A stretch of DNA of 64,000 bases. Origin: Rhodoferax sp. Its GTDB lineage: Bacteria > Pseudomonadota > Gammaproteobacteria > Burkholderiales > Burkholderiaceae_C. Every line of letters starts with the position of its first letter. Position 1 is the first letter of the stretch. The stretch covers positions 1-64,000 of the forward strand of contig JARXAM010000027.1 in NCBI GenBank assembly GCA_029865845.1. The letters run 5' to 3'. The position numbers and the translations under genes were made by a program. Under the pieces are notes generated by a model that was given only the letters and a program-made list of their open reading frames with translations, was not told where the DNA came from and made no database searches. Positions 1-64,000 of the stretch are shown here, one piece after another.

Positions 1-62
1 ACTTGCTGTACCAGCGCAAAGCGTTGCGCTTCCTTCGTACTCATCATCACGTCCTTGCCCAT
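1..62 (-). CDS. Partial transposase-like gene (5' end only)
   Basis: On the minus strand an ATG at 62 opens a frame that runs off the left edge and encodes about 20 residues: MGKDVMMSTKEAQRFALVQQ. The STKEAQRF stretch resembles the start of helix-turn-helix transposases of the IS1202/ISNCY type, which I recall rather than searched. Alternative ATGs lie at 47 and 44. The adjacent DNA carries two AAAGGGGACA copies, as expected near the terminus of such an element. Only the extreme N-terminus is visible, so intactness cannot be judged. Confidence 0.45.
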   Translation of the reverse strand, partial: MGKDVMMSTKEAQRFALVQQ

Positions 63-85
63 GTCTTGCCTGTCCCATCCAACAT

Positions 86-119
86 AAAGGGGACACTTCT
101 ACTTGGGGCAAAGGGGACA
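86..119. repeat. Two direct AAAGGGGACA repeats
   Basis: AAAGGGGACA occurs at 86-95 and again at 110-119, 24 bp apart. They sit outside the transposase-like start codon and before the rpsO promoter region, and are read as transposase-binding repeats at an IS end. Confidence 0.5.
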
Positions 120-141
120 TTACCGTTTTGGGCTCACACTG

Positions 142-171
142 TTTTGTGGGCGGGCGGCTTGCGGATACAAT
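142..171 (+). promoter_or_regulatory. Probable rpsO promoter
   Basis: A good -10 hexamer TACAAT lies at 166-171, with only a weak -35 candidate around 142-149 (TTTTGT/TTGTGG). This is the only sigma70-like match between the IS end and rpsO, which begins at 255. It leaves a leader of roughly 75 nt that could host S15 autoregulation. Confidence 0.4.
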
Positions 172-254
172 CGACAGGCTTTGCATAGGGCAAGGCGCAC
201 GCCAAGAGCCGTTCCAGCACTTGGCGCAAGTTAAAACACCATAAGGAAAAACAC

Positions 255-521
255 ATGATCGCTTCCAGCATCAAAGCTGCAGTTGTCAAAGACAACGCCC
301 GTTCCGCCGCCGACACCGGTAGCCCAGAAGTGCAAGTGGCACTGCTGACTGCCCGTATCAACGAGCTGACTCCACACTTCAAGACCCACGCCAAAGACCA
401 CCATGGTCGTCGCGGTTTGCTGCGCATGGTGAGCCGTCGCCGTAAGCTCTTGGATTACTTGAACTCCAAGGACCACGATCGCTACGTTGCCTTGATTACC
501 AAGCTGGGTCTGCGCAAGTAA
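255..521 (+). CDS. rpsO: 30S ribosomal protein S15
   Basis: This encodes ribosomal protein S15, a primary 16S rRNA-binding protein of the 30S platform. The 88-residue length matches the family, and the core contains the expected conserved stretches ([13 protein letters not shown] near residue 20, and [21 protein letters not shown] in the middle). The ATG at 255 is preceded by AAGGAA. The gene is followed by a strong intrinsic terminator and then pnp, the same rpsO-pnp order as in many proteobacteria, where S15 represses its own translation and PNPase controls its own leader. Confidence 0.98.
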
Positions 522-540
522 GCGACCAACTGAATGACGA

Positions 541-575
541 ACGCCTGAGTTAGGTCACTAGCTCAGGCGTTTTTT
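541..575 (+). terminator. Intrinsic terminator of rpsO
   Basis: ACGCCTGAGTTAG at 541-553 pairs with CTAGCTCAGGCGT at 558-570 around a GTCA loop, with one G-T wobble, followed by a run of Ts to 575. It lies about 20 nt after the rpsO stop codon. It probably ends most rpsO transcripts, with read-through or a separate promoter feeding pnp. Confidence 0.9.
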
Positions 576-610
576 ACTTCGGAGACTGCAAAAACAGAAC
601 GAAGCTGTGT

Positions 611-656
611 CATTCCAAAGGCCTTGCCCCCGTGAGCGGGCAGTGTTTCTGGAATG
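611..656 (+). promoter_or_regulatory. pnp leader hairpin (possible RNase III site)
   Basis: In the leader before pnp, CATTCCA at 611-617 pairs with TGGAATG at 650-656, and inside this TGCCC at 625-629 pairs with GGGCA at 638-642. A further small GGATG/CATCC hairpin follows near 693-707. In E. coli a double stem in the pnp leader is cut by RNase III and then mediates PNPase autocontrol. This stem sits in the equivalent place, but cleavage here is inference. Confidence 0.45.
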
Positions 657-742
657 GCATCGTGGACTGTGTTGTGGAATCCGGGCTGTGGCGGGATGGC
701 CTGCATCCTCCGATACAACTTGACACTCACAGGAGCATCACC

Positions 743-2848
743 ATGAGCATTTTCAACAAAGTTACCAAGACCTTCCAATGGGGTCAGCACACCGTCACCA
801 TGGAAACCGGCGAGATCGCGCGCCAATCCACCGGTGCGGTGTTGCTCGACATGGACGGCACCGTTGTGCTGGCCACCGTGGTCGGCAAGACTGAAGGCAA
901 GCCAGGCCAAGACTTTTTCCCCCTGACCGTCGATTACTTGGAAAAGTCGTATGCCGCCGGCAAGATTCCTGGCAGTTTCTTTAAACGCGAAGGCCGCCCC
1001 AGTGAATACGAGACGCTGACCAGCCGCCTGATTGACCGCCCTATCCGCCCTCTTTTTCCTGAAGGCTTCTTCAACGAAGTGCATGTGGTGGTGCACACGG
1101 TCTCCCTGAACCCTGAAGTGGATGCTGACATCGCATCCATGATTGCGGTGAGCGCTGCGTTGTCCATTTCCGGCATTCCGTTCAACGGCCCCATCGGCGC
1201 CGCCCGCGTGGGTTACGTCAACGGCGAATACGTGTTGAACCCCGGCCAGACCGCACGCAAAGACTCCATCATGGACTTGGTTGTTGCAGGTACCGAAGCG
1301 GCCGTATTGATGGTGGAGTCCGAAGCACAACAACTGTCTGAAGAAGTGATGTTGGGCGCTGTGGTCTACGGCCACGAGCAGAGCAAGACCGCTATCAACG
1401 CCATCCACGAATTGGTGCGTGACGCCGGCAAGCCGTTGTGGGACTGGAAAGCGCCTGCCCGTGACGAAGCGCTGATCGCCAAGGTCGATGCCCACGGCAA
1501 AGACAAGCTGGTGGCTGCTTACCAAATCCGCAACAAACAAGCCCGTACCCAAGCCTGCCGCGCGGCCTATGCAGACGTGTTCGCAGGTTTGAAGGCGGAC
1601 GGCATTGAGTTTGACAGCGTCAAGGTCGAAGGCCTGTTGTTTGACATTGAAGCCAAAATTGTTCGCGGCCAAATTTTGGCAGGCGAGCCCCGTATCGACG
1701 GCCGCGATACACGCACGGTGCGCGCCATCGAAATCCGCAACGGTGTGCTGCCCCGCACCCACGGTTCTACCTTGTTCACCCGTGGGGAAACCCAGGCCTT
1801 GGTGATCGCGACCTTGGGCACCGAGCGCGATGCCCAGCGCATTGACGCTTTGAGCGGCGAGTACGAAGACCGTTTCATGCTGCACTACAACATGCCTCCC
1901 TTTGCCACTGGCGAAACCGGCCGCGTGGGCACGCCCAAGCGCCGCGAAATCGGTCACGGCCGTTTGGCCAAGCGTGCTTTGGTTGCCGTGTTGCCGACCA
2001 AAGAAGAGTTCCCTTATTCCCTGCGTGTGGTGTCGGAAATCACGGAGTCCAACGGTTCGTCTTCCATGGCTTCCGTGTGCGGCGGCTGCTTGTCCCTGAT
2101 GGATGCTGGCGTACCTTTGAAGGCACACGTGGCGGGTATCGCCATGGGCCTGATCAAGGAAGAAAACCGCTTTGCAGTGTTGACTGACATCCTGGGTGAC
2201 GAAGATCACCTGGGCGATATGGACTTCAAGGTAGCAGGTACTACCAACGGCATCACTGCACTGCAGATGGACATCAAGATCCAGGGCATCACCAAGGAAA
2301 TCATGCAAGTGGCATTGGCTCAGGCCAAGGAGGCGCGCGTGCACATTCTGGGCGAAATGCAAAAGTCCATGGCTGAGGCACGTACCGAAGTGTCCAACTT
2401 TGCGCCGCGTCTGTTCAGCTTCAAGATCAATCCCGAAAAAATCCGTGACGTCATCGGCAAGGGCGGCTCTGTGATCCGCGCACTGACCGAAGAAACCGGC
2501 ACCCAAATCAATATTGAGGAAGACGGCACTATCACCATCGCATCGGCTGATCCAGCCAAGGCAGAAGAAGCCAAGCGCCGCATCGAGCAGATCACTGCAG
2601 AAGTGGAAATCGGCAAGGTCTACGAAGGCCCGATCACAAAGATCTTGGACTTCGGCGCACTGGTCAATCTGCTGCCGGGCAAGGATGGTCTGTTGCATAT
2701 CAGCCAGATCGCCCACGAGCGCGTGGAGAAGGTCACCGACTACCTGTCCGAAGGCCAAATCGTCAAGGTCAAGGTGCTGGAAACCGACGAAAAGGGCCGC
2801 ATCAAGCTGTCCATGAAGGCGTTGATCGAGCGTCCCGCGCAAGAATAA
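743..2848 (+). CDS. pnp: Polyribonucleotide nucleotidyltransferase (PNPase)
   Basis: PNPase degrades RNA 3' to 5' by phosphorolysis and is part of the mRNA decay machinery. The start at 743 gives a 701-residue protein beginning [11 protein letters not shown]. The frame stays open upstream to 632, but that part lies in the structured leader, and ATG 743 has a nearby AGGAG. Two RNase PH folds are visible, the second beginning around residue 310 ([14 protein letters not shown]), with the acidic catalytic stretch [16 protein letters not shown] near 480. A KH domain with VIGKGGSVI lies near 570 and an S1 domain from about 620. The tail after S1 is short compared with enterobacterial PNPase. Confidence 0.98.
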
Positions 2849-2916
2849 ATCGGTGGTCTGCTATTGATTCGGTCGCATTTTGCGTTTAGCTCGCGGGTGC
2901 TGCCGGTCAATTTTCT

Positions 2917-3930
2917 ATGCGCGCATTTGAAATATCTTCCCCTGGTACGCCAGACGTTTTGCGTCTGGTACATCGGCCTGCGCCGGTAGCGGGGGCAGGA
3001 GAGGTTTGCATTCGGGTGTCCGCAAGCGGGATCAACCGGCCCGATGTGTTGCAGCGCGTGGGCAAATACCCGCCGCCTGCGGGCGCGTCGGATATTCCGG
3101 GGTTGGAGGTCGCGGGAACGATCGTCGATGGCGACCCGAAGGCCATGGCGCACGCGGGATTTCGTCTCGGAGACCGCGTATGCGCGCTGGTCGCTGGTGG
3201 AGGCTATGCAGAGTTGTGCTCGGCCCCTGTCGCGCAGTGTTTGCCTGTGCCGCTAGGCTGGACTGATGCACAGGCAGCGGGATTGCCTGAGACCTGCTTC
3301 ACGGTGTGGACCAATGTGTTCGAGCGGGGGCAATTGCAGTCTGGCGATGTCTTGCTAGTGCAGGGCGGTACCAGTGGCATTGGAGTCACTGCCATCCAGT
3401 TGGCCAAGGCCTTTGGTGCGACCGTTATCGCCACTGCGGGATCGGATGACAAGTGTGCGGCCTGCCTGTCATTGGGAGCCGATTTTGCGATCAACTACCG
3501 CACCCATGATTTTGAGTTGGAGGCAATGCGCATCACCCAAGGTCGCGGTGTGGATGTGATTTTGGATATGGTGGCTGGCCCCTACGTTGTTAAAGAGGTG
3601 CGCTGCCTCGCGCAAGAAGGGCGTCTGCTCCTGATTGCGGTGCAGGGTGGTGTACAGGCGGAGTTCGATGCGGGTTTGGTGTTGCGCAAGCGCCTCACGC
3701 TTAGTGGCTCCACCTTGCGTGCACGGTCTGCGGCGGTCAAGGCGGAAATTGCCCGTGCACTGCGCGTGCGCGTGTGGCCTATGTTGGAACGCAATGTGAT
3801 TCGCCCTGTGGTGCATCAGGTGTTTGCTGTTGGACGTGCTTCAACGTCTATTGCAGCTGCGCAAGCGCACACAGTGATGGAAAGCAATGTTCATATCGGA
3901 AAGCTAGTTTTGGATTGGGAAACTGCATGA
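2917..3930 (+). CDS. NAD(P)H quinone oxidoreductase, PIG3/QorA type
   Basis: This is a 337-residue zinc-independent medium-chain dehydrogenase of the quinone oxidoreductase (PIG3-like) group, expected to reduce quinones or enones with NADPH in the cytoplasm. The N-terminal GroES-like half contains GINRPDVLQR near residue 40 and PGLEVAGTI near 65. The Rossmann half carries the nucleotide loop GGTSGIGVTAIQLAK near residue 150. Structural zinc ligands of alcohol dehydrogenases are absent. Its stop codon overlaps the tpiA start (ATGA), so the two are translationally coupled. The same gene pair is common in Burkholderiales. The physiological substrate is unknown. Confidence 0.9.
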   Translation: MRAFEISSPGTPDVLRLVHRPAPVAGAGEVCIRVSASGINRPDVLQRVGKYPPPAGASDIPGLEVAGTIVDGDPKAMAHAGFRLGDRVCALVAGGGYAELCSAPVAQCLPVPLGWTDAQAAGLPETCFTVWTNVFERGQLQSGDVLLVQGGTSGIGVTAIQLAKAFGATVIATAGSDDKCAACLSLGADFAINYRTHDFELEAMRITQGRGVDVILDMVAGPYVVKEVRCLAQEGRLLLIAVQGGVQAEFDAGLVLRKRLTLSGSTLRARSAAVKAEIARALRVRVWPMLERNVIRPVVHQVFAVGRASTSIAAAQAHTVMESNVHIGKLVLDWETA

Positions 3931-4679
3931 AAAAGAAATTGATTGCCGGAAATTGGAAGATGAATGGCACTCTGGCTGCCAATGCAACGCTGCTGGAGCA
4001 GGTGCATGCGGGGTTGCCGGCCGCACCCTGTCTGGTTGCGGTGTGCGTACCTGCAGCGTATTTGCAGCAGGCGGTGGCCTTGAATAAGCCCGTGAATGCG
4101 GTCGCAGTGGGCGCGCAGGATGTGTCGGCTTTTGAGTCAGGTGCGTACACCGGCGAAATCTCCGCTGGCATGTTGCGTGATCTGGGTGTGCGTTACGGCA
4201 TCGTGGGTCACTCTGAGCGCCGCCAGTACCATGGTGAAAGCGACGCGACGGTGGCCGCCAAGGCACAGAAGGCGCTTGCATGCGGTGTGATCCCCATTGT
4301 GTGCGTCGGCGAAACGTTGGAGGAGCGCGAGGCAGGCAAGACCGTTGACGTGGTAAAGCGCCAGTTGGCCGCCGTAATCCATGCCAATGGCCATTGCATC
4401 AGCGAAATTGTGGTGGCCTACGAACCCGTCTGGGCAATCGGCACAGGCAAGACGGCAAGCCCTGAACAGGCGCAAGAGGTGCATGCCGTGCTTCGCGGGC
4501 AACTGGCGGCGGCCACCCCCCATGCGGAACGAGTGCACATTTTGTACGGCGGTAGCATGAATGCCGCCAATGCGCAGCAGTTACTCGCCCAGAAAGACAT
4601 CGATGGCGGCTTAGTAGGGGGCGCATCCCTCAAGGCAGCTGACTTTTTGACCATTATCACTGCCGCGTCGGCAGCCTGA
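3927..4679 (+). CDS. tpiA: Triosephosphate isomerase
   Basis: TpiA interconverts dihydroxyacetone phosphate and glyceraldehyde-3-phosphate in glycolysis and gluconeogenesis. The start at 3927 overlaps the upstream stop and yields a 250-residue protein opening with KLIAGNWKMNG, which holds the substrate-binding Asn and Lys. The catalytic His is in VGHSERR (about residue 95), the catalytic Glu in AYEPVWAIGTG (about 167), and the phosphate-binding GGS/GGASL loops are near the C-terminus. The open frame extends upstream to 3774, but that part overlaps the preceding gene and is not used. Confidence 0.98.
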   Translation: MKKKLIAGNWKMNGTLAANATLLEQVHAGLPAAPCLVAVCVPAAYLQQAVALNKPVNAVAVGAQDVSAFESGAYTGEISAGMLRDLGVRYGIVGHSERRQYHGESDATVAAKAQKALACGVIPIVCVGETLEEREAGKTVDVVKRQLAAVIHANGHCISEIVVAYEPVWAIGTGKTASPEQAQEVHAVLRGQLAAATPHAERVHILYGGSMNAANAQQLLAQKDIDGGLVGGASLKAADFLTIITAASAA

Positions 4680-4703
4680 TTGAATTTGATTTAGGAGTAA
4701 TCT

Positions 4704-5063
4704 ATGAACCTCGTTATCACCCTCATACTGACCGTCCAATTGATCGCTGCAGTGGCAATGATTGGGCTGATCCTTGTGCAGCACGGCAAGGGGGCTGACA
4801 TGGGTGCAGCATTCGGAAGTGGCGGATCGGGCAGCTTGTTTGGTGCCAGTGGCAGCGCCAACTTTCTGTCACGCACAACCGCCATTTTGGCGACGGTGTT
4901 TTTCGTCTGCACCTTGGCGTTGGCGTATTTCGGTAACTTGCGGCCTGCAAGCTCTGGCTCGGTGTTGGAGGGGGCTGCGGTTGTTACGCCTCCCGCGGCA
5001 CCTGCCGCAGATACCGCGCCTGCGGTCCCTGCTTCGGGTGCGGCACAGATCCCCGCCAAATAA
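4704..5063 (+). CDS. secG: Preprotein translocase subunit SecG
   Basis: SecG is the small non-essential subunit of the SecYEG translocon in the inner membrane. The 119-residue product has two hydrophobic segments, near residues 3-25 and 52-74. They flank the conserved cytoplasmic loop [20 protein letters not shown], and an Ala/Pro-rich tail follows. A GGAG ribosome site precedes the ATG. It lies between tpiA and tRNA-Leu, the usual betaproteobacterial position. Confidence 0.97.
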
Positions 5064-5123
5064 TCGGCTTCGGAAAACCTGAATCCCGGCGGGTCAAGGG
5101 GGAAATTCAGGGTAAACTCTAGG

Positions 5124-5172
5124 GCTGATGAATAAGCAAATGCCGCAAGGCTCCTCACGCAAATTCATCAGC
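5124..5172. repeat. Inverted repeat upstream of tRNA-Leu
   Basis: GCTGATGAAT at 5124-5133 is repeated inverted as ATTCATCAGC at 5163-5172, a perfect 10-bp match separated by 29 nt and ending 8 nt before the tRNA. There is no T-run, so it is not a classical terminator. It might stabilise or process the secG-tRNA transcript. Confidence 0.5.
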
Positions 5173-5180
5173 TGAGAGCA

Positions 5181-5265
5181 GCCGTCGTGGTGAAATTGGT
5201 AGACACGCTATCTTGAGGGGGTAGTGGCGAAAGCTGTGCGAGTTCGAGTCTCGCCGACGGCACCA
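5181..5265 (+). tRNA. tRNA-Leu (anticodon GAG)
   Basis: An 85-nt class II tRNA. The acceptor stem GCCGTCG pairs with CGACGGC, followed by discriminator A and an encoded CCA at 5263-5265. The D-arm region has GGTGAAATTGGTAGAC and the anticodon loop is CTTGAGG, giving GAG, which reads CUC/CUU codons. A long variable arm and GTTCGAGTC T-loop follow. Placement between secG and nuoA is a conserved arrangement in Burkholderiales. Confidence 0.97.
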
Positions 5266-5329
5266 GAAAAAATCAGCCCGCGCAGGTTCTACCCCTGTAG
5301 CTGGCATTCATGGTGATCAGAATTTCAAG

Positions 5330-5689
5330 ATGAACCTCGATCAATATCTCCCCGTTCTGCTGTTCATCTTGGTCGGTATCGGCATTGGTGTACTCCCGCA
5401 GGTACTTGGTTACCTGCTGGGCCCCAACAGGCCCGATGCGGCAAAAAACTCCCCCTACGAGTGCGGCTTTGAGGCATTTGAAGATGCCCGCATGAAGTTT
5501 GACGTGCGGTATTACCTCGTTGCCATTCTTTTCATTTTGTTTGACTTGGAAACGGCCTTTTTGTTTCCTTGGGCGGTGTCCTTGCGTGATCTTGGATTGT
5601 TTGGCTTTGTAGTGGGTGTCGAGTTCGTGGTCATCCTGACCATTGGATTTGTCTACATGTGGAAAAAAGGCGCTCTGGACTGGGAGTAA
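5330..5689 (+). CDS. nuoA: NADH-quinone oxidoreductase subunit A
   Basis: NuoA is a small membrane subunit of respiratory complex I, at the junction of the peripheral and membrane arms near the quinone site. The 119-residue protein has three hydrophobic segments, and the conserved loop carries [21 protein letters not shown] (residues about 40-60) including the conserved Cys. It is the first gene of the nuo operon and begins 64 nt after the tRNA-Leu gene; a promoter between the two is not obvious. Confidence 0.98.
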
Positions 5690-5693
5690 CGCA

Positions 5694-6173
5694 ATGATTG
5701 AAGGCGTTTTCAAAGAAGGCTTTGCCACGACGAGTTATGACTCGGTTGTGAATTGGGCAAAAACCGGTTCGATTTGGCCGATGACCTTTGGCTTGGCGTG
5801 TTGTGCCGTAGAGATGATGCACGCAGCGGCCGCGAGGTATGACATTAGCCGATTCGGTTCGGAGGTCTTTCGTGCAAGTCCCCGTCAATCCGATTTGATG
5901 ATTGTGGCGGGTACGTTGTGCAACAAGATGGCACCGGCACTGCGCAAGGTGTACGACCAAATGTCGGAACCCCGCTGGGTTATCAGTATGGGATCGTGTG
6001 CCAATGGTGGCGGCTACTACCACTACAGCTACTCCGTGGTGCGGGGTTGCGATCGTATCGTGCCCGTGGACGTGTATGTGCCGGGCTGTCCGCCCACTGC
6101 GGAAGCGCTGTTGTATGGGATTTTGCAGCTGCAGCAGAAGATTCGTCGTACCGAAACCATTGCCCGCGCTTGA
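5694..6173 (+). CDS. nuoB: NADH-quinone oxidoreductase subunit B
   Basis: NuoB (PSST) carries the terminal 4Fe-4S cluster N2 that reduces quinone in complex I. The start at 5694 lies 4 nt after nuoA and gives a 159-residue protein ([10 protein letters not shown]). Cluster ligands are visible as the adjacent Cys pair in [11 protein letters not shown] near residue 36, a Cys in GSCANGG near 101 and another in [10 protein letters not shown] near 131. The frame remains open upstream to 5643, but this overlaps nuoA. Confidence 0.98.
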
Positions 6174-6194
6174 AACTCCGTCGATAGGTAGACC

Positions 6195-6803
6195 ATGACC
6201 GTTTATTCCGTTCGCCCCGAAGATACTTTGGCCGCAGTACAGGCTGCGCTGGGGGACATAGTCAGGCGTGGTTCTGTGGACCTCGGCGAGGTTACCGTGG
6301 AAGTGGATGCTGCCCATTACCACGCCGCAGCGCTACGCTTGCGTGATGCGCCAGGCTGCAAGTTTGAGCAGTTGATCGATTTGTGTGGCGTGGACTATTC
6401 AGAGTACCGTGACCAGCCCAACGAGGGGCCGCGGTTCTGTGTTGTATCGCATCTTTTGTCGATTACCTTAAACCAGCGCTTGCGACTCAAGGTGTATGCA
6501 GCCGACGATGCCATGCCGATGGTGGATTCCGTTGCGGATCTATGGAGTTCTGCAAACTGGTTTGAACGCGAGGCATTCGACCTGTTTGGCATCGTGTTTG
6601 ACGGTCACGACGACCTGCGTCGCATCTTGACTGATTACGGCTTTATTGGTCACCCCTTCCGCAAGGATTTTCCTTTGAGTGGGCATGTGGAAATGCGTTA
6701 TGACGCGGAGTCTGCGCGTGTGGTGTACCAGCCTGTCACGGTGGAGCCCCGTGAAATTACGCCCCGCATCATCCGTGAAGACAACTATGGCGGATTGAAC
6801 TGA
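6195..6803 (+). CDS. nuoC: NADH-quinone oxidoreductase subunit C
   Basis: NuoC is the 30-kDa connecting subunit of the complex I peripheral arm and pairs with NuoD; it holds no cofactor. The 202-residue protein has the family signature in its C-terminal half: [17 protein letters not shown] near residue 120, [10 protein letters not shown], and [17 protein letters not shown] near 155. In this organism nuoC and nuoD are separate genes, not fused as in E. coli. Two nucleotides separate nuoC from nuoD. Confidence 0.97.
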
Positions 6804-6805
6804 TC

Positions 6806-8059
6806 ATGGCTGATATCAAGAACTACACACTGAACTTCGGTCCTCAGCACCCTGCTGCGCACGGCGTGTTGCGTCTCGTGCTGGAGCTTGACGGCGAAGT
6901 GATCCAGCGTGCCGATCCGCACATTGGTCTGTTGCATCGTGCAACCGAAAAGCTGGCGGAGAGCAAAACCTACATACAGTCATTGCCGTACATGGACCGC
7001 TTGGACTATGTGTCCATGATGTGTAATGAGCACGCCTATTGCCTGGCCATTGAAAAGCTTTTGGGCATCGCCGTGCCCCAGCGTGCGCAGTACATCCGGG
7101 TGATGTTTTCGGAAATTACGCGCTTGCTCAACCACCTGATGTGGCTGGGCTCACACGGAAACGATTGTGGTAGCTCCACCATTTTGATTTATACGTTCCG
7201 GGAACGTGAAGACCTCTTTGATATGTATGAGGCTGTCAGTGGAGCGCGTATGCACGCCGCTTACTTTCGCCCTGGTGGCGTGTACCGTGACCTGCCGGAC
7301 ACGATGCCTCAGTTCAAGGCGAGCAAAGTGCGCAATGCCAAGGGCGTGGCCGAGCTGAATAAAAACCGCCAAGGTTCGCTGTTGGACTTTATCGATGACT
7401 TCACGCAGCGATTTGTGGGCTGTTTGGAGGAGTACCACACCCTGCTTACAGAAAACCGCATCTGGAAACAGCGCACCGTGAATATCGGTGTTGTCAGCCC
7501 GGAGCGCGCTGTGAATCTTGGTTTTTCCGGGCCCATGTTGCGTGGGTCGGGCGTGGCGTGGGATCTGCGCAAAAAGCAGCCTTACGATGCCTATGACAAG
7601 TTGGACTTCGATATTCCTGTAGGCAAGACGGGTGACGTGTATGACCGTTACCTTGTACGAATGGAAGAAATGAAGCAGTCCAATCGCTTGATCAAGCAGT
7701 GCGTAGACTGGTTGCGAGCCAACCCCGGCCCGGTGATCACAGACAACTACAAGGTGGCAGCGCCCGCCAGAGAATCCATGAAGACCAACATGGAAGAGTT
7801 GATCCACCATTTCAAACTGTTTACCGAAGGGTTCCATGTGCCGCCGGGCGAGGCGTATGCGGCTGTGGAGCATCCCAAGGGAGAGTTTGGCATTTACATC
7901 GTCAGCGATGGTGCCAACAAGCCTTACCGCTTGAAGATCCGACCGCCGGGCTTCGTGCATCTTGCGGCACTCAACGAAATGGCCAAAGGCCACATGATTG
8001 CCGACGCTGTTTCCATCATTGGAACCATGGACATTGTTTTTGGAGAGATTGACCGATGA
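6806..8059 (+). CDS. nuoD: NADH-quinone oxidoreductase subunit D
   Basis: NuoD is the 49-kDa subunit that forms the quinone-binding cavity with NuoB. The 417-residue length is standard. It opens with [19 protein letters not shown], containing the conserved quinone-site His, and has [14 protein letters not shown] near residue 40 and a C-terminal GEIDR. Its last codons overlap the nuoE start (ATGA at 8056), pointing to coupled translation. Confidence 0.98.
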
Positions 8060-8547
8060 TCTCCGCCGCGACCAAAGTACGCTTCGACCGTGAAGTTGCC
8101 AAATATCCCGCAGATCAAAAGCAATCTGCGGTAATGGCTTGTCTTGCCATCGTTCAGCAAGAGTTGGGTTTTGTCAGTGCAGATAGCGAAAAGGTAATTG
8201 CCGAGCATCTCGGCATGGCGCCCATGGCCGTACACGAAGTGACCACCTTCTACAACATGTACAACCAACGTCCGGTTGGCAAATTCAAGTTGAATGTGTG
8301 CACCAACCTGCCGTGCCAATTGCGGGATGGACAAAAAGCGCTGCACCATCTGGAAGCCAAGTTGGGTATCCAAATGGGAGAGACCACGGCGGACGGACTA
8401 TTCACTCTTCAGCAAAGCGAGTGCTTGGGCGCGTGTGCAGATTCTCCCGTCATGCTGGTGAATGATCGTGCCATGTGCAGTTTTATGTCCAATGACAAAC
8501 TGGACCAGTTGGTAGACGAACTGCGTGCCTCGGAAGGACAAGCATGA
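8056..8547 (+). CDS. nuoE: NADH-quinone oxidoreductase subunit E
   Basis: NuoE is the 24-kDa thioredoxin-like subunit holding the 2Fe-2S cluster N1a in the NADH dehydrogenase module. The 163-residue product has four cluster Cys: CTNLPC near residues 82-87 and CLGAC near 123-127. The N-terminal helical part carries VTTFYNMYN. It overlaps nuoD upstream and nuoF downstream by four nucleotides each. Confidence 0.97.
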
Positions 8548-9896
8548 ACGCAGATAGCATTCTGGCCAAATTCAGTGCCAAGGGCACTGAGACTTGTTTT
8601 CATGATCGCCATATCAACCCACAAATATATGCGGGTCTCGATGGCTCCAATTGGGGCTTGCAAGACTATGTGGCCCGTGGCGGCTACCAGGCCTTGCGCA
8701 AAATTCTGGGTAAAGACGGTGGTGAGGGACTGACGCAGGACCAAGTTATTGCCACAGTAAAGGAGTCTGGACTTCGCGGTCGTGGCGGAGCAGGCTTTCC
8801 CACCGGTTTGAAGTGGAGCTTTATGCCCCGCCAGTTTCCGGGGCAAAAGTACTTGGTATGTAACTCTGACGAAGGTGAGCCCGGTACATGCAAAGACAGG
8901 GACATCCTGCAGTTCAATCCCCATATCGTGATCGAGGGCATGGCTATCGCTGCTTACGCTATGGGAATCACCGTGGGGTACAACTACATCCACGGCGAGA
9001 TTTTTGCTGCGTATGACCGCTTTGAAGCCGCCTTGGAAGAAGCAAGAGCCGCAGGCTATTTGGGCGACAACATTCTTGGTAGTGGTTTTAGCTTCCAGTT
9101 GCATGCGGCCCATGGATTTGGTGCATATATCTGCGGCGAAGAGACGGCGTTGCTGGAGTCCTTGGAAGGAAAGAAAGGGCAGCCGCGATTCAAACCGCCA
9201 TTTCCCGCCAGCTTTGGTCTGTATGGCAAACCCACCACCATCAACAACACGGAAACGTTTGCTGCGGTTCCGTGGATCATTCGCAATGGTGGCCAGGCCT
9301 ACCTCGAATGCGGTAAGCCCAACAACGGCGGTACCAAAATCTACTCGGTGAGTGGTGACGTAGAGCGTCCGGGGAATTATGAAATTCCGATGGGTACCCC
9401 GTTTTCCAAATTGTTGGAGTTGGCGGGTGGTGTGCGTGGTGGTCGCACGCTCAAAGCGGTGATTCCGGGCGGATCGTCGTCCCCTGTGCTGCCTGCGTCA
9501 GTCATCATGGAATGCACCATGGACTATGACTCCATTGCGAAAGCCGGTTCCATGCTGGGATCGGGGGCCGTCATCGTGATGGATGAGTCCCGGTGCATGG
9601 TGAAAGCGTTGCAGCGCTTGAGCTACTTTTATATGCACGAATCGTGTGGGCAGTGCACGCCGTGCCGTGAAGGTACCGGTTGGCTATCCAGAATGGTTGA
9701 TCGCATCGAAGCAGGTCAGGGGCGTCCAAGTGACATGGATTTGTTGGACAACGTGGCAGAGAACATCCAAGGGCGCACCATCTGCGCGCTGGGGGATGCG
9801 GCGGCGATGCCCGTGCGCGCCATGATCAAACACTTCCGCCATGAATTTGAGTACCACGTACAGCACAAGACCTGCATGGTCCCCGCGTACGTTTGA
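8544..9896 (+). CDS. nuoF: NADH-quinone oxidoreductase subunit F
   Basis: NuoF binds NADH, FMN and the 4Fe-4S cluster N3, and is the electron entry point of complex I. In the 450-residue protein the nucleotide loop [13 protein letters not shown] lies near residue 80 and the FMN-linked [14 protein letters not shown] near 110. The cluster motif [12 protein letters not shown] is near 366, with a fourth Cys in RTICALGD near 412. No unusual insertions are seen. Confidence 0.98.
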
Positions 9897-9909
9897 GCGA
9901 GTCCACAAG

Positions 9910-12033
9910 ATGATTGAAATCGAACTCGACGGCAAGAAGGTGGAAATCGCCGAAGGCAGCATGGTGATGCACGCTGCTGACAAGGCGGGCACCTACATTC
10001 CTCATTTTTGCTATCACAAGAAATTGAGCATCGCGGCAAACTGCCGTATGTGCTTGGTGGATGTGGAGAAGATGCCCAAGCCGATGCCCGCATGTGCGAC
10101 GCCTGTCACCAACGGAATGATTGTCCGAACCAAGAGCGACAAGGCCATCAAGGCACAGAAGTCGGTGATGGAGTTCCTCTTGATCAATCACCCTTTGGAC
10201 TGCCCGATTTGCGATCAGGGCGGAGAGTGCCAGTTGCAAGATCTCGCGGTGGGTTACGGTGGATCTTCCTCTCGCTACGAAGAGGAAAAGCGGGTCGTAT
10301 TCCACAAGGACGTAGGCCCCCTCATTTCCATGGAAGAGATGAGTCGTTGCATCCATTGCACACGTTGTGTGCGCTTTGGTCAGGAAGTGGCCGGAGTCAT
10401 GGAGCTGGGAATGTCCCATCGTGGCGAGCATGCCGAGATCGAAACCTTTATCGGGCAAAGTGTGGACTCCGAACTGTCGGGCAACATGATCGATATCTGC
10501 CCGGTGGGCGCGTTGACCAGTAAGCCTTTCCGCTATAGCGCGCGTACATGGGAGTTGTCCCGTCGCAAATCCGTCAGTCCGCACGACTCGACGGGTGCCA
10601 ATCTGATCGTCCAGGTCAAAAACAACCAGGTCATGCGTGTGGTGCCACTGGAAAATGAAGCGGTCAACGAATGCTGGCTTGCCGACCGTGATCGCTTTTC
10701 GTACGAGGCATTGAACGGTCCGGATCGACTGACTGCACCCATGATCAAGCAGGGCGGCGAGTGGAAGACGGTTGACTGGCAAACGGCACTCGAATACGTG
10801 GCCAACGGCATGAAGCAGATCAAGACCACGCACGGCGCACATGCCGTTGGCGCATTGGTGAGTCCGCACAGCACGCTGGAAGAGATGTACTTGGCGAAAA
10901 GCCTGCTTAATGGTTTTGGGTCCGCAAGCGTGGACTTCCGTTTGCGCCATGCGGAGTTTGCGGTCGCCGATGGCGTTCCCTATCTGGGCATGCCCATCGC
11001 GGCATTGAGCACCTTGCAGCGAGTGTTGGTTGTGGGCTCCAACCTGCGCAAGGACCACCCATTGTTTGCACAACGTATCCGTCAGGCCTGCAAAGCGGGT
11101 GCCCACGTTCACGCCCTTGCAGATAGTGCCCAAGACTGGGCCTTGCCCTTGCGTTCCATGCAGGTCGTCGAATCGGCAGTGTGGGTTCAAGCCTTGGCTG
11201 ACATCGCAGTCGCTATCGCCGAGACGACCGGTGCTCAGCCACCGGCTACGGGTACCGCGACCGACGCGGCCCGCGCGGTGGCAGCATCACTGCTGGGTGG
11301 CGAGCGCAAAGCTATTCTTTTGGGCAATGCGGTAGTGCATCATGCGAAAGCGAGCAGTGTGGCTGCGGTGGCGCATTGGATTGCAGTGCAGACGGGGGCA
11401 ACCGTTGGCTTCCTAACCGAAGCGGCTAACACTGTGGGCGCCTACGCGCTGGGCGTGTTGCCTACTGCAGGCGGTTTCCATGCAGGTCAAATGTTGACCG
11501 GTGCACTGAAGGCCGCCATCCTCTTGAACGTGGAGCCCGAACTTGATTCCGCCACCGGGTCTGCTGCAGAGCAAGCCTTGCTGAGCGCAGAGATGGTTGT
11601 GACATTAAGCCCATTCAAGGCGAACATGGCATTCAGCGACGTGCTGCTTCCAATTGCTCCCTTTACGGAAACATCGGGCTCCTTCGCCAACGCAGAAGGT
11701 CGTGTGCAGAGCTTCCACGCGGTCGTCAAACCCCTGGGGGAAACGCGTCCTGCGTGGAAGGTGTTACGTGTGTTGGCAAACCTGCTTGAAGTCTCCGGGA
11801 TGCGCTACGAGTCTACCCAAGAGGTAATGTCTGCGATGGGCACAGTTGGCATAAACGCTACGGCGGTGGATGCCACGCGGCTCGGTCATGTGTTCAACGG
11901 CGTTGTTGATCTCACGCCGGCTGAAGTCCGACCTGTGGTGGCCAGCATTTACCAACTGGACGGTTTGGTGCGCCGTGCGCCGTCATTGCAGCTGACGGCG
12001 GATGCGCGTACTGCACAAGAGGTGGCAGCATGA
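9910..12033 (+). CDS. nuoG: NADH-quinone oxidoreductase subunit G
   Basis: NuoG is the 75-kDa iron-sulfur subunit of the peripheral arm. The chosen start at 9910 ([16 protein letters not shown]) gives 707 residues; upstream in-frame codons overlap nuoF. The N-terminal 2Fe-2S domain has [16 protein letters not shown] near residue 37. Further cluster ligands are in [14 protein letters not shown] near 100 and [10 protein letters not shown] near 150, and a molybdopterin-oxidoreductase-like fold fills the rest. It overlaps nuoH by four nucleotides. Confidence 0.97.
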
Positions 12034-13106
12034 TTGATGCGATCTACAACTTTGGGTTGGGCTTGTCGTCTGCACCCGCGTGGACGGCTATGTTCTGGCC
12101 GGTGATTTGGACAATCATCAAAATTGTTGCTTTGGTTCTGCCGCTAATGGGCGCAGTTGCATACCTTACCTTGTGGGAACGCAAGTATTTGGGCTGGATG
12201 CAAGTACGGCTCGGGCCAAACCGTGTGGGTCCTGGTGGACTTTTGCAGCCCATAGCGGATGCACTCAAACTGCTGACCAAGGAAATTCTGGTTCCCACCG
12301 CTGCGAGCAAAGGCTTGTTTTTCATTGGCCCCATATTGACCATCATGCCTGCTCTGGCCGCATGGGCGGTGGTTCCGTTTGGTCCCGATGTGGCCTTGGC
12401 AAACATCAATGCCGGCTTGCTTTTCTTGATGGCGATTACATCTCTGGAGGTATATGGGGTGGTGATCGCAGGGTGGGCGTCCAATTCCAAGTACTCTTTC
12501 TTGGGGGCTTTGCGTGCTTCCGCGCAGATGGTGAGTTACGAAATCGCAATGGGTTTTTGTCTGGTCATTGTGTTGATGGTCGCAGGTTCCATGAACATGA
12601 CCCAAATCGTGCTCGGGCAGGGTACGGGTTATTTTGCGGACAAAGGGTTGAATTTCCTGTCCTGGAACTGGCTTCCCTTGCTTCCTGTATTCGTGGTGTA
12701 TTTCATATCTGGCCTGGCAGAGACCAACCGGCATCCCTTTGACGTGGTGGAAGGCGAGGCGGAGATTGTCGCTGGGCATATGGTGGAGTATTCGGGTATG
12801 TCGTTTGCCATGTTCTACCTCGCCGAATACGTCAACATGTGGTTGATATCCATACTGGCAGTCGTGATGTTTTTGGGCGGCTGGTATTCGCCGGTGGCCG
12901 CATTGGACTTCATTCCCGGGTGGATCTGGTTGGGCGCCAAGACATTTTTGATGGTGAGCCTGTTCATTTGGATTCGTGCCACATTTCCCCGATTCCGGTA
13001 TGACCAGATCATGCGTTTGGGCTGGAAGGTGTTTATCCCCGTGACTTTGGTCTGGCTGCTGGTGGTTGGCGTCTGGATGCAGACCCCTTTCAACATCTGG
13101 AATTGA
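12030..13106 (+). CDS. nuoH: NADH-quinone oxidoreductase subunit H
   Basis: NuoH is the membrane subunit that closes the quinone chamber and contacts NuoB and NuoD. The 358-residue protein has about eight hydrophobic helices. Conserved loops are visible as [20 protein letters not shown] near residue 50, the acidic loop [20 protein letters not shown] near 230, and [15 protein letters not shown] near 320. Confidence 0.98.
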
Positions 13107-13119
13107 AGGGGCCAATCAT

Positions 13120-13638
13120 ATGACTGCAACTATTCAACGTTCGACTCCTGCCTTTTCCTTGAAGGACTTTCTCGCCAGCTTCCTACTGTTGGAACTGATG
13201 AAAGGAATGGCGTTAACCGGCCGCTATCTGTTTCGTCGCAAGGTGACGGTGCAATTCCCCGAAGAGAAGACGCCTCTATCCCCTCGGTTTCGTGGTTTGC
13301 ATGCGTTGCGCCGGTATGAAAATGGCGAGGAGCGCTGTATCGCGTGCAAGCTCTGCGAGGCCGTTTGCCCTGCCATGGCAATTACCATCGAGTCCGATGT
13401 GCGTGACGATGGATCCAGACGTACCACACGCTACGACATTGATCTCACAAAGTGCATCTTCTGCGGATTCTGCGAAGAGAGCTGCCCCGTCGATTCCATT
13501 GTGGAAACGCATATTTTGGAATACCACGGCGAGAAGCGTGGTGACTTGTATTTCACCAAGGACATGCTGCTTGCCGTGGGTGATCGCTACGAGTCTGAAA
13601 TTGCCGCCAATAAGCAGGCTGACGCCAAATACCGATGA
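13120..13638 (+). CDS. nuoI: NADH-quinone oxidoreductase subunit I
   Basis: NuoI (TYKY) carries two 4Fe-4S clusters, N6a and N6b, that pass electrons to NuoB. The start at 13120 gives 172 residues. The two ferredoxin motifs are [12 protein letters not shown] near residue 71 and [15 protein letters not shown] near 110. The frame is open 54 nt further upstream, but that overlaps nuoH. Confidence 0.98.
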
Positions 13639-13663
13639 GCTGCCGCAAGAAGGCCCTTGACCT

Positions 13664-14302
13664 ATGAACGCTACGACCGGACTTTTCTACGTCTTTGCTG
13701 CGGTGCTCTTGTTTGCCGCATTTCGCGTGATCACCGCGCGCAATCCTGTGCATGCTGCCCTGTATTTGGTACTGACGTTTTTTCAAGCGGCCATGCTCTG
13801 GATGCTTTTAAAGGCTGAATTTTTATCCATCACGCTGGTGTTGGTGTATGTGGGTGCGGTGATGGTGCTGTTCCTGTTTGTCGTGATGATGATGGACATC
13901 AACGTAGAGAATTTGCGCATTGGCTTTTGGAAACATTTTCCGCTGGCGGCAAGCATAGGCGCGGCGATTGCCTTGGAAATGGCCTTGTTGCTGATGCGTG
14001 GGTTTAGGCCGGTGACTGATCCCGCTGTGGTGCACGCCGCTGCAGAAGTGGACAACGCTAAGGAACTGGGCAAATTACTGTTCACGAAGTATCTGGTGCA
14101 ACTCGAAGTGGCAGCGGCCATTTTGTTGGTCGCGATGATTGCGGCAATCGCCCTCACATTGCGGGCACGCAAGGACAGCAAATATGTGTCTCCCGGCGAC
14201 CAGGTTCGGGTGCGCTCCAGTGATCGTTTGACAGTCATCAAAATGCAGGCAAGCCAAGCGCCGGATGCGCCTGCCGTAGAAGTATCGGAGCCGAAAGCAT
14301 GA
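13664..14302 (+). CDS. nuoJ: NADH-quinone oxidoreductase subunit J
   Basis: NuoJ is a five-helix membrane subunit next to NuoK and NuoA; its helix 3 has a role in coupling. The 212-residue product contains [20 protein letters not shown] near residue 30 and the conserved [16 protein letters not shown] stretch near 62. The C-terminal tail after about residue 170 is hydrophilic. It overlaps nuoK by four nucleotides. Confidence 0.97.
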
Positions 14303-14607
14303 CTCTCACCCTTGGCCACTTCCTCTCCCTGGGTGCAATATTGTTTGCACTCTCGATCGTCGGTATTTTTTTGAATCGTAGGAATTTGATTGTGCTGCTG
14401 ATGGCCATTGAATTGATGTTGCTGGCAGTGAATACCAACTTTGTTGCCTTCTCGCACTACCTGCACGACATGCATGGTCAGATTTTTGTTTTCTTCATCT
14501 TGACCGTAGCTGCTGCGGAGTCCGCGATCGGTCTTGCGATTCTGGTTCTGTTGTTCCGCAACAAGTCCAGCATCAGCGTCGATGAGCTCAACACACTGAA
14601 GGGCTAA
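14299..14607 (+). CDS. nuoK: NADH-quinone oxidoreductase subunit K
   Basis: NuoK is a small proton-channel subunit (MrpC-like) with three transmembrane helices. The 102-residue length is standard. The two conserved membrane glutamates are visible in [13 protein letters not shown] near residue 36 and in [13 protein letters not shown] near 72. It starts inside the nuoJ stop (ATGA) and is 4 nt from nuoL. Confidence 0.98.
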
Positions 14608-14611
14608 TCGC

Positions 14612-16627
14612 ATGACACAAACCCTTTCAGCGTCCACCTTGTTGGCCATTCCCCTGGCACCACTTGCTGGAGCCGTGCTTGCCGGTGTGTTTGGCACCAA
14701 GTTTGGCGGCAACTGGATCGGGCGCAAGCTCACGCACAGTCTCACCATATTGGGTGTATTGGTGGCGTTTGTCTTGTCCGCGCACACCCTCATGGCGGTG
14801 GTTGGTGATGGAGCCCGCTTCAACGAAACCCTCTACACCTGGATGACGATTGGCGGATTGAAAATGGAGATTGGGTTTTTGGTAGACCCCTTGACGTCCA
14901 TGATGATGTGCGTCGTTACCTTCGTGTCTCTGATGGTGCACCTTTACACCGTCGGGTACATGGAAGAAGACGAGGGCTACAACCGGTTTTTCGCCTACAT
15001 CTCGTTGTTCACCTTCTCCATGTTGATGCTGGTGATGAGCAACAACCTCCTGCAGTTGTTTTTCGGTTGGGAAGCGGTCGGACTGGTGTCCTATCTGCTG
15101 ATCGGTTTTTGGTTCAACAAGCCAACCGCCATTTTTGCCAACATGAAGGCCTTTCTGGTGAATCGTGTGGGCGACTTTGGATTCATTTTGGGTATCGGTC
15201 TGATTGCCGCGTACACCGGCAGTCTCAATTACACCGAGATATTTGCAAAATCGTCGGAGCTGTCTGCGCTGGTGTTTCCGGGTACCGATTGGATGCTCGT
15301 CACAGTGATTTGCATCTGCCTCTTTATCGGTGCGATGGGCAAGTCTGCGCAGTTCCCTTTGCACGTCTGGTTGCCTGATTCGATGGAAGGCCCAACCCCC
15401 ATATCTGCGCTGATTCACGCCGCCACCATGGTGACCGCAGGGATCTTCATGGTCTCGCGGATGTCTCCATTGTTTGAGTTGAGTGACACAGCGCTGAATC
15501 TCATTGTGGTGGTGGGTTCCATCACCGCGCTGTTTATGGGATTTCTCGGGATCATTCAAAACGATATCAAGCGCGTTGTCGCCTATTCCACCTTGTCGCA
15601 ACTCGGATACATGACGGTCGCGCTGGGCGTGTCCGCGTATTCTGTTGCGGTCTTCCATTTGATGACCCACGCGTTCTTTAAGGCGCTGCTGTTCCTTGGT
15701 GCCGGCTCCGTCATCATGGGTGTGCACCACAACCAGGACATTCGGTGGATGGGCGGGCTGCGCAAATACATGCCCGTGACATGGATCACCTCCTTGCTCG
15801 GCTCGTTGGCCCTGATTGGTACACCGTTTTTTTCCGGTTTTTACTCCAAAGACAGCATTATTGAAGCGGTACATGCGAGCCAATTGCCTGCTGCCGGTTT
15901 TGCGAATTTCGCGGTGTTGGCAGGTGTTTTCGTCACTGCCTTTTACTCCTTCCGCATGTATTTCCTTGTGTTTCATGGCAAGGAACGATTCGACCAGAAC
16001 CCGGATGCGCACCACCACCACCACGGGCATGATGCGCACCACGACGCACATCCACATGAGTCGCCGTGGGTGGTGTGGGTGCCTTTGGTTCTCTTGGCGA
16101 TTCCGTCAGTCTTGATCGGATATTTCACTATCGATCCGATGCTGCATGGTGATTTCTTCAAGGACGTGATTTTTGTGAACCACGCCATTCACCCAGCGAT
16201 GGAGGAGCTGTCTGCGAAGTTCCACGGTGCAACGGCCATGGCGATGCATTCCCTCACGACCCTGCCCCTGTGGCTTGCTGTTGCCGGTGTAGCGACGTCC
16301 TATGTGTTCTACATGATGTATCCCGCCATACCGGCAGCCATACAGCGCGCTGCGCAGCCGGTCTACACCCTGTTGGAGAACAAGTATTACCTTGATTGGA
16401 TCAACGAGCACATTCTTGCGCGGGGTGCCCGCGTGGTGGGAATGGGGCTGTGGAAGGTGGGTGATCAAGCAATCATTGACGGTGCCGTTGTCAATGGCTC
16501 TTGGAAGCTGGTCGGACTTTTCTCGGGCGTGATCCGCAAGGCGCAGTCTGGTTACCTGTACCACTACGCGCTGGTCATGATTCTTGGCGTGTTCGTGTTG
16601 ATGACATATTTCGTCTGGCTCAAGTAG
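14612..16627 (+). CDS. nuoL: NADH-quinone oxidoreductase subunit L
   Basis: NuoL is the distal antiporter-like proton pump of complex I. The 671-residue protein has the long series of hydrophobic helices and the usual motifs: FFGWEAVGLVSYLLIGFW near residue 150 with the channel Glu, and FPLHVWLPDSMEGPTPISAL near 250. Another conserved motif, MTHAFFKALLFLGAGSVI, lies near 350. An unusual feature is a His-rich loop at about residues 465-483 (codons 16004-16060), between transmembrane helices. Confidence 0.98.
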   Translation: MTQTLSASTLLAIPLAPLAGAVLAGVFGTKFGGNWIGRKLTHSLTILGVLVAFVLSAHTLMAVVGDGARFNETLYTWMTIGGLKMEIGFLVDPLTSMMMCVVTFVSLMVHLYTVGYMEEDEGYNRFFAYISLFTFSMLMLVMSNNLLQLFFGWEAVGLVSYLLIGFWFNKPTAIFANMKAFLVNRVGDFGFILGIGLIAAYTGSLNYTEIFAKSSELSALVFPGTDWMLVTVICICLFIGAMGKSAQFPLHVWLPDSMEGPTPISALIHAATMVTAGIFMVSRMSPLFELSDTALNLIVVVGSITALFMGFLGIIQNDIKRVVAYSTLSQLGYMTVALGVSAYSVAVFHLMTHAFFKALLFLGAGSVIMGVHHNQDIRWMGGLRKYMPVTWITSLLGSLALIGTPFFSGFYSKDSIIEAVHASQLPAAGFANFAVLAGVFVTAFYSFRMYFLVFHGKERFDQNPDAHHHHHGHDAHHDAHPHESPWVVWVPLVLLAIPSVLIGYFTIDPMLHGDFFKDVIFVNHAIHPAMEELSAKFHGATAMAMHSLTTLPLWLAVAGVATSYVFYMMYPAIPAAIQRAAQPVYTLLENKYYLDWINEHILARGARVVGMGLWKVGDQAIIDGAVVNGSWKLVGLFSGVIRKAQSGYLYHYALVMILGVFVLMTYFVWLK

Positions 16628-16639
16628 GAGAAAAAGAAT

Positions 16640-18115
16640 ATGGGTTTGTTGAGCCTTGCTATTTGGGTGCCAGTCGCTTTTGGTGTGCTGCTTCTCGCCT
16701 TGGGGCGCGATGAGCACGCTACCGTAGTGCGCTGGGTGGCGCTGGTGGGTGCCATCGTGAGTTTTTTGTTGACGCTGCCTTTGTATGGTCAGTTTGACAA
16801 CACGACTGCAGCGATGCAGTTCGTTGAAAACATGCCGTGGATCGAGCGTTTCAATGTGAATTACCACCTTGGACTGGATGGAATCTCGTTCTGGTTCGTG
16901 TTGTTGACCGCGTTCATCACCGTCGTTGTTGTGATCGCGGGGTGGGAAGTGATTACCCAACGCGTCAATCAGTACATGGGTGCGTTCCTGATCTTGAGTG
17001 GCTTGATGATTGGTGTGTTTTCCGCATTGGATGGCATGCTGTTTTATGTATTCTTCGAAGCGACGCTGATCCCGATGTACCTGATTATTGGTATCTGGGG
17101 CGGGCCCAACAAGATTTACGCAGCCTTCAAGTTTTTCCTGTACACCTTGCTGGGTTCGCTGTTGATGCTGATTGCATTGATCTACCTCTATTCCCAGGCG
17201 GGTGGCAGTTTTGATTTGGCGAAGTGGCATGCAATGCCTTTGGGGCAGACAGCCCAGACGCTGTTGTTCTTTGCGTTTTTTGCTGCGTTTGCCGTCAAAG
17301 TGCCGATGTGGCCCGTCCATACGTGGTTGCCCGATGTGCACGTGGAGGCACCCACCGGCGGATCGGCGGTGTTGGCCGCGATCATGCTGAAACTTGGTGC
17401 ATACGGTTTTCTGCGCTTCTCCATGCCTATTGCCCCCGACGCTGCGCATGCTTGGGGTGGCTTCATGGTGGCCTTGTCATTGATCGCCGTGGTGTATGTG
17501 GGCCTAGTTGCCATGGTGCAGCAGGACATGAAAAAGCTCGTCGCTTACTCGTCGGTGGCCCACATGGGGTTCGTCACGCTGGGCTTTTTCATCTTCAACG
17601 ACTTGGGTGTGTCAGGTGGTCTCGTTCAAATGATCGCGCACGGTTTCGTGTCAGGTGCCATGTTCCTGTCCATAGGCGTGTTGTACGACCGTGTGCATTC
17701 CCGCGAGATCTCCAGTTATGGCGGCGTGGTGAACACCATGCCAAAGTTTACGGCCTTCGCTCTCCTTTTTGCCATGGCGAACTGTGGTCTGCCCGGTACT
17801 GCGGGGTTTGTGGGGGAGTGGATGGTGATTCTTGGCGCAGTGAAGTTCAATTTCTGGGTTGGTTTTGCGGCGGCCAGCGCTCTCATTTTCGGTGCCGCGT
17901 ACACCTTGTGGATGTTCAAGCGCGTGTACCTAGGGCCCGTCACCAATGAGGAGGTGCGGGAACTCACAGATATCAATACCCGTGAGTTTTTGATGCTTGG
18001 CTTGTTGGCGGTAGCGGTCTTGGCAATGGGCTTGTATCCCAAGCCGTTTACCGATGTCATGGACGTGTCGGTAGCAGAGTTGCTCAAGCACGTTGCGACT
18101 TCCAAATTGAACTGA
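16640..18115 (+). CDS. nuoM: NADH-quinone oxidoreductase subunit M
   Basis: NuoM is the second antiporter-like pump subunit of the complex I membrane arm. The 491-residue product contains FYVFFEATLIPMYLIIGIWGG near residue 140 with the conserved Glu, and VPMWPVHTWLPDVHVEAPT near 222. The Lys-containing MVQQDMKKLVAYSSVAHMG is near 293. An AGGAG-like site precedes the ATG. It follows nuoL by 12 nt. Confidence 0.98.
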   Translation: MGLLSLAIWVPVAFGVLLLALGRDEHATVVRWVALVGAIVSFLLTLPLYGQFDNTTAAMQFVENMPWIERFNVNYHLGLDGISFWFVLLTAFITVVVVIAGWEVITQRVNQYMGAFLILSGLMIGVFSALDGMLFYVFFEATLIPMYLIIGIWGGPNKIYAAFKFFLYTLLGSLLMLIALIYLYSQAGGSFDLAKWHAMPLGQTAQTLLFFAFFAAFAVKVPMWPVHTWLPDVHVEAPTGGSAVLAAIMLKLGAYGFLRFSMPIAPDAAHAWGGFMVALSLIAVVYVGLVAMVQQDMKKLVAYSSVAHMGFVTLGFFIFNDLGVSGGLVQMIAHGFVSGAMFLSIGVLYDRVHSREISSYGGVVNTMPKFTAFALLFAMANCGLPGTAGFVGEWMVILGAVKFNFWVGFAAASALIFGAAYTLWMFKRVYLGPVTNEEVRELTDINTREFLMLGLLAVAVLAMGLYPKPFTDVMDVSVAELLKHVATSKLN

Positions 18116-18139
18116 TCACACTGAATTGAGAGACGAACG

Positions 18140-19630
18140 ATGATTGACAAAATCAGTTGGATCACGGTGTATCCAGAGATCGTATTGATGGTGATGGCCT
18201 GCGCCATCCTGTTGATTGACCTGGGGGTGAAAACTCCGCTGCGTAACCTTACCTACATTCTGACCATGTTGACCTTGGCAGTGGTTGCTGCCTTGGAGGC
18301 CCATTTGGCGATCGCCGGGCAAACCTACTATGGGTTTGGCAACATGGTGGTCAGCGATGTCATGGGCAATTGGCTGGAGTGCTTTGCGGCCATCGCGGTC
18401 ATGGTCTCGTTGGTCTATGCGCGTCCTTACGCCGGCCATCGCGACATGTTGCGAGGGGGCGAACTCTTCACGCTCAACATGCTGGGTCTGCTGGGCATGT
18501 TCATCATGATTTCGTCTAACAACTTGTTGTTGACCTACATGGGCTTGGAGTTGTTGACCCTGTCGAGCTACGCACTGGTTGCGTTGCGGCGCGACGATGC
18601 GGCTGCCACCGAAGCGGCGATGAAGTACTTTGTATTGGGCGCGTTGGCATCTGGTTTCCTCTTGTATGGCATGTCCATGCTGTACGGTGCCACGGGTACT
18701 TTGGACATCACCCAGTTGTTTGAATCCGTCTCCAGTCGTCAGGTACGCCCGGACGTTTTGGTATTTGGCTTGGTGTTTGTCGTGGCAGGTCTGGCATTCA
18801 AGCTGGGTGTGGTTCCCTTCCATATGTGGATCCCCGATGTTTACCAAGGCGCCCCCACGGCGGTGACCCTGATGATTGGCGGAGCCCCCAAATTGGCCGC
18901 CTTCGCAATGTGCATTCGATTGCTTGTCGAGGGTCTGCGTCCGCTGGCCGGTGATTGGCAGCAGATGCTCATGGTCCTCTCGGTGGGCTCATTGCTTATT
19001 GGAAATTTGGCAGCCATAGCGCAGACCAATTTGAAGCGGATGTTGGCGTTTTCCACGATCTCTCAGATGGGCTTTGTGTTGTTGGGCCTGATGTCTGGGG
19101 TGGTGGGTGACGACGCATTGAGCTATGCTGCAAACGCGTACAGTTCCGCGATGTTCTATGTAGTGACCTATGTGCTGACGATATTGGCGACTTTTGGAGT
19201 CATCTTGTTGTTGTCGCGCGAGGGGTTCGAGAGCGAAGAGATCTCAGACTTCGCCGGCCTGAACCAGCGCAGCCCCTTGTACGCGGCTGTCATGGCCATT
19301 TGTGCGTTTTCGTTGGCAGGCATCCCGCCTATGGTGGGCTTCTACGCCAAGTTGTCGGTGTTGCAGGCCTTGCTCGTGTCGGGCCAGTCGCTCCACTTTG
19401 CAATGGCAATCTTTGCGGTAATTATGTCCTTGGTGGGAGCTTTTTATTACCTGCGCTTGGTCAAGGTCATGTATTTTGATGCCCCCATCACGGCCACCAC
19501 GGTAGACGCTCCTGCCGACGTCCGCGTGGTGCTCGCCATCAACGGTGCGTTGGTTTTGATTCTCGGCCTAGCCCCTGGCAGTTTGATGGCTATTTGTGCG
19601 TCGTCGGTACGCCAGATGCTGGGCGTGTGA
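18140..19630 (+). CDS. nuoN: NADH-quinone oxidoreductase subunit N
   Basis: NuoN is the third antiporter-like subunit, next to NuoK. The 496-residue protein has the typical motifs: [21 protein letters not shown] near residue 134 and [21 protein letters not shown] near 220. The paired Lys motif [20 protein letters not shown] is near 298. It ends the canonical nuo set, which is complete from A to N, with no pseudogenes. Confidence 0.98.
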
Positions 19631-19670
19631 GCGTGCTGACGTTTGCCGGACTAAACCGCTGGATGCATTG

Positions 19671-19970
19671 ATGGGAAATTCGCTGTCTGTGTGGGCCGTT
19701 CTGTTGGTTGCGGTGTGTGCGGCCAACTTGCCTTTTTTTACACATCGCGTGTTGGGTGTGTTGGGAACGCATAGCAAGACTCTGGGGATTCGCCTGCTGG
19801 AGTTGCTTGCTTACTATTTTCTGGTGGGGTGCATTGGGCTACTGTTGGAGAAAAATGCCGGGCAAATCGCACCGCAAGGGTGGGAGTTCTATGCAATCAC
19901 GGCATCGCTCTTTCTCACATTTGCGTTTCCAGGTTTCGTCTATCGTTATCTCCTGAAGCGCCATGGGTGA
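19671..19970 (+). CDS. DUF2818 membrane protein
   Basis: A 99-residue inner-membrane protein with three hydrophobic segments, near residues 4-24, 36-57 and 72-90. I recognise it as the DUF2818 type that sits directly after nuoN in many Burkholderiales. Its function is not known; location suggests a link to complex I assembly or simply co-transcription. The ATG at 19671 is chosen because the extension upstream overlaps the intergenic region and has no ribosome site. Its end overlaps the Nudix gene by 8 nt. Confidence 0.85.
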   Translation: MGNSLSVWAVLLVAVCAANLPFFTHRVLGVLGTHSKTLGIRLLELLAYYFLVGCIGLLLEKNAGQIAPQGWEFYAITASLFLTFAFPGFVYRYLLKRHG

Positions 19971-20559
19971 CCCAGCCTCATTTGCCCATTTGCGCGAGAG
20001 TCAGCTCGCTAGCGCAGATTTGGTGAGAGGCAGCTTCTTGTATGCCCGCCGCGACACAGTGGTGCTGCCTGATGGCACAACAGCCGAGCGCGAGTACGTG
20101 GTGCATCCCGGTGCGGTCATGGTGGTGCCCTTGATCCTTGCCGCAGGGGAGCCTCTGCGAGTGGTTTTGGAGCGCCAGTTCCGATACCCGGTTCAACAGG
20201 TGATGGTTGAATTTCCGGCAGGTAAATTGGACGTAGGCGAGAGCACGGCGGCATGTGCGCGCCGCGAACTTCACGAAGAAACCGGTTATCGCGCCAGCGA
20301 GTGGGCCAGAGCGGGCGTGATTCATCCCGTGATTGCATATTCCACCGAGTTCATTGAAGTATGGTTCGCAAAGGGGCTCACTGCAGGGGAGCGCCAGTTG
20401 GACCGTGGTGAGTTTTTGGATGTTTTCACAGCCACAGCCGACGAGCTGTTGTCGTGGTGCCTGGATGGGCGTGTGACTGACGCCAAAACGGTTGCCGCCG
20501 CCTTGTGGTTACAGAACTACCAAGCCGGCACCTGGGTGCCCCAATGGGTGTCCGCATGA
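19963..20559 (+). CDS. Nudix hydrolase (ADP-ribose pyrophosphatase-like)
   Basis: A 198-residue Nudix enzyme, probably hydrolysing ADP-ribose or another nucleoside diphosphate derivative. The Nudix box G-x5-E-x7-REL-x-EE-x-G is complete in GKLDVGESTAACARRELHEE followed by TGY (about residues 87-109). The preceding strand with VLERQFRYPVQQVMVEFPAG matches the NudF/ADPRase group. It is coupled to the DUF2818 gene and likely read from the nuo operon. Confidence 0.92.
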   Translation: MGDPASFAHLRESQLASADLVRGSFLYARRDTVVLPDGTTAEREYVVHPGAVMVVPLILAAGEPLRVVLERQFRYPVQQVMVEFPAGKLDVGESTAACARRELHEETGYRASEWARAGVIHPVIAYSTEFIEVWFAKGLTAGERQLDRGEFLDVFTATADELLSWCLDGRVTDAKTVAAALWLQNYQAGTWVPQWVSA

Positions 20560-20584
20560 GCCGCCAGAGCGCCTTTGGTTGGCC

Positions 20585-21070
20585 ATGAAAGTGCTGGATC
20601 TACAGTGCTCTGCCGCCCACACCTTTGAGGGCTGGTTCGGTTCTGAGCAAGATTTTTGTGCCCAAGTGGAGCGCGGTCTGGTGCAGTGTCCTTTTTGTGG
20701 TGATGCGACCGTTCACAAGAAGCTTAGCGCCCCCCGACTCAACCTTTCCGGTGCCAAAGCCCCCCCGGCGGAGGCTCCCGGCGAATTGGCCCCCCGCAGG
20801 CAAGGCACGGCACCCCTGCCCACCCAAGAGGCAGAGGTGGGCCAGGCGTTGCAGCGGGCATGGCTTCGACTGAGTCAACAGGTTTTGGCCCGCACCGAAG
20901 ATGTCGGTGATGGCTTTCCTGAAGAGGCAAGACGCATCCATTACGGCGAAGTTCCAGAGCGCGGTATCCGAGGCAAGGCCACACAGGCCGAGGTGCGTGC
21001 GCTGCTGGACGAGGGCATAGACCTCCTGCCCATCGCCATTCCCGAACACTTGAAAAATCCGCTGCAATAG
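20585..21070 (+). CDS. DUF1178 zinc-ribbon-like protein
   Basis: A 161-residue protein of the DUF1178 family. The N-terminus MKVLDLQCSAAHTFEGWF and the CPFCGD pair near residue 38 look like a small zinc-binding fold, and the C-terminal half is helical and ends in IPEHLKNPLQ. The start at 20585 is the conserved family N-terminus; the open frame extends 93 nt upstream into the Nudix gene. The function is unknown. It ends the co-directional block that starts at nuoA and converges with the glutamate dehydrogenase gene 28 bp away. Confidence 0.88.
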   Translation: MKVLDLQCSAAHTFEGWFGSEQDFCAQVERGLVQCPFCGDATVHKKLSAPRLNLSGAKAPPAEAPGELAPRRQGTAPLPTQEAEVGQALQRAWLRLSQQVLARTEDVGDGFPEEARRIHYGEVPERGIRGKATQAEVRALLDEGIDLLPIAIPEHLKNPLQ

Positions 21071-21098
21071 TGTCACTGGCTGCAGGCCTGGTGCACGT

Positions 21099-22421
21099 TC
21101 AAGGATAGAGTCCCCTGAGCTCACGCGCATGCAAGATACGTTTGCATGCGACGATGAAGGTCGCGGTCCGCAGGCTCACTTGGTGGCTCTGGGCTACCTC
21201 CCATACCGCTGCAAACGCTTCCTTCATGATGCGCACCAGGCGGGCGTTGATTTCGTCTTCGCTCCAGAAGAAGCTCGAAAAATCTTGCACCCACTCAAAA
21301 TAACTGACGGTCACCCCGCCAGCGTTCGCGATCACGTCTGGCACCACCAGCACATTGCGATCCTGAAGAATATCGTCGGCCGCAGGTGTGGTGGGCCCGT
21401 TGGCCCCCTCTATGACCAATTTCGCCTGGATGCGGTGCGCGTTGGTCGCTGTGATCTGCTGCTCCAAGGCGGCTGGAATCAGGATGTCGCACGGCACATC
21501 CCAAAACGCATCGGGTGCTAAGGCCTCCGCGCCCGCAAATCCCCCCACGGAGCCATGGGTCGCCACGTGCGCCAACAAGGCTGGCACGTCGATGCCCCCT
21601 TCCCGGTACACCGTGCCTCCGTGGTCCTGGACTACGACAACCGTGGCTCCTGCCTGGGCAAACAGCTTGGCGGCAATACCGCCGACGTTGCCAAAGCCTT
21701 GCACCGCCAAGCGCGCCGTGCTTACATCCATGCCCAAGTGCCGTGCTGCTTCCACACCCACGGTAAACACGCCGCGTCCCGTCGCCTCGCGCCGCCCCAA
21801 CGATCCTCCCAGGTCCACGGGCTTGCCCGTGACGACACCCGTGGCAGTGGCACCTTCGTTCATGGAGTAGGTGTCCATCATCCAGGCCATGATTTGCTCA
21901 TTGGTATTCACATCGGGGGCCGGTATGTCTTTGCTGGGCCCGATGATGATGCCGATTTCGCTGGTGTAGCGCCGTGTCATGCGCTCAAGTTCCCCCCGCG
22001 AGAGCGTCTTGGGATCGACCCGTATGCCCCCCTTTGCGCCACCGTACGGCACGTTGACCGCCGCATTTTTGATAGACATCCAAGCCGACAGTGCCATGAC
22101 TTCGGACAGTGTCACGTCCTGGTGGAAGCGCACACCGCCCTTGCCCGGTCCGCGCGAGGTGTTGTGCTGCACCCGGTAGCCCTCAAAGTGCGCCACGGTA
22201 CCGTTATCCAGTTGGATAGGTACATCCACAATCAGCGCGCGTTTGGGCCGCTTGAGTGTTTCTGCCCATCGCGCGAGGTGCCCCAGATACGGGGTTACAC
22301 GATCCACCTGTTGCAGATAAATGCCCCACGGGCCCAGGTGGTCTGCTTGTAGATAGGACGGAAGTGCGTGCTGTGCGGCTTGTGCAGTGGGCGAGGGGTG
22401 GACGCCAGGGCGTTGCGACAT
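21099..22421 (-). CDS. Glutamate dehydrogenase (Glu/Leu/Phe/Val family)
   Basis: A 440-residue amino-acid dehydrogenase that should interconvert glutamate and 2-oxoglutarate plus ammonia. Conserved elements are [13 protein letters not shown] near residue 92, the catalytic Lys in [13 protein letters not shown] near 125, and [10 protein letters not shown] near 165. The Rossmann loop is [14 protein letters not shown] near 245, and the adenine-binding [15 protein letters not shown] is near 366. Length and the GNVG loop fit the hexameric catabolic or NAD-type enzymes, but cofactor choice is not proven from sequence. It is transcribed away from the small-protein genes upstream. Confidence 0.93.
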
Positions 22422-22524
22422 GGATGCTCCTTAGGGTTGTCGTCAAGGCCCGCAATGTAGGCGGGTGCTGCCGCGGTGTCCAAGGCCGCTTCTTATGCTA
22501 ACTATGCGAAATATTTATAGCGCA

Positions 22525-22926
22525 TCAGATGCGGAGGTCGACAATCCTGCCTGTCGGCTGGCCCAAGGTGTTGGTGAATACCTGGCCATTCACCCCGGAC
22601 CGGAGTGCATTGCCGCTGGACGCAAACTTCGCCGAGGTGGCTGCATACATACGTACCAAGAAGTCTTGTGTTGCCGGTGCCACAGCAGAGCGCGCCGCGC
22701 GCAATTGGCCCATGTAGGTACTGTCTTGCAGCGTGGCATGGCTGCCGAGTGCTTGCACGTTTGCACGCCGGACCTGGACCTCTTGTTCGGCTTGGGCCGT
22801 CTCGCGCTGCAAGGCTTCCACCTTGGTTTGCGCGCTTTGCATATCGCGCTTCGCTTGCTCCAAGCGCGCCTGGCTTAGCGTCGCTTGGAGCGACGGCGTT
22901 GCGCTGTTGGTGGCCGCAATTGCCAT
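22525..22926 (-). CDS. Small coiled-coil protein of unknown function
   Basis: A 133-residue protein I cannot assign to a named family. Residues about 12-50 are rich in Ala, Gln, Glu and Lys with heptad-like spacing (SQARLEQAKRDMQSAQTKVE), suggesting a coiled coil. The C-terminus has VNGQVFTNTLGQPTGRIVDL. No signal peptide or membrane segment is seen. It lies 20 bp after another small gene whose product also has an Ala/Gln/Glu-rich helix and a VNGQ-type C-terminus, so the two may be diverged paralogues or partners. Coding support is the frame length and amino-acid pattern only. Confidence 0.65.
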   Translation of the reverse strand: MAIAATNSATPSLQATLSQARLEQAKRDMQSAQTKVEALQRETAQAEQEVQVRRANVQALGSHATLQDSTYMGQLRAARSAVAPATQDFLVRMYAATSAKFASSGNALRSGVNGQVFTNTLGQPTGRIVDLRI

Positions 22927-22946
22927 GGCGCGTGCAGGGGCCGCTG

Positions 22947-23144
22947 TCAGGCGCTGACGTTAAGGCGCGTACCAATGATGTGGCCCTGGCCATTCACCAC
23001 GGGCTTGCGTTCGGCTTCGCGTGATTGAAAAGATTTTTGCTCTTTGGCAGCCGCCGCGTACGCGGCCTCGCGCTGGATGGCTTCGGTTCGCTTGGCCGAT
23101 TGCACATGTTCGGGCTGCTGCACTTTGGCGCGTGAAATTTCCAT
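22947..23144 (-). CDS. Small hypothetical protein with VNGQ tail
   Basis: A 65-residue protein of unknown function, predicted to be a single charged helix (residues about 5-45, rich in Ala, Glu, Gln and Lys) followed by VVNGQGHIIGTRLNVSA. An AGGA-containing site precedes the ATG at 23144. It sits between the ABC exporter gene and the similar 133-residue gene. The shared VNGQ and Gly-Ile/Arg ending links the two products. I recall similar small proteins next to each other in Comamonadaceae genomes but cannot name a family. Confidence 0.55.
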   Translation of the reverse strand: MEISRAKVQQPEHVQSAKRTEAIQREAAYAAAAKEQKSFQSREAERKPVVNGQGHIIGTRLNVSA

Positions 23145-23204
23145 GCCGGCATCCTGAGTCAGAAAGCCCGATTTTAGGACGTCTATACCCCGTTAATCAA
23201 CCGA

Positions 23205-23245
23205 TTGGCGCACACACACACCGCTAGTGCGCGGTGTGTGCGCAA
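23205..23245. repeat. Strong CA/GT-rich inverted repeat
   Basis: ACACACCGC at 216-224 of this kilobase (23216-23224) pairs perfectly with GCGGTGTGT at 23231-23239, and the outer GCGC arms extend the stem with a small bulge. It lies just beyond the stop of the ABC exporter gene on the minus strand. There is no clear T-run, so it may be a weak terminator or an mRNA-end stabiliser. Confidence 0.55.
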
Positions 23246-23249
23246 CGTT

Positions 23250-25028
23250 TCAGGCGTTGAACTGCAGTGCCGCCAAGCCAGCATACACCCCCCCCCGGGC
23301 CACCAGTTCTGCGTGCGTGCCCTGTTCCACCAGCACCCCATGATCGAGTACCACGATCAAGTCGGCCTTTTGTACGGTAGCCAGGCGGTGGGCGATGACC
23401 AAGGTGGTGCGGTCGCGCATTGCGCTTTCCAGTGCCGCTTGCACCATGCGCTCGCTCTCGGCGTCCAGCGCGCTGGTGGCCTCATCCAGCAGGAGCAAAG
23501 GTGGGTTTTTGAGCATGGCACGGGCAATGGCAATACGTTGCCGTTGCCCACCAGACAAGCGTACCCCCCGTTCACCCAGAAACGTGCCATACCCTTGCGG
23601 CAGGGCCTCAATAAAGTCGTGTGCAAACGCGGCACGTGCGGCGGCTTGGACTTGCGCGTCAGTAGCATCGGGTTTGCCGTAGCGAATGTTGTCCATTGCG
23701 GAGCTGGAAAAAATGACCGCGTCTTGCGGCACGATACCCACCCGTTGCCGCAACGCGTCCAGCGCCTGTGCACGCGTCTCAACGCCGTCCAGTGCGATGC
23801 TGCCGCTTTGCGGGTCGTAGTAGCGCAGCAGCAGTTGAAACACGGTGCTTTTGCCGGCACCGCTGGGCCCCACGATGGCCACAGTCTGTCCCGGTTTCAC
23901 GTCGAGGCTGAAGCTTTGCAGCGCCTGTTGGTGGGGGCGGGAGGGGTAATGAAAATGCACCGCCTCAAAACGGATGGCACTGCCTGCCAAGGGCATGGGT
24001 GCAGGCACCGGCTGCGCAGGAGAGGTGATGGGGGACTGTGTGCCCAAAAGCTCCATCAATCGTTCGGTGGCACCCGCCGCACGCAGCAGGTCCCCATACA
24101 CCTCGCCCAACACTGCAAAAGCACTCGCCAGAATGATCACGTACACCACGGTTTGCCCCAGGTGGCCGGCGGTGATGCGCCCATCTGCCACCGCTTGTGT
24201 GCCCTGGTACAGGCCCCACAGCAGGGCCGCAGAGGTGGCAATGATGATGAAGGCCACCAGCCCTGAGCGCATCAGGCTGCGCTTGGTTGCCGTGGCAAAT
24301 GCGTTGTCCGTAGACGTCTCAAAGCGCTGTGTTTCACGCCCCTCTGCGGTGTAGCTTTGCACGACAGGAATCGCGTTGAGCACCTCGGCTGCAATGGCGC
24401 TGGAATCGGCCACGCGGTCTTGCGAGGCCCGCGAAAGCTTGCGAACCCGCCGCCCGAACCACAGGCTGGGCAGCACGATAAGCACCAGCACCACCAACAC
24501 TTGCAGCATGACCACCGGGTTGGTCCATACCAACACGCCCAATGCGCCCACACCCATGACCGCGTTGCGCAAGCCCATGGACAGCGACGATCCCACTACG
24601 GTCTGGACCAGCGTGGTGTCGGCTGAAAGCCGCGACAGCACCTCACCGGTTTGTGTGGTCTCGAAGAACTCGGGGCTTTGCCTCAGCACATGGGAATACA
24701 CCGCGTTGCGCAGGTCGGCCGTCACCCGTTCACCCAGCCAACTCACCATGTAAAAGCGGGCTGCCGAAAACAAGCCCAGTGCCACGGCCACGGCAAACAG
24801 TGCCGCAAAATGGGCGCGTAGCGCCATCATTTGTGCACCCTTGTCGGTCAGCACCAGGCCGCCGTCAATCAGGCTGCGCAGTGCGATGGGAAAGGCGAGT
24901 GTCGCCCCTGCCGCCAGTACCAAAAACACCAATGCCAAGCCAATGCGTATCCGGTAGGGACGCAAAAAAGGCAGCAAGCCGCTAAGTGATTGGGGGCGCT
25001 GTGAAGGAGGGCGTTCGTTCGAAGTCAT
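23250..25028 (-). CDS. ABC exporter, fused permease-ATPase (MsbA/multidrug type)
   Basis: A 592-residue half-transporter that should form a homodimer exporting a lipid or drug across the inner membrane. Six transmembrane helices fill about residues 25-320, and the ATPase domain follows. Visible motifs are Walker A GPSGAGKST near 386, the ABC signature LSGGQRQRIAIARAM near 491, and Walker B LLLLDEATSAL. The switch His is in VIAHRLATVQKADLI. An N-terminal Pro-rich stretch is short and cytoplasmic. Substrate is unknown; the separate essential lipid A exporter may be elsewhere. Confidence 0.93.
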   Translation of the reverse strand: MTSNERPPSQRPQSLSGLLPFLRPYRIRIGLALVFLVLAAGATLAFPIALRSLIDGGLVLTDKGAQMMALRAHFAALFAVAVALGLFSAARFYMVSWLGERVTADLRNAVYSHVLRQSPEFFETTQTGEVLSRLSADTTLVQTVVGSSLSMGLRNAVMGVGALGVLVWTNPVVMLQVLVVLVLIVLPSLWFGRRVRKLSRASQDRVADSSAIAAEVLNAIPVVQSYTAEGRETQRFETSTDNAFATATKRSLMRSGLVAFIIIATSAALLWGLYQGTQAVADGRITAGHLGQTVVYVIILASAFAVLGEVYGDLLRAAGATERLMELLGTQSPITSPAQPVPAPMPLAGSAIRFEAVHFHYPSRPHQQALQSFSLDVKPGQTVAIVGPSGAGKSTVFQLLLRYYDPQSGSIALDGVETRAQALDALRQRVGIVPQDAVIFSSSAMDNIRYGKPDATDAQVQAAARAAFAHDFIEALPQGYGTFLGERGVRLSGGQRQRIAIARAMLKNPPLLLLDEATSALDAESERMVQAALESAMRDRTTLVIAHRLATVQKADLIVVLDHGVLVEQGTHAELVARGGVYAGLAALQFNA

Positions 25029-25202
25029 GGTTGCCTAGCAGAGTGGTGAGCGCGCGCATTGCCGACCGTGGGTGCTTCAGCCAGTGCGAACGCCCCCGAG
25101 TATTGCCCAAACGCGCGGGGCAGGGCCCACGCCTCGTGCAATGGCTCGTCCACCCTCACACGGCGCACTTGCAGTAAGCTCATTGGCACATGGGGAGGAA
25201 AC

Positions 25203-26036
25203 ATGGCAATTGAAACACTACAAATCCATGGGGTGGAGGTACATATCGAGGGCAGCGGTGCGCGCACGGTCGTGATGCTGCACGGATGGCCCGACACCCT
25301 GCAACTCTGGGATGCCACGGTACAGGCCTTGCAGCCCCAGTACCGTTGCGTGCGCTTCACCCTGCCGGGGTTTGGACAGGTGGACGCCCGCTTGCCACCC
25401 CCCACTGTGGAGGACATGACAAGCTCCCTGCTCGCCATCATTCAGGCCGTCAGCCCCCACGCCCCGGTGACTTTGCTCTTGCATGACTGGGGATGTGTGT
25501 TTGGCTACGAACTCGCGATGCGCCATCCCTCCCACATTGAGGCCATCGTTGCCGTGGACATCGGGGACCACAACGCCGGTGCCTACCTGGCCTCGCTGTC
25601 TATGGGCCAAAAACTGTCGATTGCCAGCTACCAACTCTGGCTCGCTTGGGCTTGGGTGGTGGGGCGCTATGTGCACCAGGGTATCGCCAATGGCATGACC
25701 CGTTTCATGGCCCGTGTCGCGCGCTGCCCCTCGCCCCAAGCGCCGTTGCGCTGGACCATGAATTTTCCCTACGCCATGCGCTGGTTGGGCGTGCGAGGCG
25801 GACTCCGCACCGCAGCGGTCAAGCCCACGTGCCCGGTGCTGTTTGTGTATGGCGAAGGCAAGCCATTCATGTTCCATTCCTCCCGCTGGGTCCATGACCT
25901 GCGCGCGCGCGCCCACAGTGCGGCCCATGGTTTGCGCAGTGGGCACTGGGTCATGCTGGACCAACCCGATGCGTTTCATGCGCTGCTGTTGCGCTGGTTG
26001 TCCAGTGGAGACCGCCGCCGCGTCCCCCGTTCCTGA
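25203..26036 (+). CDS. Alpha/beta hydrolase, epoxide hydrolase/dehalogenase-like
   Basis: A 277-residue alpha/beta hydrolase. The oxyanion segment is MLHGWPDTLQLWD near residue 22. The nucleophile position reads LLHDWGCVFGYELA near residue 95, so the nucleophile is Asp, as in epoxide hydrolases and haloalkane dehalogenases rather than serine esterases. The catalytic His is in RSGHWVMLDQPDAFH near residue 255. The ATG at 25203 follows GGGGAGGAAAC, a good ribosome site; the open frame reaches back to 25059 without one. The substrate cannot be told. It converges with the lipocalin gene 11 bp away. Confidence 0.88.
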   Translation: MAIETLQIHGVEVHIEGSGARTVVMLHGWPDTLQLWDATVQALQPQYRCVRFTLPGFGQVDARLPPPTVEDMTSSLLAIIQAVSPHAPVTLLLHDWGCVFGYELAMRHPSHIEAIVAVDIGDHNAGAYLASLSMGQKLSIASYQLWLAWAWVVGRYVHQGIANGMTRFMARVARCPSPQAPLRWTMNFPYAMRWLGVRGGLRTAAVKPTCPVLFVYGEGKPFMFHSSRWVHDLRARAHSAAHGLRSGHWVMLDQPDAFHALLLRWLSSGDRRRVPRS

Positions 26037-26047
26037 GCCGCGGGAGG

Positions 26048-27178
26048 CTATAGCGCCAGGCGGCTGGCGTAGCCGGTCATCTCAAGGTAGCCGCGCCCGA
26101 CCCGTCGGCGCTTGTCGTCCTGTACCTCGCTCAAACCTTCCCAATACAGGGTGCCAGTGGATGCGCGGCTGTCGAGTTCTTGGTTGTCAACCAAGGCGCG
26201 CACGGTGAAGCTTCCCACCGGTGTGCGTACCGTCCACTCCACCGGATAGCGCGCCCCACTGACCGGACTGGTCCAGTACCGTTGGGGTGAAAAAAACACC
26301 TCATCCGGTCCGAACACGCGGGTTGGCCCCGCCCGCTGGCCGTTGCCTTGGCGCAGTGAACCGCCGGCCCATAAGGCATCACCCGTGGCCTTGCGTAGCT
26401 GGAAGGCCATCAGCGCGCTGCCGTCCAAGAGGTTGATGCCAATCCAATCCCAGCCCACCGCAAGGGGGTGCAGTAACTCCTGGCTCCACTCATGGTCCAG
26501 CCATGCGCTGCTGCCACCTTGCAGCGTGTGGGTCGTGCCTTGCAAGGTAATGCTGCCGCTGGCTTGCAACTGGGGGTGGCTGTAGTAATAGCTGGCATGC
26601 TTTTCTTCCGGTCCTTTGCGGGAAAGGCCCTCCACACCTTGCAACAGCACCGGCTGGCTGCTCTGAAAGCGCAGTCGCATGGCAAAGTCTTTGCCGGTGA
26701 CCTCGGCCTGCAAATCCGCCCCTGTGCGTTGCAGGCTCCAATCCCGCAGCGTGATGCCGGTATCAGCGCTGCTGGCGTGCGCTACGTCTGCAGGGTTGGC
26801 CCCGGGGGCATCGCCCGACCACCGGGCCAAGCGTTGGTCGTGCCAGAGTTTTTGGCCCAGCACGTCCGTCACTGCGGCATGGGCAAACAATAGCTGGCGC
26901 GCGGCAAGGCGTGAGCGCATGCCCTGCGTTGCGTCCACGCGCCGACGAAAAAACGTGACCTGAAAACCCAGCATGCGCTCCTGATAGGGGTCGGTGCCGG
27001 TGGGGCGCAACTGAGCCACCCCCGTGATGTACCACCACTCGGTCTTGAAGTCGTTATGGCTGCCCGCATCGCGCGGAAAACGCAGGGTGGCCTGTGGCAA
27101 GGCTTGTGCGCGGTGCAGCACGCTCGCCAATGCCGGTGCTAGCAGCAGTTGCCTGCGCATGCGTACGGGGCGCGTCAT
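26048..27178 (-). CDS. AttH/CrtC-type lipocalin-like secreted protein
   Basis: A 376-residue protein with an N-terminal export signal (RMRRQLLLAPALASVLHRAQA) followed by the family hallmark FKTEWWYITGVAQL near residue 45, VTFFRR near 75 and WLDHEWSQELL near 230. This is the AttH/CrtC N-terminal plus lipocalin C-terminal fold. Such proteins are often encoded with LolD-like ATPases and FtsX-like permeases, and are commonly misnamed carotenoid hydratase. No carotenoid genes are near, so export or envelope function is more likely. The start at 27178 overlaps the LysR stop (ATGA), showing translational coupling. Confidence 0.88.
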   Translation of the reverse strand: MTRPVRMRRQLLLAPALASVLHRAQALPQATLRFPRDAGSHNDFKTEWWYITGVAQLRPTGTDPYQERMLGFQVTFFRRRVDATQGMRSRLAARQLLFAHAAVTDVLGQKLWHDQRLARWSGDAPGANPADVAHASSADTGITLRDWSLQRTGADLQAEVTGKDFAMRLRFQSSQPVLLQGVEGLSRKGPEEKHASYYYSHPQLQASGSITLQGTTHTLQGGSSAWLDHEWSQELLHPLAVGWDWIGINLLDGSALMAFQLRKATGDALWAGGSLRQGNGQRAGPTRVFGPDEVFFSPQRYWTSPVSGARYPVEWTVRTPVGSFTVRALVDNQELDSRASTGTLYWEGLSEVQDDKRRRVGRGYLEMTGYASRLAL

Positions 27179-28176
27179 GCTGCATTCACCGGCGCGTTGG
27201 GGGCAGCGGCCTCTCCGATAGCCGCCCGCGTCATGGCCGCCTGGGTGTGCAGCCACTCACAAAACGCAAGCACCTCGGGGCGGCTGCGGTTGCGCGCACC
27301 GACCAACAACCAATAGACCATGGGCGTATCAATGCGGCACCCTGGCAACACCTCTACCAGGTCACCGCTGGCCAGACTATCGGCGACCAAGGGCATGCGT
27401 GCCAAGGCAATGCCCTGGCCGGTGAGCGCGGCCTGGGCGATTTGGTGGGCGTAGTTGAAATACATCCAGCGCTTGGGCTCCAGCCGGGGTTGGTGGTGAA
27501 TTTGCAGCCACCGCCGCCAGGTGAGCCATTCCAGGTTTTGCACCCCGTGGGTGTCACTGGCCTCCAGCAGGGCAAAGCGGGCCAAGTCCGCCGCATTGCG
27601 CAGGGCAGGCGCGCTTTTGAGCAACCACGGGCTGGCCACGGGGGTGAGCTGCTCACCAAAAAGTCGCACGGCATCGCTGCTTACGTTGACAGACCGGGTG
27701 AAACGAATGGCCAGGTCCACATCGCTGGTGTCCAGGTCCACCCGGTTGTCGGTGGCGTCTATCCGGATGTCAATGTCAGGGTACGCGGCCTGGAATGCCT
27801 CCAGGCGCGGAATCAACCACATGGACGCGAAGGACGCCCAGGTGGAAATCGCCACACTTTTGCGCCCTGCGGTCCGGCGGATTTGCCGCACGGCGGCGTC
27901 TATGCGCTCCAGCGATGGCACTGCTGCATGCAACAATTGCCCGCCCGCCCCGGTAAGCTCCACCGCCCTGGTGTGGCGCAAAAAGAGAGGTACGCCCACT
28001 TCATCTTCCAGCGCCTGGATTTGTCGGCTCACCGCACTCTGGGTCAGCGCCAATTCTTCGGCAGCCGCCCGGAAATTGAGGTGCCGGGCCACGGCTTCGA
28101 GTGCGCGAAGGTGGCCCATGGCGATGGGGCGGGTGCGCAGGCGCGTATCGGTGTGCGGGGCAATGGCGTCAGACAT
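27175..28176 (-). CDS. LysR-family transcriptional regulator (GcvA-like)
   Basis: A regulator of about 333 residues with an N-terminal winged helix (LEAVARHLNFRAAAEELALTQSAVSRQIQALE) followed by a periplasmic-binding-like effector domain. PLFLRHTRAVELTGAGGQLL and RRTAGRKSVAISTWASFAS are typical of the GcvA/AmpR subgroup. The start is uncertain: 28176 is used here, and an ATG at 28203 is also possible. It overlaps the lipocalin gene by 4 nt, so the regulator and lipocalin form one transcript. It is divergent from the DUF2917 gene, whose control by this protein is possible but unproven. Confidence 0.9.
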   Translation of the reverse strand: MSDAIAPHTDTRLRTRPIAMGHLRALEAVARHLNFRAAAEELALTQSAVSRQIQALEDEVGVPLFLRHTRAVELTGAGGQLLHAAVPSLERIDAAVRQIRRTAGRKSVAISTWASFASMWLIPRLEAFQAAYPDIDIRIDATDNRVDLDTSDVDLAIRFTRSVNVSSDAVRLFGEQLTPVASPWLLKSAPALRNAADLARFALLEASDTHGVQNLEWLTWRRWLQIHHQPRLEPKRWMYFNYAHQIAQAALTGQGIALARMPLVADSLASGDLVEVLPGCRIDTPMVYWLLVGARNRSRPEVLAFCEWLHTQAAMTRAAIGEAAAPNAPVNAA

Positions 28177-28304
28177 GGCGGAGGGTCGCGGACGGCGATT
28201 CATGCGTGAATGGAATGAATAGCATAGCCCGGTTTCATTGGACGGAGAAGGTGTGGCGGGGCGATGATTTGCATGCCCATCCACACTTTTTAAGGAGTTT
28301 TTTC

Positions 28305-28676
28305 ATGCCATCGCAAAGCCCGTCCTCCTCGTCTTCGCTGCACGCGTTTGTGTCTGCATCCCTGTCCGGCGTAAATATCGCCGCATCGGTTGCACCCAGT
28401 GTGGATGGTGCGATGGGCCCTATCGTGGTGTGCGACAACACACGGTGGACCCTGTCGCAAGGCCGCGCAGTCACCCTCAAGCCACGCGCCGCAGGCATGC
28501 TGCGCGTCACCCGTGGCCGCGCCTGGGTGACGCTGGATGTGTCGCGCCACAGCCCCCTGAGCGAAACCGGTGATCACTTTGTGACCCTGGGGCACGACCT
28601 GCCACTGCGCGCCGGGCAGCGCGTGGTGGTGGAAGCGTGGGCTTACCGAGGGCAGGACGGTATTGAATTCCAATAG
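28305..28676 (+). CDS. DUF2917 family protein
   Basis: A 123-residue protein of the DUF2917 type, recognised from the WTLSQGRAVTLKPRAAGMLR and GRAWVTLD stretches and the closing LPLRAGQRVVVEAWAY, which suggest a small cupin-like beta barrel. The function is unknown. The N-terminal 20 residues are a Ser-rich tract. A clear TAAGGAG ribosome site precedes ATG 28305. The gene is divergent from the LysR regulator, an arrangement that often marks a regulatory target. Confidence 0.85.
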   Translation: MPSQSPSSSSSLHAFVSASLSGVNIAASVAPSVDGAMGPIVVCDNTRWTLSQGRAVTLKPRAAGMLRVTRGRAWVTLDVSRHSPLSETGDHFVTLGHDLPLRAGQRVVVEAWAYRGQDGIEFQ

Positions 28677-28871
28677 ATGCCAGCGTCGGAGCGCTGCACC
28701 GCCAGTCGCTGGCAGGCCGCCGTCGCAGACCCGGTGCGTGACATCGGGCAAGGGCTTGCGTTGGTGGCCCGCGCAATGTGGCGCTTGGTGGCAGGTCTGG
28801 CGGGGTATGCCGAGTACCTCACTGCGGGCCGTGGCCGTGTGCTGCAGCGCTGGGAGTCCAATGCGCCTTGA
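28677..28871 (+). CDS. Possible small protein after DUF2917
   Basis: A 64-residue reading frame begins with ATG immediately after the DUF2917 stop codon. It encodes a product with a central amphipathic or weakly hydrophobic helix (VARAMWRLVAGLAGYAEYL). Direct abutment suggests translational coupling. I recognise no family, and its reality rests on position alone. Confidence 0.4.
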   Translation: MPASERCTASRWQAAVADPVRDIGQGLALVARAMWRLVAGLAGYAEYLTAGRGRVLQRWESNAP

Positions 28872-28893
28872 GCGTTAGCGGCTGCAGCTCGCT

Positions 28894-29916
28894 TCAGGTA
28901 CTTTGCCGTACCTGGAGCGCGTAGCCCAGATTCACGGCATCGCTGGGCACCGCCTCGCCTTGCATTAGGCGGATCAGCATCTGCGCAGCCGCATGGCCAA
29001 TTTCGGCTCGCGGGGTGCGCACAGTGGTCAGCGGCGGCACCATCTGGTCACTGCCGGTCAAGTCATTGAACCCCGCGATTGCGACTCGCTGCGGCACCGC
29101 AACCCCCATGCGCATGGCCGCCAGCAGGGCACCTTGCGCCAAATCGTCGTTGCAAAAGAAGATGGCGTCTACCGGCGGCGTTTGCCCCATGATCTGCTCA
29201 AACATGCGGGCTCCCAGCGCCAATGACGAGGGGGCGGGGTTGAGCCACTCCAGCACTTCGTCGTGCAAATCAGCTTCTTGCAAGGCATTGCGCCAGCCCT
29301 GGAGCCGTTGCAGGGTTCGTGGGTCCAGCTGGGCCGCCGCAAATGCAATGCGGCGGTAGCCTTTGCCGATCAGGTGACGGGCCATGTCGCGGCCGGCATC
29401 CATTTGCGAAAAGCCGACGCAGTGGGCGCCCGGTGGCACCTCGGTCGTCATTAGGTGTACGCAGGGCACCCCGCTTTGTGCAATCAGCTGTCGGGTAGTT
29501 TCGTGGCGTTCCAGCCCGGTCACGATCAGGCCTGCAGGGCGGTGCAGCAGCTGCTCGCGCAGCAGGGTTTCCTCTTCACTCGAGTCGTAGTGGGTAATGC
29601 CGATCAGCGTTTGAAAGCCGGCTTGCCGAAGACTGAGCTGCAAAGCTTCCAACAAATCCACAAACAAGGCGTTGGACAGCATGGGGATGAGCACTGCCAC
29701 ATGGCTGCTCTGCCCTGAAGCCAATGCCCGCGCGGCCGGGTTGGGCACGTAACCCAGCGTATCGGCTGCTGCGCGCACTTTGGCCACCAGCTCGGATGCC
29801 ACGGCGCGTTCACCCCGCAATGCGCGCGACACGGTAATGGGACTGACGCCGGCTAGCTGCGCCACATCGGAGAGCGTGACGCGGCCCGTGGCACGGGGCC
29901 GAAGAGGGTTGTTCAT
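28894..29916 (-). CDS. LacI-family repressor of gluconate genes (GntR-like)
   Basis: A 340-residue LacI/GalR repressor: helix-turn-helix VTLSDVAQLAGVSPITVSRALRG at residues about 13-35, then a sugar-binding periplasmic-like domain (YVPNPAARALASGQSSHVAVLIP). It is divergent from gluconokinase and a TRAP transporter, and palindromic GATAGCGCTATC-type operators lie in the shared gap. It most likely represses both directions until gluconate or a related sugar acid binds. The effector is inferred from the neighbouring kinase. Confidence 0.93.
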   Translation of the reverse strand: MNNPLRPRATGRVTLSDVAQLAGVSPITVSRALRGERAVASELVAKVRAAADTLGYVPNPAARALASGQSSHVAVLIPMLSNALFVDLLEALQLSLRQAGFQTLIGITHYDSSEEETLLREQLLHRPAGLIVTGLERHETTRQLIAQSGVPCVHLMTTEVPPGAHCVGFSQMDAGRDMARHLIGKGYRRIAFAAAQLDPRTLQRLQGWRNALQEADLHDEVLEWLNPAPSSLALGARMFEQIMGQTPPVDAIFFCNDDLAQGALLAAMRMGVAVPQRVAIAGFNDLTGSDQMVPPLTTVRTPRAEIGHAAAQMLIRLMQGEAVPSDAVNLGYALQVRQST

Positions 29917-29959
29917 GGCTTAGGGAAACTACTGAATGGGTTTGTGAAATCTTCTCATA

Positions 29960-29973
29960 GGATAGCGCTATCC
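29960..29973. promoter_or_regulatory. LacI-family operator O1
   Basis: A perfect 14-bp palindrome GGATAGCGCTATCC lies 44 bp upstream of the repressor start. The central GCGC with A/T flanks is the form expected for LacI/GalR-family sites. It matches the second site at 30065-30082 in TAGCGCTA. Confidence 0.8.
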
Positions 29974-30064
29974 GAGGGTAGTGAAGCAGGGTACTAACCC
30001 GCATCACTGTCTGTAGCGGCTTGTCGCATAGATATATGTGAAGCGCCGCCATTTTTTTGAGGTG

Positions 30065-30082
30065 TTGGATAGCGCTAACCAA
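30065..30082. promoter_or_regulatory. LacI-family operator O2
   Basis: The 18-bp near-palindrome TTGGATAGCGCTAACCAA ends 3 bp before the gluconokinase ATG at 30086, with a single mismatched pair. Its centre is 107 bp from that of O1. A repressor bound here would block both transcription and access to the start region. It also argues against the longer GTG start at 30038. Confidence 0.8.
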
Positions 30083-30085
30083 CAA

Positions 30086-30601
30086 ATGAAGGCTATGAAA
30101 TCAATTGTGATCATGGGCGTGGCCGGGTGCGGCAAATCCAGCGTCGGCGCCCGCGTGGCTGCAGCGACCGGCATGCCGCTGGTGGAAGGGGACGACCACC
30201 ACAGCCCGGCCAACCGCAGCAAGATGCAGCAGGGTATTGCCCTGACAGATGCCGACCGCCAAGGCTGGCTGGCCACGCTGAGTGAGCAGATCCTCTTGCA
30301 CCCCCGGGGTGCCGTGGTAACTTGCTCGGCTCTCAAGCACAGCTACCGTGAGCGTTTGCGCGCGACGGCACCCGAATTGTTGTTTGCTTTTCTGGAAATC
30401 AGCCGCGCAGATGCGCAAGCCCGCGTCACAGCCCGAGCCTCCAGCCACTTCTTTTCCACCACCCTGGTGGACAACCAATTTGCCACGCTGGAGTCCCCCA
30501 CCGGCGAAGCTGGAGTGTTGACCCTGAACGCCATGCTGCCTTTGGAAGACTTGCAAGCCGCAGTCACCGCTTGGCTCTCCACCTACGAGGAGACTTTATG
30601 A
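30086..30601 (+). CDS. gntK: Gluconokinase
   Basis: Gluconokinase phosphorylates gluconate to 6-phosphogluconate, feeding the Entner-Doudoroff or pentose phosphate routes. The 171-residue protein has the P-loop GVAGCGKSSVG near residue 11 and the substrate region EGDDHHSPANRSKMQQGI near 34. VVTCSALKHSYRERLR lies near 82. Starts at 30086 or 30095 are both possible; the GTG at 30038 would put the operator inside the gene. Its stop overlaps the TRAP small-permease start (ATGA), so kinase and transporter share a transcript. Confidence 0.93.
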   Translation: MKAMKSIVIMGVAGCGKSSVGARVAAATGMPLVEGDDHHSPANRSKMQQGIALTDADRQGWLATLSEQILLHPRGAVVTCSALKHSYRERLRATAPELLFAFLEISRADAQARVTARASSHFFSTTLVDNQFATLESPTGEAGVLTLNAMLPLEDLQAAVTAWLSTYEETL

Positions 30602-31116
30602 CTACCCCCAAAACACCGGACTCGCGGGTGCGCGCCAGTGGCTTTGCCCGCACCACCAACGTGTTGATGGCGGCCTGCTTGGGCGTGATGGCCGTGTCTG
30701 TGTTTATCAACGTGGTGTTGCGCTATGGTTTCGGCAGTGGCGTTGCAGCCAGTGAAGAGTTGTCCCGCCTGTTGTTTGTATGGATGGTTTTCATCGGTGC
30801 CACCGCGGCCTACCCCGCCGGCGAACACATGGCCTTTACCAGTCTGGTCGCTTCTCTTCAATACAAACCCAGAGCACTAGCCTGCATGACGGTGCTAATC
30901 CGGCTTTTGGTTGTATTCGCTTGTGTGTTGCTGGGTCGTGGTGCCTGGCAGCAAGTGGTGGTGGGCTTGGACAGTACCTCCGTGGTGCTGGGCTACCCCA
31001 GCGCGTTGCTGCCGCTTCCGGCGTTCCTGTGTTCCTTGTCCATCGGGGCGATGGCGCTTTGGGAGCTGGTTCAACGGACTCCCTTGGAACTCGGCCATAG
31101 CGCCGACATGGAGTAG
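30598..31116 (+). CDS. TRAP transporter small permease (DctQ)
   Basis: The 172-residue four-helix DctQ subunit of a tripartite ATP-independent periplasmic transporter. Membrane segments lie near residues 22-42, 55-75, 95-115 and 135-155, and conserved features are SEELSRLLFVWMVFIGATAAYP near 50-71. It is translationally coupled to gluconokinase and followed by DctM after 4 nt, so it probably helps import gluconate or a related sugar acid. Confidence 0.92.
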   Translation: MTTPKTPDSRVRASGFARTTNVLMAACLGVMAVSVFINVVLRYGFGSGVAASEELSRLLFVWMVFIGATAAYPAGEHMAFTSLVASLQYKPRALACMTVLIRLLVVFACVLLGRGAWQQVVVGLDSTSVVLGYPSALLPLPAFLCSLSIGAMALWELVQRTPLELGHSADME

Positions 31117-31120
31117 CACC

Positions 31121-32413
31121 ATGAGCAACGAAGGACTCGCATTTCTGGTGTTCTGCGTCGGGATGCTGACGCTGATGGGTATCGGCATGAATATGGGGCT
31201 GGCGCTGGTGCTGACCGGTGCAGGCATGGCGTGGGTGCTCGACTTCTGGGACACCCAGCTACTGGCCCAGAACCTCGTCGCCGGGGTAGACAGCTTTGCC
31301 CTCTTGGCCGTGCCGTTTTTTATCCTGGCCGGTGAGCTGATGAACACCGGTGGCATCAGCCGGCGCATTATCGACATGGCGCAGGCTTGGGTGGGGCATA
31401 TCCGTGGAGGCCTGGGGTATGTGACCATCGGCGCTGCCATTCTGCTGTCCGCCATGTCGGGCTCTGCCTTGGCGGATGCGGCTGCCATGACCGCCATCCT
31501 GCTGCCCATGATGCGCAAGCACGGTTACCCGGTAACCGACTCCGCAGGGCTGATCGCCGCGGGCAGTGTCATCGGCCCGATTATTCCGCCTTCCATGGCC
31601 TTTGTGATTTACGGAGTCACCACCAATACGTCCATCTCGGCACTGTTTGTATCGGGCATCGTCCCGGGGCTCATCATGGGCGCGGGGCTGGTGGTGGCTT
31701 GGCGTTTGGTGTTGCGTGGCATGGACTTGCCGGCTGGCACCGCCGTGCCTCTTGTGGAGCGCATTCAGGCAACCGGGCGTGCAGTCTGGGCACTGCTCAT
31801 GCCCGTGATCATCATCGGCGGCATGAAAAGTGGTGTCTTCACACCGACGGAGGCCGCCGTGGTTGCTGCGGTGTACGCCCTGGTGATTGCCTTGTTCGTG
31901 CACCGCGAGATGCATTGGTCCGAGCTGTACGGTGTGTTGGTACGGTCCGCAAAAACCACGGCCATCGTCATGTTCCTGTGTGCTGGTGCGGCGGTGGCGA
32001 GTTACATGATCACGCTGGCCGACCTTCCCTCTACGCTCACCGCCTGGTTGGGGCCGCTGGTGGAGCACCCGCGCCTGCTGATGGCGGTGATGATGGTGGT
32101 GCTGGTGCTGATCGGTACGGCTCTGGACCTCACGCCCACCATTCTGATTTTTGCGCCCGTCATGCTGCCGATTGCGGTCAAGGCAGGCATCGATCCTGTG
32201 TACTTTGGGCTGATGTTTGTGCTCAACGGTGCCATCGGTTTGGTTACCCCGCCGGTAGGCACGGTGCTCAATGTGGTGGCCGGCGTCGGCAAGCTGCCCT
32301 TGCACCAGGTGATCAAGGGCGTGAACCCTTTCCTGATCACGTACACGCTGATTCTGTTTCTCTTCGTTCTCTTTCCGCAGATCGTGACCGCGCCCGTGGC
32401 GTGGATGCGCTAA
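31121..32413 (+). CDS. TRAP transporter large permease (DctM)
   Basis: The 430-residue ion-coupled permease of the TRAP system, with about twelve hydrophobic helices. Family motifs include VPFFILAGELMNTGGISRRI near residue 63 and GSALADAAAMTAILLPMM near 115. GVFTPTEAAVVAAVYAL lies near 237 and NGAIGLVTPPVGTVLNVV near 367. The start at 31121 removes an upstream open stretch that overlaps DctQ. The substrate is inferred from gluconokinase as gluconate-like. Confidence 0.95.
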   Translation: MSNEGLAFLVFCVGMLTLMGIGMNMGLALVLTGAGMAWVLDFWDTQLLAQNLVAGVDSFALLAVPFFILAGELMNTGGISRRIIDMAQAWVGHIRGGLGYVTIGAAILLSAMSGSALADAAAMTAILLPMMRKHGYPVTDSAGLIAAGSVIGPIIPPSMAFVIYGVTTNTSISALFVSGIVPGLIMGAGLVVAWRLVLRGMDLPAGTAVPLVERIQATGRAVWALLMPVIIIGGMKSGVFTPTEAAVVAAVYALVIALFVHREMHWSELYGVLVRSAKTTAIVMFLCAGAAVASYMITLADLPSTLTAWLGPLVEHPRLLMAVMMVVLVLIGTALDLTPTILIFAPVMLPIAVKAGIDPVYFGLMFVLNGAIGLVTPPVGTVLNVVAGVGKLPLHQVIKGVNPFLITYTLILFLFVLFPQIVTAPVAWMR

Positions 32414-32465
32414 GCGCTCATTCCTTCCTTTTGCAACACAACAACACTCACCTTGGAGATACACC

Positions 32466-33497
32466 ATGAAAGCTTCCACCACCCTGATCCGTCGTGCCGT
32501 GCTGGCCGTAGCGGGCACCGCTGTATTTGCCGCAGCAATGCCTGCAGTGGCGCAGGACATCAAGCCCCGGCTGATCCGCTTCGGCTACGGCCTCAACGAG
32601 CAAAGCAACCAAGGCCGCGCTGCTAAGGTGTTTGCCGAAGCCGTAGAGAAAGCCTCCGGCGGCAAGATGAAGGTCCGCGCCATCGGGGCCGCCGCGCTCG
32701 GGTCCGATGTCCAGATGCAAAACTCCTTGATCGGTGGCGCGCAGGAAATGATGGTGGGTTCCACCGCAACCCTGGTCGGCATCACCAAAGAAATGGCGCT
32801 ATGGGATACACCCTTCCTGATCAGTAACGCCAAGGAAGCGGACGCACTATTGGATGGCCCGGTGGGTGACAAAATCCGCAACAAGCTGCAGGAGAAAGGC
32901 TTGGTCGGACTGGTCTATTGGGAAAATGGCTTTCGCAACCTGACCAACAGCAAACGCGCCATCAACAAGTTGGAAGACCTGGAAGGCATCAAGCTGCGCG
33001 TGATGCAGAACAACGTGTTTCTCAATAGCTTCAAGACGCTGGGTGCCAACGCCGTGCCCATGGCTTTCTCGGAGCTGTTCAGCGCGCTGGAAACCAACAC
33101 GGTGGATGGCCAGGAAAACCCCTTCAATACGATCTTGTCCAGCAAGTTCTATGAAGTGCAGAAGTACGTGACTGTGACCAACCACGTCTACAGTCCCTGG
33201 ATTGTGCTGGTGAGCAAAAAGTGGTGGGATCAGCTATCCAAGGATGAGCAAAAAATTCTTAGCGATGCGGCGATACTGAGCCGCGACTTTGAGCGCAAAG
33301 ACACCCGTGAGGAGGCCGCCAAGGCCGTGGCTGACTTGAAGGCCAAGGGCATGCAGATCAACGAGTTGTCTCCCGCCGAGTCAGCCCGCATGCGTGACAA
33401 GCTGACCCGTGTGTACGCCTCCATCGGCGCAGACATCGGCATGGATTTGTGGAACGAAGCGCAGGCCGAGTTGGTGAAAATCCGCGCCAAGAAGTAG
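32466..33497 (+). CDS. TRAP substrate-binding protein (DctP)
   Basis: The 343-residue periplasmic ligand-binding protein of the TRAP transporter. A Sec signal peptide (residues 1-27, cleavage after AVAQ or PAVA) precedes a DctP fold. LWDTPFLISNAKEADALLDG lies near 105. LKLRVMQN-type and EMVSALET-type positions are seen as GIKLRVMQNNVF near 173 and FSELFSALETNTVDGQENP near 200; the Arg in the former normally binds the substrate carboxylate. A GGAG ribosome site precedes the ATG. It completes a kinase-DctQ-DctM-DctP operon. Confidence 0.94.
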   Translation: MKASTTLIRRAVLAVAGTAVFAAAMPAVAQDIKPRLIRFGYGLNEQSNQGRAAKVFAEAVEKASGGKMKVRAIGAAALGSDVQMQNSLIGGAQEMMVGSTATLVGITKEMALWDTPFLISNAKEADALLDGPVGDKIRNKLQEKGLVGLVYWENGFRNLTNSKRAINKLEDLEGIKLRVMQNNVFLNSFKTLGANAVPMAFSELFSALETNTVDGQENPFNTILSSKFYEVQKYVTVTNHVYSPWIVLVSKKWWDQLSKDEQKILSDAAILSRDFERKDTREEAAKAVADLKAKGMQINELSPAESARMRDKLTRVYASIGADIGMDLWNEAQAELVKIRAKK

Positions 33498-33525
33498 ATA
33501 ACTTCCGTAGGCGGTGAGGGCGGGA

Positions 33526-36210
33526 TTACCAGTCTTCCTTCACCGCCATCACCGCGTCACGCCCGGCGGCCGCGCGGCCAGATAACCAGGCGGTGAGGGT
33601 GCCTGCCGCAATCACGGCAGCGCCCAGCGCAGCCAAGCGACCCCAGGGCAGGGCCATGTCCATGGTCCAGTGAAAGCTCTGCGGGTTCACCACATGTACC
33701 AGCACCACGGCCACCGCCAGACCCAGCCCCATGCCGGCCAACGTGCCAAGCGACGTCCATGCCGCACCTTCCAACGCCACCACCCGCAGAATCTGGCGGC
33801 GCGTGAGCCCCAGGTGCACCAGCAGCCCGAATTCTTTGCGCCGTGCCAACACCTGGGCGCTAAAGCTTGCCGCCACCCCAAACAGCCCGATCGCTATGGC
33901 TACGGCTTGCAGCCAGTAGGTCACCGCAAAGCTGCGGTCAAAAATGGTCAGGCTGGTCGCCCGTATGTCGCGCGCCGAGCCGAACTCCAGCAGGTTACCG
34001 GCCTCGCCGCCCGGCGTGCTGGCCACGCGGTTGGCAAGGCTGCGCAGCGCTTCTTGGACTGCTTCGGGCGTGGTGCCGCCGTCTAACCAGAACGCCATGT
34101 CGTTGACCCGCGTGTCCTGCGTCCAGCGCAGGTAGTCTGCGCTGTCCAGCGTGATGGCACCGCTTTGGCGGGCATAGTCTCGCCACACGCCTGCTACCCA
34201 AAAGGCGGCGTCTGCTGGGCCGCCCGCTTGCGTTGGCCGTGTGCCCAGCTGCCATGCCTGCGCCAGTGCCGGGAAAGGCTGCCCCACCCGTGCGCCATAC
34301 AAGTCCACCATCGCCTCGCTCACATAAATGGCCACGCTGCCCTGGGGGACAGTGGCCACGTCCCCCACCAGGGGCAGGTTCAAGCGGTCATTGTGCGGGT
34401 CGCGCAAAGGGCGGGCAATCAGCGTCACGTTGGGTTTGGCTGGGTCGAGCGACACGTTGAGAATGCGCTGGGTCGTTGCCTGTGCCACGCCGGGCAGCGC
34501 GGCTGCTTGGGCTACAAAGCTTGGGTTCAGGTAGGCCGTGTCCTGCGCACTGTTGCTGGTGGCGGTGCGAAGGTACAGGTCTGCGGGCAGCACCTGGTCC
34601 AGCCAGTCCATCACCGAGCCGCGAAAGCTGGCCACCATCACGGTGAGTGCTACCGCCAGGCTGAGGGCGGCTACGACGCCGCTCACGGCAACGGCCGCGC
34701 TCTCGCGCAGGCGTCGGGCCCGTTCCACTGCCAGTAGCGGCAACAGTTGGCGCGCCAGCCGTGGTGCAACCCGGTCCAGCACCCCGCCCACCAGCGCGGG
34801 CAGGCTCACAATGCCGCCCAGCAACAGTGCGGCCACGCTGAGGTAAGCGGCCAGCGGTATGTCCCACATCGGGGGCAGCAGCGCCAACAGACCACCCGAT
34901 GCCATCAGCGCGACGCCCCCGCGCACACCGCCGTTGCTGTGGTGGCTGTGCCCCAAGCCCTTGAGCGTTTGGGCAGGTGGAAGCGCTTGCGCCAGCCGCG
35001 CCGGGCCCCAGGCGCCCAGCACCGCAGCGGCAGTGCCCAGCGCCCCAAACACCAGGGAAGCCCCTGCGCTCCATTGCAAAGCCGGTGTGGCCCCGCTGAA
35101 GTAGCCGCCACCCAAGTCGCCACCCAACAAGCGCAAGGCCAGCGCGGCCAGTGCGGTACCCAGTAGCACGCCCAGTGCGCTGCCCAAGGTACCCAGGGCC
35201 GCCGCCTCGCACAGCACCAGTTGCAGGCGCTGCCGTCCGGTCAGGCCCAGTACGGCCAGCAAAGCAAACTGCTGCAAGCGCCGGGTCACGCTCAGGGCGA
35301 GCACCGAATACACCAAAAAGCCACCGGTAAACAAGGCCACCAGTGCCAGCACGGTCAGGTTCACCCGGTAGGCCCGCGAGAGCGTGCTCACGCGGACTAC
35401 GGCATCGCCGGGCTCGCGCAGCGTGGCGCTCGGTGGCCAATCGACGTCGCTTTGCAAGCGTTTCACCAAGGCCTTGCGGTCTACCCCGGCACGCAGACGC
35501 AGGTCGATGCGGGTAATGCGTTCGCCCAAGCCAAAAAGGTCTTGTACCGCAGCAATATCCATCACTGCCAGCGCGGCGCCGCCTGCCGCGACGCTGCCCG
35601 CCACGCGCACCGGCTGCATGCGCAAGCCCGTCTGTAGCTGCACCGCGCCGCTGCCCAGAGACTGGCGCGCCAGTGGGTTCAAAAACATGGCATCCGGCGC
35701 AAAGAACGACAGCCTGTCTGTGCTCCCATCGCGTTCAGTGCCTGCTGTACTGTCCGGCCTCGGCAGCAGATCCGGGGCTAAGGTTGCCACTTGCAGGGGG
35801 TCTATGCCCACCACGCGCAGCAGCGTGCGCCGGGGCTCGGGGTGGCCGTCAGACTGCGTGCCCGTGCCCGTGCCCGCGTCCGTGCTGGACGGTGCGGGCA
35901 GGGCGTAGGCGCTGATTTCCAGCACCGGCGATGCCAGCGCAATGTCGGGGTCGCGCTGCAATCGGCCCCATAGTTCAAGCGGCACGCCTTCGGTGCTGAT
36001 GCCAGTGCGTAGCTCCAGGTCGGGCTGACCCCCCACCGAGCGCACCGCCTGCGAAAACTCGTCCAGCGCCGACGCGTTGATCAGGTGCACCGATAAGGCC
36101 AGCGCCACCCCCAGCATCACCGACACCACCGCTGCCGCATTGCGCCATGGGTGCTGGCGCAACTCTTGCCAGGAAAACCCCACTAACAAGGGCCACAAAA
36201 TCGAATACAT
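33526..36210 (-). CDS. FtsX-type ABC permease (large, two-repeat)
   Basis: An 894-residue inner-membrane permease of the MacB/FtsX superfamily. It has an N-terminal helix (residues about 10-40), a large periplasmic domain and then three-helix blocks near 280-400. A second cycle at about 480-880 ends near GRDAVMAVKEDW. This duplicated layout is typical of exporters that work with a LolD-like ATPase and an AttH-type lipocalin. No ATPase is adjacent; the nearest LolD-like gene is at 48246. The start at 36210 (MYSILWPLLVGF) is preferred over 36276. A decayed copy of its 5' part lies near 42.1 kb. Confidence 0.9.
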   Translation of the reverse strand: MYSILWPLLVGFSWQELRQHPWRNAAAVVSVMLGVALALSVHLINASALDEFSQAVRSVGGQPDLELRTGISTEGVPLELWGRLQRDPDIALASPVLEISAYALPAPSSTDAGTGTGTQSDGHPEPRRTLLRVVGIDPLQVATLAPDLLPRPDSTAGTERDGSTDRLSFFAPDAMFLNPLARQSLGSGAVQLQTGLRMQPVRVAGSVAAGGAALAVMDIAAVQDLFGLGERITRIDLRLRAGVDRKALVKRLQSDVDWPPSATLREPGDAVVRVSTLSRAYRVNLTVLALVALFTGGFLVYSVLALSVTRRLQQFALLAVLGLTGRQRLQLVLCEAAALGTLGSALGVLLGTALAALALRLLGGDLGGGYFSGATPALQWSAGASLVFGALGTAAAVLGAWGPARLAQALPPAQTLKGLGHSHHSNGGVRGGVALMASGGLLALLPPMWDIPLAAYLSVAALLLGGIVSLPALVGGVLDRVAPRLARQLLPLLAVERARRLRESAAVAVSGVVAALSLAVALTVMVASFRGSVMDWLDQVLPADLYLRTATSNSAQDTAYLNPSFVAQAAALPGVAQATTQRILNVSLDPAKPNVTLIARPLRDPHNDRLNLPLVGDVATVPQGSVAIYVSEAMVDLYGARVGQPFPALAQAWQLGTRPTQAGGPADAAFWVAGVWRDYARQSGAITLDSADYLRWTQDTRVNDMAFWLDGGTTPEAVQEALRSLANRVASTPGGEAGNLLEFGSARDIRATSLTIFDRSFAVTYWLQAVAIAIGLFGVAASFSAQVLARRKEFGLLVHLGLTRRQILRVVALEGAAWTSLGTLAGMGLGLAVAVVLVHVVNPQSFHWTMDMALPWGRLAALGAAVIAAGTLTAWLSGRAAAGRDAVMAVKEDW

Positions 36211-36554
36211 GGCGGCTATTGTGGGGCTTGTGCGGTGCGGTGCGGTTGTCAGCAGCCGTGCTCCTATATGGTTCAACCATGCACATGTCTGCCCACAACA
36301 CCACCGCCCGAAAATGAGTCATCGATACCCGCGCGTGCGGTCCATAGAGGGCACTAGCAAGGTGACGTGGTGGGTGATTCGCTGCGTCTGTCCAAAGACG
36401 TGGCCCACCGGATGCGGGCACTGGCATTGCCACACCCAACTCTGAGAGCAGGGGCTACACCCCGCCTGAACACCGGCCAAAGTAGCGGCCGTGCCGAACC
36501 ACCGCGCAGCGCCGGAAGTGATGCACCGCATGCGGGTGGAGGCGATTTGATGCG
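36211..36554. other. Intergenic region without a recognisable gene
   Basis: This 344-bp gap lies between the 5' end of the FtsX permease gene and the 3' end of the histidine kinase gene, both on the minus strand, and should hold the permease promoter. Short frames here have no recognisable protein features. GGGGCTACACCCC at 36450-36462 is a short GC-rich inverted repeat; GGGCTACACCCC also occurs at 41974-41985 in the decayed region. Confidence 0.6.
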
Positions 36555-38417
36555 CTATTGCAATTTCAGGCGGATTTCTACGCAGGTGCCGGGATTCAAC
36601 GGCTTGAAGCTTAGGGCAGCGTTCAATGCCTGCGCCCGCGCAGCCATATTCTTGATGCCGTAGCCCGTGGCGGGCTTTGTGAAATTGATGCCTCTGCCGT
36701 CATCGCAAACCTGAATCACCAATTCGGTTCGGTCTTCAATTTGCACCATAGCCGCCCTGAGGGAGACCGACTTTGCCGCGGCGTGTTTGATGACGTTGGT
36801 AATGGCTTCTGAAATCAGGTAACGGACGTTGCGCAAGGCTTGCGATTCAGAAACCGGTGTTTCACCAATATCTTCGACCAACCAGTGCAACCTGATCCCC
36901 GCATGGGCCAGTCTTGTTTCCATGGAATCGCGCAACTTTACCAACACCGAAAGCCAACTCGGTGGTGCGCCGTGCAAAACATCCAGACTATCGCGCAAAG
37001 CCAAGCCGGCCTGCACCACCTCACGCTCCAGGTCCTGATGGGTTGCCTGCGGGCTGTTCAACAGGCTGTGCAACGAAACAAGGTGGGCACCCACGCCGTC
37101 ATGCATCTCGCGCAACAAGCGCATTCTTTCTGCAACCTCGGCTTCGCGCACGCTTGCTTTTTCGCGCTCATCGTGGAACTTGGACAGAAGGGCGCTGGCG
37201 CGGTCCAAGCGGGCCTGCAGCCGCAGGCGAAACCGTTTGGCCGCATTGATGCTGCGCACGACCCTGCGCATCAGCAGCACACTCATGGACATCAAAATGA
37301 ATAAGAACGCAAACCGTGCGAGTGCAAAATTTCCGTAGCCTGCTGGCAAATGCACGATGGCGAGATGGTCATATAGTGCAAAACCCAGCGCAAACAATGC
37401 ACCCAACATTAGTACATTGGAGTCGAAGTTTTTCACCCGCCACCAGTGTCGAAAAACCACCAGAACTGACACTGCAACGCCCGTAACCAACATCAAAAGC
37501 CAGTACTGCCGGAATGCAAACAATCCGGTGAGTCCATAGATGGTTGGCATCACAAGGGTTGCCAAGGCCAAGAAACTGAGCACCCCGTTTGTAAAACGGG
37601 ATTTAGCCCGCAGCGTGACCAGGACGCTACTGGACAGAAGCACAATTGCAATTCCATAAAACCAGTCCATCGTGATGCCCCACCAGGGATGGGCAATGGG
37701 CGGGGTTGTTACAAGCACATAGCAATTTCTTAGCCCCCAAAAAAAGGCGGCTGATCCGAAAAGGGTTTGTGTTCTAGAACCCATGGCGAAGCCAAAACCC
37801 AGGGCCAAAAAGCCGATGCACAGTGCGAGCCCGACGATCACGATGGCACCGCCGTTTTGCCAGTTGTTGCGGCTGACATACATTGCGCGAACCACCTTGT
37901 CGGTGCCTATCCATACTTCGCTCAGACCTGCATAGCGGGCCAGCTCGCCATGCACTTCTACCGTCAGGACATTGGTCTGCGCAGCGAGGTCACTGCTTGC
38001 AAAGATATAGATGCGCGGTGTGTTGACATGGTCCTCATGGACTTCGTCAAGGTCACCGGAAGCGCCCAGAAACTTGCCATTGAGATGAATCGAAAACCGG
38101 TTGCCCACACGTGGAATAAAGAGTGCCAGTGTTTCCGCATCCTGCCATGGGGCCAAAGGGGAAAAGGTAAATGTGTAGTAGCCCACGCCTTGCCGACTTG
38201 GCGTACTGCGTATCCAGGAGTCCGGCAAAACGATTTCCCTGCCGGGTTGGGCTTTTGCATCAACCACGTTAATGCTGCTATAGCTGACAGTTGCCCGGTC
38301 CATGCGCAGTACAGCAGCTTCTGGACTCTGCGCAACAGCAGTGATCGGCAGGCTCACGCACCATGCCACAAAGCCAAGCAGGCGCAAAAGATAGATCACT
38401 GAGGTCGGAAACTTCAT
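36555..38417 (-). CDS. 7TM sensor histidine kinase (7TMR-DISM, NarX-type kinase)
   Basis: A 620-residue membrane sensor kinase. A signal-like helix is followed by a periplasmic jelly-roll domain (about 50-170, with FSIHLNGKFLGASG, resembling carbohydrate-binding folds). Seven membrane helices (about 185-400) and a coiled coil come next. The HisKA_3 phospho-acceptor is His in REMHDGVGAHLVSL near 438, and the HATPase boxes are SEAITNVIKHAA, DDGRGI and GYGIKNM. The start at 38417 is chosen because the signal helix begins there. The obvious partner is the NarL-type regulator at 41045, separated by two genes. The ligand is unknown. Confidence 0.92.
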   Translation of the reverse strand: MKFPTSVIYLLRLLGFVAWCVSLPITAVAQSPEAAVLRMDRATVSYSSINVVDAKAQPGREIVLPDSWIRSTPSRQGVGYYTFTFSPLAPWQDAETLALFIPRVGNRFSIHLNGKFLGASGDLDEVHEDHVNTPRIYIFASSDLAAQTNVLTVEVHGELARYAGLSEVWIGTDKVVRAMYVSRNNWQNGGAIVIVGLALCIGFLALGFGFAMGSRTQTLFGSAAFFWGLRNCYVLVTTPPIAHPWWGITMDWFYGIAIVLLSSSVLVTLRAKSRFTNGVLSFLALATLVMPTIYGLTGLFAFRQYWLLMLVTGVAVSVLVVFRHWWRVKNFDSNVLMLGALFALGFALYDHLAIVHLPAGYGNFALARFAFLFILMSMSVLLMRRVVRSINAAKRFRLRLQARLDRASALLSKFHDEREKASVREAEVAERMRLLREMHDGVGAHLVSLHSLLNSPQATHQDLEREVVQAGLALRDSLDVLHGAPPSWLSVLVKLRDSMETRLAHAGIRLHWLVEDIGETPVSESQALRNVRYLISEAITNVIKHAAAKSVSLRAAMVQIEDRTELVIQVCDDGRGINFTKPATGYGIKNMAARAQALNAALSFKPLNPGTCVEIRLKLQ

Positions 38418-38456
38418 GGTCAGTGTGTGGCAGCCAGGGAAAACCAACGCGTCAAT

Positions 38457-38474
38457 ATCCCCCAAACGGGGGAT
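38457..38474. promoter_or_regulatory. 18-bp inverted repeat upstream of the kinase gene
   Basis: ATCCCCCAAACGGGGGAT is an 18-bp inverted repeat 40 bp upstream of the histidine kinase start. A similar 18-bp repeat, also of the form TCCCC-N8-GGGGAT, lies upstream of the response regulator gene at 41785-41802. It is proposed as a binding site of that regulator. Confidence 0.5.
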
Positions 38475-38678
38475 GTGCTTATTTTTCTCCCATATTAGCC
38501 TAGGGATCATGTCTAACACTCAACCTGAGAATCGGTCATAAGCAGCATTTCTTTGCGGGTGCGCCAGTTGATCAATTTCAAGCCAAGGTCTTGTTGTTTC
38601 ATGCCGCTGTTGCCAGCAACATGAACCACAGAGAAACTACAGAAATTTTTAGGTTGAATTCACCGTGAGGAATTGAAT

Positions 38679-40106
38679 ATGTCGCTTACTGTTGACGATT
38701 CGCTGGGACTGAATCGCACGACGCTCCAATCCATGCCTGTTGCGTATGATCAAGGCGATATAGCCGAATTGGTTGGCCGTGCTAAGCATGCGGCTGTTTC
38801 GATGGTGGGCTCACGCCACAGCCAAGGCGGACATACCCTGGCTGACGAGGGTGTTGCCATTCTCACCGAACCCATGAACCGGGTATCCGTGAATTACGAC
38901 GCATTTGGTACCCCCCAAAGTGTCACTGCGGAGGCGGGCGCTACCTGGAACATATTGCATGCGGTGTTGGCGCCTCTGGGCTACTCGCTGCGGGTGCAGC
39001 AATCGTCCCCGCACTTCACAGTGGGTGGCTCCATCAGCGTGAACTGCCATGGGCGAGACCCCAGCCAAGGGCCCTTGTCTACGTGCATCTTGCGCATGGA
39101 GGTCTTGGTGCCGGGCAAGCCTCAGTTAACGGTGCTTCCGGGCGATGATTTGTTCAAGGCAGTAGTAGGTGGCTACGGTAGCGCGGGGATTATCTTGACC
39201 GCCACGCTTCTGATTGTTCCGAATCTGTCCATGCACCAGCAGGCAAAGGAAATTTCCCTTGCCGAATACGCAACAAAATTGTTAGACATGCAAGAACGGA
39301 AACAGTGGCCCGCTTTGCACTACGGTTGGCTGAATTTTTCTAACGGTCCGAGTGCACTCTTTTCTACGGTTTTGTCGGTGGATTGTGTGGCAGTGGCGCA
39401 TAAAGGCCCCATCCAAGAAATTTCACTGAAAGAAGATGGTTGGATTGGCATTGAATTGATGCGTTGGTTGTGGGAGCAACATGCCCAAAAACCAGATGCG
39501 CGGGCATTGACATGGGCAGCAGTGAGCGGGTGGTTCAGAAGTCAAAACAATGACAACGAAGGCAAAGGCAAAGAAAACACCCGCAATGGTTGGTTACGAC
39601 AGTCCGTCGCATTTACCGCCCATCGATCAGAAGACAAAGCAGATTTGCTACAAGAATACTTTGTGCCTTTAGAAAAGTTTGCAGAGTTCGTGGGCGCCCT
39701 GAAAAAGATTTTGATCAAGGGCCAAGTGAATCTCTTGAGTAGTACCGTGCGCGTCGTTCAGCCCGATTGTGATCAAGACGGAAATGTATTGACCCATTTG
39801 AGTTACGCGCCAAAGAAGGCTATGGCATGTGTTGCGCTTGATTTTGAATGCAAATTGCAGAGGGCCAAATCAGGTGCTTTGGAACCGATCCCGGAAACCA
39901 CCACGTGGATAGTTGAGGCGATAGAAGCAGCTATTGGCTTGGGTGGGAGCTACTATTTGCCATACTATGGCTTTGCCACAAAGGGCCAATTTACAAAGGC
40001 CTACCCAGAGTGGCAGGCGCAGCAGTCTGCAGGCAGTCCCCAATTGAGCAATCGATTTGCAAAAGCCTTGCTGTCGTCATTAGACAGCCCGGACCGTCAA
40101 AGATAG
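38679..40106 (+). CDS. FAD-linked oxidase (VAO/PCMH family)
   Basis: A 475-residue flavoprotein with the PCMH FAD-binding fold. SMVGSRHSQGGHTL near residue 43 corresponds to the GxGHS segment where VAO-family enzymes bind FAD, sometimes covalently through His. VTAEAGATWNILHAVLAPLGYSL lies near 82, and FTVGGSISVNCHGRDP near 112 is the pyrophosphate loop. The C-terminal half should bind the substrate, probably a sugar, alcohol or lactone, but its identity is unknown. No signal peptide is seen. GTGAGGAA precedes ATG 38679. The base composition looks less G+C-rich than the neighbours. It ends with a 10-bp tail overlap with the convergent gene. Confidence 0.85.
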   Translation: MSLTVDDSLGLNRTTLQSMPVAYDQGDIAELVGRAKHAAVSMVGSRHSQGGHTLADEGVAILTEPMNRVSVNYDAFGTPQSVTAEAGATWNILHAVLAPLGYSLRVQQSSPHFTVGGSISVNCHGRDPSQGPLSTCILRMEVLVPGKPQLTVLPGDDLFKAVVGGYGSAGIILTATLLIVPNLSMHQQAKEISLAEYATKLLDMQERKQWPALHYGWLNFSNGPSALFSTVLSVDCVAVAHKGPIQEISLKEDGWIGIELMRWLWEQHAQKPDARALTWAAVSGWFRSQNNDNEGKGKENTRNGWLRQSVAFTAHRSEDKADLLQEYFVPLEKFAEFVGALKKILIKGQVNLLSSTVRVVQPDCDQDGNVLTHLSYAPKKAMACVALDFECKLQRAKSGALEPIPETTTWIVEAIEAAIGLGGSYYLPYYGFATKGQFTKAYPEWQAQQSAGSPQLSNRFAKALLSSLDSPDRQR

Positions 40107-41035
40107 CAAAGTGGCTGACCTTGTCCGTCTGTTGGACTGAATTGGGCATGCGCCTTGAGGCTGGTGTAAATCATTTTGGGTGACAACAGCGGGAAAGTGC
40201 CCGATTTGAATATGCCCTTAAGCAGTTTCAGTGTAGTTGCCAAAATCGGATTTCCAGCCGCCAGTTGATCGATGACCCAGTCCCAGTTCTGACAGTTGTC
40301 GATTATTAACCCCTGTTGTTTGAAGGCGGTTTGAATCAACTCGCTGCAGTAAAAGCGGTCTGGGTTGGTCATCATTCCGGGCTCCAAAATGCCATAGGGA
40401 ACGCCCAGCCAGTTCTTGCACGTATTCAATATTTCCGTCATCTGCGCAGGTTGGAGTTTCGGGTGCCTTGACGTCCACACGCATTCCCCTAGCGCCTCGC
40501 GTCGGGTGGCCCATCCGCGTTTTTGCCCGGCGGGCCGGTTGGCGTCTTCTTCGTCAATGTAGGGTGCAATACTCACCCGGTAGTGTGAGTAATCCGTGCA
40601 ACCTGCTTCGAATACAAACCATCGTCCCTTTTCTTCAAATGCCATGGCGACATGCCCGAAGGCATGGAGGTATTTGTCGATATCAGGGCCGCCTGCGCGG
40701 TGTGTGGTGTCGAAAAGTATTCCTGCCAGCGCAATTGCATCTGCCACGGTGACAGTGGGAATAAGTTCCAGCAATTCCCTGTTAAACACCTTGTTGAGTC
40801 TGCTACGCAGTAGGCCCATATAGGCGTTTGCCTCTGGTGATGTTTTTTTCGTTGACTCCAGGAAGTTACCTAGCGGCATGGCAAGTTGGTTGCTGAAGCC
40901 CTCCAAGGGGCTCCATGCCTCGTCAATGCCGGGATGCAGAGCCAAGATCTTGGTGTCGGGTTTTTTCGGAAACAACAGGTCGCCGGAACGCAGGTCGGCG
41001 ATGGTCGGATAGGACTTGCTGACGGAGTTGGGCAC
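40097..41035 (-). CDS. YiiX/C92-type permuted papain-like protein
   Basis: A 312-residue protein with the outline of the YaeF/YiiX (C92) permuted NlpC/P60 amidases. An N-terminal IADLRSGDLLFP strand is followed by a His in HAFGHVAMAFEE near residue 131 and the nucleophile Cys in DRFYCSELIQTAFK near 232, preceded by WLGVPYGI. His before Cys is the permuted order of this family. No signal peptide is visible, so it may act in the cytoplasm. It follows the response regulator gene by 9 nt on the same strand and is probably co-transcribed. The substrate is unknown; lipid or peptide amides are family precedents. Confidence 0.75.
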   Translation of the reverse strand: MPNSVSKSYPTIADLRSGDLLFPKKPDTKILALHPGIDEAWSPLEGFSNQLAMPLGNFLESTKKTSPEANAYMGLLRSRLNKVFNRELLELIPTVTVADAIALAGILFDTTHRAGGPDIDKYLHAFGHVAMAFEEKGRWFVFEAGCTDYSHYRVSIAPYIDEEDANRPAGQKRGWATRREALGECVWTSRHPKLQPAQMTEILNTCKNWLGVPYGILEPGMMTNPDRFYCSELIQTAFKQQGLIIDNCQNWDWVIDQLAAGNPILATTLKLLKGIFKSGTFPLLSPKMIYTSLKAHAQFSPTDGQGQPLCYL

Positions 41036-41044
41036 ATCTAACTT

Positions 41045-41725
41045 TCAATGTGATGAAGGCGGCAAGATCAGTCCCATGCGGACCGCCTCATATACCGCCT
41101 CGGTCTTGGAGTGGACTGATAGTTTTTCGTATATCTTTTTGAGATGCGAGCTGACGGTGGTGGCTTGCAAGTCCAGTTGTTGAGCAACTTCTGCCACCCG
41201 AAAGCCTCTGGCAATGTGGTTGAGTATGGTGTGCTCCCTTGGCGTCAGTGCGACTTCTGGCGGAAGCGGCTTCGTGGAACGATGCGATGTGCTCTGACGC
41301 AGCCTTTGCAACACATAGCGCGCGATGCTGGGCGACATGGGGGCGTGGCCGTCAACCATCTGCTGTACCACGGGTGCAATTTCTAGCGGTGACGTCTGCT
41401 TGAGGATATATCCCGTTGCCCCAGCCTCTAGGCAGGAAATGACGTTAGGCTCGTCACTGAACAAAGTCACCACTCCCATGGGCATTTGCGGCCAACGTTT
41501 GGCCCCGAAACGGACCACATCAAGCCCGGACGCTCCTGGCAGACCCAGATCGACCAGCAAAACGTCCGGGCGATGGGATTGCAGCCATGCCATCATGTCT
41601 TCGCCCGACGTTGCGGCGTAGTCCACTGCCATGCCGCCGTGGCGCGCAATGGAGTCGCTGAAAAGTGAACGGTAATGCGCATCGTCGTCTACCAATGCCA
41701 CGTGCACGGTGGGGGATGTTTCCAT
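41045..41725 (-). CDS. NarL/FixJ-type response regulator
   Basis: A 226-residue response regulator: receiver domain with acidic pocket LVDDDAH near residue 12, phospho-acceptor Asp59 in LLVDLGLPG and Lys in GYILKQTSP near 107. A LuxR-type helix-turn-helix follows (LTPREHTILNHIARGF and TTVSSHLKKIYEKL, about 160-205). HisKA_3 kinases such as the one at 36555 normally pair with this class. It heads a two-gene transcript with the C92-type protein. An 18-bp inverted repeat lies 60 bp upstream. Confidence 0.95.
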   Translation of the reverse strand: METSPTVHVALVDDDAHYRSLFSDSIARHGGMAVDYAATSGEDMMAWLQSHRPDVLLVDLGLPGASGLDVVRFGAKRWPQMPMGVVTLFSDEPNVISCLEAGATGYILKQTSPLEIAPVVQQMVDGHAPMSPSIARYVLQRLRQSTSHRSTKPLPPEVALTPREHTILNHIARGFRVAEVAQQLDLQATTVSSHLKKIYEKLSVHSKTEAVYEAVRMGLILPPSSH

Positions 41726-41784
41726 GGCTCCTAGAAGATGTGCTTTTGCAAAAAGCTAGGTTATCACCGGGGTGAGTTTTTGGC

Positions 41785-41802
41785 GTCCCCTGTTCAGGGG
41801 AT
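41785..41802. promoter_or_regulatory. 18-bp inverted repeat upstream of the response regulator gene
   Basis: GTCCCCTGTTCAGGGGAT lies 60 bp upstream of the regulator start. It shares length and the TCCCC-N8-GGGGAT pattern with the repeat upstream of the histidine kinase at 38457-38474. Likely an autoregulatory binding site. Confidence 0.5.
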
Positions 41803-41826
41803 ACCAAAAGGATCCAGACACTGACC

Positions 41827-41848
41827 CCATACTAACTAGTTGGTATGG
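41827..41848. promoter_or_regulatory. Operator-like 22-bp palindrome (TetR type)
   Basis: CCATACTAACTAGTTGGTATGG is a near-perfect palindrome (one mismatched pair). Its AACTAGTT core and GTATG arms look like the operators of TetR-family regulators. No TetR-type gene is present in the window, so the site appears orphaned beside decayed coding sequence. Confidence 0.55.
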
Positions 41849-42032
41849 TGCGCGCCATGGACTGCAAACACCCATGAAAGCCGCCGCCTCACGCATTAAG
41901 CGGCTGGAAGCTGACATGCAGGTGATCCGCGCCCATAGCGCGCAAAGTCGGCCACCAGCAGATGGACGCCTGTGGGCTACACCCCAGACCGGTCTGGACC
42001 AACATCTTGTTGCGGCTACCGGTCGCACGGGC

Positions 42033-42190
42033 GGTGCGGGCTGGGCGTAGGTGCTGATCGTCAGTATTGGAGAGGCCAGCGCAATGGCAGGGTCGCGCTG
42101 CAAGAGGCCCCATAGTTCAGGCGGCACACCATGGGTGCTGTTGCCGGTGCACAGCGCTCGTCCACAGAAGCTGCAAAGCAGGGGCCACAG
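42033..42190 (-). pseudogene. Fragment of an FtsX-type permease gene
   Basis: Read on the minus strand, this DNA encodes GVPPELWGLLQRDPAIALAS followed by PILTISTYAQPAP. This corresponds to GVPLELWGRLQRDPDIALAS in the intact permease gene at 33526-36210; DNA at 42033-42154 aligns without gaps to 35891-36012. Upstream, LWPLL at 42181 matches the permease N-terminus, but the roughly 50 residues between are deleted. The rest of the gene is absent. It is a remnant of a second permease copy, by duplication or from a lost paralogue. Confidence 0.75.
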
Positions 42191-42306
42191 GGGGGGTGGT
42201 GGGTCGCCGGGAGTTTTGGTGCATGGGCAATTTGCAATTTCACCGATACCGCAGGCTCTATAGTGGAGATCGGATAGTGGCCAACAACAAAGCACAGGGA
42301 GCAGGA

Positions 42307-43419
42307 ATGCGGGTCATGGTTTTGGGCGGATACGGGAATTTCGGCGCACGTATTTGCCGGGCATTGGCGGGGTCACCATCCATAGAGCTGCTGGTCGCTG
42401 GCAGGGACGGGCTCTCGGCACAAAACTTTGCGGAAACCATACCCGCACGGTACCGTGCCCGTGGTGTAGCGGTGGATATGTACAGTCCCGATTTCTCCAA
42501 GGTCTTGGCCGATTTGAATGTTGAGTTGCTGATTCACACCGCAGGCCCCTTTCAGGGGCAGGACTACGCGGTGGCGCGTGCTTGTGCGCAAGCCGGCGCA
42601 CATTACATTGATCTGGCGGATGGCCGTCGTTTTGTATGCGATTTCGCACCGGCATTGGACACGGAATTCAAAGCGCTTGACCGCGTAGCCATCTGTGGCG
42701 CGAGCACAGTGCCGGCGCTGTCGTCAGCCGTTGTCAATGCACTCTGCGCCGGATGGCGAAGTGTGGAGACCATTGACATTTGCATCGCGCCCGCCCAGAC
42801 CGCTCCCCGAGGCGTGGCCACCATGCGGGCGGTGCTCGGCTATTGTGGTGAAGTGATTCAGGTCTGGCGCCACGGACAGTGGCAGTCGCTCACCGGTTGG
42901 GGCGATCCGCAGCCTGTAGAGATACGCGGCTTGAAGGCTCGTCTTGGCTCGCCCTGTGATATCCCGGACCTGGAGCTATTTCCTGCGCACTACGCTGTGC
43001 GCAATCGGGTCGAATTTCGTGCGGCCGTAGAAGTGATCTTGGCGCAGAGAGTGTTTGCCGCCATGGCGTGGCTGCGTCGCCATCGGGTGTTCCCCAATCC
43101 TGCTGTTTTGGCCGAGGCCCTGAACGCGGGTGCAAAGTGTTTTGACCCCTTTGGCTCGGCTTTGGGTGGAATGGTCGTCCGGGTTTCCGGGGAAGGTGTG
43201 GATGGCAAGTTCCTGAAGCGCTCCTGGCACATTGCCGCAGACCATGACCATGGGCCGGAAATTCCTTGCATGGCCGCCATTCTGCTGGCCCGCAAACTGG
43301 CTTCAGGTCAGCGCTTCACCGCGGGGGCTTACCCGGCCATGGGCCTTTTGTCCTTGGATGAATTCAGCCCTGAGTTTGCAAAATGGGGCATGGTGACTCA
43401 GGTCGTAGAGGAGCGTTAA
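42307..43419 (+). CDS. Saccharopine dehydrogenase-like NAD(P)-binding protein
   Basis: A 370-residue protein with an N-terminal Rossmann fold (MRVMVLGGYGNFGARICRAL) and the saccharopine-dehydrogenase-like topology (GPFQGQDYAVARACAQAGAHYIDLADG near residue 80; CGASTVPALSSAVVNAL near 133). True lysine-pathway activity is unlikely; most such family members are uncharacterised oxidoreductases. ATG 42307 follows GGGAGCAGGA. It is the first gene of a four-gene operon with an SRPBCC protein and two small membrane proteins, suggesting a shared membrane-linked role. Confidence 0.85.
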   Translation: MRVMVLGGYGNFGARICRALAGSPSIELLVAGRDGLSAQNFAETIPARYRARGVAVDMYSPDFSKVLADLNVELLIHTAGPFQGQDYAVARACAQAGAHYIDLADGRRFVCDFAPALDTEFKALDRVAICGASTVPALSSAVVNALCAGWRSVETIDICIAPAQTAPRGVATMRAVLGYCGEVIQVWRHGQWQSLTGWGDPQPVEIRGLKARLGSPCDIPDLELFPAHYAVRNRVEFRAAVEVILAQRVFAAMAWLRRHRVFPNPAVLAEALNAGAKCFDPFGSALGGMVVRVSGEGVDGKFLKRSWHIAADHDHGPEIPCMAAILLARKLASGQRFTAGAYPAMGLLSLDEFSPEFAKWGMVTQVVEER

Positions 43420-43423
43420 GGCC

Positions 43424-43930
43424 ATGGCTCACGGCACATTTGAGTTTCAGATGCCCGCTCCGTCAGCAGTGGTGTTTGATGCATTCCACTACCACGCATG
43501 GCGGCTACGCTGGGACTCATTGGTCAAGAACACGCGGGTTGAGGGTGGTGCGCCGCGCCCCTCGGTCGGGGCGGTTACGGTCAGCAGTGGCAAGCGCTGG
43601 ATGCAAAGCTTATCCATGCACACTCGCTTCGTCAGCTACTCGCCTCCCTCATTGGCGGCTGCGACCATGGTGGGGACCGCATTTCCATTGTCGCGTTGGG
43701 CCGCTTCCATGCGCCACAGGGATAGCGGGGAGGGCCGTTCCACTCTTTTGTACACCTACACACTGGAAGCCGGTCCCGGGTTTCTGATGCGATGCATCGA
43801 ACCTCTGATTGACGCCGTCTTCAGGTACCAGACGCGAAAGCGCTTTGCACGCTTGCAGTCATTTTTGGCCCAGCATGCTTCTGACGTTGAACGCTGGCAA
43901 GCCGGAGGAAGACGTAATGCCTCTCGCTGA
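43424..43930 (+). CDS. SRPBCC-fold protein
   Basis: A 168-residue protein with START/polyketide-cyclase-like (SRPBCC) features: FEFQMPAPSAVVFDAFHYHAWRL at the N-terminus and alternating beta strands. A long C-terminal helix ends it (IDAVFRYQTRKRFARLQSFL near 126-146). The fold binds hydrophobic ligands in a cavity. It starts 4 nt after the upstream gene and overlaps the next gene by 14 nt, so it belongs to that operon. The ligand is unknown. Confidence 0.75.
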   Translation: MAHGTFEFQMPAPSAVVFDAFHYHAWRLRWDSLVKNTRVEGGAPRPSVGAVTVSSGKRWMQSLSMHTRFVSYSPPSLAAATMVGTAFPLSRWAASMRHRDSGEGRSTLLYTYTLEAGPGFLMRCIEPLIDAVFRYQTRKRFARLQSFLAQHASDVERWQAGGRRNASR

Positions 43931-44282
43931 TCGGGATTTGCTGCGCTACAGCCTGGTGTTGGTGTGGCTACTCACCGCAATTTGCAGTGTGTGGGAGCTG
44001 GAAGGGCAGAGCCGCGCGTTGTTGCTCGCGGGCGGTATCACCGATCCGTTTTCCGCCGATGTGCTGGTGTGGAGCGGCGCTGCTGTGGATCTGATTTTGG
44101 GCTTGCTTTTGTGGTGGAAGCCCGGGCACCGTGTGTGTTATGCGGCGCTCTTTGTCATGATGATCATGACAGTTGTGGCGACGCTCCTGACACCAGCCTT
44201 GTGGTTGCATCCCTTGGGGCCACTCTCCAAAAATCTGCCGATAGCGGCCATCCTCATTGTTTTGGCGAGGACTTCAAAATGA
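43917..44282 (+). CDS. DoxX-like small membrane protein
   Basis: A 121-residue integral membrane protein with four hydrophobic helices (near residues 10-28, 48-66, 71-90 and 100-118), resembling DoxX-like proteins. GGAGGAAGACG precedes ATG 43917. It overlaps the SRPBCC gene and its stop overlaps the next start (ATGA). The function is unknown; co-encoded soluble partners suggest a membrane-bound redox or transport complex. Confidence 0.75.
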   Translation: MPLADRDLLRYSLVLVWLLTAICSVWELEGQSRALLLAGGITDPFSADVLVWSGAAVDLILGLLLWWKPGHRVCYAALFVMMIMTVVATLLTPALWLHPLGPLSKNLPIAAILIVLARTSK

Positions 44283-44755
44283 GCTTGTACTTGCTGCTGA
44301 AGTGGATTCATATTTTGTCTAGTACGGTCCTGGTTGGTACCGGCTTCGGTACGGCGTTCTACATGTTTTTTGTGAACCGCAGTGGGGTTGTTGCAGCGCA
44401 GGCGGTGGTGACCCGGTTGGTAGTACGCGCAGACTGGTGGTTCACCACGCCTGCGGCGGTAATCCAGCCGGTCACCGGGTTTGCGATGGTCTTTCTGGCA
44501 GGGCACCCCTTGGACTCACCGTGGTTAGTGGCGTCATTTGCGCTGTACTTGATCACCGGTGCCTGCTGGATGCCGGTGGTCGACTTGCAGATCCGTATGG
44601 CGGCTTTGGCGAAGGAGGCTGATGAGAGTGGAAAAGCGTTACCTGAAGTGTATGGGGACTATGCGCGGCGCTGGGAGGCCTTGGGCTATCCGGCTTTTGT
44701 TGCCATGCTGGCAGTCTTTTATTTGATGGTGAATAGGCCGGTTCTGTGGGGCTAG
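44279..44755 (+). CDS. DUF2269 integral membrane protein
   Basis: A 158-residue four-helix membrane protein of the DUF2269 type. The first helix carries LLLKWIHILSSTVLVGTGFG (His near residue 11), and further features are WFTTPAAVIQPVTGFAMV near residue 53 and the soluble loop LQIRMAALAKEADESGK near 103. The conserved His residues have led to suggestions of haem or metal binding in relatives, not shown here. It is translationally coupled to the DoxX-like gene and ends the operon. Confidence 0.8.
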   Translation: MSLYLLLKWIHILSSTVLVGTGFGTAFYMFFVNRSGVVAAQAVVTRLVVRADWWFTTPAAVIQPVTGFAMVFLAGHPLDSPWLVASFALYLITGACWMPVVDLQIRMAALAKEADESGKALPEVYGDYARRWEALGYPAFVAMLAVFYLMVNRPVLWG

Positions 44756-44790
44756 CGCGTGCAGCCACGGGCTGAAAGCCTACAATCACG

Positions 44791-44870
44791 CCTTCCACCG
44801 GGGGTGTCCGTCACAGGACTGAGAAATACCCCATGTACCTGATCTGGGTTATGCCAGCGTAGGAAGTGTG
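44791..44870 (+). promoter_or_regulatory. TPP riboswitch (THI element)
   Basis: The conserved thi-box parts are all present: a CGGGGGTGTCC segment at 44799-44809, CTGAGA at 44818-44823, ACCTGATCTGG at 44837-44847 and ATGCCAGCGTAGGAAG at 44851-44866. The 5' CTTCC and 3' GGAAG can close P1. It lies 74 nt before the thiamine-binding protein gene. Binding of thiamine pyrophosphate should reduce expression of thiBPQ; a GC-rich region followed by TTTTT at 44890-44907 may be the terminator platform. Confidence 0.95.
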
Positions 44871-44943
44871 AGAAGCCAGAGTCCCGTGGGCGGGTGCCGG
44901 TTTTTGATGCTGCCTTTGCTGGCGCATTGAAAGAAAGCACACC

Positions 44944-45975
44944 ATGCCACACGGGATTTTTTCGTTGTTGAAGACCACTTTGGGCGTCGCGCTTCTGAGC
45001 GCAGGCCTTTCCACCACCCACGCCGCCGACCTGCGGGTGCTGACCCACAGCTCCTTCACCGTACCCAAGCCTTTGCTGGCGCAGTTTGAAAAAGACAACG
45101 GGGTGAAGTTGCGCATCACCAAAGGCGGGGACGCCGGAGAGATGCTCAACAAGCTCATCTTGACCAAGGCCAATCCGATTGCCGATGTGGTGTATGGCAT
45201 CGATAACGCGCTGGCCCCCAAGGCCTTGGCCGCAGACGTGCTGGACGCCGGTGCTCCCGCAGCGGCCAGCCGCAAGCCCGTGGCAGATCTGCCTGCGCCC
45301 TTGGTGCCGGTGGACTATGGCTATGTCACCCTGAACTACGACAAGGCCTGGTTTGCCAAAAAAGGTCTGGCTCTGCCTCAATCCCTGGAAGACCTGACCC
45401 AGCCCGTCTACGCCAAATTGCTGGTGGTGCAAAACCCTGCGACCAGCAGCCCCGGCTATGCGTTTTTGCTCTCCACCATTGCCACCTTGGGCGAAGACAA
45501 GGCCTTTGATTTTTGGGCCAAGTTGCGCAGCAACGGCCTGAAGGTTGCCAAGGGCTGGACCGAGGCCTACTACACCGAGTTCAGCCACAGCGGCGGCAAG
45601 CACCCGCTGGTGGTGAGCTATGCCACCAGCCCGGCGGCCGAGCTGTTCTACAGCAAGACCAAGCTGGCTGAGCCGCCCACTGGTTCTTTGAGCTTGCCCG
45701 GTGCGGTATTCCGCCAGGTGGAGGGCGTGGCTCTGGTCAAGGGCGGCAAAAACCGCGCGGCGGCCGAGAAGTTTGTGGACTTTTTGCGTTCTGCCCCGGT
45801 GCAAACCGCGATGCAAACCGAGATGTGGATGTACCCCACCGAGGCAGGCGTGGCGAAGTCTGACGCCTTCAAATTCGCGCCCGAGCCTGCTGCCTTTAGC
45901 GCACCGTCGGACGCCGACATTGCCGCCAAGGGCGCGCAATGGGTAGCCCGCTGGACCCAGGTGGTTTTGAAGTAA
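44944..45975 (+). CDS. thiB: Thiamine ABC transporter, periplasmic binding protein
   Basis: ThiB (TbpA) captures thiamine and its phosphates in the periplasm. The 343-residue protein has a signal peptide (about residues 1-27, ending STTHA) then LRVLTHSSFTVPKPLLAQFE near residue 30, DVVYGIDNAL near 80 and FSHSGGKHPLVVSYATSPA near 215. It follows the TPP riboswitch and precedes thiP and thiQ, which makes the substrate assignment firm. Confidence 0.95.
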   Translation: MPHGIFSLLKTTLGVALLSAGLSTTHAADLRVLTHSSFTVPKPLLAQFEKDNGVKLRITKGGDAGEMLNKLILTKANPIADVVYGIDNALAPKALAADVLDAGAPAAASRKPVADLPAPLVPVDYGYVTLNYDKAWFAKKGLALPQSLEDLTQPVYAKLLVVQNPATSSPGYAFLLSTIATLGEDKAFDFWAKLRSNGLKVAKGWTEAYYTEFSHSGGKHPLVVSYATSPAAELFYSKTKLAEPPTGSLSLPGAVFRQVEGVALVKGGKNRAAAEKFVDFLRSAPVQTAMQTEMWMYPTEAGVAKSDAFKFAPEPAAFSAPSDADIAAKGAQWVARWTQVVLK

Positions 45976-46015
45976 GTGTTGCCACAAATCCCGGTGTGTG
46001 CAGCGTAGGGGTGAG

Positions 46016-47587
46016 ATGCAGCGGATAGCGCGGTGGACCGGCGTTGGCGCACGCGGGTGGCTGGCAGTGGTGCCGCTGGCGTTTCTCGCCGTGGTACTGG
46101 TCGCCCCCGTCGTGCGCTTGCTCGCAGAGGGCTGGGGCACCGACAGCCTGTGGTCGCCCTGGCAGGACGATTACCTGCGGGGCCGCCTGCTGTGGTCGCT
46201 GGCGCAAGCGGCGATCACCTGCGTGTTCACCTTGCTGCTGGGCCTGCCCATGGCCTGGGTGCTGGCCCGCCTGGAGTTTCCCGGCCGCGCGCTGATGTTG
46301 CGCGGCTTGATGTTGCCCTTTGTGGTGCCCACGCTGGTGGCCGCCATGGGCGTGTTGGCGCTAGCAGGGCCCAAGGGCTGGCTCGCCCGCTGGGGGGGGG
46401 CGGACTTGCAGGGCACGCCCTGGCTGCTGCTCTACGGCAACCTGTTTTTCAACCTGTGTGTGGTGGTGCGCGCCGGGGTGGACGCGCTCTGCGGCGTGAG
46501 TGCCGTCCGCGTGGCAGCGGCCCGCAGTTTGGGGGCCACGCCTTGGCGGGCCTTTTGGCGGGTCGAGTGGCCATCCATTGCGCCGTGGTTGGCCTCTGCC
46601 TTGTGCCTGGTGTTTTTGTATTGCTTTTCGGGTTTTGGCCTTGCACTGGTGCTGGGCGGGCAAGACTACGCGACCGCCGAGGTGGAGATCTACACCTTGG
46701 TTGCACACGAGTTGCAACTGGGGCAGGCCGGTGTGCTGTCACTGTGGATGTTTGTGCTCACCGGCTCGGTTGCATGGGCGTATGCGGTGATCGAGCGCCG
46801 CTTGGCCACGCCTGCGCGTGCCGACGCCGTGCCACGCCGCCGCCCCCACGGCTTGGCAGCATGGACGGCGGTGGCCAGTGCCGTGGTGCTGTGGGCGCTG
46901 GTGTGTGTGGCGCCGCTGGCAAGCATTGCGCGGGGTGCCTTCGCATCGGGTGCCATTGCGTGGTCGGTGCTGAGCGATGAAGACACCGTGCTTGCCCTGT
47001 CCAACACCGCGCAGTTTTCGGCGCTGGCGCTGGCACTGGCCACGGGCTTGGGGCTGGCCCATGCCCTGGCCGCGCAGCGCTGGCTGTGGCTGCGCACGCT
47101 GGTGTTTTTGCCCTTTGTGGTGTCGCCCGTGATGGTGGCGTTTGGCTTGTTGCTGCTGTATCCGCAGTGGAGCGGCAGCTTTGGGGTGCTGGTGGCGGCC
47201 TACGCCTTGCTGGCCTATCCCTTTGTGGCCAAGTCGCTGGCGGCGCGTCTGGACAGCCTTCCCGCGCACTACCTGGAAGCTGCCCGCAGCCTGGGCGCGA
47301 GCCCCTGGCGCTGCTTCTGGCGCGTCACCTTGCCACTGCTGGCGCCTGCCTTGCGCCGGGGCATGGCGTTCGCCGCCGCCACTGCAGTGGGGGAATTTGC
47401 GGTGAGCCTGTTTTTGTCGCGCCCCGAGTGGGCCACGCTCACCACCCTGATCTACCAGCACCTGGGCAAACCGGGGGCAGACAATCTGCCTGCGGCACAG
47501 GTGCTGGCCTGCGTGTTGATGGGGCTGGCCTTGCTGGCCTTTATGTTGATTGAATGGCCAACCCACGAGGATGATTCGCGTGCTTGA
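46016..47587 (+). CDS. thiP: Thiamine ABC transporter permease
   Basis: ThiP is the fused double permease of the thiamine importer, with two sets of about six helices in 523 residues. The ABC-docking EAA-type loops appear as VRVAAARSLGATPWRAFWRVEWP near residue 160 and YLEAARSLGASPWRCFWRVTLP near 420. The ATG at 46016 is preferred over the GTG at 45998. The reading frame overlaps the start of thiQ. Confidence 0.95.
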   Translation: MQRIARWTGVGARGWLAVVPLAFLAVVLVAPVVRLLAEGWGTDSLWSPWQDDYLRGRLLWSLAQAAITCVFTLLLGLPMAWVLARLEFPGRALMLRGLMLPFVVPTLVAAMGVLALAGPKGWLARWGGADLQGTPWLLLYGNLFFNLCVVVRAGVDALCGVSAVRVAAARSLGATPWRAFWRVEWPSIAPWLASALCLVFLYCFSGFGLALVLGGQDYATAEVEIYTLVAHELQLGQAGVLSLWMFVLTGSVAWAYAVIERRLATPARADAVPRRRPHGLAAWTAVASAVVLWALVCVAPLASIARGAFASGAIAWSVLSDEDTVLALSNTAQFSALALALATGLGLAHALAAQRWLWLRTLVFLPFVVSPVMVAFGLLLLYPQWSGSFGVLVAAYALLAYPFVAKSLAARLDSLPAHYLEAARSLGASPWRCFWRVTLPLLAPALRRGMAFAAATAVGEFAVSLFLSRPEWATLTTLIYQHLGKPGADNLPAAQVLACVLMGLALLAFMLIEWPTHEDDSRA

Positions 47588-48239
47588 GTTGCTGAATATT
47601 TCCAAACATTGGGTCCCACCGCACGGCATGCCCAAAGCCTTGCTGCATGGCGCATCTTTGTCCGTGGCCGCCGGGGAAGTGCTTGCCTTGCTAGGCCCCA
47701 GCGGTAGTGGCAAAAGCACCCTGTTGCGCATTGCCGCCGGGCTGGAGCAGGCCGATGCAGGCAACGTGAGCATGGACGGTGTGGACATCTCGGCCTGGCC
47801 GCCAGAGCGCCGGGGTTTTGCGCTCATGTTTCAAGACTTTGCGTTGTTCCCGCACCTGAACGTGCAAGACAACGTGGCTTTTGGATTGATTGAGCAGCGC
47901 GTGCCCAAGGCGGCGGCGCGGGAGCGCGCGGTGGCATTGCTGGCGCGTTTTGGTTTGTCGGCCTACGCGCGCTCCAAGGTCTGGCAACTCTCAGGGGGCG
48001 AGCAGCAGCGCGTGGCGCTGGCCCGTGCGCTGATTACCCGCCCCCGCGCCCTGTTGCTGGACGAGCCTTTTTCTGCCTTGGACGCTGACTTGCGCGTGCA
48101 ACTGCGCGAGGAATTCAAGGCCCACATCGCCGAACACCGCATGGCCACCCTGTGGGTGACGCATGACGAGTCCGAGGCACGGGCCGTCGCCCAGCGCGGC
48201 TATCGCTTGATCGACGGGCGCCTGGTGCAGCACTGGTAA
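47571..48239 (+). CDS. thiQ: Thiamine ABC transporter ATPase
   Basis: ThiQ powers thiamine import. The roughly 222-residue protein has Walker A LGPSGSGKSTLLRIAAGL near residue 40, the signature LSGGEQQRVALARAL near 139 and Walker B LLLDEPFSALDADLR near 158. The H-loop is in TLWVTHDESEARA. The start is uncertain (ATG 47571 or GTG 47580; the latter has GAGG at good spacing); both overlap the thiP end. It ends 6 bp from the convergent ATPase gene. Confidence 0.93.
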   Translation: MIRVLELLNISKHWVPPHGMPKALLHGASLSVAAGEVLALLGPSGSGKSTLLRIAAGLEQADAGNVSMDGVDISAWPPERRGFALMFQDFALFPHLNVQDNVAFGLIEQRVPKAAARERAVALLARFGLSAYARSKVWQLSGGEQQRVALARALITRPRALLLDEPFSALDADLRVQLREEFKAHIAEHRMATLWVTHDESEARAVAQRGYRLIDGRLVQHW

Positions 48240-48245
48240 GCCCCC

Positions 48246-48896
48246 TCACCGCGACTCCATGCCATCACCGGTGAGCCGCAGCACGCGGTCGGCCCGCTCG
48301 GTGGCGGCCAGCGAGTGGGTCACCAGCACCAGCGCGCTGCCGTGCTCGCGCGACTGGCGGACCAGTGCATCCATCACCCTGGCGGCGGTGGCGGGGTCCA
48401 GGTTGCCGGTGGGCTCATCGGCCAGCAGCAGCGCGGGCCGATGCACCAGGGCGCGGGCGATGGCCACCCGCTGTAGCTGGCCGCCACTGAGTTGCTGGGG
48501 CAGGCGGGTGCCCATGTCGCCCAGGCCCACGGCGTGCAGCAAGGCGTCTACGCGGCGGGCGTCAGGCTTGCCCAACAGCAGCAGGGGCAGGGCTACGTTT
48601 TGGGCTACGTCCAGGTGCGGCAGCACGTGAAAAGCTTGGAACACAAAGCCCACGGTGTCCCGACGCAGCAGGGCGCGGCCGTCGTCCGACAGGGAGCCCA
48701 GGTCCTGGCCTGCCAGCGTTACGGTGCCATGGTCCCAGCGGTCCAGACCCGCCATGCAATTGAGCAGGGTGGACTTGCCCACGCCCGATTCGCCCACGAT
48801 GGCCACAAACTCACCGGGCGCCACATCCAGCGTGACGTTATTGAATACCGGTGTGTTGCCATACTGTTTGCACAGGTCGGTGATGCGCAGGATCAT
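48246..48896 (-). CDS. LolD/FtsE-type ABC ATPase
   Basis: A 216-residue ATPase of the LolD/MacB class. Walker A is [17 protein letters not shown] near residue 37, the signature [18 protein letters not shown] near 138, and Walker [20 protein letters not shown] near 157. [22 protein letters not shown] near 84 is the LolD-type Q-loop region. No permease is adjacent; the FtsX-type permease at 33526 is the best candidate partner in the window. It starts inside the miaA stop (4-nt overlap), the last gene of a MATE-miaA-ATPase transcript. Confidence 0.93.
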
Positions 48897-49867
48897 CGCG
48901 CGCTCCGGTGCCGTAGGGTGGTGCGCACGGCGTCCAACAGGGCACTTTGTGCGTCGGGTTGGTCGGCTGCTATGACGTGGCGCTGTGGCATGGCGCGCAG
49001 CCAGGTGATTTGTCGTTTGGCCAGTTGGCGGGTGGCGGCAATGCCCTTGTCGCGCAACTCCGCCATCGGCGAGGTGCCTGCCAGGGCCTCCCAAGCTTGG
49101 CGGTAGCCTACGCAGCGCATGCTGGGCAGCTCGGGGTGCAGGTCGCCCCGCGCCATGAGGGTGCGGACCTCGTCCAACAGGCCCCCTTGCAGCATCAGGT
49201 CAAAGCGCTGGGCAATGCGGGCATGTAGCCACGCGCGGTCGTGCGGCTCCAAAGAAAAGAGGGCGCAGGCCCCCGTGTGGTTTGCGCGGCTTAGCGCTTT
49301 TTGGGCGGCGTCTTGTTGGGCATGAAAGTACGACAGCGGCTTGCCCGACACGCGGTACACCTCCAGTGCGCGCTGAATGCGCTGGCTGTCTGCCGGTGCC
49401 AGCCGCGCTGCGGTCAGCGGGTCTACGGCGGCCAACTGCGCGTGCATGGCGGGCCAGCCCAACGTGGCGGCTTCACCCTCCAGGGTGGCCCGAATGTCGG
49501 GGCTGGCCGCAGGCATGGCGTCCAGCCCGTCAAACAAGGCCTTGAAGTACAGCATGGTGCCGCCCACCAGCAGGGGCAGTTTGCCGCGCGCGTGAATGGC
49601 GCCAATCAGGGCTTGGGCGTCTTTGACAAACTCGGCCGCGCTGTAGGCTTGCAGCGGGTCGCGGATGTTGATGAGGTGGTGTGGCACGGCGGCCAGCTCG
49701 TGGGCATCGGGTTTGGCGGTGCCGATGTCCATGCCAGAGTAGACCAGCGCGGAGTCCACGCTGATGATTTCGGCGTCGTGTTCAGCAGCAATGGCCAGTG
49801 CCGCCGCCGTTTTGCCCGCAGCGGTAGGGCCGGCCAGGCACAGGTAAAACGGCATGCGCTCGCTCAT
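48893..49867 (-). CDS. miaA: tRNA dimethylallyltransferase
   Basis: MiaA adds a dimethylallyl group to N6 of A37 in tRNAs reading UNN codons. The 324-residue protein has the P-loop [17 protein letters not shown] near residue 12 and [16 protein letters not shown] near 38. HHLINIRDP lies near 65, [16 protein letters not shown] near 105, and [14 protein letters not shown] near 245. The start at 49867 overlaps the MATE stop by 4 nt; the longer open frame into the MATE gene is a shadow. In E. coli miaA lies elsewhere. Confidence 0.96.
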
Positions 49868-51288
49868 GGGACGCTTCCCGCCCGCACGTGTGCCTGCGTT
49901 ACACGATGCAACAAGAGCAGCAGCCCGACGGCAGCTACCGTCAAGCCCACGACCAGCGCAATCCAAAAGCCCTGGGCTCCCATGGCCTGCACGGGCCGCA
50001 GCGGCAGCCACTGCGGTGCCAGGCCCAGCACGCAACCCAGGGGCAGCGACAGGCCCCAGAACGCGGCGAGGTGGATCACCATGGGGCTGCGCGTGACTTT
50101 GTAGCCCCGGATGGCACTGCTGATCACGACCTGCGCCGAATCGGACATCTGAAACACCGCCGCCAACCACAGCAGCGTGGCTGCCAGCGCCGCCACGTGG
50201 GCATCGTTGGTATAGGCCCACGCAATCTGGTGCGCGCCTGCAGCAATGCCAATGGCCGATAGCAGACCGAACGCCAGCCCCGCCTTCACTCCCACCCATG
50301 CCCGAAACTTTGCGGCGACAGGGTCGCCCGCGCCCAGGCTCTGCCCCACGCGGGTGAGCAGGGCAATGCCCAGGCTCAGGGGCACCATGAAGACCAGCGA
50401 GGTGAAGTTCAGGGCAATCTGGTGGGCGGCCACTTCGCGGCTTCCAAAGCCTGCAATCAGCAAGGCAATCAGGCCAAAGGCGCTGGTCTCGGCAAAGTAG
50501 GTCACCCCGATGGGGAAGCCCAGTTTCCATAGTGCGGCGAGCTTTTCGGGGTGCGGGCTTTCCCAGTGCGTAAACGGCCACGTGCTGCGGTAGGCGGGTG
50601 CCACACGCATCCACACCAGCAAGCCCAGCAGGTTAAACCACACGCAAACCAAGGTGGCCCAAGCGCAGCCCAAGCCCCCCAAGCGTGGAAAGGGCCCCAC
50701 CCCAAACACCAGCAGCCAGTTCACCACTATGTTGAGCAGCAAGGCCGCCACGGACATGACCATGAGCGGCTTGGTCTGGTTCAGGCTGGCGCTGTATGCA
50801 TACAGCACCCGGTAGCAGGCAAAGGCAGGAAGGGCGAAGCTGGTGATCTGCACAAAGCCGGTGGCCACTGCATGCACGTGCGGCTCAAGGTCCATATGGT
50901 CAAACACCAGCGCCGAGAGTTGCGCCAGCGCCAGTGCCGCCACTCCCACACCCAAGGCTTTCCACATGCCTTGGCGCACCAGGTGCGGCACCAGCGTGAA
51001 CTCGCGCGCACCCACATGGTGGGCCACCATCGGGGCCACTGACATCATCAGGCCCATGAGGGTAATGATGATGATGTTCCAGATAGAGACGCCCAGCGAG
51101 ATACCCGCCAGATCGTGGGCCGAGGCATGTCCGGCCATGGCCACGTCCACCACCGACACGCCCACATTGGCCAACTGCCCAACCAGGATAGGCCAGGCCA
51201 AGGTCCACAGGGCGGCCAGCTCGGTGCGGGTGTTTGCGCGGGAGGGGCCTGCGTGGGGTGAGGGGAGACTGGCGGCGGGATCGGTCAT
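49864..51288 (-). CDS. MATE-family efflux transporter (NorM-like)
   Basis: A 474-residue multidrug and toxin extrusion pump with twelve hydrophobic helices, probably sodium- or proton-driven. The N-terminal half has [20 protein letters not shown] near residue 33 and [22 protein letters not shown] near 150. The C-terminal half has [22 protein letters not shown] near 283. An N-terminal Pro/Ser-rich leader is cytoplasmic. It is translationally coupled to miaA. Specificity is unknown. Confidence 0.94.
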
Positions 51289-51377
51289 GGGCCGACCATT
51301 TTACGGGCGCACCTTTCGCGGCAGACATCCGCAGCGAAGCGGCGTCGCCACGCGTTGCGAAGCGTGCATGCGGTGCC

Positions 51378-51404
51378 AAAAAAAACAGCGCCGAAGCGCT
51401 GTTT
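51378..51404 (-). terminator. Intrinsic terminator of the phosphodiesterase gene
   Basis: AAACAGCGC at 51383-51391 pairs with GCGCTGTTT at 51396-51404 around a CGAA loop (TTCG in the transcript). On the minus strand the stem is followed by a T-run. It lies 20 nt after the stop codon at 51425. Confidence 0.9.
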
Positions 51405-51424
51405 GTGAGCGAGTGGTCCGCTGC

Positions 51425-52600
51425 TTACTTGCTGTCGCGCGCTGCCACGGCGGTGTCCGGGAAGTCGCTGAACACGCCGTCTACACCCAGGGCATAGAAA
51501 CGCTTGTATTCCGCCTTGGGGTCACCCTTGTAATCTGACAACAGGCCGGGGGCTTCGCTGCGGAAGGTGTAGGCATGCACGAACAGGCCTGCAGCATGGG
51601 CGTTTTTCACCACGTTGGTGGGCGGCAGGGCCACGCGGTCAGCGTCGGTGATTTTGCCGTCGCCATTCAGGTCGCGCGGTTTGCCGTCCGCTCCCAGCAC
51701 ATGGGCGGCGCTGGCCAAGTAGGGCTTCCACGGACCGATGCCGTCGGCATAGGTCTTGATCTCGGCCAGGCCTTGGGGGGTCAACAGGTCGGGGAAGGTG
51801 CGGCTGTCTTTGAGTACAGCAAAGTCATACGGCTTGTCGAAGGGGGCAACCAATGTCACGTTGCCCTTGGAGTCCACATCGTCGGCGTCCACCAGTTGCA
51901 CCAGGCGTACCTGGGTGAATTTGCGCAAGGCCTTGAGGTTGGACACTTCAAACGACTGGATGATGACTGGCGAGTCTTTTTGGGTGTAACCATATGCGGC
52001 CAGCAGGGCGAGCAAGCGCGGCTCGATCGGCAGGCCCGCATCGACGTGGTAGGTCGGGTGTTTGGTTTCGGGATACACGCCAATGGTGCGGCCCGTGCGG
52101 GCCGATTCGGACTTGGCAAGTTCGAGGATTTCCTGGAAGGTCGGGATCAGGAACTGGCCGTCAAAGGACTTGTCGCGTGCCGCGTTGGGTTGCTTGGCAC
52201 GCAAGGTGCGCAATTCTGCCAAGGTGAAGTCGGTGACGAACCAGCCAGTCTCGTTCACACCATCGACCTTGCGTGTGGTTTTGCGGCTGGCAAATTCGGG
52301 GCGCGTGGATACGTCGGTGGTGGCTGTAATGTTGGGCTCGTGGCGTGCCACCAGTTCGCCATCTTTGGTTACTACCAGATCCGGCTCAATGAAGTCGGCC
52401 CCCATATCGATCGCTTTTTTGTACGACGCCAGCGTGTGCTCAGGCAGATAGCCGCTGGCACCACGGTGGCCGATGACCAGGGGCTTGGCACCCGTCAGGG
52501 TGGGGTAGGCTGGTGCTTGCGTGCCCAGGGTGCTGCAGGCGCACAGCAGGGCTGCGACAGATACCGCCAGGGCGGTGGGTACTACACGGATGATGGTCAT
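51425..52600 (-). CDS. glpQ: Glycerophosphodiester phosphodiesterase lipoprotein
   Basis: A 391-residue GlpQ-type enzyme that hydrolyses glycerophosphodiesters to glycerol-3-phosphate and an alcohol in the periplasm. The N-terminal signal ends with a lipobox-like LLCACS near residue 22, so it is probably a lipoprotein. Active-site elements are [19 protein letters not shown] near 43, [25 protein letters not shown] near 69 and a large inserted region around residues 90-150 typical of GlpQ over UgpQ. The ATG at 52600 follows a GAGAG site; the longer frame to 52639 has no such site. It ends at a strong terminator. Confidence 0.94.
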
Positions 52601-52668
52601 AAGGGTCTCTCGTTGCAAAGATAAGCAGTCCATCATCATGGTGAGGGTGGATGACCGGCGCGTGACAG

Positions 52669-52703
52669 CGCGGGGATGTGGGCGGGATGTGCGCGGGGAT
52701 GTG
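52669..52703. repeat. Imperfect GGGATGTG tandem repeat
   Basis: Three nearly identical 11-12 bp units (GCGGGGATGTG, GGCGGGATGTG, CGCGGGGATGTG) follow one another in the gap upstream of the DEAD-box gene. They carry no obvious coding signal. Confidence 0.45.
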
Positions 52704-52841
52704 CGGGCGCGTTTTGGCCGGTAGCGGCAGGTTTTCCGGCGGGTCTTTGGTGGACTAGGGGATAATCAGGGTTTGCCCAGACGTTCTTCGGGCGACCCGC
52801 TATCGGATGGATAGCACTCTTTATGGCTATGCCTTACCGAT

Positions 52842-54404
52842 TTGATTACTGATTCGACCCCCTCTCCCGTGGCCTCCAACGAGCTGACCGCAGACACGCC
52901 CACCATGGCGTTCGCCCAGTTGCAACTGGCCAACCCATTGGCCCGCGCCGTGGCCGAAATGGGCTACACGACCATGACGCCCATTCAGGCGCAGGCGATT
53001 CCTGTCGTCTTGACCGGAAAAGACGTGATGGGCGCAGCCCAGACCGGCACCGGAAAGACCGCTGCATTTGCACTGCCCTTGTTGCAGCGCCTGATGAAGC
53101 ACGAAAACGCCTCTACATCTCCTGCCCGCCACCCGGTGCGCGCCTTGGTGCTGCTGCCCACCCGCGAATTGGCGGACCAGGTGGCCCAGCAAGTCAAGCT
53201 GTATGCCAAGTACACCCACCTGCGCAGCGCCGTGGTGTTTGGCGGCATGGACATGAAGCCCCAGACCTTGGAGCTCAAAGCCGGTGTGGAAGTGCTGGTG
53301 GCTACCCCCGGCCGTTTGCTGGACCACATTGAAGCCAAGAACGCGGTACTGAACCAGGTTGAATATGTGGTGCTGGACGAGGCCGACCGCATGCTGGACA
53401 TCGGCTTCTTGCCCGACCTGCAACGCATCTTGAGTTACCTGCCCAAGACGCGCACCACGCTGCTGTTTTCTGCCACTTTCTCCCCGGAAATCAAGCGTCT
53501 GGCCAACAGTTACCTGCAAAACCCGGTCACGATTGAAGTGGCGCGCTCCAACGCCACCGCCTCCACGGTGGAGCAGCATTTCTACCGGGTCAATGACGAC
53601 GACAAGCGCCATGCGCTCTTGCAAATTGTGCGCAGCAAAGAGATCAAGCAAGCCTTTGTGTTTGTGAACAGCAAGCTGGGTTGTGCCCGCTTGACCCGCG
53701 CCTTGGAGCGCGATGGCCTGCGTGCCGCTGCGCTGCACGGTGACAAGAGCCAGGACGAGCGTCTCAAGGCGTTGGATGCGTTCAAGAGAGGCGAGGTGGA
53801 CTTGCTGGTCTGTACCGATGTGGCGGCCCGTGGTCTGGACATCAAAGACGTGCCGGCTGTCTTCAACATGGACATTCCGTTCAACGCAGAAGACTATGTG
53901 CACCGCATCGGCCGCACCGGCCGCGCGGGCGCATCCGGCTTGGCGGTGAGTTTTGTCGGCGGCAACAACGATGCCCGTCTGGTCGCTGATATCGAGAAGC
54001 TGATCAAGACCAAGATCGAGCTGGAAGCCGTGGAGTTCGACGAAGACCGCCCGGACATTCGCAGCCAGGGCCGCATCAACGATGGCCGCCGCATGTATGC
54101 CGATGGCGGCGACAACGCGCGTAGTTCCCGTAGCGAAGGCCGAGGCGACAGTCGCGGTGAAGGCCGTGGCCGCAGCCACAGCAATGAGCGTGATGACGCT
54201 TACCGTAGCCGCGCACCACGCGACTACGGGCGTCCCGCGCCTGCGCCCCGCGATCCGTTTTTTGACAAACCCTATGAGCCCAGTGTGCCAGCCACTGAAG
54301 CGCCTGCCCCGGCATGGGAAGCAGCGGCCAAGCCAGCCAGCCGAGGCATTTCGGCCAACATCAAACCCAAGCGCAAGGTCGCGGCATTGTTCAAATCCGC
54401 CTGA
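52842..54404 (+). CDS. DEAD-box ATP-dependent RNA helicase (RhlE-type)
   Basis: A DEAD-box helicase of about 520 residues that remodels RNA or ribosome precursors. The Q motif is YTTMTPIQAQAIP near residue 43, Walker A AQTGTGKTAAF near 65 and DEAD VVLDEADRMLD near 175. SATFSPEIK lies near 210, and the C-terminal HRIGRTGRAG motif is near 350. The tail (from about 415) is Arg/Gly/Ser-rich low complexity. No ATG fits the conserved N-terminus well: the frame opens with TTG at 52842, and GTG 52869 or ATG 52905 are alternatives, so the start is uncertain. Cold-shock regulation is typical of the class but not shown here. Confidence 0.94.
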   Translation: MITDSTPSPVASNELTADTPTMAFAQLQLANPLARAVAEMGYTTMTPIQAQAIPVVLTGKDVMGAAQTGTGKTAAFALPLLQRLMKHENASTSPARHPVRALVLLPTRELADQVAQQVKLYAKYTHLRSAVVFGGMDMKPQTLELKAGVEVLVATPGRLLDHIEAKNAVLNQVEYVVLDEADRMLDIGFLPDLQRILSYLPKTRTTLLFSATFSPEIKRLANSYLQNPVTIEVARSNATASTVEQHFYRVNDDDKRHALLQIVRSKEIKQAFVFVNSKLGCARLTRALERDGLRAAALHGDKSQDERLKALDAFKRGEVDLLVCTDVAARGLDIKDVPAVFNMDIPFNAEDYVHRIGRTGRAGASGLAVSFVGGNNDARLVADIEKLIKTKIELEAVEFDEDRPDIRSQGRINDGRRMYADGGDNARSSRSEGRGDSRGEGRGRSHSNERDDAYRSRAPRDYGRPAPAPRDPFFDKPYEPSVPATEAPAPAWEAAAKPASRGISANIKPKRKVAALFKSA

Positions 54405-54419
54405 CGGCCCGCGCGGTAC

Positions 54420-55274
54420 TTAGTCGCCCGGTGCCTGAGACTGGGCGCACTTGACCTGTAGCAGCTCTGTGGCCAATCCGCCGGATGCAGCGGGTGCCAC
54501 GCGCAGGGCGCTCAGGCATCCGCCCCACACGCAGCCACTGTCCAGTGCCAACACGTTCGGGCGGTTTAGCCAGCCCAGGGTAGACCAGTGGCCAAACGCC
54601 ACCACCTGGCCTGTTGTTTGCCTGTTGGGTGCATCAAACCAAGGCACATACCCGGTGGGGCCCGCGTCCACGCCCCCTGAGTGCGCAAACTCCATGGCAC
54701 CTTGCGGCGTGCAAAAGCGCAGGCGCGTCAGCGCATTGACAATCACCCGCCGCCGATCCGCGCCTTGCAGGCCGTCGTCCCAAGCGTCAGGGCCGTTGCC
54801 ATACATCTGTTGGAAGAAGCCTGCGGCATCCGGGCCTTGCAGCGCCGTTTCGACTTCAGTGGAAAGTGCTATGGTTTTGGCGGCTGTCCACGCAGGTAGT
54901 ACGCCCGCATGGACCATCAACAGCTCTGTATTCCCCACGTGTTCCAGCAAAGCCAGCTTCTGGTGGTGTAGCCAATGGAGCAGGGCAGGGGCATCATCGG
55001 CATGGAGCAGCTCGGTGAGCGTGTCTTGCCTGGCGGGTTTTCGCACACCGTAATGCACCGCCAACAGGTGCAGGTCATGGTTGCCCAGCAGGCAGCGGGC
55101 CGCATCGCCGAAGCCCATCAGGCGGCGCAGCACGCCAGCGGATTCGGGGCCGCGATTGACCAAGTCGCCCAGCACATACAGGGTGTCGCGGCTGGGAGAA
55201 AAGTCGATCAGTCGGGTGAGTCGCTCCAGCGCGCTGTCGCAGCCCTGAATATCACCGATAAGGTACATTGCCAT
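54420..55274 (-). CDS. apaH: Diadenosine tetraphosphatase
   Basis: ApaH hydrolyses Ap4A to two ADP and also de-caps Np4-capped RNA in relatives. The 284-residue protein has the metallophosphatase motifs GDIQGC near residue 7, GDLVNRGPES near 37 and GNHDLHLLAV near 65. VMVHAG-type and GHWSTLGW elements are seen as LLMVHAGVLP near 118 and FGHWSTLGWL near 230. Start 55274 is used, with a second ATG at 55268. It is divergent from the CBS protein gene with only 24 bp between the starts. Confidence 0.96.
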   Translation of the reverse strand: MAMYLIGDIQGCDSALERLTRLIDFSPSRDTLYVLGDLVNRGPESAGVLRRLMGFGDAARCLLGNHDLHLLAVHYGVRKPARQDTLTELLHADDAPALLHWLHHQKLALLEHVGNTELLMVHAGVLPAWTAAKTIALSTEVETALQGPDAAGFFQQMYGNGPDAWDDGLQGADRRRVIVNALTRLRFCTPQGAMEFAHSGGVDAGPTGYVPWFDAPNRQTTGQVVAFGHWSTLGWLNRPNVLALDSGCVWGGCLSALRVAPAASGGLATELLQVKCAQSQAPGD

Positions 55275-55298
55275 GGTCTTGATTCTCGCTTGGCTTTC

Positions 55299-56600
55299 AT
55301 GGATTTTTTGCTCATCCTTGTCCTTACCTTGTTGAACGGCGTGTTCGCCATGTCGGAGTTGGCGCTCACCGCCAGCCGCAAAGTACGCTTGCAGACCATG
55401 GTGGAGGCGGGTGACAAAGGAGCCAAGGCGGCGTTGGCCTTGCTGGATAACCCGACGCAGTTTCTTTCCGTCGTGCAAGTGGGCATCACCTCGATTGGCA
55501 TGCTCAATGGTATCGTGGGGGAGGCGGCGTTCAGCGACGGTGTGTCGCAGTGGCTGGAGACGCAGTTCACCTTGTCGCACCGCGTGGCCGAGGTGTCTGC
55601 CACTGCGCTGGTGGTCACCAGCATCACCTTCATTACCATTTTGTTTGGCGAGCTGGTGCCCAAGCGTATCGGGCAGCTGTACCCCGAAACCGTGGCCCGT
55701 GCGCTGGCCATCCCCATGACCTGGGTGGCCACAGGTGCCAAGCCGTTTGTGAAACTGCTGGCCTACGCCACCCATGCCACCTTGCAGTTGTTGCGTCTGA
55801 ACGCCACCGATAACCGTGCGGTAACCGAAGAAGAGATTTCTGCCAGCCTGGAAGAAGGGGTGGACGCCGGCATCATTGAGGAGCACGAGCACCAAATGGT
55901 GCGCAACGTATTTCATCTGGACGACCGCCCTCTCACGAGCATGATGCGGCCCCGGATGGACATTGCGTGGATGGACGCAACGCTGAGCGTGCAAGACGCC
56001 CTGACGCTGGCCGGCGACACCCGCGACGACCGTGGCCACTCTTGGTATCCGGTGTGCCGAGGTTCGCTGGACAACGTGGTGGGCTTGGTGAGTGTGTCGC
56101 GCCTATTGGCCATGGGCGCTGGGTACCCCGGCACGTTGGATTCATTGGCCGAGCCCGCCGTGTTTGTTCCCGAGACGGTGACCGGCATGGAGCTGATTGA
56201 GCAGTTTCGGGTGGAGTCCGCGCGCATGGTGTTTGTGGTGGACGAGTACGGTGTGGTGCAAGGCCTGCTGACGCCCCACGACCTGCTAGAGGCCATTACC
56301 GGCGAACTCCAGCCCGACACCCAAGAGCAAGCCTGGGCGGTGTTGCAGCAAGACGGGCAATGGCTGTTGGATGGCCTGATGCCCGTGGGTGAACTCAAGG
56401 TCCGCTTGGACATCGAAGACGGCTTGCCTGACGAAACACGGCGTCGTTACAACACGGTCGCGGGGCTGCTGATGGCCGTCAGCGGCCAGCTCCCCCAGCC
56501 CGGCGCGCAGATTGCGGTAGGCGGCTGGGTATTTGAGGTGGTTTCTTTGCAGGGACGCCGTATTGACCACGTGCGGGCGCGCCGGCTCCGTACTTCCTGA
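55299..56600 (+). CDS. CNNM/CorC-type membrane protein with CBS domains
   Basis: A 433-residue inner-membrane protein, order: DUF21/CNNM domain of four membrane helices (about 1-180), paired CBS domains (about 195-335, SMMRPRMDIAWMDA and MVFVVDEYGVVQGLLTPHDLLE near 304), and a CorC/HlyC C-terminal domain (about 350-430). Proteins of this class are linked to magnesium and cobalt efflux, though often annotated as hemolysins. The start at 55299 gives the first hydrophobic helix (MDFLLILVLTLLNGVFAMSE). It shares a 24-bp divergent gap with apaH. Confidence 0.92.
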   Translation: MDFLLILVLTLLNGVFAMSELALTASRKVRLQTMVEAGDKGAKAALALLDNPTQFLSVVQVGITSIGMLNGIVGEAAFSDGVSQWLETQFTLSHRVAEVSATALVVTSITFITILFGELVPKRIGQLYPETVARALAIPMTWVATGAKPFVKLLAYATHATLQLLRLNATDNRAVTEEEISASLEEGVDAGIIEEHEHQMVRNVFHLDDRPLTSMMRPRMDIAWMDATLSVQDALTLAGDTRDDRGHSWYPVCRGSLDNVVGLVSVSRLLAMGAGYPGTLDSLAEPAVFVPETVTGMELIEQFRVESARMVFVVDEYGVVQGLLTPHDLLEAITGELQPDTQEQAWAVLQQDGQWLLDGLMPVGELKVRLDIEDGLPDETRRRYNTVAGLLMAVSGQLPQPGAQIAVGGWVFEVVSLQGRRIDHVRARRLRTS

Positions 56601-56731
56601 CCCCCAGCCTCTGCGGGCCATGGGGCACGCCGCCTGCGTGCCATGACCCCTGCGCTAGTCACTAATCCCTGGCGCTAGCCACACCCCCAATGCACCGGGC
56701 AAGTTCCTTGCCCCGCACCCCGTAACTCCGC

Positions 56732-56766
56732 CACCCGTCACCCGTCACCCGTCACCCGTCACCGGT
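56732..56766. repeat. Tandem CACCCGT repeat
   Basis: Four exact copies and one imperfect copy of the 7-bp unit CACCCGT occur head to tail. Such short units can change copy number by slippage, but nothing here shows an effect on gene expression. Confidence 0.85.
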
Positions 56767-56873
56767 GTCATGCGCGAGCGCGGCATAGCACGGCGCGTGC
56801 GCAGGTTTTTCATAGCCCTGCCACACCGACTTGAAAACAACTTAGATTGTTTAAATCGTTTAATTAAACATTC

Positions 56874-56903
56874 TTAACAAAAAAAGCAAATTCAGGATAC
56901 AAT
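56874..56903 (+). promoter_or_regulatory. Sigma70-type promoter of the response regulator cluster
   Basis: TTAACA at 56874-56879 and TACAAT at 56898-56903 are separated by 18 bp, within a strongly A+T-rich stretch. It is the best sigma70-like match in this gap and would start transcription about 20 nt before the regulator start. Confidence 0.7.
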
Positions 56904-56931
56904 TGCGATAAATCAACAAATGGTGATTTAT

Positions 56932-57339
56932 ATGGCAAAAACAATTTTATCGATCGACGACATGCCTGGCATTCGTCGCCTGATCCGCATGACGTTGGAA
57001 TACATGGGCTTTCGGGTGTTGGAGGCAGAGAACGCCGAGACGGGTTTGCTCATGGCCCGGGAACACCGCCCAGACCTGGTGCTGATGGATGTGCGTATGC
57101 CCGGCATATCGGGGGTGGCGGCGTGCGCCGCAATGGGAGAAGACCCCCAGCTCAAGCTCATACCGGTGGTCATGCTGACCTCTGCCGACAGGGCTACCGA
57201 TGTGGCAGCCGGGTTTGCCAGCGGTGCCAAGGCCTACCTGGTGAAGCCTTTTCAACCGATGGAGTTGATCGAGTTGGTCGCCCGTTTGACGCAACCGGCC
57301 GATGGATCCCGGGGTAACGCGGCAAGTGCACCCGGTTGA
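56932..57339 (+). CDS. Single-domain response regulator (CheY-like)
   Basis: A 135-residue protein made of one receiver domain with acidic pair LSIDDMPG near residue 9, phospho-acceptor Asp53 in LVLMDVRMPG, Thr in VMLTSADR near 85 and Lys in AYLVKPFQPME near 107. No output domain is attached, so it must act through a protein partner, as CheY- or Spo0F-like relays do. The ATG at 56932 has GGTGA upstream; ATG 56920 is possible. It begins the run of signal-transduction genes to the window end. Confidence 0.93.
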   Translation: MAKTILSIDDMPGIRRLIRMTLEYMGFRVLEAENAETGLLMAREHRPDLVLMDVRMPGISGVAACAAMGEDPQLKLIPVVMLTSADRATDVAAGFASGAKAYLVKPFQPMELIELVARLTQPADGSRGNAASAPG

Positions 57340-57386
57340 GGCGAGCTGTCACCCTGTCTTAAGTGTGAAAAACGGTTAAAACAAAA

Positions 57387-57400
57387 AGGAGAAACCTCCT
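57387..57400 (+). promoter_or_regulatory. Hairpin masking the ribosome site of the HTH-receiver gene
   Basis: AGGAG at 57387-57391 is the ribosome site and pairs with CTCCT at 57396-57400 around AAAC, ending directly at the ATG at 57401. If formed, it would hide the Shine-Dalgarno sequence, allowing temperature- or translation-dependent control. Confidence 0.45.
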
Positions 57401-57997
57401 ATGACGGTAGAACGCGACGTCCTTACGACCCAGCAAGCCGCCAAGCTGCTCGGCCTGTCCACCACCTCGGTACAAAAAATGGTGATCAATGGGGAGCTGG
57501 ATGCCTGGATCACTCCGGGTGGACACCGGCGCATTTTCCGCAGCAGCGTGGACCAATTGCTGAACTCCCGAAATGCCGGGCTAGCCGGAATTGCCGGAAC
57601 CCGGCCCCTGCGTATTTTGCTGGTGGAAGACGACCCGGTGCAGATCGCCTATTTCAAGGCATTGCTGACGCGCATCGGCCACATCGTGCAACTCACCATC
57701 GTGAGCGAGGCAGCACAAGCCCTGGACCACATTCGCGCACTGCGCCCCGACCTGTTGGTCACGGACCTGGTCATGGAGCCCATGGACGGATTTACCTTGG
57801 TCCGGGCCTTGGGCAACGAACACGGGCTGGACAGCCTGGATGTGATTGCCCTGACCGCGATGACCGCCCAGGAACTGGACGCCGATGACCGGCTTCCCAC
57901 CCGCGTGGTGCGCTACCAAAAGCCCCTGAGTGCGGACCGGCTGTGTGGCTACCTCGATGCCCTCACCGTGCGTCTGCTTCAACCCGCTGTGGGCTAA
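57401..57997 (+). CDS. HTH (MerR/excisionase-like) receiver fusion regulator
   Basis: A 198-residue regulator with inverted architecture. Residues 8-55 form an excisionase/MerR-type DNA-binding domain (TTQQAAKLLGLSTTSVQKMV and PGGHRRIFRSSVDQLL), followed by a receiver with VEDDP near 75, Asp122 in LLVTDLVMEPMDG, Thr152 and Lys174 in RYQKPLS. DNA-binding domains usually follow the receiver, so this order is uncommon. A second protein of the same layout is at 59138, with a histidine kinase between. Confidence 0.9.
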   Translation: MTVERDVLTTQQAAKLLGLSTTSVQKMVINGELDAWITPGGHRRIFRSSVDQLLNSRNAGLAGIAGTRPLRILLVEDDPVQIAYFKALLTRIGHIVQLTIVSEAAQALDHIRALRPDLLVTDLVMEPMDGFTLVRALGNEHGLDSLDVIALTAMTAQELDADDRLPTRVVRYQKPLSADRLCGYLDALTVRLLQPAVG

Positions 57998-58027
57998 GGG
58001 CCCGCTGAACCGCAAAAGGAATCTTCC

Positions 58028-59131
58028 ATGACCAGGCCACGCATTCGTGACACGGCAGTGGGGCCGCACCCCGATGGACTGCCACAGGAAGGAGGCGCGC
58101 TTGCCTTGCGCAACGAAGCGCAGCACTTGTTGCATGTCGCTCCCATCGCCGCATTGATGTGGCGGGCATCTGGCGTGTTGGAGCCTTGTAACCCGTTGGC
58201 ATTGCAGTGGTGGTCCGCGGCCAGTGCGGTCGAGCAGTTGGAGCTGCAACGCTGGTGCCAGTCGGCGGTGGGGGACGTCACCGAGTGCACGCTGCGCTGG
58301 TCGCATGAACAGCACCGGGTGCTGCACGTGCGCAGCCTGCGTATGCCCCACGGTGAGCGTGCACTGTATTTGCAAGACATTACACGCGCCCACGACCTGG
58401 ACCGCGCCAAGTCCGACTTTTTGTCCGCAGCCGCCCACGAGTTGCGCACCCCGTTGGCCAGCATTTACGGCTTTGCCGAGCTGATGTTGCTGCGCAACCT
58501 GCCCCCGGAGCAGCAAAAAGAATTGCTGGGCACCATCCACCGGCAGGCCAAGTCCCTGATTAACCTGATCAATGAACTTTTGGACCTCTCGCGCATCGAT
58601 GCGCGCCAGGGCAAGGACCTGAACATGGCCCCCTGCCGCTTGGCAAGCCTGGTGGACGGCGCGGTGGAGGGCTTGCACATCCGTGCCAACACCCACCAGA
58701 TCACCTGCCATTTGCGCCACGGCGTTGCCACCGTGCTGGCCGACCGGGAGAAGACCCGACAAGCCTTGCTCAATGTGCTGTCCAACGCCGTGAAGTACTC
58801 GCCACGGGGCGGACGCATCACGGTCAGCACTGCACGGCGCGAGGTGCATGGCCACAAACAACTGGGCATCCGCGTGCGTGATGAGGGGCTGGGGATGGAC
58901 GAATCCCAACGCAGCCGCGCATGCGAACGCTTTTATCGCGCCAACCCGTTGGGCGATATCCCCGGAACCGGCCTGGGCCTGAGCCTGGTGCTGGAAAACA
59001 TGCACCTGCAATCGGGCGCGCTGGAGTTGCAAAGCGCGCTTGGCCGGGGCACCACCGTCACGCTGTGGTTTTCAACCCCTCATACCGAGACGGCTGATCC
59101 CCATGGCCCTGTATCCACCACCATGCACTAA
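58028..59131 (+). CDS. Histidine kinase with PAS-like sensor
   Basis: A 367-residue soluble kinase. Residues about 30-120 look PAS-like (LLHVAPIAALMWRASGVLEP) and are followed by HisKA with phospho-acceptor His137 in SAAAHELRTPLASIYGFAEL. The HATPase domain has N-box ALLNVLSNAVKYSPRGG near 245, VRDEGLGMDESQ near 280 and GTGLGLSLVLE near 312. No membrane segment is seen. It lies between two HTH-receiver genes and probably phosphorylates them. Confidence 0.95.
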   Translation: MTRPRIRDTAVGPHPDGLPQEGGALALRNEAQHLLHVAPIAALMWRASGVLEPCNPLALQWWSAASAVEQLELQRWCQSAVGDVTECTLRWSHEQHRVLHVRSLRMPHGERALYLQDITRAHDLDRAKSDFLSAAAHELRTPLASIYGFAELMLLRNLPPEQQKELLGTIHRQAKSLINLINELLDLSRIDARQGKDLNMAPCRLASLVDGAVEGLHIRANTHQITCHLRHGVATVLADREKTRQALLNVLSNAVKYSPRGGRITVSTARREVHGHKQLGIRVRDEGLGMDESQRSRACERFYRANPLGDIPGTGLGLSLVLENMHLQSGALELQSALGRGTTVTLWFSTPHTETADPHGPVSTTMH

Positions 59132-59137
59132 ACCATC

Positions 59138-59749
59138 ATGCGAAAAATACCAAGCAATGAAGAACTGATGACCACCCGCGAAGTGGGTGAGGTCTTGGGC
59201 GTCGCGGTGCGCACCGTGCAACTGTGGGTGGAGTCTGGCGTGTTGCCTGCTTGGCGTACCGCTGGAGGGCACCGGCGCATTGCGCGCAGCGCGGTAGAGC
59301 GGCTGGCGCAGGAGCGCGCAGACATGCTGGCCCCCGTCGTGCACGGGGCTACCGCACCTACCCAGCGCGCGCTTCGCCTGCTGGTGGTGGAAGACGATGC
59401 CGATTTGCGGCACCTGTTTTCCCTGATGGTGGAGGGATGGACTTTTCCGGTGGAGTTGAGCACGGCGGTCGACGGCTTTCAGGGCCTGGTGCGCATTGGA
59501 CAATGGATGCCCGACATGGTGGTCACTGACTTGAACATGCCGGGTATGAACGGTTTCGAGATGGTGCGATCCCTCAAGCGCGCCGGTGCCGATTACGCCG
59601 ATCTGCAAGTGGTCGCCGTAACCGCCTTGAGCGTGCGTGATGTGGCAGACCGGGGCGGCCTGCCCGAAGGCACCGTGCTGTTTCAAAAACCGGTGGACTT
59701 TGCGGCCATCGAGGCCTTGGCCCAAGCCCGCCAGAAAGCCATTCGCTAG
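59138..59749 (+). CDS. Second HTH (MerR/excisionase-like) receiver fusion regulator
   Basis: A 203-residue protein with the same layout as the product at 57401: DNA-binding TTREVGEVLGVAVRTVQLWV and AGGHRRIARSAVERL (residues 12-56), then a receiver with VEDDAD near 84, Asp131 in VVTDLNMPGMNGF, Thr162 and Lys184 in LFQKPVDF. It starts 6 nt after the kinase, so the three genes are one transcript. The two regulators share the GGHRRI motif but differ elsewhere, so they are diverged paralogues. Confidence 0.9.
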   Translation: MRKIPSNEELMTTREVGEVLGVAVRTVQLWVESGVLPAWRTAGGHRRIARSAVERLAQERADMLAPVVHGATAPTQRALRLLVVEDDADLRHLFSLMVEGWTFPVELSTAVDGFQGLVRIGQWMPDMVVTDLNMPGMNGFEMVRSLKRAGADYADLQVVAVTALSVRDVADRGGLPEGTVLFQKPVDFAAIEALAQARQKAIR

Positions 59750-59763
59750 GCGGTGCGGCGTCG

Positions 59764-59790
59764 TTGCAAGCGATTTACCTGCGCTTGCAA
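59764..59790. repeat. Hairpin after the HTH-receiver operon
   Basis: TTGCAAGCG at 59764-59772 pairs with CGCTTGCAA at 59782-59790 around a 9-nt loop, just after the stop at 59749. No T-run follows, so it may be a weak terminator or a transcript end stabiliser. The remaining convergent gap to 60028 has no recognised gene. Confidence 0.5.
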
Positions 59791-60027
59791 GCGCCCGCGC
59801 AAGGCCCGGCGACAGACTTCCGCCACTCCCCTCACCTCACGAAAAAGCGCACTAGCGCTGGTGCCCAGATCGTTGCATGACGGGGTGGCCACTGAGCCTG
59901 CACCGCGCAGGGACGACGCGTGCCGACCCGCGTCACCCCAAAAGTTGCTGGACAACGAGGGTGCACCGGTCGGCGTTAAGCGGGGGAGGGGGCGTGAATG
60001 GCTCAATACCCACCACGCGACAGCGAC

Positions 60028-62589
60028 TTACGCTGACGACGCATGGGCCATCGGAATCCACAAACTTGCGGTAGTACCTTGCCCCAGGCTGCTTTGCAGC
60101 ACCACGCGGCCCTGGTGCAGCTCGGTGATTTCTTTCACCAAACTCAGGCCCAGGCCGGTGCCCGGAATATTGCCCGAGGCATCGGCACGGTAGAAGCGCT
60201 CAAAGGCACGCTCCAGCTGGTCGGGGGTCATGCCGATGCCTTGGTCTGTCACGTCGATCACTGCGTAAGCCTGCCCCTCGTGGGTATGGGGACGCACAGA
60301 CAGTGTGACGTCGCCGCCATGGGGCGAATACTTGAACGCGTTGGCCAGAATGTTGGTCAACGCCAATTGCATTTTTTCGGGGTCCATGAGCACTTGCATG
60401 TCGCTCAGGTCTGCGTGCTGCACCGGGCGGTCGCTGTCGGTCAGCATCAGGCCTTGGATGCTGTTGTTCACCATGTCCCGCAAGGAGTGAGCGGCGATCT
60501 GCATGTCCAGCCCGCCGCGCGATTCGATGCGCGCGAGGTCGAGCAGTTCATTGAGCATCTTCACCAACAGCCCGGACTGCTTGTGGATGGTGCGCAGCAT
60601 GTCGGTCTGTCGCTCTTCGTTGAATTTTCTGCGGGTCAACAACTCAGAGAAGCCAAAAATGCTCACCATGGGTGTGCGCAGTTCGTGCGCTGCGGCGGTC
60701 AAAAACTCGCTCTTCATCCGGTCGACCTGGTCTTCGTGGGTGACATCGCGGAAGTACAAAATGGTTTCTTCCCGGCCCGCATCGTTGTTGCGCGACCGCG
60801 CCTGCACCACCCGCCGCTGGGGCCGCGCCAGTTGCAGTTTGGCCTCCCATGTGGCGTCGGTGCGAAGGGTGCGCATGGGGGGCAGCGGTTGCGATTCGTC
60901 ACACAGTCCGAGCAGTGCTTGCTCAAACTGGGCCAAGGTCACATGGGCGTGGGTCAGCATGCCCAAGCCGGTCATGCGGTCAAAGGCCGGGTTGGAAAAC
61001 ACGAGCTGGTCGTTGCCATCGAGCATCACAAAGCCGTCGGGGCTGAGGCTGAAAATGGCATCGAGCTGCGCCCGTCGCTCAGCCATCGCTGCCTCGGCCT
61101 GCACCCGCGCGGTGATGTCTGACACGATGCCCACAAAGTGCGTTAGCGTGCCCTTGTCAGACAGCACCGGGGAGAGCGACACCTCGGCAATCTGCATCAC
61201 ACCGTTGTCGAGTTCGCGGTGAATGGTCACGTTGGCATTGCGGTGCTCGCGCACGGCCTCGGTCAGCTCGCGCACACCCGGATCGTCTGCATTTTTGCCG
61301 CGCAGCAGGGCCAGGCTTTCGCCCAATATGTCCCAGCGGGGCAGGTTCACAAACCGCTGGAATGCGTCGTTGATGTACACGATGGGGTGGTGGTCCATCT
61401 TTCCGTTGGTGATAAACACCGCGTTGTGGCTGCTGGCCAGTGCGCGTTCGTACAGCTCGGAGGTTTCTTGTGCCGCACGCTCGTCGGTCAGGTCGCGCAC
61501 GATGCAGGCATAGCGCAGGGTGGTGTCGTTTTTGACCTCGCCCAAACACACCTCTACCGGGAACAGAGTGCCGTCTGCGCGGGTGCCCATGAAGTCGTGC
61601 CGGGTGACACGGCTGATGCTCAGTACATGCTCCATGCCCTGGCCAAACATCTCGTGCAGGGCCGCTTGCGTGAGGTCGGGCACACAGCAGTCCACAGGCT
61701 GGCCCAGCAGCTCCGACTCCGCGCGGCCAAACACGCTGGTGGCGGCGGGGTTGACGGTGGCGATGCGACCAAATTCGTCCAAACCCAAGATGGCCTCGGC
61801 CGCCGTATTCACAATGGCCTGAACGCGGTTCACCTGGGCGGCCATGCCCCGGCTGGCCTGGTTGATAGCGGCTTGCAGCAAGCTCACCTCACGGCTCGCT
61901 TGGGGAAGAAACACCTCGTCCCCCATGCGCAAGGGAATTTGGGCGGCAAATTCGGTGAGTTCCCGCACCGGTGACAGCGCCTTGCGAATCACCAGGTGCA
62001 GGCACAGTAATACCACCAGCGTGAGCGAAAAAGCCAGGGCCAGCGACTGCTTCCATTGGCGTTGCAACTCCAAATTGCGCGCGCTCAGGTTGTAGTCCAC
62101 CCGGACCCAGACGTTGTGCAAGGCGTGCTCGGGGTCCACTTCTTGCCAGGCGGTCAAGTAGCCGTGTTCTTCGCCGCCGGGTGGCAAGGTGGCGGTGGTC
62201 CCGGTGGCGGGCAAGTGTGCTCCGGTGTCCACATGCACGCTGTCGCCATCGCGGTGCACCTCCATGAGGTTGGTGCCATCGGGGCGGTAGATGCTGATGC
62301 GCTCAATAAACGGCAACTGCACTGCGTCAATAGCGTGGGATTGCAGGCTGTCCAAGCGTTCTACCAGCAAGGCCGCCGAACTGTTGCCTGCCACCATGCG
62401 CGCCACAGACTCCGCGTGGGAGAGCGCGGTGCGCAGCGTGTCTTGGGCAATCCGGTGGTAGGCGTATGCGCCACTGAGCAGGGTGAGCACCAGCATGACC
62501 ACCAGCGTGGTGGTCATGATGATGGCGCCAATGCTGAAGCTCACCCGCGTGGGGCGACGCAGCCAATGCCACGCGGCGGACAGGCTCAT
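60028..62589 (-). CDS. Membrane histidine kinase with PAS domains
   Basis: An 853-residue sensor kinase. A membrane helix (about 17-43) and a second (about 180-205) flank a periplasmic domain; a HAMP-like segment then follows. About three PAS domains fill 250-600 (IVNTAAEAILGLDEFGRIATV near 262; AIFSLSPDGFVMLDGNDQLV near 510). HisKA has His near 631 in TAAAHELRTPMVSIFGFSEL, followed by HATPase with LTNILANAFKYSPHGG near 740 and GTGLGLSLVKEI. It is convergent with the HTH-receiver operon and followed in the direction of reading by no further gene. Signal unknown. Confidence 0.95.
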   Translation of the reverse strand: MSLSAAWHWLRRPTRVSFSIGAIIMTTTLVVMLVLTLLSGAYAYHRIAQDTLRTALSHAESVARMVAGNSSAALLVERLDSLQSHAIDAVQLPFIERISIYRPDGTNLMEVHRDGDSVHVDTGAHLPATGTTATLPPGGEEHGYLTAWQEVDPEHALHNVWVRVDYNLSARNLELQRQWKQSLALAFSLTLVVLLCLHLVIRKALSPVRELTEFAAQIPLRMGDEVFLPQASREVSLLQAAINQASRGMAAQVNRVQAIVNTAAEAILGLDEFGRIATVNPAATSVFGRAESELLGQPVDCCVPDLTQAALHEMFGQGMEHVLSISRVTRHDFMGTRADGTLFPVEVCLGEVKNDTTLRYACIVRDLTDERAAQETSELYERALASSHNAVFITNGKMDHHPIVYINDAFQRFVNLPRWDILGESLALLRGKNADDPGVRELTEAVREHRNANVTIHRELDNGVMQIAEVSLSPVLSDKGTLTHFVGIVSDITARVQAEAAMAERRAQLDAIFSLSPDGFVMLDGNDQLVFSNPAFDRMTGLGMLTHAHVTLAQFEQALLGLCDESQPLPPMRTLRTDATWEAKLQLARPQRRVVQARSRNNDAGREETILYFRDVTHEDQVDRMKSEFLTAAAHELRTPMVSIFGFSELLTRRKFNEERQTDMLRTIHKQSGLLVKMLNELLDLARIESRGGLDMQIAAHSLRDMVNNSIQGLMLTDSDRPVQHADLSDMQVLMDPEKMQLALTNILANAFKYSPHGGDVTLSVRPHTHEGQAYAVIDVTDQGIGMTPDQLERAFERFYRADASGNIPGTGLGLSLVKEITELHQGRVVLQSSLGQGTTASLWIPMAHASSA

Positions 62590-62601
62590 ACCACGCCTCC
62601 T

Positions 62602-62973
62602 TCAGGGGACGAGACGGTCCACCGTATCGAGCAACTCGATGGGGCTGAAGGGCTTGACGAGGTAGGCATCGCAGCCCGCCGCGTGGCCGCGCTCAATGTC
62701 GGTTTTTTGGCCGCGCGCCGTCAGCAAAATCACCTTGGTTTGTGCGGCCAGTGTGGGGTCTGCTTTGACCTTTTCGCACACCTGGTAGCCGTCGAGTGCG
62801 CCGGGCATCATCACGTCCAGCAAGATCAGTTGCGGGCGCAGCTTCTGCGCCACTGTCCATGCAGTCTCGCCGTTGTCGGCTTCGTAGAGGTCAAAGTCTT
62901 CGCTCTCCATGGTCATCATGATGAGTTTGCGGATGTCGGGCTGGTCGTCCACGATCAGAGCTTTGCGTTTCAT
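62602..62973 (-). CDS. Single-domain response regulator (CheY-like)
   Basis: A 123-residue receiver-only protein: ALIVDDQPD near residue 9, Asp53 in LLDVMMPG, Thr in ILLTARGQ near 84 and Lys in AYLVKPFSPIELL near 106. It lies 12 nt upstream of the membrane kinase start and overlaps the next upstream gene by 4 nt, so all three form one transcript. It is likely an intermediate or target in a relay with these two kinases. Confidence 0.94.
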   Translation of the reverse strand: MKRKALIVDDQPDIRKLIMMTMESEDFDLYEADNGETAWTVAQKLRPQLILLDVMMPGALDGYQVCEKVKADPTLAAQTKVILLTARGQKTDIERGHAAGCDAYLVKPFSPIELLDTVDRLVP

Positions 62974-63944
62974 GTTGCATCTTCCTTTTTGCGACGTTGC
63001 ATCAGTTGGGCCAGGTCAGCCGCATAGCGCTGGGCCTGTTCCATATCTAGGTTGGCCTGCCCGCGCTGTGGCGCGCCGGTGGGAAATTCGATCATCACGC
63101 GCGTGTCTTCGCCGTCCACGATGGACATGCGCATGTTCCCCCCATGCAAGCCCACGATCCGGTTGACCAGTGGCAAGCCCAGGCGTCCGTTGGCATGGTT
63201 GGGGTTGCGCGCTGCAAACAGGTCGCGGGTTTCGATGCCCTTATCTTCTGGCGCGATCGCCCCTTGGTTGCGCACACTGATCAGCACATGCTCGCCGGTG
63301 AGCGTGTAGCCAATCTGCACCACACAGTCCAGCCCCCCTTTGACTTCGCGGCGCGAGTGGGTGAGGGCGTTGTCAAAGCACTCGTACAAGGCCCGCTTGA
63401 TCAAGCGCGCATTGCCGTAAATGGGAGGCAGTGTGCCGTTGGGGGGCTTGACCTCGAACCGCACTTTGGCCTGGGTCGCTTTGGGGCGCAGGTCACCCAG
63501 CGTTTGGTCCACCAAGGCCCCCAGGTCCATGCGATCGTCCATCAACATGGCCTCTTCGCCAAACACGGCCAACAAGTCAGCCAAGCGGCGCAGGCGTTCC
63601 TTGAGCTCGTCTGCCGCGAGTTCGAGCCGGTTCCCTTCGTCACTTTCTGGCAAAGACCCCAGCATGCCCGTCAGCTTGCGCATGGGGGGGCCGACTTCGT
63701 CTTGCAGCAGCTCGATGATTTGCTCCAGGCCCATGCGGCTTTGCACTCCGGGGCCCGCATGCGCCTCTTCCTCGGGCTCGGGCGGGGCCGCCACAAAGGC
63801 AATGTCCAAGCCCGAGGGGCCTGCCATGAATATGCCCTTGAGTTTCTTCCCGTCTGCTACGCCCACCTCGGCGGCATAGGGCAGCTTGATCTTTCCCAGT
63901 GTGATGGCTTGTGCGAGGTTTTTGATCACGATGCGCCCGCTCAT
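62970..63944 (-). CDS. HATPase-domain kinase with degenerate H-box
   Basis: A 324-residue or longer protein with a C-terminal HATPase fold (RALYECFDNALTHSRR near 196, RLGLPLVNRIVGLHGG near 260). The HisKA-like helix reads QDEVGPPMRK near residue 82, where canonical H-boxes have HELRTPL; Asp replaces the phospho-acceptor His. It may therefore act on another protein's His, or as a phosphatase. The frame stays open to the right edge (upstream residues read ATFANRAARIHTGKPVEA), so the true start may lie outside the window and 63944 may be internal. Confidence 0.8.
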   Translation of the reverse strand: MSGRIVIKNLAQAITLGKIKLPYAAEVGVADGKKLKGIFMAGPSGLDIAFVAAPPEPEEEAHAGPGVQSRMGLEQIIELLQDEVGPPMRKLTGMLGSLPESDEGNRLELAADELKERLRRLADLLAVFGEEAMLMDDRMDLGALVDQTLGDLRPKATQAKVRFEVKPPNGTLPPIYGNARLIKRALYECFDNALTHSRREVKGGLDCVVQIGYTLTGEHVLISVRNQGAIAPEDKGIETRDLFAARNPNHANGRLGLPLVNRIVGLHGGNMRMSIVDGEDTRVMIEFPTGAPQRGQANLDMEQAQRYAADLAQLMQRRKKEDAT

Positions 63945-64000
63945 CGCCTCGACCGGCTTGCCAGTGTGGATGCGGGCGGCCCGGTTGGCGAAGGTGGCCA

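Follow-up and report, generated by a model that had tools for sequence, protein, structure and literature searches.

Two deeply split HTH-receiver regulators flank a histidine kinase in a two-kinase island of Rhodoferax

BldC of Streptomyces (structure codes 6ama and 6amk) is described as a protein with a MerR-like winged helix-turn-helix (wHTH) that binds 9-bp direct repeats head to tail, touching the DNA with His46, Arg47 and Arg48 of the wing and with Arg30 and Trp31 of the recognition helix; the same paper assigns classical MerR regulators a coiled coil or an effector domain at the C-terminus (PMC5859096). In LtrK/LtrR of the archaeon Methanococcoides burtonii, the HTH comes before the receiver (REC), and LtrR accepts phosphate from its kinase in vitro (PMC4823666, PMC5847659). 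The CmrRST system of Clostridioides difficile places one kinase and two DNA-binding regulators with distinct roles in one operon (PMC12548384). The Rhodoferax locus described here has something in common with each of these.

The island and its genes

The window, by which we mean the whole 64,000-nt stretch analysed, comes from an assembly of 2.74 Mb that is 75.8% complete. Its + strand carries the regulator RR1 (57401–57997), the histidine kinase HK (58028–59131) and the regulator RR2 (59138–59749). A first-pass annotation had seen in these three ORFs a kinase between two regulators with the DNA-binding domain N-terminal to the receiver, and both the ORF list, which has all three at the coordinates it gave, and the order of the Pfam domains bear this out. 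It left out REC0 (56920–57339, +; ORF and Pfam), a stand-alone receiver 61 nt upstream of RR1. The order on the + strand is REC0-RR1-HK-RR2, with gaps of 61, 30 and 6 nt, and the four genes are predicted to form an operon, the short RR1-HK and HK-RR2 gaps being those expected of one transcript. The membership of REC0 is less sure, since an orthologue (68–71%) stands upstream of RR1, at larger distances, in only three of the 11 other loci with this cluster. A sigma70-like promoter is placed upstream of REC0 (56874–56903, +) by consensus match only (10 of 12 positions); it is the one such site on the + strand of 56500–60100, and the two strands together have two, against 0.6 expected. Terminator-like + strand sites at 58398 (in HK) and 59398 (in RR2) were disregarded (six sites in all, 3.8 expected).

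Three genes on the – strand converge on RR2: PASHK (60028–62589), a multi-PAS sensor kinase by Pfam, with a catalytic half 47% identical to HK; REC3 (62602–62973), a stand-alone receiver by Pfam and the best conserved of the genes compared; and HK4 (62970–63944), a HATPase_c protein without a HisKA match, whose full 371-aa ORF runs past the end of the window. Because this set is convergent with RR2, the genes RR1, HK and RR2 are part of a larger island, in which four receivers are accompanied by two HisKA kinases and by the HATPase protein HK4. The single transcript of the first-pass annotation agrees with the 30- and 6-nt gaps, but its one kinase has a relative next door. Hydrophobic N-terminal segments, read by eye, suggest that PASHK is a membrane sensor, whereas HK appears by the same reading to have no membrane segment. 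HK4 (full ORF L276:471–1586) is kept beside REC3 in all 10 cluster loci whose sequence reaches that far, the window included, and is possibly a pseudokinase or a phosphatase-like partner.

In RR1, HTH_17 (residues 7–57) is followed by Response_reg (72–181), and in RR2 the same domains occupy residues 10–60 and 82–192, all above the curated Pfam cut-offs. Both receivers have the acidic pair, phospho-Asp, Thr/Ser and Lys of the response regulator fold; with these intact, a pseudoreceiver reading was ruled out for either protein. The coiled coil or effector domain of classical MerR proteins is absent, and the receiver fills the C-terminus. As for the HTH, earlier assigned to a MerR/excisionase type, the second half of that name suits both proteins: besides HTH_17, they match TIGR01764 ‘excise’ at 46.8 (RR1) and 50.2 bits (RR2) against a cut-off of 28.8, though this is a domain-level name and implies no excisionase role. 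The first half suits RR2, which passes the Pfam MerR (30.2 against 28.2) and MerR_1 cut-offs, whereas RR1 has no match to the MerR model at E 0.01. At 26.2 (RR1) and 43.5 bits (RR2), both fall below the 77-bit cut-off of the NCBI HTH_BldC subfamily. An AlphaFold model of RR2 (mean pLDDT 83.8) has a winged HTH at residues 13–62 (helices 13–20, 24–33 and 50–62, with a beta wing) and then a receiver at 79–202 with a short fourth helix (166–171); the best 50 matches listed by a structure search with it are mostly response-regulator receivers.

HK has the H box, N box and G boxes of a HisKA sensor kinase, with HisKA at residues 127–192 and HATPase_c at 239–349, both above curated Pfam cut-offs. Its model is weaker than that of RR2 (pLDDT 70.7, pTM 0.45). 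WalK, YycG and HK853 are among the best structure matches, and the best two, WalK (9a5d) and 4i5s, both of which we take to carry PAS domains, align over some 350 columns. In the model, the N-terminal part has an alpha/beta make-up that looks PAS-like; Pfam reports no PAS there.

Conservation and distribution

Orthologues of RR1 (78–89% identity) and RR2 (80–89%) occur together in at least 12 other genomes among the 100 of the genus that were searched, so the cluster is not a chance arrangement. With the window’s own, this makes 13 cluster genomes, two of which (G179 and G169) have some of the pieces on separate contigs. Twelve have an HK orthologue, one of them broken (G193), and in 11 the HK frame is open over 345–405 aa. 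Rhodoferax bucti GSA243-2 (G183) is the only relative without HK outright: a genome search and a reading of the locus itself found no HK orthologue, and the only HK match at 1e-60 is PASHK. There RR1 and RR2 lie 42 nt apart with no HK between them, and PASHK-REC3-HK4 is in place. PASHK orthologues at 70% or more are found in the same 13 genomes, all of which also have RR3, an orphan regulator 59–62% identical to RR1. The modules are not tied to one another, for many RR2 orthologues occur without PASHK, and G196 has PASHK without RR2. The island of R. bucti goes on, at L122:14134–16473, with a HisKA-HATPase-REC-Hpt hybrid kinase and then a REC-HisKA-HATPase protein; past the window’s end, at L276:2344–4689, is an ORF of similar length and place. 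In G193 (L274), the HK frame is broken in its N-terminal part and a TAG lies inside RR2, which could be decay or assembly error.

Conservation was compared over 12 cluster loci, with G179, split over two contigs, set aside. HK falls short of RR2 in conservation in all 55 genome pairs, of RR1 in 53 of 55, of PASHK in 45 of 45, and of REC3 and of HK4 in 36 of 36 each. These full-length figures draw on HK from 11 loci, and on RR2 rows that are incomplete in G169 (assembly gap) and G193 (short ORF). The low conservation is due in part to a variable N-terminus. For the catalytic half alone (10 loci, the broken G193 copy being dropped), HK is below PASHK’s catalytic half in 33 of 36 pairs, below RR1 in 39 of 45 and below RR2 in 40 of 45. 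REC0, with a median of 0.707 over six pairs, stands outside this pair-by-pair comparison with HK.

Regulators of this kind are widespread. RR1 has matches at 1e-15 in at least 46 of 150 genomes of the family, the window’s included, and RR2 at 1e-18 in at least 54 of 397 genomes of Pseudomonadota, one of them (G520) by its receiver only. Matches that start in the HTH remain in at least 53 of the 397, again counting the window’s; such regulators are not rare, although the DNA-binding type had been called uncommon. The searches scored the best candidates of each genome (eight for RR2 in Pseudomonadota, about 20 for RR1 in the family and for HK), and their counts and absences are lower bounds. Several arrangements recur. 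A second kinase sandwich, HTH_17-REC, HisKA kinase and HTH_17-REC on one strand, lies at L239:7071–10387 in a genome of the genus (G225); HTH-receiver regulators stand in divergent pairs in G157, G162 and G174; and in two Methylobacillus loci (L161, L162) an HTH-receiver gene is accompanied by a PAS-kinase-like gene and a divergent REC3-like gene. RR3 (L035:9843–10517 and L134–L139) is immediately followed, in the same orientation, by a DEAD-box helicase gene in seven of seven loci, and RR1-type regulators are directly 3′ of dprA, on the same strand, in nine of nine such loci of small genus genomes (L142–L149, L152); for each set, Pfam was run on two loci. The adjoining helicases raise the idea of a link between this family and cold response.

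Ancestry and predicted specificities of the regulators

A tree of 130 HTH-receiver sequences was built from 165 matches after identical trimmed sequences had been removed, admitting only those that span RR1 or RR2 from residue 20 or before to residue 150 or beyond. In it RR1 and RR2, which share 38% identity, split deeply. The two are paralogues, as first supposed, and the depth of the split together with the low identity rules out a recent tandem duplication. RR1 belongs to a clade of 44 rows (support 100/99) with RR3, the dprA-adjacent regulators of small genus genomes and a few others; RR2 belongs to one of 28 rows whose members stand alone or beside kinases. Four more distant rows join the RR1 clade, three of which (L037, L038 and L041) are near kinases, so the kinase-free state is not at the root of the RR1 branch.

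Proximity to kinases was counted at the 77 loci flanked on each side by 4.5 kb or more, L133 and L127 being scored as near one. Outside the cluster, none of 20 RR1-clade loci has a kinase within 4.5 kb. Among other HTH-receiver loci the figure is 24 of 29, or 24 of 40 once 11 loci of lone RR2 orthologues are added; all 11 are without a kinase within that distance, as befits a set chosen for standing alone. In several members of the genus, lone RR2 orthologues end the order DEAD-box helicase, metallophosphatase, CNNM/CBS protein, DUF218, RR2. To the left of the cluster, the window has a helicase gene and a CNNM/CBS gene that fall in the same clusters as their counterparts at those loci, and HK and RR1 thus appear to be sited where RR2 stands alone elsewhere. 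In a quick tree of 46 kinases, made without bootstrap, the nearest neighbour of the HK clade is the kinase of G048, a genome of another genus (SH-aLRT 96), and 98 nt separate that kinase from the RR2 orthologue (66% identity) downstream of it. The RR1 query found no second HTH-receiver gene in G048 (86% complete) at 1e-15, and no RR1 orthologue was found there. From the two trees we infer that HK-RR2 may be the older pair and RR1 the newcomer. Database searches make a mobile origin less likely: at 1e-10 none of 50,697 phage records matches RR1, and the four matches of RR2 in 72,556 plasmid records at 1e-15 are all below 60% identity.

Across the 130 sequences, the phospho-acceptor Asp is kept in 127, the Lys in 129 and the Thr/Ser in all; the wing positions G, H, R and R are kept in 130, 129, 122 and 130. 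Two RR1-like regulators on smaller contigs, L140:7308–7973 (G243) and L141:7425–8090 (G215), are among the four that lack Asp or Lys, and are possible pseudoreceivers. With small variations in some orthologues, RR1 and RR3 have in common the recognition helix STTSVQKMVI[NS]GEL, the wing TPGGHRRIFR and the first receiver helix DDPVQ[IV]A[YF]F[KQ]ALL. RR2 of the window has, instead, the recognition helix AVRTVQLWVESGVL, the wing TAGGHRRIAR and receiver helix 1 DDADLRHLF, like those of its orthologues elsewhere. Of the BldC contacts, RR2 retains those of the wing and Trp31, with Leu in place of Arg30, whereas RR1, aligned to BldC through RR2, has Lys and Met for Arg30 and Trp31, and for this reason different DNA sites are predicted for the two. 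Of four receiver positions that were rewired in RR468 (V13, L14, I17 and N21; PDB title 4jav), three differ between RR1 and RR2, on a mapping that we take to hold for both. Judged by these residues, RR1 and RR2 probably differ in both kinase affinity and DNA target.

The two kinases, on the other hand, look much alike where they would dock. HK and PASHK agree at four of the five kinase positions in the titles of 4jas and 4jau (S, G, L and H; A versus S), which were placed by hand, counting residues from the phosphorylated His and assuming no gaps; the two kinases also have the H box and most residues of helix 1 in common. Having nearly the same docking residues, they probably see the same receivers, and this would explain why HK can be lost.

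A candidate operator is a 9-bp direct repeat upstream of the predicted promoter, ATTGTTTAA followed by ATCGTTTAA (56846–56863; no strand assigned), in which 8 of 9 positions are equal and whose unit has the length of the BldC repeat. Scans of promoters for repeats yielded no clear operator: of 20 tests, only those on the RR1 set and on the window operon reached z 2.5, each at a spacing of 9, and with z 2.5 among 20 tests set by score the repeat is a weak lead. For an operator common to RR1 and RR3, neither the repeat scans nor alignments of the upstream regions offered a convincing candidate.

Competing explanations and known systems

The explanation we prefer, tentatively and at a little under an even chance, is a two-kinase network with separate outputs, in which RR2 is the older kinase partner and RR1 a second output recruited later. 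The phospho-signalling operon REC0-RR1-HK-RR2 would be joined to the convergent PASHK-REC3-HK4 unit. HK, with the PAS-like input of its model, and PASHK, the putative membrane sensor, would autophosphorylate, and both would pass phosphate to the same receivers. Phosphorylation of a receiver would free or dimerise the N-terminal wHTH, and the regulator would then bind its own sites: RR2, the older DNA-binding partner of this kinase family, those of one regulon, and RR1, taken from a kinase-unlinked clade, those of another that probably overlaps RR3’s. HK would be an exchangeable second input, dispensable while PASHK remains. What tells against such a network is that the co-inheritance of RR2 and HK fits an HK that serves RR2 alone. 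RR1 would then ride along for co-expression, taking its phosphate from an unlinked kinase that also serves RR3, or working free of phosphorylation. HK and RR2 are paired without RR1 in G048, receiver helix 1 of RR1 nearly equals that of RR3, and the RR1-clade regulators outside the cluster are kinase-unlinked, 20 out of 20; with its helix of the kinase-unlinked type, RR1 may have its true phospho-donor elsewhere. We nevertheless think this somewhat unlikely, for RR1 is directly upstream of HK in 11 of the 11 cluster loci at hand that have HK (one broken), and keeps its phosphorylation residues in 12 of 12 aligned cluster sequences.

In the first-pass annotation HK was the sole kinase of both regulators, which branched from it or competed for it or for shared DNA sites. 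The operon layout, the two intact receivers and the precedent of cmrRST (PMC12548384) are all in its favor. Branching still fits; competition at shared sites is improbable given recognition helices that differ, with RR1 matching RR3, and receiver helix 1 differs too. A single kinase, moreover, does not account for R. bucti, which keeps both regulators intact without HK, nor for the related PASHK next door, and as a whole the proposal now looks decidedly unlikely. Most doubtful of all is that HK is a decaying relic and the regulators orphans that receive phosphate from PASHK, from other kinases or from acetyl phosphate. HK is less conserved than its neighbours, missing in R. bucti and broken in G193, and the 11 RR2 orthologues chosen as lone do stand without a kinase within 4.5 kb; but the H, N and G boxes are intact in the window and five other aligned sequences, and the frame is open in 11 of the 13 cluster genomes. 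A bolder extension of the network, quite unlikely as matters stand, would make RR1, RR2 and their kin phospho-switched, BldC-like filament formers of different specificity on 9-bp direct repeats such as 56846–56863, all in one two-kinase hub, with the receiver and its short fourth helix turning on head-to-tail assembly of the wHTH. DNA coating would then be graded, variable in length and under kinase control.

HTH-receiver regulators whose HTH is of the excisionase/BldC type occur across Pseudomonadota. Since close relatives variously have the kinase, a broken copy of it or none, this locus is a natural experiment, in which the acquisition of a second output by a two-component system can be studied cleanly. 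Among the literature matches listed, we found no bacterial regulator of this type with a tested function, though a published description may exist, and no pair of unlike ones around an expendable kinase. EmbRS of Rubrivivax was set aside as a comparison, EmbR being LuxR-type, and the P2RP text consulted had no bearing on regulators of the HTH_17 kind.

By sequence, the closest solved HTH to that of RR2 is BldC’s (6ama, E 1.8e-6; 6amk, E 1.8e-5), whereas a PDB search with RR1 at E 0.1 brought up no BldC match. RR2 and BldC both have the GG-H-R-R wing, the His and two Arg of which contact DNA in BldC; BldC has no receiver, and RR1 and RR2 each have one. The chain of PDB 3cnb, ‘DNA-binding response regulator, merR family’, aligns with residues 79–194 of RR2; its 143 residues match the receiver part only, but the name implies that a MerR-type DNA-binding response regulator had already been recognised. 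The sandwich in G225 repeats the gene order of the window, with HTH-receiver proteins of other subfamilies, outside the RR1 and RR2 clades, and a kinase of 719 aa with PAS and a dCache-like domain. LtrR, likened here by domain order, is archaeal. The CmrRST regulators are of the OmpR family, and one of them, CmrT, is likely a pseudoreceiver; by contrast, the active site is intact in both RR1 and RR2. The HTH-receiver order, the receiver of a MerR-family response regulator, and one kinase with two regulators in an operon are, then, already known.
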